Source: Flavobacteriaceae bacterium
GTDB taxonomy: Bacteria; Bacteroidota; Bacteroidia; Flavobacteriales; Weeksellaceae
Length of the DNA: 39,051 nt
Assembly: GCA_012522185.1 (NCBI GenBank)
Contig: JAAYKY010000034.1
Coordinates: 1 to 39,051 of the forward strand
Direction: 5' to 3'
Shown: piece by piece, positions 1-39,051 of the stretch
How positions within the stretch are numbered: position 1 is the stretch's first letter
Layout of the letters: each line of letters starts with the position of its first letter
Made by a program: the position numbers and the translations under genes
The notes under the pieces: model-generated
What the model was told of the DNA's origin: nothing
What the model saw: only the letters and a program-made list of their open reading frames with translations
The model's database searches: none

Positions 1-83
1 TTACCTTAAAAGGAATTGAAAAAGTAGAATTAGAGTTCGGATTGCATGCTTTAGCCCATAATCTTAAAAAGATGAGTGCTTAA
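1..83 (+). mobile_element. 3' end of an IS1182-like DDE transposase gene (partial, cut by window edge)
   Basis: Reading from base 3, an open frame enters from the left edge and ends at the TAA at 81-83. The last 26 residues include EFGLHALAHNLKKM, which resembles the C-terminal tail of IS1182-type transposases (a hydrophobic helix followed by AHNLKK). The catalytic part lies outside the window. A 10-bp inverted repeat follows at once. Family assignment rests on a short tail only, so another DDE family with a similar tail is possible. Confidence 0.65.
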
Positions 84-106
84 ACAAAGAGAATAGCTCA
101 TCTTTT
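67..106 (+). terminator. Hairpin at the end of the transposase gene
   Basis: AAAAGATGAG at 67-76 pairs perfectly with CTCATCTTTT at 97-106 across a 20-nt loop that contains the stop codon. The right arm ends in four T. It can serve as a terminator for the transposase. It may also be part of the IS end. I see no gene between it and the minus-strand terminator at 155-188. Confidence 0.45.
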
Positions 107-154
107 GTGCATTGCTTGAATGTAATCCCTCTTTTATTCTAAATTAGAAGGTAT

Positions 155-188
155 AAAAAAAACCGTCCCGATTTTGTAAACGAGACGG
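155..188 (-). terminator. Rho-independent terminator of the sorting-domain gene
   Basis: On the minus strand CCGTCTCG and CGGGACGG form an 8-bp stem (one G-T pair) around a short AT loop, followed by a run of eight T. It lies 28 bases downstream of the stop of the gene at 216-1133. Confidence 0.8.
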
Positions 189-215
189 CTTCTGTATAGC
201 ATTTATGAATATTAA

Positions 216-1133
216 CTAACGTTTTATGATTTTCTGTGTCAAAATCTGACCGTTTTCGGTAGTAACTTTTAGAATATAAATTCCTTTGGAAAGTTGATTT
301 AGATTTAAACTTTCAACCGCAGCAGAATGCATCAGTTTTTCTCCGGTTAAAGAGAAGATATCGATGTCTTTGATTTTTTTATTCGATGGAATTTCGATGT
401 TTAGAATATCTTTGACAGGATTTGGATAGACTTTTAAACTATTTGATATCAAGTCATTTACATTCATATTTTCGGTTGAGATTAGGAAATTGTCGTAAAA
501 AGCGCTTCCGCCATAATTGTTGTGCAACATATTGAAACCGGCTATGTCCACGGAATTGTAATTTTCGCCGGTGTATACCAATTCATCATTTAGAAAATAA
601 TTCAGTGTTTCCGGCGTCACTTCTACTTTGATGTTGTACCATTGGTTTGCTTCCCAAGTCACATTTCCCACCGTATCATAACCGTAATCGATACTGTTGA
701 TCACGTACATATTGCCCTGGTATTCCATTCCTACACCAGCAATCGGATAATATTCGTCAAGTTCGTCTTTTGAAAAAATCGTAAACTCAAAGTCGGCACC
801 CATTTGTTCGGTTACCAAAATATCATAGGAAATACTGAAGTTTTCATTGGAAAATTGAGTGTCGAATTCCTTCGCGGCACCGAAAATTGGGAACCATTGG
901 AAATCAAAATCAGATTCGTAAGAATTTTTAAATGAAAAACTTCCGTCCGAAGCATTTTCATCTGTAATAATTTGATTGGCCAAAAAACCGTCGCTACCTT
1001 CGGTTACCGTCCAGCCGTTTTGGTTGTGGAGGGTTCCGAGTTCAAATCCTTCACTTGCTTCAAAGGAAATTGTTTCTTGTGAAATTACAAAGCTCGATGC
1101 CAACGCCAAGCCTAAAACATAAATTTTCTTCAT
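216..1133 (-). CDS. Secreted protein with type IX secretion C-terminal sorting domain
   Basis: A 305-residue protein. It begins with a signal peptide (MKKIYVLGLALASSFVISQ). The middle (about 20-215) is rich in aromatic and acidic residues and looks like a concanavalin/LamG-type beta sandwich (EWYNIKVEV-type strand, FYDNFLIS near its end), so a carbohydrate- or surface-binding role is possible but unproved. Residues 234-305 are a typical type A sorting domain: KVYPNPVKDILNIEI, then GEKL, then KGIYILKV and a basic C terminus (QKIIKR). Such domains direct a protein through the type IX system and are removed at the cell surface. This fits the gldKLMN genes 23 kb away. It has its own terminator and stands alone. 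No catalytic motif was recognised. Confidence 0.85.
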   Translation of the reverse strand: MKKIYVLGLALASSFVISQETISFEASEGFELGTLHNQNGWTVTEGSDGFLANQIITDENASDGSFSFKNSYESDFDFQWFPIFGAAKEFDTQFSNENFSISYDILVTEQMGADFEFTIFSKDELDEYYPIAGVGMEYQGNMYVINSIDYGYDTVGNVTWEANQWYNIKVEVTPETLNYFLNDELVYTGENYNSVDIAGFNMLHNNYGGSAFYDNFLISTENMNVNDLISNSLKVYPNPVKDILNIEIPSNKKIKDIDIFSLTGEKLMHSAAVESLNLNQLSKGIYILKVTTENGQILTQKIIKR

Positions 1134-1276
1134 TTTTCTTTTCTTAAAATTGGAGGCCGAAGGTATTTGTTTTATTCTCCTCAGAAAAAGAATTAAAGTT
1201 AATTAACAGATAGAAATCCATGCTGGGAAAGAAATTCTTGAGGTTTTTTGATTTGAATGAGTTCAGTTTCGGAGGT

Positions 1277-2041
1277 TTAACTCAACTTCGCTTTCTCCCA
1301 AAGTTCATCCTGTTCTTTCAAGGAAAGTTCAGCAATGTTTTTACCTTCTTCTTTGGACAATTCTTCAATTTTCTGAAATCGCGCAATGAATTTTTTATTG
1401 GTTCGTTCCAAAGCATCTTCAGGATTTATGCCGGTGAAACGCGCATAATTGATCAGTGAAAATAAAACATCACCGAACTCCTGTTCGCGTTTGGAGGCTT
1501 CGGTTTCGGCCTTGAATTCGTTAATTTCTTCCTGAACTTTTGCCCAGGTATCCTCTGAATTTTCGAATTCAAATCCTACGCCTTTTACTTTCTCCTGAAT
1601 TCGGAAAGCCTTTACCATAGCGGGAAGCGATTTGGGAACGCCTTCCAACACCGATTTTTTTCCTTCCTTGAGTTTGAGTTTTTCCCAGTTTTGTTTGACT
1701 TCTTCTTCGTCAGTTACTTTGACGTCGCCGTAAATATGCGGATGCCGATAAATCAGTTTTTCGCTGATGCCGTTCAGTACGTCCGCCACGTCAAAATCTT
1801 GGGTTTCGGAAGCGATTTTCGAATAAAAAATCAGGTGAAGGAAAAGGTCGCCCAATTCCTTCCTGATTTCCGTTTTATCGTTTTCCAGAATCGCATCGGA
1901 GAGTTCATACATCTCCTCAATCGTCAGATAACGAAGCGATTCCATGGTTTGTTTTTTGTCCCAGGGACATTTCTCACGCAAGTCATCCATGATGTCAAGC
2001 AAGCGGTTAAAAGCTTTGAGTTGTGCTTCGCGTGAGTTCAT
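1277..2041 (-). CDS. mazG: MazG nucleoside triphosphate pyrophosphohydrolase
   Basis: A 254-residue all-alpha NTP pyrophosphohydrolase that hydrolyses (d)NTPs to monophosphate and pyrophosphate; in bacteria it clears aberrant nucleotides and influences stress alarmones. CPWDKKQTMESL near the N terminus and EEMYELSDAI ... EIRKELGDLFLHL (the EExxE and ExxD magnesium-binding motifs) mark the first MazG domain. A second one (QEEINEFKAE ... EQEFGDVLFSLINYARF) follows, as in full-length MazG of about 260 residues. I start at the ATG at 2041 (MNSREAQLKAF), where family similarity begins; an in-frame ATG at 2077 would add 12 residues unlike the family. It is cotranscribed in direction with the DUF5606 gene 59 bases upstream. 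Confidence 0.92.
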   Translation of the reverse strand: MNSREAQLKAFNRLLDIMDDLREKCPWDKKQTMESLRYLTIEEMYELSDAILENDKTEIRKELGDLFLHLIFYSKIASETQDFDVADVLNGISEKLIYRHPHIYGDVKVTDEEEVKQNWEKLKLKEGKKSVLEGVPKSLPAMVKAFRIQEKVKGVGFEFENSEDTWAKVQEEINEFKAETEASKREQEFGDVLFSLINYARFTGINPEDALERTNKKFIARFQKIEELSKEEGKNIAELSLKEQDELWEKAKLS

Positions 2042-2100
2042 TTTAATTAATTTTATCGTGAAATGGACATACATCATCCATCACCCAACATCCATCAAAA

Positions 2101-2568
2101 TTAATCTTCCTTCTTAGCCTTCGTTTTTTTCGCTTTTGGCTTTTCTTCCGAAGTTTCTTCTTCTGCAACTTCTTCGGTTTCCGGTTCAGGTGTCACCAAA
2201 CCTTTTGCCTGAAGGATGTTGTACCATTGGAATAATTTTTTCAAATCCGAGTCGTAAACTCTTGATTCATCATATTCCGGCAAAACTTCTTCCATATATT
2301 TTCTCAGACTCGCACCCGATTCTTTATGGCTGATGCAGGCACCTCCGTTTTCTTTATTGTAAATTTTTGTAAAAACATCCTTCAAAGGAAATTCTTCCGA
2401 AACCCCGTAAATCGCTACGTTTTCAAGCAAGCTCACATTGTTTTGAGCGGAAATCGAAGTCTTTTTTCCCTTGTCCAAATCCTCTACAATAAATCCACCT
2501 TTTGCTTGGGAAACCAATTTGTACAATCCCGGCTTGCCCGAAATTGAGATAATTTTTGTTAAATCCAT
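2101..2568 (-). CDS. DUF5606 family protein, Bacteroidota-specific
   Basis: A 155-residue soluble protein. Residues 1-125 (MDLTKIISISGKPGLYKLVS at the start, GASLRKYMEEVLPEYDESRVY in the middle) match the conserved, Bacteroidota-restricted DUF5606 family as I remember it. The N-terminal 60 residues look like a small beta-barrel fold. The C-terminal 30 residues are a low-complexity acid-then-lysine tail (EEVAEEETSEEKPKAKKTKA), often seen in this family. No function is known. It lies between peptide deformylase and mazG on the same strand, probably in one transcription unit. Confidence 0.8.
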   Translation of the reverse strand: MDLTKIISISGKPGLYKLVSQAKGGFIVEDLDKGKKTSISAQNNVSLLENVAIYGVSEEFPLKDVFTKIYNKENGGACISHKESGASLRKYMEEVLPEYDESRVYDSDLKKLFQWYNILQAKGLVTPEPETEEVAEEETSEEKPKAKKTKAKKED

Positions 2569-2648
2569 TCTTTTTAATTCAATTATTTAAGATTTAAAGC
2601 TGTTTTACTAAGCAAAACAACATCTGTTTTCTGTGTTTTATTCTCTTT

Positions 2649-3221
2649 TTAAGCAGGAAATTGCATCTTATAATCCGCTTTTACTTTCCCTTTGCTTATA
2701 TTTTTTAATTTATTCTGAACTAATTTTTTCTTGAACGGCGTCAGATAATCCGTAAACATAACGCCTTCGATGTGATCGTATTCGTGCTGAATAACGCGGG
2801 CACGAATATCGGAAAATTCTTCTTTGTGTTTCTTCCAATTTTCATCAAAATATTCAATAAGGATGGTTTCCGGTCTGGAAACGTCTTCACGCACACCCGG
2901 GATGCTCAGGCAACCTTCGTTGAATTTCCATTCTTCGCCTTTTTTCTCAAGGATTTTAGCATTGATGAATACTTTTCGGAAGGTTTTTAATTCTTCTGAA
3001 ATTTCTTCGTATTCTTCATCTTCCGCAAAGGGGGTTAAATCGATAACGAAAAGCCGGATGGCTAGCCCGATTTGGGGTGCGGCCAATCCCACGCCATAAG
3101 CGTCAGCCATGGTGTCAAACATATTTTCGATTAATTGATTTAGATTTTTATAATCCTTATCAATGTCCACTGCTTTTTGTCGTAAAACGGGATCGCCATA
3201 AGCGCGAATCGGTAAAATCAT
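2649..3221 (-). CDS. def: Peptide deformylase
   Basis: A 190-residue metalloenzyme that removes the formyl group from the N-terminal methionine of new proteins. All three signature motifs are intact: GVGLAAPQIG (43-52), EGCLSIPG (102-109, metal ligand C104) and QHEYDHIEG (145-153, ligands H146 and H150, catalytic E147). I use the ATG at 3221 (MILPIRAYGDPVL), the standard start of the family; the in-frame ATG at 3266 would add 15 unrelated residues and would lie upstream of the predicted -7 promoter element. It is followed on the same strand by the DUF5606 gene and mazG. Confidence 0.95.
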   Translation of the reverse strand: MILPIRAYGDPVLRQKAVDIDKDYKNLNQLIENMFDTMADAYGVGLAAPQIGLAIRLFVIDLTPFAEDEEYEEISEELKTFRKVFINAKILEKKGEEWKFNEGCLSIPGVREDVSRPETILIEYFDENWKKHKEEFSDIRARVIQHEYDHIEGVMFTDYLTPFKKKLVQNKLKNISKGKVKADYKMQFPA

Positions 3222-3236
3222 TCTCGAAATTTTTTG

Positions 3237-3244
3237 CAAAGATA
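3237..3244 (-). promoter_or_regulatory. Candidate -7 element for def
   Basis: The minus strand reads TATCTTTG, a perfect TAnnTTTG box, 15 bases upstream of the chosen def start. I see no good -33 TTTG at the right distance, so confidence is moderate. Its position supports the start at 3221. Confidence 0.4.
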
Positions 3245-3298
3245 AAATTTGAATTTTAAACAGCATCTAATAAATGATGTACATTTTGGTTTTTTCAG

Positions 3299-3346
3299 AG
3301 TCCTGTTAGGGTTTAGAAGATCGAATTTAACCTTAACCGGGCTGAT
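3299..3346. repeat. Degenerate intergenic repeat related to the palindrome at 10975
   Basis: The minus strand contains TCTAAACCCTAACAGGACT, close to TCTAAACCCTTTTAGGGCT at 10989-11007 (15 of 19 bases). The other arm (AGCCCGG) matches only in part. It sits between ruvX and def. It is probably a worn copy of the same element. Confidence 0.4.
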
Positions 3347-3354
3347 ATATTTCA

Positions 3355-3768
3355 TTACAACTTAGATTCCATGTAAGATTGCAGTATAATAGTCGCACTG
3401 ACTTTATCAATGAGTGATTTGTCCTGACGTTTTTTCTTTTTTGCACCCGATTGGAAAATCGCTTGGGAAGCCATTTTGGAAGTAAAACTTTCGTCTTGCC
3501 GAAACACGGGAATTGTCGGATGTTTTTCTTTGAATTTGGAAATGAATTTTTGGATTTCCGTTTCCAATTGTCCGACTTCGCCGTGCATACGCATGGGTAA
3601 TCCCACCACGATTTCCTGAACATTGTTTTCGGACAAATATTTACCGAGAAATTCAAATAATTTGGAAGTTTCCACAGTGTCCAAAGCCGTAGCAATGATT
3701 TGTAGTTCGTCTGTAACGGCAATTCCGGTGCGTTTCATTCCATAATCGATGGCGAGAATTCTTGGCAT
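3355..3768 (-). CDS. ruvX: RuvX/YqgF Holliday junction resolvase-like nuclease
   Basis: A 137-residue RNase H-fold protein (usual length 135-150). The N terminus ILAIDYGMKRTGIAVTD carries the first catalytic Asp in the conserved DxGxKRxGxA motif. VGLPMRMHGEVG and FRQDESFTSKMA (with the DE pair) follow, and DKVSATIILQSYM near the end supplies the last acidic residue. The family acts on pre-16S rRNA 5' ends in E. coli and has also been proposed to cut Holliday junctions. A Bacteroidota promoter lies so close to the ATG that the mRNA may be leaderless. It is 133 bases upstream of def on the same strand. Confidence 0.92.
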   Translation of the reverse strand: MPRILAIDYGMKRTGIAVTDELQIIATALDTVETSKLFEFLGKYLSENNVQEIVVGLPMRMHGEVGQLETEIQKFISKFKEKHPTIPVFRQDESFTSKMASQAIFQSGAKKKKRQDKSLIDKVSATIILQSYMESKL

Positions 3769-3772
3769 GGGA

Positions 3773-3801
3773 CAAAGTTAGGTAATTTGAGGCTTCGACA
3801 A
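3773..3801 (-). promoter_or_regulatory. Promoter of ruvX
   Basis: On the minus strand TTG (3801-3799), 18 bases, then TAACTTTG (3780-3773), a full TAnnTTTG match. Only four bases separate the -7 element from the ATG, so the start of transcription should fall on or next to the start codon. The -33 part lies inside a repeat (3791-3815). Confidence 0.5.
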
Positions 3802-3815
3802 GCTCAGCGTGACAG
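3791..3815. repeat. Short intergenic repeat of the CTTCGACAAGCTCAGC type
   Basis: The core CTTCGACAAGCTCAGCGT followed by GACAG is a short dispersed sequence that I recognise from many bacterial genomes, especially Bacteroidota. A related palindromic copy lies at 28776-28798. Related sequence also appears inside two coding regions (15374-15412 and 21471-21509). Confidence 0.55.
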
Positions 3816-3897
3816 AATTAGTTGATTTGAAAATTTGAAAATGCTCCGTCATTGTATGGCGGAGTGAATGATTTTCTTTGTTTAAAAAATTGAAATT

Positions 3898-4962
3898 ATG
3901 AGTTTAAAGCAAAGTGAATTCCCAGAAAACGAAAATCTATCCTACGTTTTTGATTCATCTTATATTACACCACATAAATTGTATTGGGCAATTTTTAAAT
4001 CAATCCCAAAAAATTTGTCAATTGATCAATTGGACGTAACGAAAGTACGAGAATGGCTTCAAACTGAGTTTATGGATGAGATTTTAAGTGAATATTCAGA
4101 ACAATATTATAGTCACGAGAAAAAGAAAAATCTTTATGGAGAACACTACGTCTTGTTGAAAAATGGTCTTTTACTTGAACTATATAGCCAGCGAGTTAGG
4201 TTGATATTTGATGTTTCTTTTGAAAGCAAAGCTTATGAGTTCCAACATGAACTTCTGCAATTCAAAAACAAACGAAAAAGGGCAACTAAGATTTATTTGA
4301 TAACGCATTCAAAAGGTGGATTTGATAAAGTCAGCGTTGAATTGAAAAAGCCGAAAATTGATTTAGGAAAACATTATAATGATGATTTCAAGGCAATTCA
4401 TAAGCGGATTGTTTCCAATTTGAAAAAAGAGCTTAAGCAAGGACTTTATTTGTTTTATGGGCAACCGGGCACAGGAAAAAGTACGTATATCAAATACCTC
4501 ATCCAACAACAAAACAAAGACGTGATTTTTGTCTCTCCGAAATTGGCTACAGAGTTGGACAATGTTGCATTTACACAGTTTTTGTTGCAGAATAAAAATA
4601 CAATTTTAGTGATTGAAGATGCAGAAGAATTGTTGGTTTCAAGAGATTCGGAATATAATTCCGGTTTGTCATTTATTTTAAACTTGACCGATGGACTATT
4701 GGGAGAGAGTTTAGGAATTCAAATCATTGCTACCTTCAATACCAATATACAAAACATCGACAAAGCGCTACTTCGAAAAGGTCGATTGACTGAAATTTAT
4801 GAATTCAAAGCTCTTTCCTTAGAAAAAACAAATGCTTTATTGAAAAGTTTGGGACAGAATGTGGAGTTAAGTATCGGACAACCTTTGTCTGAAATTTTTC
4901 ACTTTAATGAGAAGCAAGAAAAAAGCACTGAAATGCGGAAAGTCATAGGATTTGGGAGTTAG
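3898..4962 (+). CDS. AAA family ATPase (accessory cassette)
   Basis: A 354-residue ATPase. Residues 1-160 form an N-terminal region of unknown fold. The AAA core follows: Walker A GQPGTGKST (188-196), Walker B TILVIEDAEE (235-244), a sensor-1 Asn at 281 (ATFNTN) and the RKGR box at 293-296, which is typical of Bcs1-like and proteasomal-type AAA proteins rather than AAA+ clamp loaders. No protease, nuclease or membrane segment is visible. The gene is AT-rich compared with the core genes to its left. The next gene starts 37 bases downstream. The substrate is unknown; remodelling of a protein or DNA-bound partner is the family role. Confidence 0.75.
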   Translation: MSLKQSEFPENENLSYVFDSSYITPHKLYWAIFKSIPKNLSIDQLDVTKVREWLQTEFMDEILSEYSEQYYSHEKKKNLYGEHYVLLKNGLLLELYSQRVRLIFDVSFESKAYEFQHELLQFKNKRKRATKIYLITHSKGGFDKVSVELKKPKIDLGKHYNDDFKAIHKRIVSNLKKELKQGLYLFYGQPGTGKSTYIKYLIQQQNKDVIFVSPKLATELDNVAFTQFLLQNKNTILVIEDAEELLVSRDSEYNSGLSFILNLTDGLLGESLGIQIIATFNTNIQNIDKALLRKGRLTEIYEFKALSLEKTNALLKSLGQNVELSIGQPLSEIFHFNEKQEKSTEMRKVIGFGS

Positions 4963-4999
4963 GAATAAAAAGGTAAATTTGATATATAAACTAAACTAA

Positions 5000-5551
5000 A
5001 TGAAAGATTTAAAATTTTGCTTCAACAGTAAATTTCCAGATGTAAACAAGGTTAAATTCATTGTTGTGGGCGATAATCCCGGTGAAACTGAATATAAAGA
5101 AAATAGGTATTTCATCGGAAGTTCAGGCACATCTTTAAAGAATTTCTTTGAAAAAAACGGATGGGTAGAAGACTTTTATGAGGAATGCTTTATATTTAAT
5201 AAGACAGTTATTCATACCAATAAAACACCTGAATTAAGGCCAATTAAAATAGCTCATCCCGACTTGTTCAATGAAATTCAGATTAAATCAGCACAACAAA
5301 TTTTGGAAACAGCAAAAGAATATGCTTTACCAATATTAGTTTTCGGCAAAACTGAAATACGTAAAAATGGTGTCTTTTCTGAATTTTGGAAGGAACTGAA
5401 TAAGTCAGAAGATGCAAATATTTACGTGTTTAATCATCCCTCGAATAGTACTTTTATGAAAGCTGCGTATAATGTTTTCGGAAAAGAAAATCTTATATCA
5501 AAAGAAGAGCTATTAAGCTGGGGAGCTGACAATAAAAAATTGGTTTTATAA
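5000..5551 (+). CDS. Divergent uracil-DNA-glycosylase-fold protein
   Basis: A 183-residue protein with the two hallmarks of the UDG superfamily: VVGDNPGETEYKENRYFIGSS (22-42; compare GExPGxxED ... PFVGxAG of family 4) and FNHPSNSTF (144-152; the HPS minor-groove motif). The four iron-sulfur cysteines of family 4 are absent; only two scattered Cys are present. It could excise a modified base, or bind DNA or nucleotide without catalysis. It lies between an AAA ATPase and a WYL regulator with a 4-base gap to the latter, so the three are probably cotranscribed. Confidence 0.65.
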   Translation: MKDLKFCFNSKFPDVNKVKFIVVGDNPGETEYKENRYFIGSSGTSLKNFFEKNGWVEDFYEECFIFNKTVIHTNKTPELRPIKIAHPDLFNEIQIKSAQQILETAKEYALPILVFGKTEIRKNGVFSEFWKELNKSEDANIYVFNHPSNSTFMKAAYNVFGKENLISKEELLSWGADNKKLVL

Positions 5552-5555
5552 GCTC

Positions 5556-6449
5556 ATGGCCAAAAAACTCTACATAAAACGACATCACTTAATCATCAAC
5601 CGAATTAGAAAGTCGCCTTGTTCATTCAAAGAAATTCTGGAAAGCCTGCGTCATTATTCACAATTCAGCGATGAAGATTATGAAATTTCCAAGCGAACTT
5701 TTGAGCGGGATTTGATCGAAATCAGTGAGATATATGATATTGAAATTCAATACAACCGCTCCTTACGTAAATACGAAATTGCGGGAGAGTTGGATGGCTT
5801 TAAAACCGAAAGAATTATTGAGGCTTTTGAAATTTATGATTTTTTAAGTTTGTCGGGAACCTTTTCTGAATTTGTCTTGCCTGAAAAACGAAAGCCGATG
5901 GCAACCGAATTTTTAAAGGAACTTCTCTATGCCATCAAGCATAATTTTATTGTAGAGTTTGAGCATACGAAATTTGCGGATGACCGACAGGAATTTTCGC
6001 AGCGAAAAGTTCATCCATTGGCATTGAAGGAAGCCATATACAGATGGTATTTGGTCGCGTATGACCCCGTTGAAAATGAAGTGAAAACTTTTGGTTTGGA
6101 GAGAATTCAACGAGTGGTTGTGACAAATCAAAAGTTTAAAATGGAAAACATTCCCGACTTAAAAGCTAAATTTGAAAATGCTTTTGGCATTATAACCGAC
6201 GGGACAAAACCGGAAAAAATAATACTTGAAGTTTCGGCAGAACAAATGCCTTATTTGAAAACTTTGCCTTTACATCATTCGCAAACAATACTTTCTAAAA
6301 ATCAGATACAACTGTTTTTAAGTCCGACTTACGATTTCTTGATGGAAATTCTCTCGATGGGCAAAGAGGTGAAAATCATCGAACCCAAGTCACTTCAAAA
6401 GGAAATCGTGAAAATGTTAGAGCTAAATTTGAAAAATTACAAAGAATAG
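5556..6449 (+). CDS. WYL domain transcriptional regulator
   Basis: A 297-residue regulator. Residues 1-75 form a winged HTH of the DeoR/HTH_11 type (KRTFERDLIEIS is the recognition-helix region). Residues 130-195 form the WYL domain, with RWYLVAYD (163-170) and GLERIQRVVV; a WCX-like C-terminal extension (about 215-297) follows. WYL domains bind ligands, in some cases nucleic acid, and WYL regulators are frequent in phage-defence loci, where they often repress neighbouring genes. It starts 4 bases after the UDG-like gene. It is a member of the common Bacteroidota YafY-like group, so a housekeeping role is also possible. Confidence 0.88.
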   Translation: MAKKLYIKRHHLIINRIRKSPCSFKEILESLRHYSQFSDEDYEISKRTFERDLIEISEIYDIEIQYNRSLRKYEIAGELDGFKTERIIEAFEIYDFLSLSGTFSEFVLPEKRKPMATEFLKELLYAIKHNFIVEFEHTKFADDRQEFSQRKVHPLALKEAIYRWYLVAYDPVENEVKTFGLERIQRVVVTNQKFKMENIPDLKAKFENAFGIITDGTKPEKIILEVSAEQMPYLKTLPLHHSQTILSKNQIQLFLSPTYDFLMEILSMGKEVKIIEPKSLQKEIVKMLELNLKNYKE

Positions 6450-6474
6450 CAGCTTATTTCCGACTTCTCATTTC

Positions 6475-6502
6475 TAACTTCTAACTTAATGATGTAGTTT
6501 TG
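6475..6502 (+). promoter_or_regulatory. Candidate promoter of dapD
   Basis: TAGTTTTG (6495-6502) is a full TAnnTTTG match, 16 bases before the dapD ATG. A weak -33 (TTTC at 6471-6474) lies about 20 bases upstream. Confidence 0.45.
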
Positions 6503-6518
6503 CAGGCAACTAACAATT

Positions 6519-7334
6519 ATGGAAAACTTAAAATCAATTATAGAGTCGGCTTGGGATAACCGGGATTTGTTAAAAAACGAAGAGACTCAGAAGGCTGTAA
6601 GAGAAGTTATTGATTTGCTAGACGAAGGGAAACTACGGGTGGCTGAGCCTATTTCCGATGGTTGGCAAGTAAACGAATGGGTGAAAAAAGCCGTTGTAAT
6701 GTACTTCCCGATTCAACAAATGGAAACTTTTGAAGTTGGCATTTTCGAATTTCACGATAAAATTCCATTGAAAAGAAATTATGCCGAGAAAGGCGTTCGG
6801 GTAGTTCCGCATGCGATTGCGCGTCATGGTTCTTATGTTTCAAAAGGCGTAATCATGATGCCTTCTTATGTAAATATCGGAGCTTATGTGGACGAAGGGA
6901 CGATGGTCGATACTTGGGCGACGGTGGGAAGCTGTGCGCAAATCGGGAAAAATGTTCACCTGAGCGGCGGTGTTGGAATCGGTGGCGTATTGGAACCTTT
7001 GCAAGCGGCTCCGGTCATCATCGAAGACAATGCCTTCATCGGTTCGAGATGCATCGTGGTGGAAGGCGTAAGAGTCGGCAAGGAAGCCGTTTTAGGCGCG
7101 AATGTCGTATTGACCGCTTCCACAAAAATCATCGATGTCACGGGCGAAAATCCGGTGGAAATCAAAGGTGAAGTTCCGCCGCGTTCAGTTGTAATTCCGG
7201 GAAGTTATACCAAAAAATTTCCGGCAGGAGAGTTTCAGGTTCCTTGTGCTTTAATCATCGGAAAGAGAAAGGAAAGCACCGACCTAAAAACTTCACTCAA
7301 TGATGCTTTGAGAGAACATAATGTTGCAGTATAA
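6519..7334 (+). CDS. dapD: 2,3,4,5-tetrahydropyridine-2,6-dicarboxylate N-succinyltransferase
   Basis: A 271-residue trimeric acyltransferase (E. coli DapD is 274). It transfers succinyl from succinyl-CoA to tetrahydrodipicolinate in the diaminopimelate/lysine pathway that feeds peptidoglycan. The N-terminal helical domain (1-100) precedes a left-handed beta-helix of hexapeptide repeats (about 105-215: GVIMMPSYVNIGAYVDEG, VGSCAQIGKNVHLSGGVGIG, IIEDNAFIGSRCIVVEGV), then the C-terminal strand region (PGSYTKKFPAG, PCALIIGKR). The family motif VRVVPHAIARHGSYV is intact. It has its own promoter, so the succinylase branch of DAP synthesis is probably used here. Confidence 0.95.
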   Translation: MENLKSIIESAWDNRDLLKNEETQKAVREVIDLLDEGKLRVAEPISDGWQVNEWVKKAVVMYFPIQQMETFEVGIFEFHDKIPLKRNYAEKGVRVVPHAIARHGSYVSKGVIMMPSYVNIGAYVDEGTMVDTWATVGSCAQIGKNVHLSGGVGIGGVLEPLQAAPVIIEDNAFIGSRCIVVEGVRVGKEAVLGANVVLTASTKIIDVTGENPVEIKGEVPPRSVVIPGSYTKKFPAGEFQVPCALIIGKRKESTDLKTSLNDALREHNVAV

Positions 7335-7366
7335 AAATTCTGCTTAGATTTAATTAAGAGAAATTT

Positions 7367-9283
7367 ATGCTGGAATACCAAAACAATACAAAATCGGATT
7401 TTAAAAACTCCGGGAAGCCAAAGGCTTTGATCCTTCAGAATAAATACATCGGTGATGTGCTGACTTCGTCTGTGATTGCCGAAAATTTGAAGCAAATCAA
7501 TCCCGAAATGGAAGTTCATTTCTTCTGTTACAAACCTGCGGTTTCGGTTTTGGAAAATAATCCTTACATAGATCAGATCATCAGCTTTGACGAGAAAAAT
7601 TTAAAAAAATTATCGGTTTTAAACCAATATGCCAACCAAATTAAGCAGGAAAATTATGACATCGTTTTGGATCCTTATGCGAAACTCCAAAGTCGATTTA
7701 TCACGCTGAAATCACGGGCAAAAAGAAGAATTAGTTACGACAAACCTTTCTTTAAACATATTTATACGGATGTTGTCGAAAAGGTAAATATTCCTTCGCC
7801 TGAAACTTCTTGTACGGCAATTGACAACCGTGTTTCACTGGTGACGCCTCTTTTGGACAAACCAAAAAATATGGCTTTGCATCCAAAAATTTACTTGACC
7901 GAAGAAGAAATAAGGGAAGGAAAAGAAATTCTGGAGAATGCCAATCTAGATTTCTCCCGAAAAACCCTGATGATCGGGATTTTGGGAAGTGGGGAAGATA
8001 AATCTTGGCCGATTGAATATATGATTCAGTTGATTTCGCATATTCAGAAATATTACAACTTCAATCTACTTTTCAATTACATTCCAAGTCAGCAGCCCAC
8101 AGTTGATAAAATCCTTGCAGGATTGAAAACAACCGAAAAAATTTATCCCGAAGTCATGGGCAAAAATGTACGTGAATTCCTTAAAATCCTGACACATTGT
8201 GATGCATTGGTGGGTAATGAAGGCGGTGCCGTGAACATGGCAAAAGCACTTGATGTCCCGACTTTTAGCATTTATTCACCGCATAAATTTCCTGCAGATT
8301 GGGGATGTTTCGAGGATGGGCATAAACATCTCAGTGTTCATTTCCAAGATCTTGATAAACGGACGGTGGATAAGGTTACGGTCAAAGAATTAATAAAGAA
8401 CACACAGAAATATTATAAAAAATTGAACTATTCCTACGTAAGGGCTGAAACCGATAAGTTCCTTCAAGATAACTTCGGAAAAGTAGATTTGCCGAATGGA
8501 TTTGAAGAGGAATTACCAAAAATTTCCGCTTTGTTGATTACTTATAACGAAGAACGAAATATCCAGAAATTTTTGGACGAAGCTTGGTATGCCGACGAAA
8601 TCATCATCGTGGACTCTGAAAGCACCGACCGAACCGCTGAAATCGCCAAAAAACATCCGAAAGTTACCTTTATCACAAGGAAATTTGATAATTTCACTTC
8701 TCAGAAAAACTTTGCCATAGATCAGGCACAAAACGAATGGGTGACCTTTTTTGATGCAGACGAACGAATTCCAAAATCTTTGATTTTTGAGATGATTGAT
8801 GAAATCAAAAAGGATGAGGCAGATGCCTTTTTTGTTTACAGAAGGTTTTACTTCATGGAAAAATATATCAAAAGATCGGGCTGGCAAAACGATAAAGCGA
8901 TTCGGTTGTTTAGAAAATCCAAAAACCGTTATGGTGAAGGTCGTCTGGTACATGAATTGATCGACAGCAAAGGAAAAGTTAAGTTTTTGAACAACCGACT
9001 GGACCATTATTCATATTATTCGGTGGAAGAATATGACCGAAAACTTACACAATATTCCATTCTTAGAGCCAAAGAACTACATGCAAAAGGCTTGAAACCC
9101 AATGTTTTTCACTTCTGGGTAAAACCTTGGTTCCGCTTTGTGCATCATTATATTTTACGATTGGGCGTTTTAGACGGTGGCGAAGGTTACATCATTTCCA
9201 AATTGCATGCACACCACGTTTTTAAACGGTATCTTTTCCTTTCCAAAATGTGGGAAAATGAAAAAGTGAAGAAATCGAAATAA
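7367..9283 (+). CDS. Fused glycosyltransferase: GT9 heptosyltransferase-like plus GT2
   Basis: A 638-residue two-domain protein. Residues 10-350 are a GT-B fold of family 9: LILQNKYIGDVLTSSVI at the N terminus (acceptor-side loop), then LGSGEDKSWPIEYM, and CDALVGNEGGAVNMAKALDVP (the nucleotide-sugar site of heptosyltransferases). Residues 383-620 are a GT-A fold of family 2: ISALLITYNEERNI, EIIIVDSESTDRTAEI, and FFDADERIP with the DAD metal-binding triad; this half resembles WaaE/KdtX lipopolysaccharide core glucosyltransferases. Both activities normally come from separate genes. A role in lipooligosaccharide core or related glycan assembly at the inner face of the cytoplasmic membrane is inferred. 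The reading frame is continuous and I see no stop or frameshift at the junction. Confidence 0.88.
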   Translation: MLEYQNNTKSDFKNSGKPKALILQNKYIGDVLTSSVIAENLKQINPEMEVHFFCYKPAVSVLENNPYIDQIISFDEKNLKKLSVLNQYANQIKQENYDIVLDPYAKLQSRFITLKSRAKRRISYDKPFFKHIYTDVVEKVNIPSPETSCTAIDNRVSLVTPLLDKPKNMALHPKIYLTEEEIREGKEILENANLDFSRKTLMIGILGSGEDKSWPIEYMIQLISHIQKYYNFNLLFNYIPSQQPTVDKILAGLKTTEKIYPEVMGKNVREFLKILTHCDALVGNEGGAVNMAKALDVPTFSIYSPHKFPADWGCFEDGHKHLSVHFQDLDKRTVDKVTVKELIKNTQKYYKKLNYSYVRAETDKFLQDNFGKVDLPNGFEEELPKISALLITYNEERNIQKFLDEAWYADEIIIVDSESTDRTAEIAKKHPKVTFITRKFDNFTSQKNFAIDQAQNEWVTFFDADERIPKSLIFEMIDEIKKDEADAFFVYRRFYFMEKYIKRSGWQNDKAIRLFRKSKNRYGEGRLVHELIDSKGKVKFLNNRLDHYSYYSVEEYDRKLTQYSILRAKELHAKGLKPNVFHFWVKPWFRFVHHYILRLGVLDGGEGYIISKLHAHHVFKRYLFLSKMWENEKVKKSK

Positions 9284-9301
9284 TTTTTTTAAATTTAATT
9301 T

Positions 9302-10045
9302 ATGAAAAAGTTATTGTTCCTCATTTTTTCCGCTTCTGTGTTATTCTCTTTTAAAAGTTCTGAAACAGTTGAGATTAAATGGGATTTTAGTAAGTATAAA
9401 AAATTGACTTACGAATATCAACAAACGGTAAAATCAGAAATTGAGCCTTTAAAAAAAGACACAATGGTTATATTGGGAAAAGGTTCGCTTGAATTAAATG
9501 TCCAAAACCCAAACCTTGCAAATTTTACGATTAACATGGATAGTTTAATTTCTTTTGAATTAGACTCATTAGGGAACAAATCCAATTATGATGATGAATA
9601 TCCAACTTTTTCCTTGAATCTTGCTGAAACTGGTGAGAATGCTATGAACTCCCTAAAAGGGACAAGCGAAGAGTTCTTAATTAATATATTGTTTCCTTTA
9701 GTAAAAGACAATATATCCTTAAACTCTGAGACAGAGATTCCATTAATTGCATACTCAAATAATAACGGAAAATTAGTTGCACACGAAGGAAAGGGTTTAG
9801 TGAATCTATCTAAAAAAGATGAATTCTATAATTTAGTTTTAAATTATGACTCTTCTAATGCCATGATAAATGAGGAATTTGATATAGAAGGGGATAAGAT
9901 AAAAGCGGAATCCCAGACAGAATATGATTTAGAGAATCGTGTTTTTGTCAAAGGATATGGAGTGATGATTATGGCGTTTTATATGAATGGCAAAGAAATA
10001 TCATCCAAACATGAAGTAAATTACAAACTTATTTCAATTGAATAA
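9302..10045 (+). CDS. Secreted protein of unknown function
   Basis: A 247-residue protein with an N-terminal signal peptide (MKKLLFLIFSASVLFSFKS) and no Cys lipobox. The mature part alternates short beta-strand-like segments rich in Asn, Glu and Lys (KLTYEYQQTVKSEI, VNLSKKDEFYNLVLNYDSS, HEVNYKLISIE), consistent with a periplasmic beta-rich protein such as those of the lipocalin or LolA type, but I do not recognise the family. The DNA is AT-rich compared with fabD and dapD on either side. It lies 18 bases after the glycosyltransferase and 40 before fabD, on the same strand. Confidence 0.7.
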   Translation: MKKLLFLIFSASVLFSFKSSETVEIKWDFSKYKKLTYEYQQTVKSEIEPLKKDTMVILGKGSLELNVQNPNLANFTINMDSLISFELDSLGNKSNYDDEYPTFSLNLAETGENAMNSLKGTSEEFLINILFPLVKDNISLNSETEIPLIAYSNNNGKLVAHEGKGLVNLSKKDEFYNLVLNYDSSNAMINEEFDIEGDKIKAESQTEYDLENRVFVKGYGVMIMAFYMNGKEISSKHEVNYKLISIE

Positions 10046-10085
10046 CTTAAATTTAAGTTCATTGGAACCTAAAACATAAAAAAAT

Positions 10086-10970
10086 ATGAAAGCATACGTA
10101 TTTCCCGGACAGGGCGCACAATTTACCGGAATGGGTAAAAATCTATATGATAATTCTAATTTGGCCAAAGAATTATTTCAAAGAGCCGACGAACAATTAG
10201 GATTTGAAATTTCCAAAATCATGTTTGAAGGAACGCAGGAGGAACTCAAACAAACCAAAGTTACCCAACCTGCGGTTTTTTTACATTCGGTCATTCTGGC
10301 CAAAACATTGGAAAATTTTAAACCGGATAGGGTGGCCGGGCATTCACTAGGCGAAATTTCAGCACTTGTGGCCAATGGAACTCTGGAATTTGAGTCAGGA
10401 TTAAATCTGGTATACAAACGTGCAATGGCCATGCAAAAAGCCTGTGAAATCAGACCTTCAACGATGGCGGCCATCCTTGGACTGGACGATGAAATCGTCG
10501 AAAAAGTTTGCGCGGAAATTGAGGGAATCGTTGTTCCTGCGAATTATAATTGTCCCGGACAATTGGTGATTTCGGGTGAAGTTCCCGCTGTGGAATTGGC
10601 TTGTGAAAAATTAAAGGAAGCCGGAGCCAGACGTGCCTTGATTTTGCCGGTGGGTGGCGCTTTTCATTCGCCATTGATGAAACCGGCCGAAGATGAATTG
10701 GCCGAAGCGATTCACCAAACCGAATTCAAAAACCCGATTTGTCCGGTGTATCAGAACGTCACCACAACGGCCGTAACCAACCCAGAAGAAATCAAGAAAA
10801 ATCTGATAGCTCAGCTGACAGCACCTGTAAAATGGACACAATCGATTCAGAATATGGTCAAAGAAGGTGCTTCCGAATTCATCGAAGTCGGACCGGGAAA
10901 TACTTTGCAGGGATTGATCCGTAAAATAGACGGAACGGCCGTGACAAGTTCAGCATCGGCACTGTCCTGA
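10086..10970 (+). CDS. fabD: Malonyl-CoA:ACP transacylase
   Basis: A 294-residue enzyme that loads malonyl groups onto acyl carrier protein for fatty acid synthesis. YVFPGQGAQFTGMG at the N terminus, the nucleophile elbow GHSLGE (Ser87), the catalytic His in GAFHSPLM (His194) and VGPGNTLQGLIRKI at the C terminus are all intact. Length is near the usual 300-310. It is not within a fab cluster here; neighbours are an unknown secreted protein and a GHMP kinase. A strong palindrome follows the stop. Confidence 0.95.
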   Translation: MKAYVFPGQGAQFTGMGKNLYDNSNLAKELFQRADEQLGFEISKIMFEGTQEELKQTKVTQPAVFLHSVILAKTLENFKPDRVAGHSLGEISALVANGTLEFESGLNLVYKRAMAMQKACEIRPSTMAAILGLDDEIVEKVCAEIEGIVVPANYNCPGQLVISGEVPAVELACEKLKEAGARRALILPVGGAFHSPLMKPAEDELAEAIHQTEFKNPICPVYQNVTTTAVTNPEEIKKNLIAQLTAPVKWTQSIQNMVKEGASEFIEVGPGNTLQGLIRKIDGTAVTSSASALS

Positions 10971-10974
10971 AAAA

Positions 10975-11007
10975 AGCCCTAACAGGGTTCTAAACCCTTT
11001 TAGGGCT
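10975..11007. repeat. Strong intergenic palindrome between fabD and the GHMP kinase
   Basis: AGCCCTAA (10975-10982) pairs with TTAGGGCT (11000-11007), and inside it AGGGTT (10984-10989) pairs with AACCCT (10993-10998) around a 3-base loop; one internal mismatch. The T run lies on the minus-strand side (10969-10974 is A-rich on plus), so it is not an ordinary terminator for fabD. A degraded relative lies at 3299-3346. It is most likely a REP-like dispersed element that can also stabilise or end the fabD mRNA. Confidence 0.6.
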
Positions 11008-11024
11008 GAAAACCTTAAAAACTT

Positions 11025-11957
11025 ATGCTTCAACTTATAAAACTCCACGCCAACGGAAAATTATTAATATCGGGCGAATACGCCGTTCTCGACGGAGCAA
11101 TTGCATTTGCTATTCCTACGAAAAGAGGACAAAGTCTGGAAGTAAATTTCGAGGAAGCAAATCCAAATCCGGTTTTGATTTGGGAAGCCTATTTGGTCGA
11201 TGGTTCACTTTGGTTTTCGGCTGAATATGAATTGAAAACGCTGACGATTTTAAAAAGTTCCGACGCGAAATTTGCTTCGAAATTATTGGAAATATTCAAA
11301 GCAACTTCAACCCTAAATCCTAAATTTTTCCAAGAGCAAACTCAAAATATTCATTGCAAAACCCAACTGGAGTTTCCCAAGGAATGGGGATTGGGAAGCA
11401 GTTCTACTTTGATCTATCTCTTGGCGAAATTAACAGAAGTAAACGAGTTTGAGTTGAATAAACTGACCTTCAAAACCAGTGGTTATGATGTTGCTTGTGC
11501 GGGTGAAAACACACCGATTATTTACCAAAACTATCTGCATGAAAGAAGAGTGGAGCCGATAAATTTCAGTCCTGAGTTTAAAGAAAAACTACACTTTGTT
11601 TATTTAAATCAAAAACAAGATACCCAGAAAAATGTCGCAGCTAATTACCGGGATTTACCAAAAGATGTAGAATGGATCAATGCAGTTTCTGAGATTTCTT
11701 ATCAAATCAGTAAGGCTGAAAATTTAGAAGAATTTGAAAAATTATTGAACAAACACGAAGACTTAATCGCTTCGAAATTAGACTTTCCAAAAGTCAAAGA
11801 TTTATATTTTTCCGACTACGAAGGAGCGATAAAAAGCCTAGGTGCTTGGGGCGGTGATTTTGTGTTGGTGACAGAAAGAGAAGGCTTTAAAGAATATTTC
11901 CAATCCAAAGGCTTTACAAGTATTTTGTCATTTAACGAAATGATAATTCAAAAATAA
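11025..11957 (+). CDS. GHMP kinase, GYDIA type
   Basis: A 310-residue small-molecule kinase of the galactokinase/homoserine/mevalonate/phosphomevalonate family. The N-terminal LHANGKLLISGEYAVLDG is the substrate loop typical of mevalonate-pathway kinases, GLGSSST (122-128) is the ATP-binding motif 2, and SGYDVACAGENTPIIYQ (152-168) matches the GYDIA signature of a Bacteroidota-specific subfamily. The C-terminal GHMP motif (GAWGGDFVLV, 282-291) is present. Placement in the mevalonate route to isoprenoids (phosphomevalonate-like step) is likely from the family, but the exact substrate is not shown by the sequence. No other mevalonate gene is nearby. Confidence 0.85.
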   Translation: MLQLIKLHANGKLLISGEYAVLDGAIAFAIPTKRGQSLEVNFEEANPNPVLIWEAYLVDGSLWFSAEYELKTLTILKSSDAKFASKLLEIFKATSTLNPKFFQEQTQNIHCKTQLEFPKEWGLGSSSTLIYLLAKLTEVNEFELNKLTFKTSGYDVACAGENTPIIYQNYLHERRVEPINFSPEFKEKLHFVYLNQKQDTQKNVAANYRDLPKDVEWINAVSEISYQISKAENLEEFEKLLNKHEDLIASKLDFPKVKDLYFSDYEGAIKSLGAWGGDFVLVTEREGFKEYFQSKGFTSILSFNEMIIQK

Positions 11958-11996
11958 TCTCTACTTTTACTTTTAACTAATTAAAAATATTAATCT

Positions 11997-12707
11997 ATGA
12001 AAAAGTATTTTGCTGAATTTTTCGGTACCTTTTGGCTAGTATTCGGAGGGTGTGGTAGTGCCGTTTTTGCGGCCGGAGTACCCGATATCGGGATTGGATT
12101 GCTAGGTGTTTCCCTTGCTTTCGGTTTGACAGTTCTGACCATGGCGTATGCGGTAGGACATATTTCAGGTGGACATTTCAATCCGGCGGTTTCCTTTGGT
12201 TTATTGGCCGGAGGACGGTTTTCGCCAAAAGAAATATTACCCTACATCCTTTCGCAAGTAGTCGGTGGGATAGCCGCTGCCGCAGTTTTATGGGCCATTT
12301 TAAATGGCGCCGGCGCTTTCTCGACCGAAGGACCCGGAGCATTTGCAACGAACTTTTATGAAATGCCAGGCTATGCAGACCGAAGCTATAGTATGATAGC
12401 CGCGTTTTTGGCAGAATTCGTGTTGACTGCTTTCTTCCTCATTGTGATTATGGGTGCCACGGATAAATGGGCCAACGGGAAATTCGCAGGAATTGCAATC
12501 GGTCTGGCTTTGACGCTGATCCACCTGATTTCCATTCCGATTACCAATACATCGGTCAATCCGGCACGTTCGACTTCACAGGCGGTTTTTGTAGGTGGAA
12601 TTGCTTTGCAGCAACTTTGGTTGTTCTGGGTAGCACCGATTGGAGGAGCGATCGTAGGTGGATTGATTTATAAATTCTTGCTGCAAAGAGAAACAGAAGA
12701 AGCTTAA
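11997..12707 (+). CDS. aqpZ: Aquaporin Z-type water channel
   Basis: A 236-residue, six-helix membrane channel. Both half-helix motifs are present: [12 protein letters not shown] (NPA 62-64) and TSVNPARS (NPA 188-190). The aromatic/arginine filter residues fit AqpZ: Phe42, His176, Thr185 and Arg191, correct for a narrow water-selective pore and not for a glycerol facilitator. The start [20 protein letters not shown] is canonical. A rho-independent terminator follows directly. Confidence 0.95.
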
Positions 12708-12729
12708 TTCTCAAAAATATAAATCCGAG

Positions 12730-12757
12730 CCGCTGATTATTTCTCAGCGGTTTTTTT
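12730..12757 (+). terminator. Terminator of aqpZ
   Basis: CCGCTGA (12730-12736) pairs with TCAGCGG (12744-12750), loop of seven, then seven T. It overlaps the last codons of the convergent SDR gene (stop at 12737-12739), so these two genes are closely packed tail to tail. Confidence 0.85.
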
Positions 12758-13645
12758 ATGCAATAAATCTTTGAGTGCCGGTTTGAGTTCTTCAAATTGA
12801 AATTCAAATCCCGAATCTTTTATTTTCAAATTGGAAACAGCGCTGCCTTCCAGAATTATCGAGGACATTTCGCCCAAAATGGTTTTCAATACAAATTTAG
12901 GAACGGCCGGGAGAAAAACCTTTTTGTCTAGACTTTCAGCAAGTGCAAAAGTGAATTCCTTGTTGGTAATCCTTTCCGTTGCCGATGCGTTGAAAGCGCC
13001 GGAAAGATTTTCATTTTCAAGTAAATGAATGTAAATATTGACCATATCTTCAAGGTGAATCCAAGGCAGAAATTGTTGCCCAGAACCCAAAGGCGAAAGA
13101 AGTAAATTCTTGGCAAGCGGAATTAATTCTTTCAGCATTCCGCCATCGGGTGATAAAACAGCAGCTGTGCGAACAGCACAAACGCGTGTGCCTATATTTT
13201 CAAATTTTTTGGCAGTTTCCTCCAAATCAAAACAAATTCTTCCTAAAAAATCATCGGTAAATGGATCTGTTTCTTCGTAAACAATATCGGAGGTTTGGGT
13301 GCCATAATAATTCACACCGGAAGCGGTAATGAAAGTTTGGACGGGTGCATTGAGTTTTCGAGCGGTTTCAAACAATAATTCGGCTGAATTTACGCGACTT
13401 TCGTACAATTCTTTTTTGTAGGAATTCGTCCATCTTTTCGAAATCGGAGCGCCGGCCAGATGAATGATGGCGTCGAGGTTTTTAAATGCTTTCTCGTCGA
13501 TTTCAGAATTCTCAGGGTTCCAATAAAAATGATTTTCATTCTGTTTCCTTGATAGAATGCGGACTTCCCAAGATTTTGCTTTCAGTTTTTGAACTAATTT
13601 TTGTCCGATGAGCCCGGTTGCGCCAGATATTAATACAGATTTCAT
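12737..13645 (-). CDS. TIGR01777 family SDR epimerase-like protein (YfcH-like)
   Basis: A 302-residue extended SDR. The Rossmann motif SGATGLIGQKLVQKLK lies at the N terminus, DAIIHLAGAPISKRWT is the family signature, and FITASGVNYYGTQ carries the Ser and Tyr of the SDR active site. The C-terminal part (about 250-300) is the DUF1731 domain typical of this family. No substrate is known for the family in bacteria, although a plant relative takes part in plastid division. I use the ATG at 13645 (MKSVLISGATG); an in-frame ATG at 13672 would place the start upstream of the predicted transcription start. Confidence 0.9.
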   Translation of the reverse strand: MKSVLISGATGLIGQKLVQKLKAKSWEVRILSRKQNENHFYWNPENSEIDEKAFKNLDAIIHLAGAPISKRWTNSYKKELYESRVNSAELLFETARKLNAPVQTFITASGVNYYGTQTSDIVYEETDPFTDDFLGRICFDLEETAKKFENIGTRVCAVRTAAVLSPDGGMLKELIPLAKNLLLSPLGSGQQFLPWIHLEDMVNIYIHLLENENLSGAFNASATERITNKEFTFALAESLDKKVFLPAVPKFVLKTILGEMSSIILEGSAVSNLKIKDSGFEFQFEELKPALKDLLHKKTAEK

Positions 13646-13669
13646 ATTAATTTGTAAATTCGTTAAGCA

Positions 13670-13699
13670 CAAAGTTACATTATGAATTGGGTTGACAAA
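13670..13699 (-). promoter_or_regulatory. Promoter of the SDR gene
   Basis: On the minus strand TTTG (13699-13696), 18 bases, TAACTTTG (13677-13670). Both boxes match the Bacteroidota consensus. The -33 box lies inside the first codons of the divergent channel gene. It fixes the SDR start at 13645, 24 bases downstream of the -7 box. Confidence 0.6.
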
Positions 13700-14554
13700 C
13701 TGATTTTTCCCAAAATGGAAAAGTCAAAACTGAACCGCCGTAAAGAGCAGATTTTCGAACTTATTTTTGAGTCCGATACCTTTTATGGAAAGCTTTTTAA
13801 CATCATTTTATTGGTGGTAATTCTCCTGAGCGTTGCACTCGTGATGATGGAATCGGTGGCATCGATCAATGAGCGTTACCACGATTTATTGGTCATTTCA
13901 GAATGGATCATTACGATTCTATTTACCATTGAATATGCGTTGCGAATTTATTCGGTTCAAAAGCCTTGGCGTTATTTCTTCAGTTTCTATGGCGTCATCG
14001 ATTTATTGAGCATCCTTCCGACTTATCTGGGAATTATTTATCCTTCTTCGAAATATTTATCAAGCATCCGAATTCTGAGATTGTTCAGGATTTTCAGGAT
14101 TTTTGGCTTGACGGATTTTATGCGAGGCGGAAATGTAATTCTGATTGCATTGCGAAACAGTCGCGCCAAAATCGTCGTTTTTCTTTCCTTTGTCACACTG
14201 ATTGTGGTAGTAATCGGTTCGATTATGTATGTGGTAGAAGGCGGTAATCCCGAATCGGGATTTACGAGCATTCCCACAAGTATTTATTGGGCGGTGGTAA
14301 CTTTGACCACAGTCGGATATGGTGATATTGCGCCGGTAACGGCTTTCGGAAAGTTCTTAGCATCGATCGTGATGATTATTGGTTACGGTGTGATCGCAGT
14401 ACCCACAGGAATTGTAACAGCCGAAGCGGTACGCGGAAACAGAAAGCACCCCGAAACTCACAAAAATACTCAAGTTTGCCAGCGTTGCCATGATGGAAAT
14501 CATGCAGATGGAGCTAAGTTCTGTAAATCCTGCGGATATGATTTGCATCTATAA
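13682..14554 (+). CDS. Voltage-gated potassium channel-type ion transporter with C-terminal zinc ribbon
   Basis: A 290-residue six-helix channel. S1-S3 span about 35-115. S4 is arginine-rich with a three-residue rhythm (SIRILRLFRIFRIFG, 128-142). The pore loop has the potassium selectivity filter TTVGYGD (209-215), followed by S6 (ASIVMIIGYGVIAVPTGIV). After S6 comes a short cytoplasmic tail with two CxxC pairs (CQRC 266-269, CKSC 281-284), a small zinc ribbon. It belongs to the prokaryotic Kv-like group that contains KvAP-like channels. The first ATG is used; Met12 is an alternative. It is divergent from the SDR gene. Confidence 0.9.
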   Translation: MNWVDKLIFPKMEKSKLNRRKEQIFELIFESDTFYGKLFNIILLVVILLSVALVMMESVASINERYHDLLVISEWIITILFTIEYALRIYSVQKPWRYFFSFYGVIDLLSILPTYLGIIYPSSKYLSSIRILRLFRIFRIFGLTDFMRGGNVILIALRNSRAKIVVFLSFVTLIVVVIGSIMYVVEGGNPESGFTSIPTSIYWAVVTLTTVGYGDIAPVTAFGKFLASIVMIIGYGVIAVPTGIVTAEAVRGNRKHPETHKNTQVCQRCHDGNHADGAKFCKSCGYDLHL

Positions 14555-14556
14555 AA

Positions 14557-14580
14557 AATCCCCTGCGAATGCAAGGGATT
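14557..14580 (-). terminator. Terminator of secG and its operon
   Basis: AATCCC-CTGC and GCA-AGGGATT form a stem of nine pairs with one mismatch around GAAT. On the minus strand it is followed by six T. It lies between the convergent channel gene and secG. Confidence 0.75.
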
Positions 14581-14604
14581 ATATCGTTTTGAGTTTATTT
14601 AAAA

Positions 14605-14946
14605 TTAATTTCCATCCAATGGTGTAGCCGGAGCTTCTGGAGTTGGAACTGTTTGAACCGGAGGAAGTTCCACCGGAATGCTTTCAATGGTTGTACGAGA
14701 AGCATAAGGATTGTCCATCAGTACATTGGCTGTGACGATAAGTGCTACAATAATTCCAGCCAAAGTCCAAGTTGCCTTGTCAAGGAATTCATTGGTGCGC
14801 TGAACACCAAACATTTGTCCGCCTCCCGAAGATCCTCCAAAAGTGGAAGAAAGTCCACCTCCTTTAGAGTTTTGCGAAAGAACTACCAATGTTAATATGA
14901 CACAAACTGCTATGATTACAATCATTAAAAATATAAACGTCTGCAT
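14605..14946 (-). CDS. secG: Preprotein translocase subunit SecG
   Basis: A 113-residue membrane subunit that helps SecYE/SecA move proteins across the cytoplasmic membrane. Helix 1 (about 2-24: FIFLMIVIIAVCVILTLVVL) is followed by the conserved cytoplasmic loop QNSKGGGLSSTFGGSSGGGQ with MFGVQRTNEFLDKATW, then helix 2 (about 60-80). A Pro/Ala-rich C-terminal tail is common in Bacteroidota SecG. It is the last gene of the minus-strand block that contains lptE and the sigma-54 activator. Confidence 0.95.
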   Translation of the reverse strand: MQTFIFLMIVIIAVCVILTLVVLSQNSKGGGLSSTFGGSSGGGQMFGVQRTNEFLDKATWTLAGIIVALIVTANVLMDNPYASRTTIESIPVELPPVQTVPTPEAPATPLDGN

Positions 14947-15013
14947 TTTTATCTGAAATTAGTCTGCAAAGAAAGCAATTTTTTAAAGAATATTCAAATT
15001 ATTTAATCTTAAC

Positions 15014-15808
15014 TTATTTAGAATCCATTAAATATTCAATTTCCGAAATTTTATCGGCGAAAAATTCGCTCTTATCCGGATATTTTAAACTCAGAATTTT
15101 GTATGCCCGAATGGCCTTATCGTATTTTTTTTGTTCGGTATAAATCTGAGCCAAGGTTTCGGTCATCAAATCCGAATATTCATTGGAAGTTTCAGTTTTT
15201 TTAGTAGGTAAACTGACTTCCGGGTTTTTATTTATAGGAGAAATTTTAGGTGATTTTTCAATAAACTCTTCAATCAATTGAAATTTGATGTCCTTTTCAC
15301 TCGGAGGATTTTCTTTCTTTTCCGTTGAAGATTTCGACAAGGAAAGCCATTCCGAAAAAGTAAGTTCCGAAGAGGAAACATCCGGTAAAATAGGTGTCGA
15401 GCCTATCGAAGCAACTTCCGAAACAATTTTCTCTTCAGTCGCAGTTGTTTCAACCTCTTGCTGAACTTCAATTGGTTCGGTTGGGATTGTTTCAATTTCA
15501 ATTTTTTCTTCAACCACAGTTTCCTGAACTGTCTCCACCGGAGTTGGTTCCGATGAAATTTCTTCGGTGGATTCTTGTTTTTCACGTTGCAGATAATGGT
15601 AAAGTGCAACGCGACTCGGAGAATGAATACTTGTTTTTTTGAGTTCTTCCTGATAAGAAGAATGGTCAAATTCCTTTAATCCAAACAGCAAAAGCGTGCG
15701 AAGCGTAGAGAAATACGGATATTTTTCGATTTCGTCTTGCAACAATGCCACGTCGGAGAGTTGAACTTCAAACGGATGATAGATGAGATGTCGGATTCTG
15801 GGATTCAC
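15014..15808 (-). CDS. TPR-like protein of the secG-lptE locus
   Basis: A 264-residue protein. Residues 1-75 are helical (RIRHLIYHPFEVQLSDVALL). Residues 85-135 are a low-complexity Glu/Val/Thr linker. TFSEWLSLSKSS follows, and the C terminus (about 218-262: DLMTETLAQIYTEQKKYDKA, then AIRAYKILSLKYPDKSEFF) is a TPR-like pair of helices. The same gene type is found between secG and lptE in other Flavobacteriia as I recall. No signal peptide. Residues 133-145 (ASIGSTPILPDVS) are encoded by a DNA repeat that also occurs in topA. Function unknown. Confidence 0.75.
   Translation of the reverse strand: MNPRIRHLIYHPFEVQLSDVALLQDEIEKYPYFSTLRTLLLFGLKEFDHSSYQEELKKTSIHSPSRVALYHYLQREKQESTEEISSEPTPVETVQETVVEEKIEIETIPTEPIEVQQEVETTATEEKIVSEVASIGSTPILPDVSSSELTFSEWLSLSKSSTEKKENPPSEKDIKFQLIEEFIEKSPKISPINKNPEVSLPTKKTETSNEYSDLMTETLAQIYTEQKKYDKAIRAYKILSLKYPDKSEFFADKISEIEYLMDSK
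15374..15412 (-). repeat. In-frame repeat copy within the TPR-like gene
   Basis: On the minus strand these 39 bases match 21471-21509 (in topA) at 29 of 39 positions, with CTATTTTACCGGATGTTTCC here against CCATTTTGCCCGATGTTTCC there. The first part, TTCGATAGGCTCG, resembles the intergenic CTTCGACAAGCTCAG element. Both copies are read in the same frame. Confidence 0.5.
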
Positions 15809-15880
15809 TTTTTTCGTAATTCGATTTGCGTTTTGCGAAATTAGTTAAAAATAATCATTTCAAATTATTAGGTTTACTTT

Positions 15881-15934
15881 AAACTCCTCTCCTTCCTGTC
15901 CGTCAGATAGGCAGATGGAGGGGGCGAGGGAGGC
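15881..15934. repeat. Composite intergenic repeat downstream of lptE
   Basis: CTCCTCTCCTTC on the left is partly complementary to GATGGAGGGGGCGAGGGAGG on the right, with an imperfectly palindromic insert CTGTCCGTCAGATAGGCAG between them. Elements of the CTCCTCTCC / GGAGAGGGG type are common dispersed palindromes in Bacteroidota. It abuts the lptE stop codon. Confidence 0.45.
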
Positions 15935-16438
15935 TTACCAATCCATCGCAATGGCATTGAAAATCTGAGTGGTCAATTGTTCCAGAATGCTATCGAGCAA
16001 AGCATCTTCGGCTTGTTGCAAAGTTAGGTTGGCTTCAAAATCTTCATAAGCTGAAAAGGAGCGGTCAAAACTTTTGGATTCGTCTTTGTTGTTCTGATAT
16101 CTCACGCGAACCGTCACAGTCAGGCGGTTTTTTCCGGCGATTTCATTGGCTTGAATGGCAACCGAACTTTGTTGGTAACCTGTGATTTCACCGTCGATCA
16201 GCAAATCGGAATTATCGTCTGTGGACAAATTTAGTTTGGTCCGGTTGTTAAAAATATCCTGTAATTCATTGGTGAACAACTGACTCAAATTCGGGTTTTG
16301 ATAAGGAGCATAGTTAGGAAATGTGGAAATCCGAATCGTTTCCCATTCGGGACGGATTGATGATCCGGAAAGTGTATAGCAAGCATTTAGGCTTAAAAAA
16401 CCTAAGCAAAAAATCAATAATTTAATGTGTTTCTTCAT
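15935..16438 (-). CDS. lptE: LPS assembly lipoprotein LptE (LptE-like)
   Basis: A 167-residue outer membrane lipoprotein. The signal peptide ends in a lipobox LNAC (Cys20). YTLSGSSIRPEWETIRISTF is the characteristic start of the mature Bacteroidota LptE, and GEITGYQQSSVAIQ followed by strands with VTVRVRYQNN matches the LptE/RlpB fold. LptE plugs the LptD barrel that inserts LPS into the outer membrane. The sigma-54 activator gene ends 11 bases upstream, so the two are cotranscribed; an lptF/G permease gene lies at 31115-32578 in the same window. Confidence 0.85.
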   Translation of the reverse strand: MKKHIKLLIFCLGFLSLNACYTLSGSSIRPEWETIRISTFPNYAPYQNPNLSQLFTNELQDIFNNRTKLNLSTDDNSDLLIDGEITGYQQSSVAIQANEIAGKNRLTVTVRVRYQNNKDESKSFDRSFSAYEDFEANLTLQQAEDALLDSILEQLTTQIFNAIAMDW

Positions 16439-16449
16439 TTTTTCAATTC

Positions 16450-17700
16450 TTATTCCAAATCATATTGTTTGATTTTCCGATAAAGCGTCCGCTCCGAAAT
16501 GCCCAATTCATCGGCGGCTGAGCGTCTTTTTCCTTTGTGTTTTTCGAGCGCTTTTTGGATCATTTCCTTTTCTTTGTCTTGGAGAGAAAGCGATTCGTCT
16601 TGTTCTTTCACTTCTTCAAAATCTGATTCGTCAAAATCATAATCTTGAATGATGGAGGTTTGAGTATCTTCTTTGGGATAGAATTTCAACTGAGAAAAAT
16701 CGGTTTCAGCGGTATCTTTTTCGCGGATTACTCTTTGTAAAATGTCTTGATTTCCGGAAGAAATATTTTCTTTGTTATGAATCAAATCCAATGTTAGCGA
16801 GCGTAAGTCATTCAAATCCTGTTTCATTTCGAGTAGAAATTTAAAGAGAATTTCTCGTTCCAAATGATCGGAGCTGTTTCCTGATTTATCGGAATTAACC
16901 AATATAGGAAGTGAATTTTGATAAGGCAAATAGGATTGAACCTTTTCAAGCGAAACCGTTCTTTCTTTTTCAACCACCGAAATTTCTTCTGCAAAATTCC
17001 TAAGTTGACGAATGTTTCCGGGCCAAGGATAATTCACAAGGTACTGAATGGCTTCAGGCGTCAATTCCAACGGAGGCATGCGGTATTTAGTAGCAAAGTC
17101 GGATGCGAATTTTCGGAACAAAAGGGGAATGTCATTTTTTCGATCGCGTAACGCCGGCATATCGATTTGAACCGTGTTCAAACGATAATATAAATCTTCT
17201 CTGAATTTTCCTTTCTGAATGGCTTCTTCCATTTTTACGTTGGTCGCTGCCACAATTCTGACGTCGGTTTTTTGAATTTCAGAGGAACCCACTTTCATGA
17301 ATTCTCCACTCTCCAAAACGCGCAACAAACGAACTTGAGTCGGAAGAGGCAATTCGCCGACTTCGTCTAGAAAAATCGTTCCCTTGTCCGCTACTTCAAA
17401 ATAGCCTTTTCTTGTCGTAGTCGCACCGGTAAACGCTCCTTTTTCATGTCCGAAAAGTTCAGAATCGATGGTTCCTTCGGGAATTGCGCCACAATTGACA
17501 GCAATGTAATTATTGTGTTTTCGGGCAGATTGCGAATGAATGATTTTTGGGATGAATTCTTTCCCAACTCCACTTTCGCCACTTACCAAAACAGAAATGT
17601 CGGTCGGTGCGACCTGAATGGCTTTTTCCAATGCTCGATTCAGCCCTGGGTCATTTCCTATGATTGAAAATCTTTGTTTAATCGTTGTTAAGTTGTCCAT
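16450..17700 (-). CDS. Sigma-54-dependent Fis-type transcriptional activator without receiver domain
   Basis: A 416-residue bacterial enhancer-binding protein. The AAA+ domain starts almost at the N terminus: Walker A GESGVGKE (41-48), ELFGHEKGAFTGA with the sigma-54 contact loop GAFTGA (88-93), Walker B GTIFLDE (107-113), and the second-region R fingers FREDLYYRLN. A variable linker (260-370) precedes a Fis HTH (about 376-416, with KRRSAADELGISERTLYRK). No receiver, GAF or PAS domain is present, so activity must be controlled through another protein or by its level. It is conserved between lptE and miaB in Flavobacteriia as I recall. Confidence 0.92.
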   Translation of the reverse strand: MDNLTTIKQRFSIIGNDPGLNRALEKAIQVAPTDISVLVSGESGVGKEFIPKIIHSQSARKHNNYIAVNCGAIPEGTIDSELFGHEKGAFTGATTTRKGYFEVADKGTIFLDEVGELPLPTQVRLLRVLESGEFMKVGSSEIQKTDVRIVAATNVKMEEAIQKGKFREDLYYRLNTVQIDMPALRDRKNDIPLLFRKFASDFATKYRMPPLELTPEAIQYLVNYPWPGNIRQLRNFAEEISVVEKERTVSLEKVQSYLPYQNSLPILVNSDKSGNSSDHLEREILFKFLLEMKQDLNDLRSLTLDLIHNKENISSGNQDILQRVIREKDTAETDFSQLKFYPKEDTQTSIIQDYDFDESDFEEVKEQDESLSLQDKEKEMIQKALEKHKGKRRSAADELGISERTLYRKIKQYDLE

Positions 17701-17847
17701 TTTTTAATGTTCAATGTTTAAGGTTTTAGGTTTAAAGTTGATTTTTAGGCAACTTTAAAATAAAATTTCCTTTTGCATCATTTGCTTTCCTCTTAGTTCG
17801 CAAAAATGATTTCCATTTAAATTACTATCGAAGGTCCGAATTGAAAA

Positions 17848-19287
17848 TTAAATCATTTCTCCCAATAGCGTTGCCGACGTACAATCATTGGCCTTGACCA
17901 TCACAAAATCACCGATTTTGGTGCTCGGTGTTTTTGGGAAAACCATTACCGCATTTTGCGAAATGCGTCCGTACCAATAGTTATCGTCGCGCTTGCTGTT
18001 TCCTTCGATTAGAACTTCATGAACTTTGCCAACATACGCACGCATTCTTTCCGCCGCATGTTTTTGCTGTAAATTGATGATTTCCGTAAGTCTTCTTTTC
18101 TTTACTTCTTCCGGCACATCATCTTCCATTTTTTTATGAGCCGGTGTTCCTGGACGTTCAGAATACGCAAACATATAGCCGAAATCATATTTCACATATT
18201 CCATTAAACTCAAAGTATCCTGATGTTCTTCTTCGGTTTCGCCACAGAATCCGGCAATCATATCGTGCGAAAGTGCTAAATCGGGTACGATTTCACGAAT
18301 TTTGTCAATCAATTCAAGGTATTCTTCTCTCGTATGCTGACGATTCATTCGCTCCAAAACCGTTGTGCTTCCCGACTGAACGGGTAAATGAATGTATTTA
18401 CAGATGTTTTTGTATTTCGCAATGGTTCGTAGGACGTTTTCGTGCATGTCCTGTGGATTGGAAGTCGAAAATCGAATCCGCATTCCCGGAACGGCTTCGG
18501 CAACCATAGAAAGCAATTCTGCAAAATCAACCGCAGTTGCCTGTTGCATTTCAGTCGCTTTTTTGAAATCTTTTTTCAATCCGCCACCAAACCATAAATA
18601 GGAATCTACGTTCTGACCCAGAAGTGTTACTTCTTTATAACCCTCATTCCAAAGGTTTTTACATTCTTCCACAATCGAATGGGGGTCACGGCTGCGTTCC
18701 CGTCCACGAGTAAATGGAACCACGCAAAACGTACACATATTGTCACAGCCTCGGGTGATCGTTACAAATGCAGTTACGCCATTTCCGCCCAATCGAACGG
18801 GATTCAAATCGGCATAGGTTTCGTCTTTGGAAAGAATGACGTTGATAGCTTGCCTTCCGTCTTCTACATCTTCCAGAAGATTGGGCAAGTCGCGGTAGGC
18901 ATCAGGCCCGACAACCAAATCCACGATTTTTTCTTCTTCCAGAAATTTAGATTTTAGGCGTTCGGCCATACAACCTAAAACTCCCACTTTCATGGCCGGA
19001 TTTGATTTTTTCAAAGCGTTAAATTCTGTCAATCTTTTGCGAACGGTTTGTTCGGCTTTGTCACGAATCGAACAAGTATTGACCAAAATCAAATCGGCTT
19101 CTTCCATCTTTTGGGTGGTATTGTACCCATTGTCGGCAAGAATGGATGCGACGATTTCAGAGTCGGAAAAGTTCATTTGACAACCATAACTTTCTAGGAA
19201 AAGTTTTTTGGAATTGGTTCTTTTTCCTTCTAAAACCGTTGTTTCGCCCTGACGACTCTCGTTTATTTCTTTTGTTTCTGAATGCAT
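17848..19287 (-). CDS. miaB: tRNA-2-methylthio-N6-dimethylallyladenosine synthase
   Basis: A 479-residue radical SAM methylthiotransferase that adds a methylthio group at A37 of tRNAs already carrying isopentenyl. The N-terminal UPF0004 domain has three cluster cysteines (C36 in SYGCQMN, C72 in VNTCSIRD, C106 in LGCMAER). The radical SAM motif CDNMCTFC (C181, C185, C188) follows, and a TRAM domain occupies the last 65 residues ([19 protein letters not shown]). The first 27 residues are an extension beyond the core. The ATG at 19287 fits a -7 box 22 bases upstream. Confidence 0.95.
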
Positions 19288-19308
19288 TTTTTGAAATCAA
19301 ATAGTTTG

Positions 19309-19316
19309 CAAAGTTA
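19309..19316 (-). promoter_or_regulatory. Candidate -7 element of miaB
   Basis: The minus strand reads TAACTTTG, a full TAnnTTTG match, 21 bases before the ATG. No clear TTTG is seen 19-21 bases further upstream. Confidence 0.4.
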
Positions 19317-19351
19317 CGATTTTCACTGACATTATGGCAGATTATTTTGGG

Positions 19352-19382
19352 TTTGCGAATTTTTAACTTTTGTTTACTTTTG
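19352..19382 (+). promoter_or_regulatory. Promoter of the membrane protein gene at 19400
   Basis: TTTG (19352-19355), 19 bases, TACTTTTG (19375-19382): both boxes and the spacing are ideal for the Bacteroidota primary sigma factor. The ATG follows 17 bases later. Confidence 0.65.
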
Positions 19383-19399
19383 AAAACAAATAGAAGAAT

Positions 19400-20182
19400 A
19401 TGAGAACGGATATAAATTCAATTCAAGATAGAAATTATAAAATCCAATACAGTAGCGTATTTGGTGAAGCTTGGAATCTTTACACGAAGGTGTTGGGCGT
19501 GGGTGCTTTGGCGGTAGTTATTTATGGTCTTGCATCTTATTTGGTCGCCCGAGTCATCGGGCAAATTACCGGATTTTCATTTGTAGAAAAAGAATTAGAA
19601 GAAAGGTTGATGGGCGTGAGTGATTTCAATGTGATGGTTTATGAAATGCAAGATTTTTACATGGAAAATATGAATGTGTTCATTTCTACAAGTTTGATTT
19701 CTTCTCTCATAATGCTTCTTTCTTTCCCACTTGCGGGTGGTTTCATGTTGGTTTGCCGCGAAATGGATAAAAACGGAGTTTTCAACATCGGTACTTTATT
19801 CGAAGGGTTTAAGCCTCAATATTGGGGGCGATTGATGGTATTGGCCATTGTTTATTTCGTAATTTCCAAAATCGCTACGATGTTTTTCATTTTACCGGGA
19901 ATTTATATTTGGGTAGCAGCTGTGATTGCCTGTCCGATAGTGATGTTTACCAATGCAAATGGAATCGAAGCGCTGACAACGAGCGTAAAACTTGTTCATA
20001 AAAACTGGTTTACTGTTTTTCAAATTCTTTTTGTCGCCTCATTGATTGGAGTAGCTGGTTATTTACTTTGTGTGGTAGGAAGAATAGTCACTTATCCTCT
20101 TGTGTTGGTGACCGTTTATATGCTTTATAAACACATGGTTGGATTTCCAGATAATGAGATCGAAAAAATAGGTCATTCGTAA
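19400..20182 (+). CDS. Polytopic membrane protein of unknown function
   Basis: A 260-residue protein with about six hydrophobic segments: 33-55, 98-120 (SLIMLLSFPLAGGFMLV), 145-162, 163-185 (TMFFILPGIYIWVAAVIACP), 203-225 and 226-245. Long gaps with amphipathic helices separate the first two. The N-terminal motif VFGEAWNLYTK and the PGIYIWVAA segment recall the DUF975/glycerophosphodiester-like membrane families, but I cannot assign it firmly. It is upstream of topA with 52 bases between, each with its own promoter. Confidence 0.75.
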   Translation: MRTDINSIQDRNYKIQYSSVFGEAWNLYTKVLGVGALAVVIYGLASYLVARVIGQITGFSFVEKELEERLMGVSDFNVMVYEMQDFYMENMNVFISTSLISSLIMLLSFPLAGGFMLVCREMDKNGVFNIGTLFEGFKPQYWGRLMVLAIVYFVISKIATMFFILPGIYIWVAAVIACPIVMFTNANGIEALTTSVKLVHKNWFTVFQILFVASLIGVAGYLLCVVGRIVTYPLVLVTVYMLYKHMVGFPDNEIEKIGHS

Positions 20183-20187
20183 GTGTT

Positions 20188-20220
20188 TTTGGTAGCTTCG
20201 GTTTTTTGTTTCTATTTTTG
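20188..20220 (+). promoter_or_regulatory. Promoter of topA
   Basis: TTTG (20188-20191), 21 bases, TATTTTTG (20213-20220). The ATG of topA follows 14 bases later. The arginase-fold gene overlaps topA and should share this promoter. Confidence 0.6.
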
Positions 20221-20234
20221 CGAAAAAATTAGAG

Positions 20235-22709
20235 ATGCCCAAAAACCTTGTTATAGTCGAATCACCAGCCAAAGCAAAAACCATTCAGAAATATTTAGGA
20301 GACGATTTTAGGGTCGAATCCAGTTTCGGGCATATTGTAGATTTGCCCAAAAAAGGAATGGGTATAGAAATCGATAATAATTTCAAACCCATTTATGAGG
20401 TTTCTGAGGATAAAAAGCAGGTTGTGAAGAAGTTAAAGGAATTAGCCGGTAAAGCGGAAACCGTTTGGCTTGCTTCGGATGAGGACCGAGAAGGGGAAGC
20501 GATTTCTTGGCATTTGTACAATGTTCTTGATTTAGAAAATAAAAATACACATCGGATTGTTTTCAATGAAATTACCAAAAAAGCCATTCAGAAAGCAGTT
20601 GAAAATCCAAGAACCATTGACCGAAATTTAGTAGATGCACAACAAGCAAGACGTGTTTTGGACCGTTTGGTGGGATTTGAGGTTTCACCCATTCTTTGGA
20701 AAAAAATCAAAGTTGGACTTTCCGCCGGAAGGGTTCAATCAGTAGCCGTTCGATTGATTGTGGAACGAGAAAAAGAAATTCAGAATTTCGTTCCCGTTTC
20801 CTCTTTTCGTTTTACAGCCCAATTTTTAACCCAGGATAACAAAGGATTTAAAGCTGTCCTTACCAAGGAATTTAAAACTTATAAAGAAGCAAAAGCCTTT
20901 ATTGAATCCTGTGCCGATGCAGACTTTAACGTAAAAGATCTTCAGAAAAAACCTGCCAAACGTTCGCCTTCGGCGCCTTTTACAACTTCAACTCTGCAAC
21001 AAGAAGCTTCACTGAAATTGGGTTTTCCAGTTTCAAGAACCATGCGAGTAGCACAGCAGTTGTACGAGTCAGGATTGATTACCTATATGAGAACCGATAG
21101 TGTGAATTTATCTCAGGAAGCCATTGAATCTGCGGAGTCGGCCATTAAATCAGATTTTGGTGCGAAATACAGTTCACCAAGGAATTATACCAATAAAAAT
21201 AAATCGGCTCAGGAAGCGCATGAGGCCATTCGTCCGACCAATTTCGGAGTGAAATCAGCCGGAGGAGATGATGGGCAGCGAAGACTATATGATTTGATTT
21301 GGAAAAGAGCGATTGCCAGCCAGATGACCAATGCAGAATTGGAGCGTACAATCATCGATATTGACAATTCCAAAAACAAAGAAATTTTTCAGGCAAAAGG
21401 AGAAATCATCGTTTTTGATGGGTTTTTAAGAGTGTATCAGGATTCGGTGATGGATGAAGATACGGAGGACAGTTCGACAGGTTCAGCGCCCATTTTGCCC
21501 GATGTTTCCAAAGGGGAAAAACTAACCACTGAAGAGATTTTCGGAACGCAGAGATTCACGAAATCCCCGCCAAGATATACCGAAGCTTCTTTGGTAAAAA
21601 AGCTTGAAGAATTAGGGATTGGACGTCCATCCACTTATGCACCTACAATTTCTACTATCCAAAATCGGGAGTATGTAGTGGTTGGAAATTTGGACGGAGA
21701 AAAAAGAAAATTGCAAACTCTTATTTTGAAATCCGGTAAGATTTCGGAAAAGATGGATACCGAAACTTTTGGTGCAGATCGTCGAAAATTAATGCCGACG
21801 GACATAGGAATTGTGGTAAATGATTTTTTGGTTGAATATTTCCAAAGCATTTTGGATTATGATTTTACGGCCAAAGTAGAAGAGAGTTTTGACGATATAG
21901 CCGAAGGAAAAGAAAAATGGACTTCCATGATCGACGGTTTTTATGAAAAATTTCATTCGAACGTAGAAAAAGTAGAAGAGACGGCCGAGCGAGCGACTGG
22001 CGAGCGTGAATTAGGAAAAGATCCCAAGTCGGGAAAGCCCGTTTTTGCGAAAATCGGACGTTTTGGTCCGATGATACAAATTGGCGAAGCAGAGGATGAG
22101 GAAAAACCTAAATTTGCGAGTTTACTTCGTACGCAATCCATTCATAATATTACACTGGAGGAAGCTCTTAAGCTATTTGAATTGCCTAAAAATATAGGCG
22201 AATTCAAAGGTGAAATTGTGGAAGTAAATGTGGGGCGATTTGGGCCGTATGTGAAATATAAGGATATGTTTGTTTCGATTCCCAAAGGAGAAGATTTGAT
22301 GGAGATTTCACTCGAAAGAGCGGTAGAGTTAATCGAAGAAAAGCTAAAAGCCGATGCGCCTATAACTACTTACAAAGGTCATGATGTGACCAAAGGAAAA
22401 GGAAGATTTGGGCCGTTTATCAAATGGAACGATATGTTTATCAATGTCAATAAAAAATATGATTTTGATAATTTGAGCCAGTCCGATATCGAAGAATTGA
22501 TTGAAGCCAAAATAAAGAAAGAGGCTGAAAAAGTGGTGCAGAACTGGGAGAAAGAAGGAATTCGTATTGAAAAAGCCCGTTGGGGAAGACATAATATCAT
22601 AAAAGGAAAAACCAAGATTGAATTGGCAAAAGAGGTGGATGTTACCCAATTGAAATTGGAGGATGTTCAAAACATAATTGAAAATCAAAAACCTGGAAAG
22701 AAAAAATAA
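20235..22709 (+). CDS. topA: DNA topoisomerase I (type IA)
   Basis: An 824-residue enzyme that relaxes negative supercoils by cutting one strand. The Toprim domain (KNLVIVESPAKAKTIQKYLG; DEDREGEAISWH) is at the N terminus. The active-site Tyr284 lies in ITYMRTDS. EASLVKKLEELGIGRPSTYA follows in domain IV. The C terminus lacks Cys4 zinc fingers and has Topo_C_Rpt units marked by GRFGP (three times, about 610, 675 and 720) and a GRHN variant, as in other Bacteroidota. Residues 413-425 (SSTGSAPILPDVS), just before the conserved EEIFGTQRFT, are encoded by a repeat sequence shared with the gene at 15014. The stop overlaps the next start by one base. Confidence 0.96.
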   Translation: MPKNLVIVESPAKAKTIQKYLGDDFRVESSFGHIVDLPKKGMGIEIDNNFKPIYEVSEDKKQVVKKLKELAGKAETVWLASDEDREGEAISWHLYNVLDLENKNTHRIVFNEITKKAIQKAVENPRTIDRNLVDAQQARRVLDRLVGFEVSPILWKKIKVGLSAGRVQSVAVRLIVEREKEIQNFVPVSSFRFTAQFLTQDNKGFKAVLTKEFKTYKEAKAFIESCADADFNVKDLQKKPAKRSPSAPFTTSTLQQEASLKLGFPVSRTMRVAQQLYESGLITYMRTDSVNLSQEAIESAESAIKSDFGAKYSSPRNYTNKNKSAQEAHEAIRPTNFGVKSAGGDDGQRRLYDLIWKRAIASQMTNAELERTIIDIDNSKNKEIFQAKGEIIVFDGFLRVYQDSVMDEDTEDSSTGSAPILPDVSKGEKLTTEEIFGTQRFTKSPPRYTEASLVKKLEELGIGRPSTYAPTISTIQNREYVVVGNLDGEKRKLQTLILKSGKISEKMDTETFGADRRKLMPTDIGIVVNDFLVEYFQSILDYDFTAKVEESFDDIAEGKEKWTSMIDGFYEKFHSNVEKVEETAERATGERELGKDPKSGKPVFAKIGRFGPMIQIGEAEDEEKPKFASLLRTQSIHNITLEEALKLFELPKNIGEFKGEIVEVNVGRFGPYVKYKDMFVSIPKGEDLMEISLERAVELIEEKLKADAPITTYKGHDVTKGKGRFGPFIKWNDMFINVNKKYDFDNLSQSDIEELIEAKIKKEAEKVVQNWEKEGIRIEKARWGRHNIIKGKTKIELAKEVDVTQLKLEDVQNIIENQKPGKKK
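21471..21509 (+). repeat. In-frame repeat copy within topA
   Basis: The 39 bases from AGTTCGACAGGTTCAGCGCC to GCCCGATGTTTCC match 15374-15412 (minus) at 29 of 39 positions and in the same frame, giving S-G-S-x-PILPDVS in both proteins. It falls in a variable linker of TopA, where an insertion should do little harm. Confidence 0.5.
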
Positions 22710-23845
22710 TGGTAAACGAATTTCTAACGCCTGTTTCTGTTGAATTACAGGAATTTGCCAGCGAACTCGACGCATTCAGTATTGGAAATGGGCTTCGATT
22801 TGATGGAAATCCTGAAGAGAAATCCATCGTGATTTTGGGAGTGAGGGAAAGTAGAGGTGGAGCCGAAAGTTTCAATTCAGAGCTTGAGTTTGACTCGATC
22901 CGAAAACAATTGTACCGATTGAAAAAAGGAAACTGGCATTTGCCCGTTTATGATTTGGGCGATTTGCATGCCGGAGCCACAAGAGAAGATACTTATTTTG
23001 CTTTTCTTAAAATTCAGGAAGAATTGCTTCAGAAAAAAGCAATTCTGATTATTTTGGGAGGAAGTCCAAATTTGATTTATTGGCAATTCCGGGCATTGGA
23101 CTCGGTGAAACACACCATAAATCTGACTTGCATTGACAACCGTTTTCGTTTGGGAATTGATTCAGAAGAATTGAATTCCAATAATTATTTGAGTAAAATC
23201 ATTACCGAAGAGCCTCATTCTTTATTCGAATACACCCATTTAGGTTATCAAACGTATTTTGTTGCCCAAGAGGAGTTGGATTTGATGGAGCATTTGAATT
23301 TTGATGTTAAAAGACTGGGGAAACTTACGGAGAATATAAATGAATCAGAGCCGGAACTGAGAAATTCGGATTTGGTTGCTTTGAATTTGGAGGCGCTTCA
23401 ATCCTCGGATTTTCGTTCTGCGCCTGAACTTTCTCCGAATGGATTTAGTTCCAGAGAGATTTGTTCGGTAGCAAGATATTCAGGTATAAACAATAAAGTA
23501 CAGTCATTTGGCGTTTATAATTTCAAAGCGAAAAATATTCCGTCAGATGAATTGTTGTTGGCGGAGATTCTTTGGTATTTCATAGAAGGTAAAAATCACG
23601 CAAAAGAAGTTTTGAATTTTGAAAGTTCAGATTCACATGAAACTTATTTCGTACAGATGCCGGAACAGGATTTGATTTTTTACCGGGATTTATTGACCGA
23701 ACAATGGTGGTTGGAGTTGGAGGAAATGAATGAATCGGCGCCACTTGGGAAGCACGTAATTCCTTGTTCAGCTAAAGATTACGAGGATTCGCTGAAAGGT
23801 AAGATTCCGGAGAGATGGTGGAAGTCGTACAAAAAATTATACTGA
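22709..23845 (+). CDS. Degenerate arginase/formimidoylglutamase-fold protein
   Basis: A 378-residue protein of the ureohydrolase fold, in the position where Flavobacteriia often carry a gene annotated as formimidoylglutamase. Fold markers remain (VILGVRESRGGAES, ILIILGGSPNLIY, LVALNLEAL), but the manganese ligands do not: GGDH is GGSPN (117-121), DAHxD is CIDNRF (141-146), and SxDxDxxDP is NLEALQSSD (226-234). So it is unlikely to hydrolyse a ureido group. The ATG overlaps the topA stop (TAATG), so translation is probably coupled. It precedes gldK by 105 bases; a link with the gliding/secretion system is suggested only by synteny. Confidence 0.85.
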   Translation: MVNEFLTPVSVELQEFASELDAFSIGNGLRFDGNPEEKSIVILGVRESRGGAESFNSELEFDSIRKQLYRLKKGNWHLPVYDLGDLHAGATREDTYFAFLKIQEELLQKKAILIILGGSPNLIYWQFRALDSVKHTINLTCIDNRFRLGIDSEELNSNNYLSKIITEEPHSLFEYTHLGYQTYFVAQEELDLMEHLNFDVKRLGKLTENINESEPELRNSDLVALNLEALQSSDFRSAPELSPNGFSSREICSVARYSGINNKVQSFGVYNFKAKNIPSDELLLAEILWYFIEGKNHAKEVLNFESSDSHETYFVQMPEQDLIFYRDLLTEQWWLELEEMNESAPLGKHVIPCSAKDYEDSLKGKIPERWWKSYKKLY

Positions 23846-23892
23846 AAGCAATAAAATAATTTTTTGTTCGTTAAGCTAATTGCCGAATTAAA

Positions 23893-23900
23893 TAATTTTG
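23893..23900 (+). promoter_or_regulatory. Candidate -7 element of the gldKLMN operon
   Basis: TAATTTTG is a full TAnnTTTG match 50 bases before the gldK ATG. The best -33 TTTG (23863-23866) is 26 bases upstream, longer than usual, so this is a tentative call. Confidence 0.35.
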
Positions 23901-23950
23901 GAGAATCGTAAAATTATAATAGATTTACACGCTTAAAAAAATAATAGAGG

Positions 23951-25396
23951 ATGAATAAACCATTGGTAGCAGCTATCATTTTGTCATTCACTCTTTCATC
24001 TTGCGGATTTTTGCAGTCAGGAAGAAAGGGGAAAGACGATGGTCAGATTGTAGGAACTAAATCGTCATCTTGGACGCCGCAACGCCCGAAAGGGATGGTG
24101 CCGATTCCAAGCGGTTCTTTTGTGTTGGGACAAACAGACTATGACTTTACATTTGACAATTATGCACCGGTAAGAACTGTTTCAGTTTCTGGTTTCTACA
24201 TGGATGATACCGAGACAACCAATTCAGAATACCGCGTGTTTGTGGACTACGTACGTGATTCGGTTGCCCGAACTCTTTTGGCAGAAAAAGCAGCTGAACT
24301 GGGATTTGATCCCACCAATGCAGGTTCGGGGGATGCTACCGGAATCGCAGCGTATCGATATATTTCAGGTTCTGAGGATGGTGAGAAAACACCTTGGGAT
24401 GAATATGTAGAACAAAATGCAACCGGAAGAGATGGGGATCTTCCGATTGATCAAAGAAAATTAAACTGGGATCAGGAATTGGCCTGGAACAAATATGAAT
24501 ACCCCGATGTGGATTACGCAGCGGCAATCGATCAGCTGTACTATCCACCCGAAGAGAGATTCAACAATGAGCGTCTGATAGATGTACGTAAATTGCGATT
24601 TAAATATGTATGGGTAGATCAGGAAAGCGCAGCCAGAGAAGGGCACAATAGTGACACTTTCCGAATCGATTTCCGTCATGAAGAAGAAGTTGCCGTTTAT
24701 CCTGACACAACAGTTTGGGTGCGTGATTTCAATTATGCTCATAATGACCCGATGCACGAAAACTATTTCTGGCATGAAGCTTATTCAAGCTATCCAGTAG
24801 TAGGTGTAACTTGGGATCAAGCCATGGCTTATTGCGCATTTAAAACCAAAAAACAAAACGATTATCTTTCTACAAGGAAAAAAAGAAGAGGCGTTACCAA
24901 CAAGGTAATTGATTATCGTTTGCCTACAGAAGTGGAATGGGAATATGCTGCTCGTGGAGGATTACAAGATGCACCTTACCCTTGGGGAGGTCCGTATTTG
25001 ACGGATGACAGAGGTTGTTATTTAGCTAACTTCAAACCCAAAAGAGGAGATTATATCGAAGAGCCTGGAAAAGGATATATGTACACGGCACCTGTAAAAA
25101 CTTTCCATGCCAACGGATATGGATTGTATGACATGGCAGGAAACGTAGCCGAATGGACAAGCTCAGCTTATGACAAAGCATTTTACCAGATGACTTCTAC
25201 ACTGAACCCGACGATGTCGCGTGACCGAAGTGAAAACAAAGCAGTTCGTGGAGGTTCATGGAAGGATATCAGCTATTTGTTGATGGTGAGTGCACGTGAT
25301 TGGGAGCATTCCGATTCCGCCCGAAGCTACATCGGTTTCCGAACCGTTCAATCTTTCCCAGAAGGAGCGAAAATTAAATTCAGAACGAGAAATTAA
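23951..25396 (+). CDS. gldK: Type IX secretion/gliding lipoprotein GldK
   Basis: A 481-residue outer membrane lipoprotein that forms, with GldN, the periplasmic ring of the type IX secretion system. The signal peptide ends in LSSC (lipidated Cys18). The mature part has the formylglycine-generating-enzyme-like fold: MVPIPSGSFVLGQTDYDF, GFYMDDTETTNSEYRVFVDY, YRLPTEVEWEYAARGG, GLYDMAGNVAEWTSS, VRGGSWKD and YIGFRTVQ. The catalytic cysteines of true FGE are not expected here. It is the first gene of gldKLMN, with 52 bases before gldL. Confidence 0.96.
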   Translation: MNKPLVAAIILSFTLSSCGFLQSGRKGKDDGQIVGTKSSSWTPQRPKGMVPIPSGSFVLGQTDYDFTFDNYAPVRTVSVSGFYMDDTETTNSEYRVFVDYVRDSVARTLLAEKAAELGFDPTNAGSGDATGIAAYRYISGSEDGEKTPWDEYVEQNATGRDGDLPIDQRKLNWDQELAWNKYEYPDVDYAAAIDQLYYPPEERFNNERLIDVRKLRFKYVWVDQESAAREGHNSDTFRIDFRHEEEVAVYPDTTVWVRDFNYAHNDPMHENYFWHEAYSSYPVVGVTWDQAMAYCAFKTKKQNDYLSTRKKRRGVTNKVIDYRLPTEVEWEYAARGGLQDAPYPWGGPYLTDDRGCYLANFKPKRGDYIEEPGKGYMYTAPVKTFHANGYGLYDMAGNVAEWTSSAYDKAFYQMTSTLNPTMSRDRSENKAVRGGSWKDISYLLMVSARDWEHSDSARSYIGFRTVQSFPEGAKIKFRTRN

Positions 25397-25448
25397 TCAA
25401 ACAATAAATTATTAAATCTTAAATTAACACAAATTCAATTTTTAAATT

Positions 25449-26123
25449 ATGGCAGTAAAGGCAAGTAAAAAGGACGTTAGGTTAAACTTCTTTTATAGTA
25501 TCGGAGCAGCGATTGTAATTTTGGGGGCACTTTGTAAAATTAACCACTATTCCTTAGGACCATTAGACGGATCAACGATCCTCTTGATTGGGATGGGAAT
25601 GGAGGTAGTGGTATTTACTATTTTCGCATTTGACAAACCAAAAGGTGAATACGAATGGGAAAAAGCATTTCCTGAATTAACTACTGGAACACCTGTGGCT
25701 AAAAAAGCTGCAGCAATCGTAGAGGATTCAGATAATATGTCGCTTTCTCAGAAATTAGATAAAATGTTGAACGAAGCAAAATTGGACGTTTCCTTAATGG
25801 AAAAACTACGTGCAGGAATCGAGAACTTTGGTTCAGCTGTAAACGAAATCAACAAAACGACAAGTGCAGCTGCGGCAACTCAGCAGTACGGAGATCAATT
25901 GGCTTTGGCAGCAAACCACATGGAATCCTTGAATGCACTTTACCAAGTTCAATTGGAAAGCGGTCAAAAACAAGTAGAGTTAAACAAACAATTCATTTCT
26001 GAAATGGAGGCTTCTGCAGGAGGTTCTCAGAAATTCCAGCAAGAATTGGAATCATTGACACAAAGCATCAACAGCCTAAACAAAGTGTATGGCGGTATGT
26101 TGTCTGCAATGAAAGGAAGTTAA
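25449..26123 (+). CDS. gldL: Gliding motor membrane protein GldL
   Basis: A 224-residue inner membrane protein. Two helices lie near the N terminus (about 14-30 and 43-60). Glu52 in helix 2 (LIGMGMEVVVFTIFAF) corresponds to the glutamate (Glu49 in F. johnsoniae numbering, from memory) needed to use the proton motive force. The rest is a cytoplasmic, largely helical domain (about 95-224) with coiled-coil character (QQELESLTQSINSLNKVY). GldL forms the pentameric stator around the GldM dimer. Confidence 0.96.
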   Translation: MAVKASKKDVRLNFFYSIGAAIVILGALCKINHYSLGPLDGSTILLIGMGMEVVVFTIFAFDKPKGEYEWEKAFPELTTGTPVAKKAAAIVEDSDNMSLSQKLDKMLNEAKLDVSLMEKLRAGIENFGSAVNEINKTTSAAAATQQYGDQLALAANHMESLNALYQVQLESGQKQVELNKQFISEMEASAGGSQKFQQELESLTQSINSLNKVYGGMLSAMKGS

Positions 26124-26187
26124 TCAAATTTAAATTGTATTAACTGAAAATTAAATAAATGTTTAACATTCTACTTATTAAATAAAA

Positions 26188-27732
26188 ATGGCACAAGGCA
26201 AACAGACACCACGTCAGAAGATGATTAATCTGATGTATCTGGTCTTCATTGCGATGATGGCAATGCAGGTCGATCGTCAGGTATTAAGATCTTTTGAAGG
26301 AATCACAGTGACTTTGGATGAATCATCCAAACTGACTGCTGAGAACAATAATACATTTTACGAGCAAATTAACTTAAAAGCTGGGGATGACGTAGATTAT
26401 CTTGCCATCCAAGAAAGAGCTAACCAAGTGAAAGCCGAATCAGACAAAGCATATAATTTCATTGAATCATTGAAAATAAATTTGATGCAAGAATTGGAAT
26501 ATGCTTTACCTGACGTAAATGCAGAAGATGAGGAAGAAACAAATTATGCTTCCCTATCAAACACAGATGCAGTAACCAAACGTATGTTCGACAAAGGAGG
26601 ACTAACGGAAGTTGCAACTGAACTGAAAAGCACAATTGATGGATACAGAGAGTTCATGGCAAAATCATACGAAAGTAGCCCAAGAGATGTAAATCGTATC
26701 AATCAATTGTTTTCAACAGAAGACAGACAGAGAAGAAGTTGGATCCACAGATTGTTCTATGACCAACCCATGGTTGCAGGACTTGCGAACCTGACTAAAA
26801 TTCAGTCAGATATCCGTACCGAAGAAGGAAACCTTGTAAGAGCATTGCTGTCCAACAAGCTTGAAGAGGAAATTGAATTGAAAGCCTTTGAACCTATCGT
26901 GATGGCATCTCCTATCGTACTTTCTGGTAAACCAGCAGAGGCAAACATCGCATTTGGAGCATTTGACAATACATTGCAAGGGAAAATTACCATCGGTGGA
27001 GAAGAAGTTCCATTGGTAAATGGTAAAGCAACCATCGCATTGAATACTTCAGGGTCAGGTCAACGCTCTATTTCTGGTACCATGACGTACAGAGACCATA
27101 CCGGTGAGTTCATCGAACCTATTCCATTCACACACGAATACGAGGTCATCTCAGAAACTTTGGCAGAAATGCCTTCAGGAGCTGTGATTTCAGCAGACGC
27201 GATGAACGTTGTGTATCGTGGATTGGATAATCCGATTTCGGCAACTGTAAACGGAGCAGATGGACCGGTTAACCTATCCGCATCAGCAGCAGGTCTTAGA
27301 TCAGCTGGAGCTGGAAAATGGATGTTCAAACCTTCAGCAGGTAGTGGTTCAGTAACATTTACAGCTTCTGCCCGTACATCTACTGGTAAAACAGTTTCTG
27401 GAACAAGAGAGTTCCGTATCAAACCTGTTCCACCGGCAAGAGCGCATATCGCCAACAAAACGAGTCTTCAGATTCCAGCCAATGGCTTAGCAGCTCAGAC
27501 CGTAAGAGTGGATTGGCCAGACTTCTTGTTCGATGTGAAAGGTCAGGTAACTTCATTTAAAGTGAAAGTACCAGGACAACCAACCGTTTCGGTAACAGGT
27601 GATAAAATGTCAGCAGCAGCTGGAGCACTATCCAGAGCCAAAAGTGGAGACGTTGTAGGGGTATTTGATATCAACTACTCTTCATCTGCAGGGAACGGAC
27701 AAGCTTCATCTGTAACAATTGAAGTGAGATAA
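26188..27732 (+). CDS. gldM: Gliding motor shaft protein GldM
   Basis: A 514-residue protein with one N-terminal transmembrane helix (KMINLMYLVFIAMMAMQV) and a long periplasmic part of four successive domains (helical D1 about 35-220, then beta-rich D2-D4 with SGKPAEANIAFGAFDN and a Ser/Ala/Gly-rich stretch). Arg9 (TPRQKMINL) matches the arginine thought to pair with the GldL glutamate. GldM turns in the GldL ring and transmits torque to the GldK/GldN ring. Start and order are as in other Flavobacteriia. Confidence 0.96.
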   Translation: MAQGKQTPRQKMINLMYLVFIAMMAMQVDRQVLRSFEGITVTLDESSKLTAENNNTFYEQINLKAGDDVDYLAIQERANQVKAESDKAYNFIESLKINLMQELEYALPDVNAEDEEETNYASLSNTDAVTKRMFDKGGLTEVATELKSTIDGYREFMAKSYESSPRDVNRINQLFSTEDRQRRSWIHRLFYDQPMVAGLANLTKIQSDIRTEEGNLVRALLSNKLEEEIELKAFEPIVMASPIVLSGKPAEANIAFGAFDNTLQGKITIGGEEVPLVNGKATIALNTSGSGQRSISGTMTYRDHTGEFIEPIPFTHEYEVISETLAEMPSGAVISADAMNVVYRGLDNPISATVNGADGPVNLSASAAGLRSAGAGKWMFKPSAGSGSVTFTASARTSTGKTVSGTREFRIKPVPPARAHIANKTSLQIPANGLAAQTVRVDWPDFLFDVKGQVTSFKVKVPGQPTVSVTGDKMSAAAGALSRAKSGDVVGVFDINYSSSAGNGQASSVTIEVR

Positions 27733-27751
27733 AAAAATAAATAATTAAGTT

Positions 27752-28654
27752 ATGAAATGTCTTTTTTTCGGAATATTGAGTATGGTAGCGACTCTGGGAT
27801 ATGCCCAAAACGTTTTGAATGCCATGTCTCCTGAAGAACTCAGAGAACAACGTGCAAACAAAACAAAAGTTACCGAAGCAGGAGACACCGTCAGTACGAT
27901 GGCCGAACCGCTATCCTACGGATACATAGAAGACAAAGATATCATTTGGTCAAAAGTGGTTTGGGAAGTTATTGATATGAACGAACGTTTGAATCAACCT
28001 TATTATCGTGCTTCCGATGGTTTATTGACCGAATCTGCTTCTCTATACGATGCATTGGTAGAGGGAGTTAGATCCGGACAAATCGAGCAAGTCTATGATG
28101 ATGAGTACTTCACAAGCAAAATGACCTATGATCAGATTGTTGACCGTACCGCAAAAAAAGATACGCAGCAATATTATTTTGACATGATTGATGCCGGTGA
28201 AGAAGCAGACGAAGGCTTGATCTTCAACTTCGAAATCAATTCAACCGATATCGAAATGGTTAAAATCAAAGGGATGTGGTACATCGACCGTCGTTTAGGC
28301 GAAATGAAATACCGACTTTTGGGATTGGCCATTATGGGACCGGATGCGCAAGCATTGGGAACGGAGTTTGACGATGGTACATTTGTAGAATTGTTTTGGG
28401 TATGGTATCCGGACGCACGTAAAGTCCTAAATAATTATACCGTATTCAATCCAAACAACTCTTCTTCAAGTATTACATTTGATGACTTACTCAACGCGAG
28501 ACGTTTCTCATCTGTTATTTACAAAGCGCAAACCATGTATGGAATTACTCCGATTGAAGATTATATCCCGAAAAATGCAAAAGGTCAGCTGGAAGAAAGT
28601 GACCGAATTCGAGAAAGTATTCTACAATCCGAAGCCGATATGTGGCAGTATTAA
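27752..28654 (+). CDS. gldN: Type IX secretion/gliding protein GldN
   Basis: A 300-residue periplasmic protein that binds GldK to make the ring below the outer membrane. The signal peptide is MKCLFFGILSMVATLGYAQN. DIIWSKVVWEVIDMNERLNQ (about 63-82), EFDDGTFVELFWVWYPDARK and DDLLNARRFSSVIYKAQTMY are strongly conserved GldN features. It is the last gene of the operon; a terminator follows 24 bases after the stop. No gldO paralogue lies next to it. Confidence 0.96.
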   Translation: MKCLFFGILSMVATLGYAQNVLNAMSPEELREQRANKTKVTEAGDTVSTMAEPLSYGYIEDKDIIWSKVVWEVIDMNERLNQPYYRASDGLLTESASLYDALVEGVRSGQIEQVYDDEYFTSKMTYDQIVDRTAKKDTQQYYFDMIDAGEEADEGLIFNFEINSTDIEMVKIKGMWYIDRRLGEMKYRLLGLAIMGPDAQALGTEFDDGTFVELFWVWYPDARKVLNNYTVFNPNNSSSSITFDDLLNARRFSSVIYKAQTMYGITPIEDYIPKNAKGQLEESDRIRESILQSEADMWQY

Positions 28655-28678
28655 TGACTTAATCATTTAACTCATAGA

Positions 28679-28711
28679 ATCCGTCTTGGCTCAGCCGAGA
28701 CGGATTTTTTT
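28679..28711 (+). terminator. Terminator of the gldKLMN operon
   Basis: ATCCGTCTTGGCT and its partner CAGCCGAGACGGAT form a long stem (eight pairs at the base, ATCCGTCT/AGACGGAT, plus inner pairs), followed by seven T. Confidence 0.9.
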
Positions 28712-28775
28712 GTGAATTCGAGTGCTCAGCTACTCAATTCCTTTCTCAGTATTAACTTTAATCAAATTTAATTCC

Positions 28776-28798
28776 TTCCCTGAGGTTCTCGAAGGGAA
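28776..28798. repeat. Palindromic copy of the CCCTGAG/CGAAGGG repeat
   Basis: CCCTGAGGTTCTCGAAGGG, flanked by TT and AA, forms a hairpin with TTCCCT/AGGGAA at the base. It is the palindromic form of the element seen at 3791-3815 (reverse complement of CTTCGACAAGCTCAG). It lies in the 207-base gap between gldN and the radical SAM gene; besides this and the terminator I see nothing there. Confidence 0.55.
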
Positions 28799-28861
28799 CT
28801 TTAACATTCTTCTTTATCAACAACGACCTATTTTGACACTTCGAATTCCTAATTTTATAAA

Positions 28862-29938
28862 ATGAATTTCAAAGCGACAAAAGGACAAGGTGCCGTTCAA
28901 AATGTTCACAATCATTTTGAAAAGAATCTTTATGAGAAAACGATTTATGAGGACGATTGTCTCAATGAAAACGGGGAACCAGAGGAAAGAATTACCAAAA
29001 CAGAGTACCTAGAAGTTTTCCCCAAAACCATAATGAATGAAGTCCGCCGAAAGGGCATGCCCTTGGAGTTTTCTATGAATCCTTATCAAGGCTGCGAACA
29101 CGGTTGCGCTTATTGTTATGCCCGACCTACACACGAATATTGGGGGTACAGCGCAGGAGTAGATTTCGAACGAAAAATCATGGTCAAGAAAAATGCACCG
29201 GAACTTCTCGAAAAGTTATTTCAGAAAAGAGGTTATCAAGCACGTCAATTCATGCTTTCCGGCAATACCGATTGCTATCAACCCATCGAACGAAAACTCG
29301 AAATAACACGAAAAATACTTGAAATTTGTCTTGAATACAGACATCCCGTGAGTATCATAACCAAAAATGCACTCGTACTTCGCGACCTTGATTTACTTAC
29401 CAAACTTGCCCAGCGAAATTTAGTCAATCTAGCCATCAGCATCCCCACAACCAATGAAGACTTAAGAAGAGTTTTAGAACCGAGAACTTCTACCGTTTCA
29501 AACAAACTGAAAGTCATCGAAACTCTTTCTCAAAACGGAATTCCCGTCATTGCCATGGTAGCTCCTATCATTCCCGGACTGAACAGTGAAGAAATTTTAA
29601 ACAATCTGAAAATAGTTTCAGACAAAGGCGCTGTGGATTTTGGTTATACTTTGGTACGACTAAACGATACCGTAGAACCAGTTTTTATTCAATGGTTAGA
29701 AGAGCGTTTCCCTGATAGAAAAGAAAAGATTTTAAATCAAATCCGTTCCATTCACAATGGAAAATTAAATGAAAGATTGGCCAGAAAAAGATACGTCGGT
29801 GTAGGGAATATTGCCGATATGATCCATCAGACTTTTAAAATTGGGAGGCAAAAATACTTTAGTCACAAAGAAACTCGGAAACCGCTTGCGACTCATTTGT
29901 TCAATGGCAAAAGAGGAGAGCAATTGTCTTTGTTTTAA
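28862..29938 (+). CDS. PA0069 family radical SAM protein
   Basis: A 358-residue radical SAM enzyme. The cluster motif is CEHGCAYCYAR (C78, C82, C85), followed by PTHEYWGYSAGVDFE, the signature of the PA0069/Rv2578c group, which is distantly related to spore photoproduct lyase. MLSGNTDCYQPIERKLEITR and SIITKNALVLRDLDLL are further conserved parts. The substrate of this group is unknown. Length is standard. It stands alone, convergent with ribB. Confidence 0.92.
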   Translation: MNFKATKGQGAVQNVHNHFEKNLYEKTIYEDDCLNENGEPEERITKTEYLEVFPKTIMNEVRRKGMPLEFSMNPYQGCEHGCAYCYARPTHEYWGYSAGVDFERKIMVKKNAPELLEKLFQKRGYQARQFMLSGNTDCYQPIERKLEITRKILEICLEYRHPVSIITKNALVLRDLDLLTKLAQRNLVNLAISIPTTNEDLRRVLEPRTSTVSNKLKVIETLSQNGIPVIAMVAPIIPGLNSEEILNNLKIVSDKGAVDFGYTLVRLNDTVEPVFIQWLEERFPDRKEKILNQIRSIHNGKLNERLARKRYVGVGNIADMIHQTFKIGRQKYFSHKETRKPLATHLFNGKRGEQLSLF

Positions 29939-29978
29939 TTGAATTAGACGCGAAGCTCGCAATCGCTTTTCAAATTGA

Positions 29979-31118
29979 TTAAACAGAGGTGTATTCAACG
30001 ATTTCGATGTCAAACCCACCTACGGTTTGATGCTTTTCTTTGGGATTTCTTGTAATCAGATTTACTTTTTGGATATTTAAATCCTGAATGATTTGAGCGC
30101 CAATTCCATAATCTTTCATATCATTAGGAATAATTCCGATTTCGGACTTCCCTTCTACAAACTGCTGGAATTGTTTCATCTTGCTCAATAGCAGATCCGA
30201 GTCCGAAACATTGTTAATGAAAATCATTGCGCCTTTTCCGAATTTATTGATAATTTCAGAGGTTACTTCTAATTGAGGAGTTTCACCAAATTCCAAAGCG
30301 GAGAATAAATCATAATAACTGTTGGAAGAAATCACGCGAAGCGGAACGGTTTCGTTCGCTGCCCATTCGCCTTTTTTCAATACGAAATGAATCTGATTAT
30401 TGGTCGTTTGTTTGTAGGCAATTAATTGGAAATCACCATAAACGGTTTTTACAGGGAATTCATCAATTCGTTCGATCAAGGAATCATACTGCAGTCGATA
30501 CGAAATCAAATCTTGAATAGAAATTATCTTTAAATCGAATTTTTCCGCAATTTTAACCAGTTGGGGCAAACGTGCCATACTTCCGTCTTCGTTGAGAATT
30601 TCAACGAGAATTCCAGCCGGTTTAAATCCGGCTAATCTTGCCAAATCAACCGTAGCTTCCGTGTGACCGGCTCTTCTCAACACTCCACCGTTTTTAGCCT
30701 GAAGCGGAAAAATATGCCCCGGACGACCCAAATCTTCCGGTTTGGTATTGGGGTCAATCAAAGCTTCAATTGTATTGGCACGATCCTGAACCGAAATCCC
30801 GGTCGTATTGCCTTTGCCTTTGAAATCCACTGAAACTGTAAATTGCGTTTCGTGCAAAACGGTATTATGCGTGACCATCAATTGCAAATCAAGTTCCTTG
30901 CAACGTTCGATGGTCAGTGGAGCACAGATCAGTCCACGACCATGTTTCGCCATGAAATTAATCATTTCGGGAGTTACGCATTCAGCAGCAGCAATGAAAT
31001 CGCCCTCGTTTTCTCGGTCTTCATCATCGACTACGATGATTACTTTTCCGTTTCGAAGGTCTTCCAGTGCTTCGGGTATTGTGTTCAATTGAATTTTGTT
31101 TGTCGTTGTTTCCATCAT
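29979..31118 (-). CDS. ribB: 3,4-dihydroxy-2-butanone-4-phosphate synthase with degenerate GTP cyclohydrolase II domain
   Basis: A 379-residue RibBA-type fusion. The RibB half (1-205) is intact: [14 protein letters not shown] (metal and substrate loop), [38 protein letters not shown]. It makes dihydroxybutanone phosphate for riboflavin synthesis. The RibA half (about 221-379) keeps its end ([32 protein letters not shown]), but the zinc site (normally HSECLTGDxxGSxRCDCG) is replaced by [18 protein letters not shown], with no Cys, and the RQEGRGIGL loop is gone. So GTP cyclohydrolase II activity is not expected here and a separate ribA should exist. It overlaps the lptF/G-type gene by four bases. 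Confidence 0.92.
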
Positions 31119-32578
31119 TGATAACGGCTATGTTCTGTGGGTTTTTGTTTTCTGAATTTTGAAAAGAATTTCACAATCGGATCTAGATAATTTCCTAAAT
31201 TAAACAAACCTGAATCATTGTTGGCTTTGTAAAATAAAATCAGCGCAACTGGGAAAAAAATCAGATTTGCCGCCCATGCTGCAAAGGTAGGATGTAAAAT
31301 CCCATTTTTGGTCATATTTTCAGAAGAAAAATTGATGATATAATAAAGTACAAAAATCACAATCGAAATGACGACCGGCATCCCAATTCCTCCTTTTTTT
31401 ACAATCGCTCCCAAAGGGGCACCAATCAAGAAAAAAACAATGCAAGTAAAAGCGTACGAATAATTACGATGGAAATGAAGCTTTTGACGGTTTTCTAATT
31501 TCACCTTATTGGCAATTTCTTCTCCTTGCCAATGGTAGCTTTCAATTTCCCGATCGAGTGTGCTCAAGGCTTCCATCAAAATTTGATTCTGTTTGGGACG
31601 ATCAAAATCTTCCATTTGTTTGGGTAATTCATTCTCTTCACTCAAAACTGTTGAATCTATACTAGCCAGACCATAAACCGTTTTCGCCAAATTACTTGAA
31701 TAAATCCGATCATAATATTCCTTATAATTTATTTCCATGGAATCAATCCGAACTTTTAGTTCTTTGGCATTTAGGAATTTATAATGATCCTGAATGTTTT
31801 CCTCGTCCATGGCTTGTTCCAGGATTTCCGAAATATCGATGTATTGAACCAAGGTATCAAATTGAATCGATTGATTGGGCTGATTCTTCCTCTCCTGACC
31901 GGATTTTCCTTTGATCTGATCAACATAAATTTTCCCATCAAATAAAACCATTTTCAAAAGTCGAATATCCTCCTTATCCCGGTTCAAAGTCCCATGATTG
32001 GCAACAATCGTTCGTTTGTCTTCGTCATATTGACCATCCTGAAATATGAAAACATCTTTCAACTGATCCTTTTCTTCGCCTGAAACTTCACTGATTTTCA
32101 TACTGAAGCCCGGAATGTTTTCAATAAAAACTCCTTCGACCAACTGAAGTGTAGGATTGGCTTTTACAATATTATGTGCGAGATTCTTGGCTTTTCTTTG
32201 CGAGTAGGGCATGATGTGATCGCCAAAAAAATACAAACCGATGGACATCAGAGAAACAACCGTAAACATCGGTAAAAGAATTCGGGCAAGTGAAATTCCA
32301 GAGGCTTTCATGGCAGCAAGTTCATACCGCTCACCAAAACCACCGAAAGTCATAATCGACCCCAAAAGGATGGAAAGCGGAAGCACCAATTGAATAACGT
32401 TGATGCCCAAATAAAGCAATAATTCGCCAATAGTAAGCCAGCTCAATCCTTTACCTGCAAACTTTTCCATTTCCTGCCAAGCAAACTGAACAATGAAAAT
32501 GAAAAAAAGTATACTGAAAATAAAGAAAAAAGGCCCTAAAAATGTTTTGACAGTGTACCAATCAAGCTTTCTGAACAT
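31115..32578 (-). CDS. LptF/LptG family LPS export permease
   Basis: A 487-residue inner membrane permease. Three N-terminal helices (14-34, 53-75, 100-122), a periplasmic beta-jellyroll domain (about 135-345), and three C-terminal helices (about 378-400, 405-425, 437-457) match LptF/G, which with LptB and LptC extract LPS from the inner membrane. MLFRKLDWYTVKTFLGPFF-type start (here MFRKLDWYTVKTFLG) and LPLSILLGSIMTFGGFGERYELAAMKASGIS (shown in part: ERYELAAMKASGIS) are diagnostic. Family members of this length in Bacteroidota are usually called LptF/G without further distinction. Start and stop overlap both neighbours. Confidence 0.93.
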   Translation of the reverse strand: MFRKLDWYTVKTFLGPFFFIFSILFFIFIVQFAWQEMEKFAGKGLSWLTIGELLLYLGINVIQLVLPLSILLGSIMTFGGFGERYELAAMKASGISLARILLPMFTVVSLMSIGLYFFGDHIMPYSQRKAKNLAHNIVKANPTLQLVEGVFIENIPGFSMKISEVSGEEKDQLKDVFIFQDGQYDEDKRTIVANHGTLNRDKEDIRLLKMVLFDGKIYVDQIKGKSGQERKNQPNQSIQFDTLVQYIDISEILEQAMDEENIQDHYKFLNAKELKVRIDSMEINYKEYYDRIYSSNLAKTVYGLASIDSTVLSEENELPKQMEDFDRPKQNQILMEALSTLDREIESYHWQGEEIANKVKLENRQKLHFHRNYSYAFTCIVFFLIGAPLGAIVKKGGIGMPVVISIVIFVLYYIINFSSENMTKNGILHPTFAAWAANLIFFPVALILFYKANNDSGLFNLGNYLDPIVKFFSKFRKQKPTEHSRYQ

Positions 32579-33204
32579 TAGATAGAGGTTACTATGTAGC
32601 CGTCTTTTTCATATTTTGACTGGTCAAATTTAAACAAAGCACGTGGAATAATTAAATTTTCAAGGTATTCTTTTACAGTGATGAATCGGGAACTTCCGTT
32701 TTTATAGAATTCCTTGTAGTGCGCAAGTGAATTATTTTTGACATTCACACCTACCAAAATGGATTCTATATCTGAATTTTCTGTAGGTGTAAGTTTGATG
32801 AACTGTATTTTTTCTCCGCCGATGGTTTCGCTTTTTCCTAAATTCAGCTGAAACCCGGATTTGTACATCTTGAGAATTTTAGTAGGCGTCAATAAATCAT
32901 CGCTGTCCGGCGAAGGAGATGAAATCGTAACTTCTTTGTCCTCTTTCATTACCGTATAAAGCATCTTTCCATCATACATCTGCATGATGTCCATGACGTC
33001 GAGGCTATATTTGTCACGAGAAGCGAATAACTCACCGGTATGTGTATTTTGAGTGCCGCTTTCCTTTAATTCAAATTTGATATAATAATTCGGGATTTTC
33101 TGGTAATTTTCACTGACTTTGTCCATCCATTCTTGTGCCGTCTGCGCATTTGAAAAGCCAATCAATAGTAAGAAACTAAAAATTGAAAATACAACTTTCT
33201 TCAT
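32578..33204 (-). CDS. lolA: LolA-like outer membrane lipoprotein carrier protein
   Basis: A 208-residue periplasmic protein. The signal peptide is MKKVVFSIFSFLLLIGFSNA. The mature part has the half-barrel pattern of LolA (AQEWMDKVSENYQKIPNYYI at the start, GELFASRDKYSLDVMD, MYDGKMLYTVMKEDKEVTI, and IQFIKLTPTEN), which carries lipoproteins from the LolCDE transporter to the outer membrane. Its place beside ftsK and the lptF/G gene agrees with an envelope-biogenesis operon. It overlaps the downstream gene by one base and starts five bases after the ftsK stop. Confidence 0.85.
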   Translation of the reverse strand: MKKVVFSIFSFLLLIGFSNAQTAQEWMDKVSENYQKIPNYYIKFELKESGTQNTHTGELFASRDKYSLDVMDIMQMYDGKMLYTVMKEDKEVTISSPSPDSDDLLTPTKILKMYKSGFQLNLGKSETIGGEKIQFIKLTPTENSDIESILVGVNVKNNSLAHYKEFYKNGSSRFITVKEYLENLIIPRALFKFDQSKYEKDGYIVTSI

Positions 33205-33209
33205 CGGGT

Positions 33210-35591
33210 TTAATTTTCGTTCAGATTATTCAACAACTGTTCCAAACTCATATCATCCTGAATCAATACCTGACGGGCTTTACTACCTTCAAACGGCCCT
33301 ACAATTCCTGCGGCTTCTAATTGATCGATCAACCTTCCCGCACGGTTGTATCCGAGTTTCAATTTCCGTTGCAAAAGGGAAGCTGAACCTTGTTGAGCCA
33401 TGACAATTACACGCGCCGCATCTTCAAACAAAACATCACGTTCACTTAAATCCACATCCAAAGGATTTCCACCATCTTCCCCTACGTATTCAGGGAGAAG
33501 GAAAGCATCTGAAAAACCAGCTTGCGAACCGATGTATTCGGTGATATCATCAACTTCGGGTGTGTCCACAAATGCACATTGAAGTCTGACCAATTCATTT
33601 CCGGTGGTGAAAAGCATATCTCCTTTTCCGATTAATTGATCGGCACCCGCCGAATCCAAAATCGTTCTTGAATCAATTTTTGAAGTAACTCGGAAAGCGA
33701 CTCTCGCCGGGAAATTCGCCTTGATGATACCTGTAATCACGTTTACAGAAGGTCTTTGAGTGGCAATGATTAAATGTATTCCCACCGCTCTCGCTAATTG
33801 TGCCAAACGGGCAATCGGAGTTTCCACTTCTTTTCCGGCAGTCATAATCAAATCGGCAAACTCGTCCACAATCAATACGATATAGGGCAAATACCGATGC
33901 CCATGTTCAGGATTTAATTTTCTGTTTTTGAACTTTTCATTGTATTCTTTGAGGTTGCGAACGAAAGCGTTTTTTAGCAATTCATAGCGTTCGTCCATTT
34001 CAATACAAAGTGAATTCAACGTATGAATCACCTTGGTGTTATCGGTGATAATCGCGTCTTCACTGTCGGGAAGTTTAGCCAAATAATGACGCTCGATTTT
34101 GGAGTAAAGCGTTAATTCTACCTTTTTGGGATCGACCATCACGAACTTCAATTCGGTCGGATGTTTTTTATACAAAAGCGAAGCGATGATGGCATTCAAA
34201 CCGACGGATTTACCTTGTCCAGTGGCTCCGGCCATCAATAAATGCGGCATTTTGGCCAAATCGGCTACGAAAGTTTCGTTTTCAATGGTCTTTCCAAAAG
34301 CAATCGGCAAATCCATTTTGGCTTGTTGGAATTTGCTCGAAGAAATTACCGAGCGCATAGAAACAATTGTAGGATTGCTGTTCGGTACTTCAATTCCGAT
34401 CGTTCCCTTTCCGGGAATTGGTGCGATGATTCGGATCCCCAATGCAGCTAAACTCAGTGCGATGTCATCTTCCAGATTTTTAATCTTCGAAATTCGTACG
34501 CCCGCTTCTGGAACGATTTCATAAAGTGTAACCGTCGGGCCGATGGTCGCTTTGATTTGGGAAATCCCGATTCCGTAATTGGCAAGGGTTTCCACAATCC
34601 GGTTTTTATTTTGTTCTAATTCTTGTTGATTGACCGTCAGATTTTCGCCGGTTTCGTATTTGCGTAGCAGATCAAGCGTCGGGAATTTGTATTTCGGAAG
34701 GTCGAGTCTGTGGTCGTATTCGCCATGTTTTTCAACCAAATCCGAAGCGATTTTATCGACGGTATCTTCTTCGTGCGCTTTTTCTATAGTAAGCGCCACA
34801 TCATTTTCATCTTTTGGCGGAATGATTTCGGGAACCGGCTCCGGCTTAAATTCCCTTGTTTGTTTGGGTTCTGAATCTGTTTTGACTGAGGGTTTAAAAT
34901 CCTCTTCATTCAGTTCTTCAATTCTTTTTTCCTGTACCGATTTTACGATTTCTGGTTCGTGGACGTCAAGGAATGGATCATCTTCACGAATTTCAAATTC
35001 GTCGTCTTCCACCACATCCTTGTCGAGGTCTTTTGATTTTCGTTCCAATGTGGACGAAATTTTATCGGGAGTAATCCGCCAATTGACAACCAAATATAAA
35101 ATCAGGCTGACAAAAATGGCGATTCCGGTTCCGATTTTTCCAATGAGCATATTCAGGTAATCATTTACCTCAAAACCCATTACACCATAAAGAATTCCTA
35201 TTTTAGAAATAAATCCAAGCAATACAGGAAACCAGATCAGAAAGAACAGACAGTTATAAAACAGCTTAAAAGGTTTAATTTTTTTGAATTTGAAAAGAAT
35301 TTTAGTTCCCAAAAGGATTAAAAATACGGGAAGAAAAAACGCGGTTATCCCAATCCCGTGATAGATGAATAATTCACCAAGATAAGCCCCGATTTTCCCC
35401 ATTATATTTTCAGCCACAATTTCACGGTTCCAAAAGTCAGAAAGCTGGCTCTGGTCGCCCTGGTAATTGAATATATAGGAAATAAAGGAAATCAATAAAA
35501 ATAACCCTACAGCGAGAAACAGTACGCCGAAAATGGTTTTGAAAACCTTTTTTCGTGATGATTTTTTAGAAACAAGTGTTGGTTCGTCCAT
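33210..35591 (-). CDS. ftsK: FtsK/SpoIIIE DNA translocase
   Basis: A 793-residue septal DNA pump. Four hydrophobic segments lie in 18-180 (FGVLFLAVGLFLLISFISYI first). An acidic/Pro linker (185-290) follows. The motor domain starts near 300: Walker A GATGQGKSVG (455-464), Walker B YIVLIVDEFADLIM, and LARAVGIHLIIATQRPSVNVITG. The last 70 residues are the gamma winged helix (ASLLQRKLKLGYNRAGRLIDQLEAAGIVG), which reads the polar KOPS sequences. It moves chromosome termini through the septum and activates XerCD. It is the first gene of the ftsK-lolA-lptF/G-ribB unit. Confidence 0.96.
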   Translation of the reverse strand: MDEPTLVSKKSSRKKVFKTIFGVLFLAVGLFLLISFISYIFNYQGDQSQLSDFWNREIVAENIMGKIGAYLGELFIYHGIGITAFFLPVFLILLGTKILFKFKKIKPFKLFYNCLFFLIWFPVLLGFISKIGILYGVMGFEVNDYLNMLIGKIGTGIAIFVSLILYLVVNWRITPDKISSTLERKSKDLDKDVVEDDEFEIREDDPFLDVHEPEIVKSVQEKRIEELNEEDFKPSVKTDSEPKQTREFKPEPVPEIIPPKDENDVALTIEKAHEEDTVDKIASDLVEKHGEYDHRLDLPKYKFPTLDLLRKYETGENLTVNQQELEQNKNRIVETLANYGIGISQIKATIGPTVTLYEIVPEAGVRISKIKNLEDDIALSLAALGIRIIAPIPGKGTIGIEVPNSNPTIVSMRSVISSSKFQQAKMDLPIAFGKTIENETFVADLAKMPHLLMAGATGQGKSVGLNAIIASLLYKKHPTELKFVMVDPKKVELTLYSKIERHYLAKLPDSEDAIITDNTKVIHTLNSLCIEMDERYELLKNAFVRNLKEYNEKFKNRKLNPEHGHRYLPYIVLIVDEFADLIMTAGKEVETPIARLAQLARAVGIHLIIATQRPSVNVITGIIKANFPARVAFRVTSKIDSRTILDSAGADQLIGKGDMLFTTGNELVRLQCAFVDTPEVDDITEYIGSQAGFSDAFLLPEYVGEDGGNPLDVDLSERDVLFEDAARVIVMAQQGSASLLQRKLKLGYNRAGRLIDQLEAAGIVGPFEGSKARQVLIQDDMSLEQLLNNLNEN

Positions 35592-35617
35592 TCTAAACTA
35601 ATGCAAATTTCAACAAA

Positions 35618-35625
35618 CAAAAGTA
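35618..35625 (-). promoter_or_regulatory. Candidate -7 element of the ftsK operon
   Basis: The minus strand reads TACTTTTG, a full TAnnTTTG match, 26 bases before the ftsK ATG. No clear -33 TTTG is visible. Confidence 0.4.
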
Positions 35626-35672
35626 TGAAAAATCATTTAGAATGTTTGCTTGAAGTTTTGAGCAGATTTTTG

Positions 35673-35918
35673 TTATTTATTTGGAGGGCTTTCGTGAAAT
35701 TGACTTCCCGTCTCATCTGTATAGTGTTCCGGTAACAATTCCAGCAAAGGAACCTCTAGTGCTTCTGCGCATTTCTCTAATACAGAAAACCGGATGTCTA
35801 TTTTTCCATGTTCCATATTGTGGTAAGTGACATAACTTACCCCTATATTGTGTGCCATGGCTTCTTGCGAATAGCCTTTTTCTTCCCGGATCTTTTTGAG
35901 CTTGTCTGCTATTTTCAT
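35673..35918 (-). CDS. Small XRE-family HTH regulator
   Basis: An 81-residue protein. Residues 1-62 are a Cro/CI-type HTH (KIREEKGYSQEAMAHNIGVS, YVTYHNMEHGKIDIRFSVLE, KCAEALEVPLLELLP), followed by a short disordered tail. No metabolite or protease domain. It is transcribed away from the lipoprotein gene at 36080, with 161 bases between, where an inverted repeat overlaps a promoter-like box. It could repress that unit, or be an orphan regulator, a common gene type in Bacteroidota. Confidence 0.85.
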   Translation of the reverse strand: MKIADKLKKIREEKGYSQEAMAHNIGVSYVTYHNMEHGKIDIRFSVLEKCAEALEVPLLELLPEHYTDETGSQFHESPPNK

Positions 35919-36003
35919 TAAGTATAGAGTATAGGTTAATCGTAAAATTAAAAAATAAAAAAGAGAATACTACAAAATTCTTTATATAAAAATTTGTATA
36001 AGG

Positions 36004-36045
36004 TTTTCCAAAGAGCTTACTGGATTGTTTCTTAAGTTTGGAAAA
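36004..36045 (+). promoter_or_regulatory. Inverted repeat overlapping a -7 box (candidate operator/promoter)
   Basis: TTTTCCAAA (36004-36012) and TTTGGAAAA (36037-36045) are perfect inverted copies, 24 bases apart. The right arm overlaps TAAGTTTG (36033-36040), a full TAnnTTTG match, 40 bases before the ATG at 36080. A dimeric repressor such as the XRE protein next door could bind here; that is inference. Confidence 0.4.
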
Positions 36046-36079
36046 ACGTTTAAAAAGACATTAAAGAAAAAAAAGAACA

Positions 36080-37042
36080 ATGATTATGAATTGGCAAAAA
36101 ATCATTTTAAATGCAGTAGTGGGAAGTTCATTGATTTTGATGTTTTGTTGTTCGGGTAGCAAGCAGGTTGTTTTGCAGGAAGAAACCAAAGAGGTAAATT
36201 ATATTCCGTATTATCTGAAAGTTTATGAGGCGGATAGTTTGTATTTGACAGGAAATCATGGGCGTTCTTTTGAGATTTTGGATAGTTTGTTTAAGGATTA
36301 CGAACCGTTAAATCAGTTGGGGATTTATGAAATGCAGACTTATGTGAAAACTGCATTTCTTACTGGTCATTATGATGTCATAAAACCGACTTTCAAAACT
36401 TTAATTGATACGTGGGGATATGATCCTTCCTATATTGAATATGACTCTATAATGTTTAATGCTTGGCATGAAAAAGGGTTGAGAGATGACGAAATAGTTG
36501 TGTGGCAAGAAAATTATAAAGAAAAAATTAACTGGACATTACGAGACACATTGATTGCAATGCACAAAGCCGATCAATTATACAGAGGAAAAGACAGAGA
36601 CAAAGAAATAAAGCGTGAAGACTCGGTTGACTTGGTTCATATTGATTTACTCAAATATATTTTTAAAAAGTATGGGTATCCGAGTTTTAAGTTAGTAGGT
36701 AGTCCAACTTATAAAGAAAAAATCGATTTGGGAGGGATTTTTAATCATATTTCTGACAATATAGATGAAAATGACTATGAATATTTTCGAAATGAATTAT
36801 TAAAATTTCTTAAACAAGGAATACCAGTTCAACATCAAATAACTATGATGGTCGACAAAAGAGAATATGACAGACAACGCAAAACTGTTTACGGAATTTT
36901 CGGAATACATGAGAGTTTTGGCGATAGAGTAGTGAAATTTGATACAATCGAAATTAATAAAAACAGAAAGTTAATTGGACTGTCAAGTATTCAATATGAA
37001 CAATTTAAAGAGAATATATTTAATTCAATGTTTAACCAATAA
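36080..37042 (+). CDS. DUF6624-like lipoprotein
   Basis: A 320-residue predicted lipoprotein. The signal peptide ends in LMFCC (Cys23 or Cys24 as lipid site). Residues 30-160 are helical, TPR-like (FEILDSLFKDYEPLN, TFKTLIDTWGYDPS). Residues 185-320 match what I remember of DUF6624: HIDLLKYIFKKYGYPSFKLVG, IFNHISDN, MVDKREYDRQRKTVYGIFG, and the end INKNRKLIGL. Function unknown. It ends 11 bases before the precursor peptide gene, so the two may be cotranscribed, and a role in self-protection is possible but unproved. AT-rich. The first of two close ATG codons is used; Met3 is equally likely. Confidence 0.7.
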   Translation: MIMNWQKIILNAVVGSSLILMFCCSGSKQVVLQEETKEVNYIPYYLKVYEADSLYLTGNHGRSFEILDSLFKDYEPLNQLGIYEMQTYVKTAFLTGHYDVIKPTFKTLIDTWGYDPSYIEYDSIMFNAWHEKGLRDDEIVVWQENYKEKINWTLRDTLIAMHKADQLYRGKDRDKEIKREDSVDLVHIDLLKYIFKKYGYPSFKLVGSPTYKEKIDLGGIFNHISDNIDENDYEYFRNELLKFLKQGIPVQHQITMMVDKREYDRQRKTVYGIFGIHESFGDRVVKFDTIEINKNRKLIGLSSIQYEQFKENIFNSMFNQ

Positions 37043-37053
37043 ATTTTACTATT

Positions 37054-37185
37054 ATGAAATTAAAATCATTAAAAAGTTTTCAAAATGAGAACCAAAATTC
37101 ATTGTTACTAGAAATGAATTTAAAAGAAATTAAAGGAGGTGTGGCACGTACAACATTTGCTGAAGGAACTTGTAGTCAAGATTAG
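37054..37185 (+). CDS. Precursor peptide with GG-type leader, probable class I lanthipeptide precursor (possibly 3' truncated)
   Basis: A 43-residue open frame: leader MKLKSLKSFQNENQNSLLLE then MNLKEIKGG, ending in the double-glycine motif (28-29), then a short core VARTTFAEGTCSQD (30-43). Leaders of the form L-x-x-I-K-G-G are typical of Bacteroidota RiPP precursors. The core has Thr32, Thr33, Thr39, Ser41 and one Cys40, so it could in principle make one lanthionine ring. Its last ten bases (37176-37185) are also the first codons of the LanC remnant in another frame, so the true core may have been longer and cut by a deletion. LanC and LanB remnants follow within 1.6 kb. Confidence 0.7.
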   Translation: MKLKSLKSFQNENQNSLLLEMNLKEIKGGVARTTFAEGTCSQD

Positions 37186-37670
37186 CGTGGTGTTCTGGTG
37201 ATTTAGGGATTGCCTATTCTTTGCTTCATGCCAATACGATTTTGAACAAGTCAGCTTTAAAGTCTAGGGCATTTGAAATTCTGAATAAATGTTATGAAAG
37301 AAATTTAGAAAACTCTGGAATTATATTTTTTAATGTGAATTCAAAACCATTTTACGATATGGCATTTTGCCATGGTATAGGAGGGGTTGTATTTTCATTG
37401 TATAGGGTGAGTAAATTAATAGGAGAAGATAATAGTCTAAGTGAGTGTTTTTCATATTGGAAAAAAGAATTGTTGAATGACCTAGAAATATTTTTAAGTA
37501 TCGACGAAGATATCTTTTACCCTCAAAATTCATTCAACAAACAAAATCCTAGCGAAAAACACACAATAGATAAGTGCAATTTTTTGAATGGAGTTGTAGG
37601 TGCTGGATTAGTTTTGCAATCAATTCAATATGATTGTGATGATTGGGCGCAATTTCTTGGATACCATTAA
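37176..37670 (+). pseudogene. LanC-like lanthipeptide cyclase, C-terminal fragment
   Basis: An open frame of 164 residues without a proper start, preceded by a stop at 37173-37175. It begins SRLAWCSGDLGIAYSLLHAN, which matches the (R)xxWCYGxxG motif of LanC, and later has DMAFCHGIGGVVFSLYRVS. So all three zinc ligands (one Cys, then Cys-His) are present. NFLNGVVGAGLVLQSI and DWAQFL match the LanC end. A full cyclase has about 400 residues; the N-terminal 60%, with the catalytic His and Asp, is missing. The WCYG Tyr is Ser here. A TTG at 37221 could start a shorter protein lacking the first zinc Cys, but I do not believe it is functional. Confidence 0.75.
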
Positions 37671-37688
37671 TTTAAAAATTTTAATAAA

Positions 37689-38552
37689 ATGAAAATAGCA
37701 TTTGTAATAGTATTACTAAATTTTAGTTTTTTTGCCTATTGTCAGACTAAAATAGGCTACATATTAGATTCTGAGACAAACGAATCTATACCGTACACAA
37801 ATATAATTGGAGTAAACAATGAATTAAAGTTGATTTCTGATAAAAATGGAAATTATTCTGCTGATAAAGTTATGAACCTTAAACCAAATGACAAAATAGT
37901 TTTCTATGCATCAGGTTATGATTCAAAAGAGCTTTTGGTATCTGATATTGTAAAAAGTGAATATAAGGTATTCTTAAATCAAAAATCAATCTTATTGGAA
38001 GAAGCGGTAATTAGTTCTAATGTTCAAAAAGAAATTTTGGGTAATAAAGAGTTGGGTACTATCTCAAGTAAATTTTTCTCAGAGTTTGATCCCAGAGATT
38101 TTGACGAATTAGGAAAAGAACGAGGTATAGTTTTAGCTATAACTGAAAAAACTAAATTTAATAATCTGAAATTTTATGTTGCTCAAAATGAATTTAAATA
38201 TGTAAAGCTCAAATTAAATTTTTATAGTGTTTCAGAAGAGAAAACATTTGAGTTGTTAAATCAGCAAGACATTTTTATAGAAGTGAGGGATGAATACAAA
38301 GGTTGGGTTGATGTAAACTTACAAGAATATGATTTAGTTTTCAGAAAACAAGAAGGATCTACTAAAATAGTAGCATCTTTACAATGGCTTGAAAGTATTA
38401 AAAGTAATGATGAAAGTGAAAAATTTGGAATAAATGCAAAAAGAGCGAAAAAAAGGAATAGAGCGTATAACTTTAACTCACAGTATGGATTAGGATGGCG
38501 ATTTTCTAAATTTGATTTGGCTTTTTATTTCGACGTAACAACATTCAAATAA
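37689..38552 (+). CDS. Secreted carboxypeptidase-regulatory-like protein of the lanthipeptide locus
   Basis: A 287-residue protein with a signal peptide (MKIAFVIVLLNFSFFAYC). Residues 22-105 form a CarboxypepD_reg-like (CNA-B-type) sandwich: KIGYILDSETNESIPYTNII, then SDKNGNYSADKV, then DKIVFYASGYDSKEL and ILLEEAVIS, as at the N terminus of SusC-like proteins, but no barrel or plug follows. Residues 140-287 are beta-rich (NNLKFYVAQNEFKYVKLKLN, GWVDVNLQEYDLVF, IVASLQWLES). It starts 18 bases after the LanC fragment and precedes the LanB fragment by 40. A role in export or protection is possible. Very AT-rich. Confidence 0.65.
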   Translation: MKIAFVIVLLNFSFFAYCQTKIGYILDSETNESIPYTNIIGVNNELKLISDKNGNYSADKVMNLKPNDKIVFYASGYDSKELLVSDIVKSEYKVFLNQKSILLEEAVISSNVQKEILGNKELGTISSKFFSEFDPRDFDELGKERGIVLAITEKTKFNNLKFYVAQNEFKYVKLKLNFYSVSEEKTFELLNQQDIFIEVRDEYKGWVDVNLQEYDLVFRKQEGSTKIVASLQWLESIKSNDESEKFGINAKRAKKRNRAYNFNSQYGLGWRFSKFDLAFYFDVTTFK

Positions 38553-38592
38553 ATTACTTCCATAACAGCCTATAAATCTTATTAAAAAGATT

Positions 38593-38748
38593 ATGAGAAA
38601 GAATATCCCAATTGATGTTTTTGATGAATATGTTTTACGAACGCCAGTCTTGTCATTAACAGAAATAATGAATGTTGATGAAAATCAATTAATAGACTTT
38701 TTAAAAAATAATTCCCTTTTAGACGCAATATTTTTAGCATCTCCATAA
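38593..38748 (+). pseudogene. LanB-like lantibiotic dehydratase, N-terminal fragment cut by an IS
   Basis: A 51-residue frame from ATG 38593. It contains FDEYVLRTPVLSLTEIM (10-26), like the YxLRTPLLP start of lantibiotic dehydratases, and ends LLDAIFLASP (42-51), like the conserved ALYLASP a few dozen residues into these proteins. LanB proteins have 700-1000 residues. The frame ends at 38746-38748, just before sequence that leads into an IS3-family transposase, so the stop probably comes from the IS end. The rest of the gene may lie beyond the IS, outside the window. Confidence 0.65.
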
Positions 38749-39051
38749 AGTACTCCCCATTTTCTGTACCACAATTAGGCTGATTTAAGTTGAATTATTC
38801 TTTCAAATTTATACAAATCTTTTGGTTTTTTATTTCTTATTCCCTGATGTTTTCTTTGGTTATATTCCTCAATAAAATTCTTGATTCCAAGATACAAGTC
38901 CAATCCGGTTTCGGCTGGGTTCAAATAAATGTAATCATACTTGATTGACCGGAAGAATCTTTCCACATAAATGTTGTCTGTTGCTCTGCCCTTACCGTCC
39001 ATGCTTATCCTGATTTCATAACCTTTTAAACAATTGACCCAGTTTTTGGAA
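38749..39051 (-). mobile_element. IS3-family insertion sequence, partial (3' end inside window)
   Basis: The transposase is minus strand, and the frame is open from the right edge (39051) to the stop at 38775-38777. The 91 residues in view include WVNCLKGYEIRISMDGKGRA then TDNIYVERFFRSIKYDYIYL, the end of the IS3 DDE domain (the Glu of VERFFRSIK is the third catalytic acid), and IEEYNQRKHQGIRNKKPKDL near the C terminus. The 26 bases from 38749 to 38774 should hold the IS end, but I could not define the terminal repeat because the other end is outside the window. Confidence 0.75.
38775..39051 (-). CDS. IS3-family transposase OrfB, C-terminal part (cut by window edge)
   Basis: About 91 residues of the integrase-core transposase, without the first two catalytic Asp, which lie outside the window. 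The motif SMDGKGRATDN followed by YVERFFRSIKYDY is standard for OrfB of IS3 elements. It cuts and joins DNA during transposition. An internal ATG at 39002 is not the true start because similarity continues upstream to the edge. Confidence 0.8.
   Translation of the reverse strand, partial: SKNWVNCLKGYEIRISMDGKGRATDNIYVERFFRSIKYDYIYLNPAETGLDLYLGIKNFIEEYNQRKHQGIRNKKPKDLYKFERIIQLKSA

Follow-up and report, generated by a model that had tools for sequence, protein, structure and literature searches.

The question raised by this locus is whether a run of reading frames beside a chromosomal gene of a Flavobacteriaceae bacterium is what remains of one biosynthetic pathway, and whether that pathway can still work. 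The window, by which we mean the whole stretch of 39,051 nucleotides that was analyzed (GenBank assembly GCA_012522185.1, contig JAAYKY010000034.1), carries five frames near its right end that the original prediction had assigned to a decayed class I lanthipeptide cluster: a lipoprotein, a double-glycine (GG) leader peptide, the zinc-binding end of a LanC cyclase, a CarboxypepD_reg-like protein and the start of a LanB dehydratase. All five frames lie where they had been placed (Table 1). Overall, we consider it likely, with a probability of roughly 85%, that the locus is a dead class I lanthipeptide cluster, that it belongs to a known kind and lies in an island bounded by ftsK and dnaX, and that deletions and an IS3-family element broke it.

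Table 1. Features of the right end of the window
Feature	Position	Strand	Basis or remark
ftsK, chromosomal gene flanking the island on the left	33210..35591	-	ORF
Window part of the island, between ftsK and dnaX	35647..39051	.	congener homology ends at 35646
Small helix-turn-helix regulator within the island	35673..35918	-	HTH_3, E 3.5e-14; outside congener homology
Lipoprotein, intact frame	36080..37042	+	family accompanies graspetide ATP-grasp genes
Double-glycine leader peptide frame	37054..37185	+	3' end at deletion junction
Likely internal deletion junction	37173..37176	.	stop codon in LanC frame, LanC homology directly after
LanC, C-terminal 164 residues, presumed zinc ligands Cys, Cys-His	37176..37670	+	LANC_like
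CarboxypepD_reg-like protein, signal-like N-terminus, second beta domain, intact frame	37689..38552	+	
LanB dehydratase, first 51 codons, cut off by IS element	38593..38745	+	LanB profile A2
IS3-family element, right end	38746..39051	-	rve_3, transpos_IS3; contig ends inside element
IS3 transposase end	38775-39050	-	rve_3, E 1.4e-10; transpos_IS3, E 9.6e-16

Both synthesis enzymes are present as fragments, and in this respect the prediction of a decayed class I cluster held. The LanC fragment matched Pfam LANC_like with an E value of 7.2e-10, scoring 38.4 bits where the cut-off is 23.2 and covering profile positions 220-341 of 350, which bears out the zinc-binding end; the genome contains no other LANC_like match. 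Its residues C6, C65 and H66 are invariant in a LanC alignment (A1). The homology begins at the SRLAW motif, directly behind a stop codon read by eye. In the LanC of Flavobacterium sp. KMS, which has 398 residues, the WCYG motif is found at residue 245; about 240 N-terminal residues are missing from the window LanC, leaving the zinc-site end of the cyclase domain. For LanB, the 51-residue piece (frame 38593-38748) had no match in Pfam or NCBIfam, and Pfam Lant_dehydr_N found nothing in this genome or in the control genomes. A profile (A2) made from eight intact Bacteroidota LanBs, with the window sequence excluded, gave a single match up to E 1 in the whole genome, at 38608-38745, with E 2.9e-7 and over positions 4-49 of the 729 in the profile, and the piece resembles LanB starts with identities up to 46%. 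Thus, of the profile checks proposed with the original prediction, the one with LANC_like succeeded and the one with the Pfam LanB model did not, whereas a profile of closer relatives recovered the LanB start.

The LanB frame breaks off exactly where the IS3-family element starts. The transposase match to transpos_IS3 covers the C-terminal 91 residues and falls under the whole-protein cut-off of that model, and copies of the final 68 bp of the window occur at three further sites in the genome. A second contig of the same genome, C49, reads in order: an IS end, a 25-residue LanB-like frame, a C39 exporter joined to HlyD, and dnaX. The IS ends of the window and of C49 both carry the inverted repeat TACTCCCCA, so that transposase and inverted terminal repeats are both represented; both stretches stop short of the middle of the IS. 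The window contig (C14) and C49 appear to be neighbours, no single read spanning both, and the rest of the island appears to be bases 1 to about 3719 of C49. Against a profile of 71 LanB elimination-domain C-termini, the 25-residue frame scored 21.0 bits (E 1.4e-5), a score reached by none of 1000 shuffles (best 9.8), and its segment was the best of 1966 six-frame segments (next 7.3). In place of complete glutamylation and elimination domains, LanB is therefore represented by 51 N-terminal residues in the profile search and, on C49, by about 25 residues of its C-terminus. The exporter and HlyD, both present on C49, are 65% and 44% identical to the proteins of the Flavobacterium sp. KMS cluster and form a single open frame of 1162 codons. 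Among 29 exporter matches in the genome, this frame alone reaches the first 140 residues of the exporter, which we take to be the C39 part. The exporter type is found in 220 of 320 genomes of the family at E 1e-100, including two congeners (G292 and G293), and an ATP-grasp gene lay in the same stretch at 4 of the 11 exporter loci opened; therefore, the exporter may have served more than a lanthipeptide.

The borders of the island were drawn by comparison with congeners. The left flanking gene is presumably ftsK. Congener homology runs up to window position 35646 and resumes at base 3720 of C49, and in G296 the two break points are about 60 bp apart. In three congeners, ftsK stands beside dnaX without the cluster, as an empty site, and we therefore regard the locus as an island. 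The AT-richness noted earlier was confirmed for its window part, with 29.8% G+C in 35647-38745 compared with 38.7% in 1-35600; the C49 part has 36.4%, near the 38.6% of its flank, which we counted against our best explanation. No direct repeats of at least 9 bp were found between the island ends (120 and 100 bases compared).

The surviving genes follow the layout of known clusters. A GTDB scan that used just the LanC fragment found no relative, and a scan with alignment A1 found 393, the best 80 of which were carried forward; the latter relied on one pattern, WCYGDL[GS][IV], which the window LanC (WCSGDLGI) and relatives so changed would escape. Within these best 80 of 393, the closest LanC relatives sit in complete clusters. 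Flavobacterium sp. KMS (L120) carries LanC, LanB, an elimination domain, a C39 exporter and HlyD homologs, as here, and G237 (L302) carries intact LanA, LanC, LanB, elimination domain, LanT and HlyD on one strand and in the same order as here. Both clusters look complete, whereas the window LanC and LanB are fragments; moreover, the window locus has an IS and a CarboxypepD_reg gene in between and a fused LanT-HlyD frame, and it yielded no LanA bearing the usual leader. The intact same-order relative that the original prediction had looked for thus exists in G237, and Flavobacterium sp. KMS, Aquimarina and Chryseobacterium limigenitum have intact clusters as well, although the G237 cluster lacks a CarboxypepD_reg gene between those for LanC and LanB. 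In C. limigenitum SUR2 (L198) and G110 (L117), such a gene starts 16 bp past LanC, compared with 18 bp here, and LanB is followed directly by the C39 exporter, both on the opposite strand; the SUR2 protein (L093) matches that of the window over the first 110 residues only, at 26% identity. The available part of one report describes how class I lanthipeptides from two species, Chryseobacterium sp. OV715 and Runella limosa, were produced in E. coli (PMC9993889). These are likewise class I LanA, LanB and LanC systems of Bacteroidota, and according to the same excerpt their enzymes worked when expressed, whereas the window locus is without most of both (PMC9993889). The notion that class I clusters are few in Bacteroidota did not stand: LanC-type matches occur in 67 of the 320 family genomes, own included, and the accessible text of a survey credits Bacteroidota with nearly a quarter of the class I LanCs found, with pinensins as the only class I lanthipeptides isolated from them (PMC7268733).

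The lipoprotein and the GG peptide fit this layout poorly. The lipoprotein reached no family cut-off in Pfam or NCBIfam (a single-sequence fold prediction, with a pLDDT of 32, was discarded), and matches to it were found in 112 of the 320 family genomes, counting its own. An ATP-grasp gene lay within the stretch at 33 of 48 loci of lipoprotein homologs compared with 0 of 38 controls. These 48 loci are the hits ranked 2 to 51 minus L108 and L110, which were fetched for tandem copies, and the stretches mostly span about 4 kb per side (3-5 kb for eight, shorter at contig ends). At E 1e-5, no LanB or LanC was found in them; conversely, tblastn at E 0.01 found no lipoprotein homolog in the 80 LanC loci. 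Cluster 23 lipoproteins accompany graspetide clusters of Chryseobacterium in the portion of PMC8939145 available, and the window lipoprotein is, judging from the genes near its homologs, probably of this cluster 23 type; the leader type is perhaps shared as well. The lipoprotein therefore probably does not belong to the lanthipeptide pathway.

The GG peptide likewise stayed below the family cut-offs of Pfam and NCBIfam. A Bacteroidota-type LanA leader combines LxLxKx5L with GG, according to the excerpted text of PMC7268733; the window peptide has the GG and lacks the motif. Among 50 LanA-like frames beside LanC, taken from 31 of 80 loci by position, GG or GA, lysines and cysteines and not by motif, the motif was present in relaxed form in 45 and in strict form in 29. 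On a profile of 48 LanA leaders, biased because they were selected by motif, the peptide did not stand out from shuffles, 2587 of 5000 scoring at least as well, and its role as LanA is not supported by its sequence. A graspetide-leader profile gave 7.3 bits, a level that 28 of 5000 shuffles attained, which is a weak resemblance. A motif expression loosened post hoc from M to M or L, with the window peptide already seen, matches 217 of 200000 shuffles, and the comparison relies on the profile instead. Because the 3' end of the peptide frame is at the deletion junction, its last residues may be chimeric.

We hence lean towards the view that the lipoprotein and GG peptide are graspetide remains, or a solo pair, that a deletion near 37175 joined to the lanthipeptide relic. 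Besides the ATP-grasp association and the leader score, this agrees with G189 and G188, where ATP-grasp pieces are present and a GG peptide starts 15-16 bp past the lipoprotein (11 bp in the window). However, one query, run with no control, found no graspetide ATP-grasp in the genome, unlike in the Chryseobacterium graspetide clusters (PMC8939145, as far as its available part goes), the leader resemblance is slight, and 14 of the 48 lipoprotein loci have none of the markers.

The CarboxypepD_reg gene is more equivocal. Its product matched CarbopepD_reg_2 at E 6.9e-7 (29.7 bits, just below the cut-off of 32.2), and a model of the protein (pLDDT 55) gave, for the N-domain, a Foldseek match to the SusC NTE domain 9hfj; teneurins, which ranked higher, aligned poorly and were set aside. 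A relative sits behind LanC in some intact clusters, and 11 of the 12 best family hits, own excluded, lie in LanBC loci, all of one cluster type in one genus. Twelve further family loci (L075-L086), chosen for genomes without a listed LanC there, contained no LanB or LanC, and neither was found near the eight best relatives and the lower-ranking G559 among 395 genomes from the order, with L323 of these nine beginning at a contig end and one side unseen. The gene was therefore dropped as a lanthipeptide marker; it belongs to a widespread family, and its membership of the pathway is undecided.

It is accordingly unlikely that all five pieces, as originally proposed, belonged to a single lanthipeptide pathway in which the GG peptide was LanA. 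The pieces share a strand and have short gaps, the peptide occupies the place of LanA in the G237 cluster, and the order LanA, LanC, CarboxypepD_reg recurs in G078 and G110, two genomes of the family in which the frames are open. Nevertheless, the peptide is at shuffle level on the LanA-leader profile, lipoprotein homologs and LanB/LanC were mutually absent from each other's loci in the samples compared, and the nine CarboxypepD_reg relatives from the order stand apart from both enzymes.

For the dead class I cluster that we prefer, we provide a putative course of decay. The ancestral cluster would have had the common Bacteroidota layout of GG-leader precursor, LanC, LanB, C39 exporter LanT and HlyD. 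One deletion would have taken the front of lanC plus whatever preceded it, and the true lanA was presumably lost with it. The graspetide-type pair was probably put beside lanC by this deletion or was already in the island. The IS3 element now sits where most of lanB is gone and may have been involved in that deletion. The pathway should be dead because about 240 LanC residues are lost and the LanB profile detects nothing further in the assembly; as far as the sequence can tell, no lanthipeptide should then be made; the middle of lanB may exist in small contigs missing from the assembly.

We regard as improbable a locus that is still alive, in which exporter-HlyD would secrete the GG peptide or another one and the relic would be kept for that purpose. 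The exporter-HlyD frame is open and unique in its reach, and the lipoprotein and peptide frames are open as well, but the end of the peptide sits at the deletion junction, and a stop lies between or within exporter and HlyD in 9 of 9 relatives aligned over both. Very improbable is a hybrid island in which a graspetide-type precursor and lipoprotein would have shared one C39 exporter with LanB/LanC, the surviving exporter-HlyD still exporting a chimeric GG peptide.

The locus shows a stage in the death of a cluster in which both synthesis enzymes are in pieces and the exporter frame is still open, and it marks the gap between ftsK and dnaX as a place of insertion in the genus. Additionally, a graspetide-type lipoprotein beside lanthipeptide genes is a lead on its protein family, and the locus points to intact relatives worth expressing.

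We propose that the locus is a dead class I lanthipeptide cluster in an ftsK-dnaX island, broken by a deletion and an IS3-family element. All five reading frames of the original prediction were present at their coordinates, and the third was borne out as the zinc-binding end of a LanC cyclase, matching LANC_like with an E value of 7.2e-10 (profile positions 220-341 of 350). The fragment retains the residues invariant among 11 LanCs (itself counted), including one Cys and one Cys-His pair, which we take from NisC to be zinc ligands; the profile of this alignment matches NisC (E 1.3e-13). Residues 1 to ~240, in the numbering of the 398-residue Flavobacterium sp. KMS protein, are missing. Because a stop at 37173-37175 interrupts the frame and nothing LanC-like was visible in the window sequence upstream of 37176, the deletion junction probably lies at ~37176, within or directly 3′ of the GG peptide frame.

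The predicted LanB start was supported by a LanB profile and by tblastn, though not by Pfam. Its 51 residues matched no Pfam family, and Lant_dehydr_N, the profile proposed for it, had zero matches in this genome and none in the control genomes. A profile built from eight LanBs, excluding the window, matches NisB (E 1.3e-63) and had this fragment as its sole match in the genome (E 2.9e-7). By tblastn, the 51 residues matched 20 of the 80 LanC loci (the best 80 of 393 GTDB relatives) at E 0.01, the best with 46% identity and E 1.6e-8, and, at a cut-off of E 0.05, 5 of the 20 family loci searched. The match was the start of the listed LanB frame in all five loci compared (L119, L121, L036, L037 and L051).

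The LanB fragment runs into the end of an IS3-family element, inside which the contig terminates. A genome search with the Flavobacterium sp. KMS cluster's exporter as query found a 65% match at the start of a second contig, C49, which appears to carry the other half of the locus. C49 opens with the other terminus of an element of this kind (transposase gene start, minus strand, read by eye); TACTCCCCA is common to both ends. Behind it on C49 lies a 25-residue frame ending at a stop, first spotted by eye. Its score against a profile built from 71 LanB elimination-domain C-termini was 21.0 bits, a value reached by 0 of 1000 shuffles; its segment ranked first of 1966 six-frame segments from the window and 12 kb of C49. 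A fused exporter-HlyD frame follows, and then a gene, presumably dnaX, that matches the gene following ftsK in congeners. Separately, the last 68 bp of the element recur without the remainder at three places in the genome; two copies have 108 bp in common, the third shares 86-89 bp with them, and they resemble a small mobile unit derived from the larger element.

Features of the broken locus and copies of the element end (G000, this genome; L numbers, opened loci)
Feature	Location	Remark
LanC zinc-binding end	window 37176-37670	
LanB start	window 38593-38745	
IS3-family element end	window from 38746	
C39 exporter + HlyD	L286:214-3702 (C49)	one open frame, 1162 codons, behind 25-residue frame
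68-bp IS3 end copies	G000 C34:9127-9194, C16:601-668, C40:98222-98289 (L287-L289)	91-94% identity

Three congeners (G292, G293 and G296) have dnaX as the next gene after ftsK, apart from a single short frame that separates the two in G292. Congener homology stops at window 35646 and resumes at C49:3720, positions whose equivalents are ~60 bp apart in G296 and ~245 in G292. The two other congeners (G294 and G295) carry a different gene beside ftsK. None of the five had a LanC match, two being only 76% and 81% complete. Exporters of the C49 type are present in G292 and G293, none at the ftsK-dnaX place within the stretches read.

Among GTDB genomes, the nearest LanC relatives detected are those of Aquimarina and Flavobacterium sp. 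KMS (38-41%), and these lie in clusters that appear complete. Within the family, G237 encodes LanA, LanC, LanB, an elimination domain, LanT and HlyD on one strand, in the order of the window and C49 pieces; its LanC matched the fragment weakly (29% over 72 residues, E 9e-5). Unlike on C49, exporter and HlyD are separate genes in G237, and a stop was present in 9/9 relatives aligned across both, which makes the single frame look secondary. Some relatives matched only the exporter part; their frames reach 1467 codons, and fused forms may therefore occur in other genomes. A second broken cluster, L094 (G049), holds LanA, LanC in two frames, a CarboxypepD_reg gene and a partially matched LanB.

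The front two pieces, in contrast to their original assignment, do not appear to belong to this pathway. Of 320 family genomes, 112 have a match to the lipoprotein. The neighbourhoods of the hits ranked 2 to 51 (48 loci) contained a graspetide-type ATP-grasp in 33 cases, no marker in 14 and LanB or LanC in none, while 38 control stretches on the same contigs, 40 kb away, contained no ATP-grasp and, in one case, a distant exporter match; a search of the 80 LanC loci at E 0.01 gave no homolog. PMC8939145 counts cluster 23 lipoproteins, of unknown function, with the families that most often accompany graspetide clusters, and we infer that the window lipoprotein is of the same family. In four genomes (L202, L205, L207 and L210), homologs adjoin a highly similar cysteine-rich GG peptide gene, in stretches without ATP-grasp. 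The window GG peptide lacks LxLxKx5L, described in PMC7268733 as a motif of many Bacteroidetes class I leaders and found among 50 LanA-like frames beside LanC in 45 (relaxed form) or 29 (strict). It scored no better than shuffles on a LanA-leader profile and 7.3 bits on a graspetide-leader profile (28/5000 shuffles equally good), and it starts 11 bp downstream of the lipoprotein; in G189 and G188 a GG peptide comes 15-16 bp after that gene. On these observations a graspetide-type origin is more likely for both pieces than a lanthipeptide one; a single query, run with no control, found no graspetide-type ATP-grasp in the genome.

The CarboxypepD_reg gene, a possible member of the pathway, is an open frame whose modelled N domain resembles SusC NTE and transthyretin-like domains (model pLDDT 55). 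Matches occurred in 197/320 family genomes, 11 of the 12 best in LanBC loci, and in G078 and G110 a similar gene directly follows LanC. The eight best relatives among 395 genomes sampled from the order outscored these 12 and had no LanB or LanC nearby. Twelve family loci (L036, L038-L046, L048 and L049) combine LanC and LanB with a CarboxypepD_reg gene and what we take to be a luciferase-like oxidoreductase and a DUF6625-like protein; a simple scan of them gave no convincing GG-leader precursor.

Since only the two ends of the dehydratase and the last two fifths of the cyclase remain, this locus, as judged from its sequence, is not expected to yield a lanthipeptide; the exporter on C49 could still be working.
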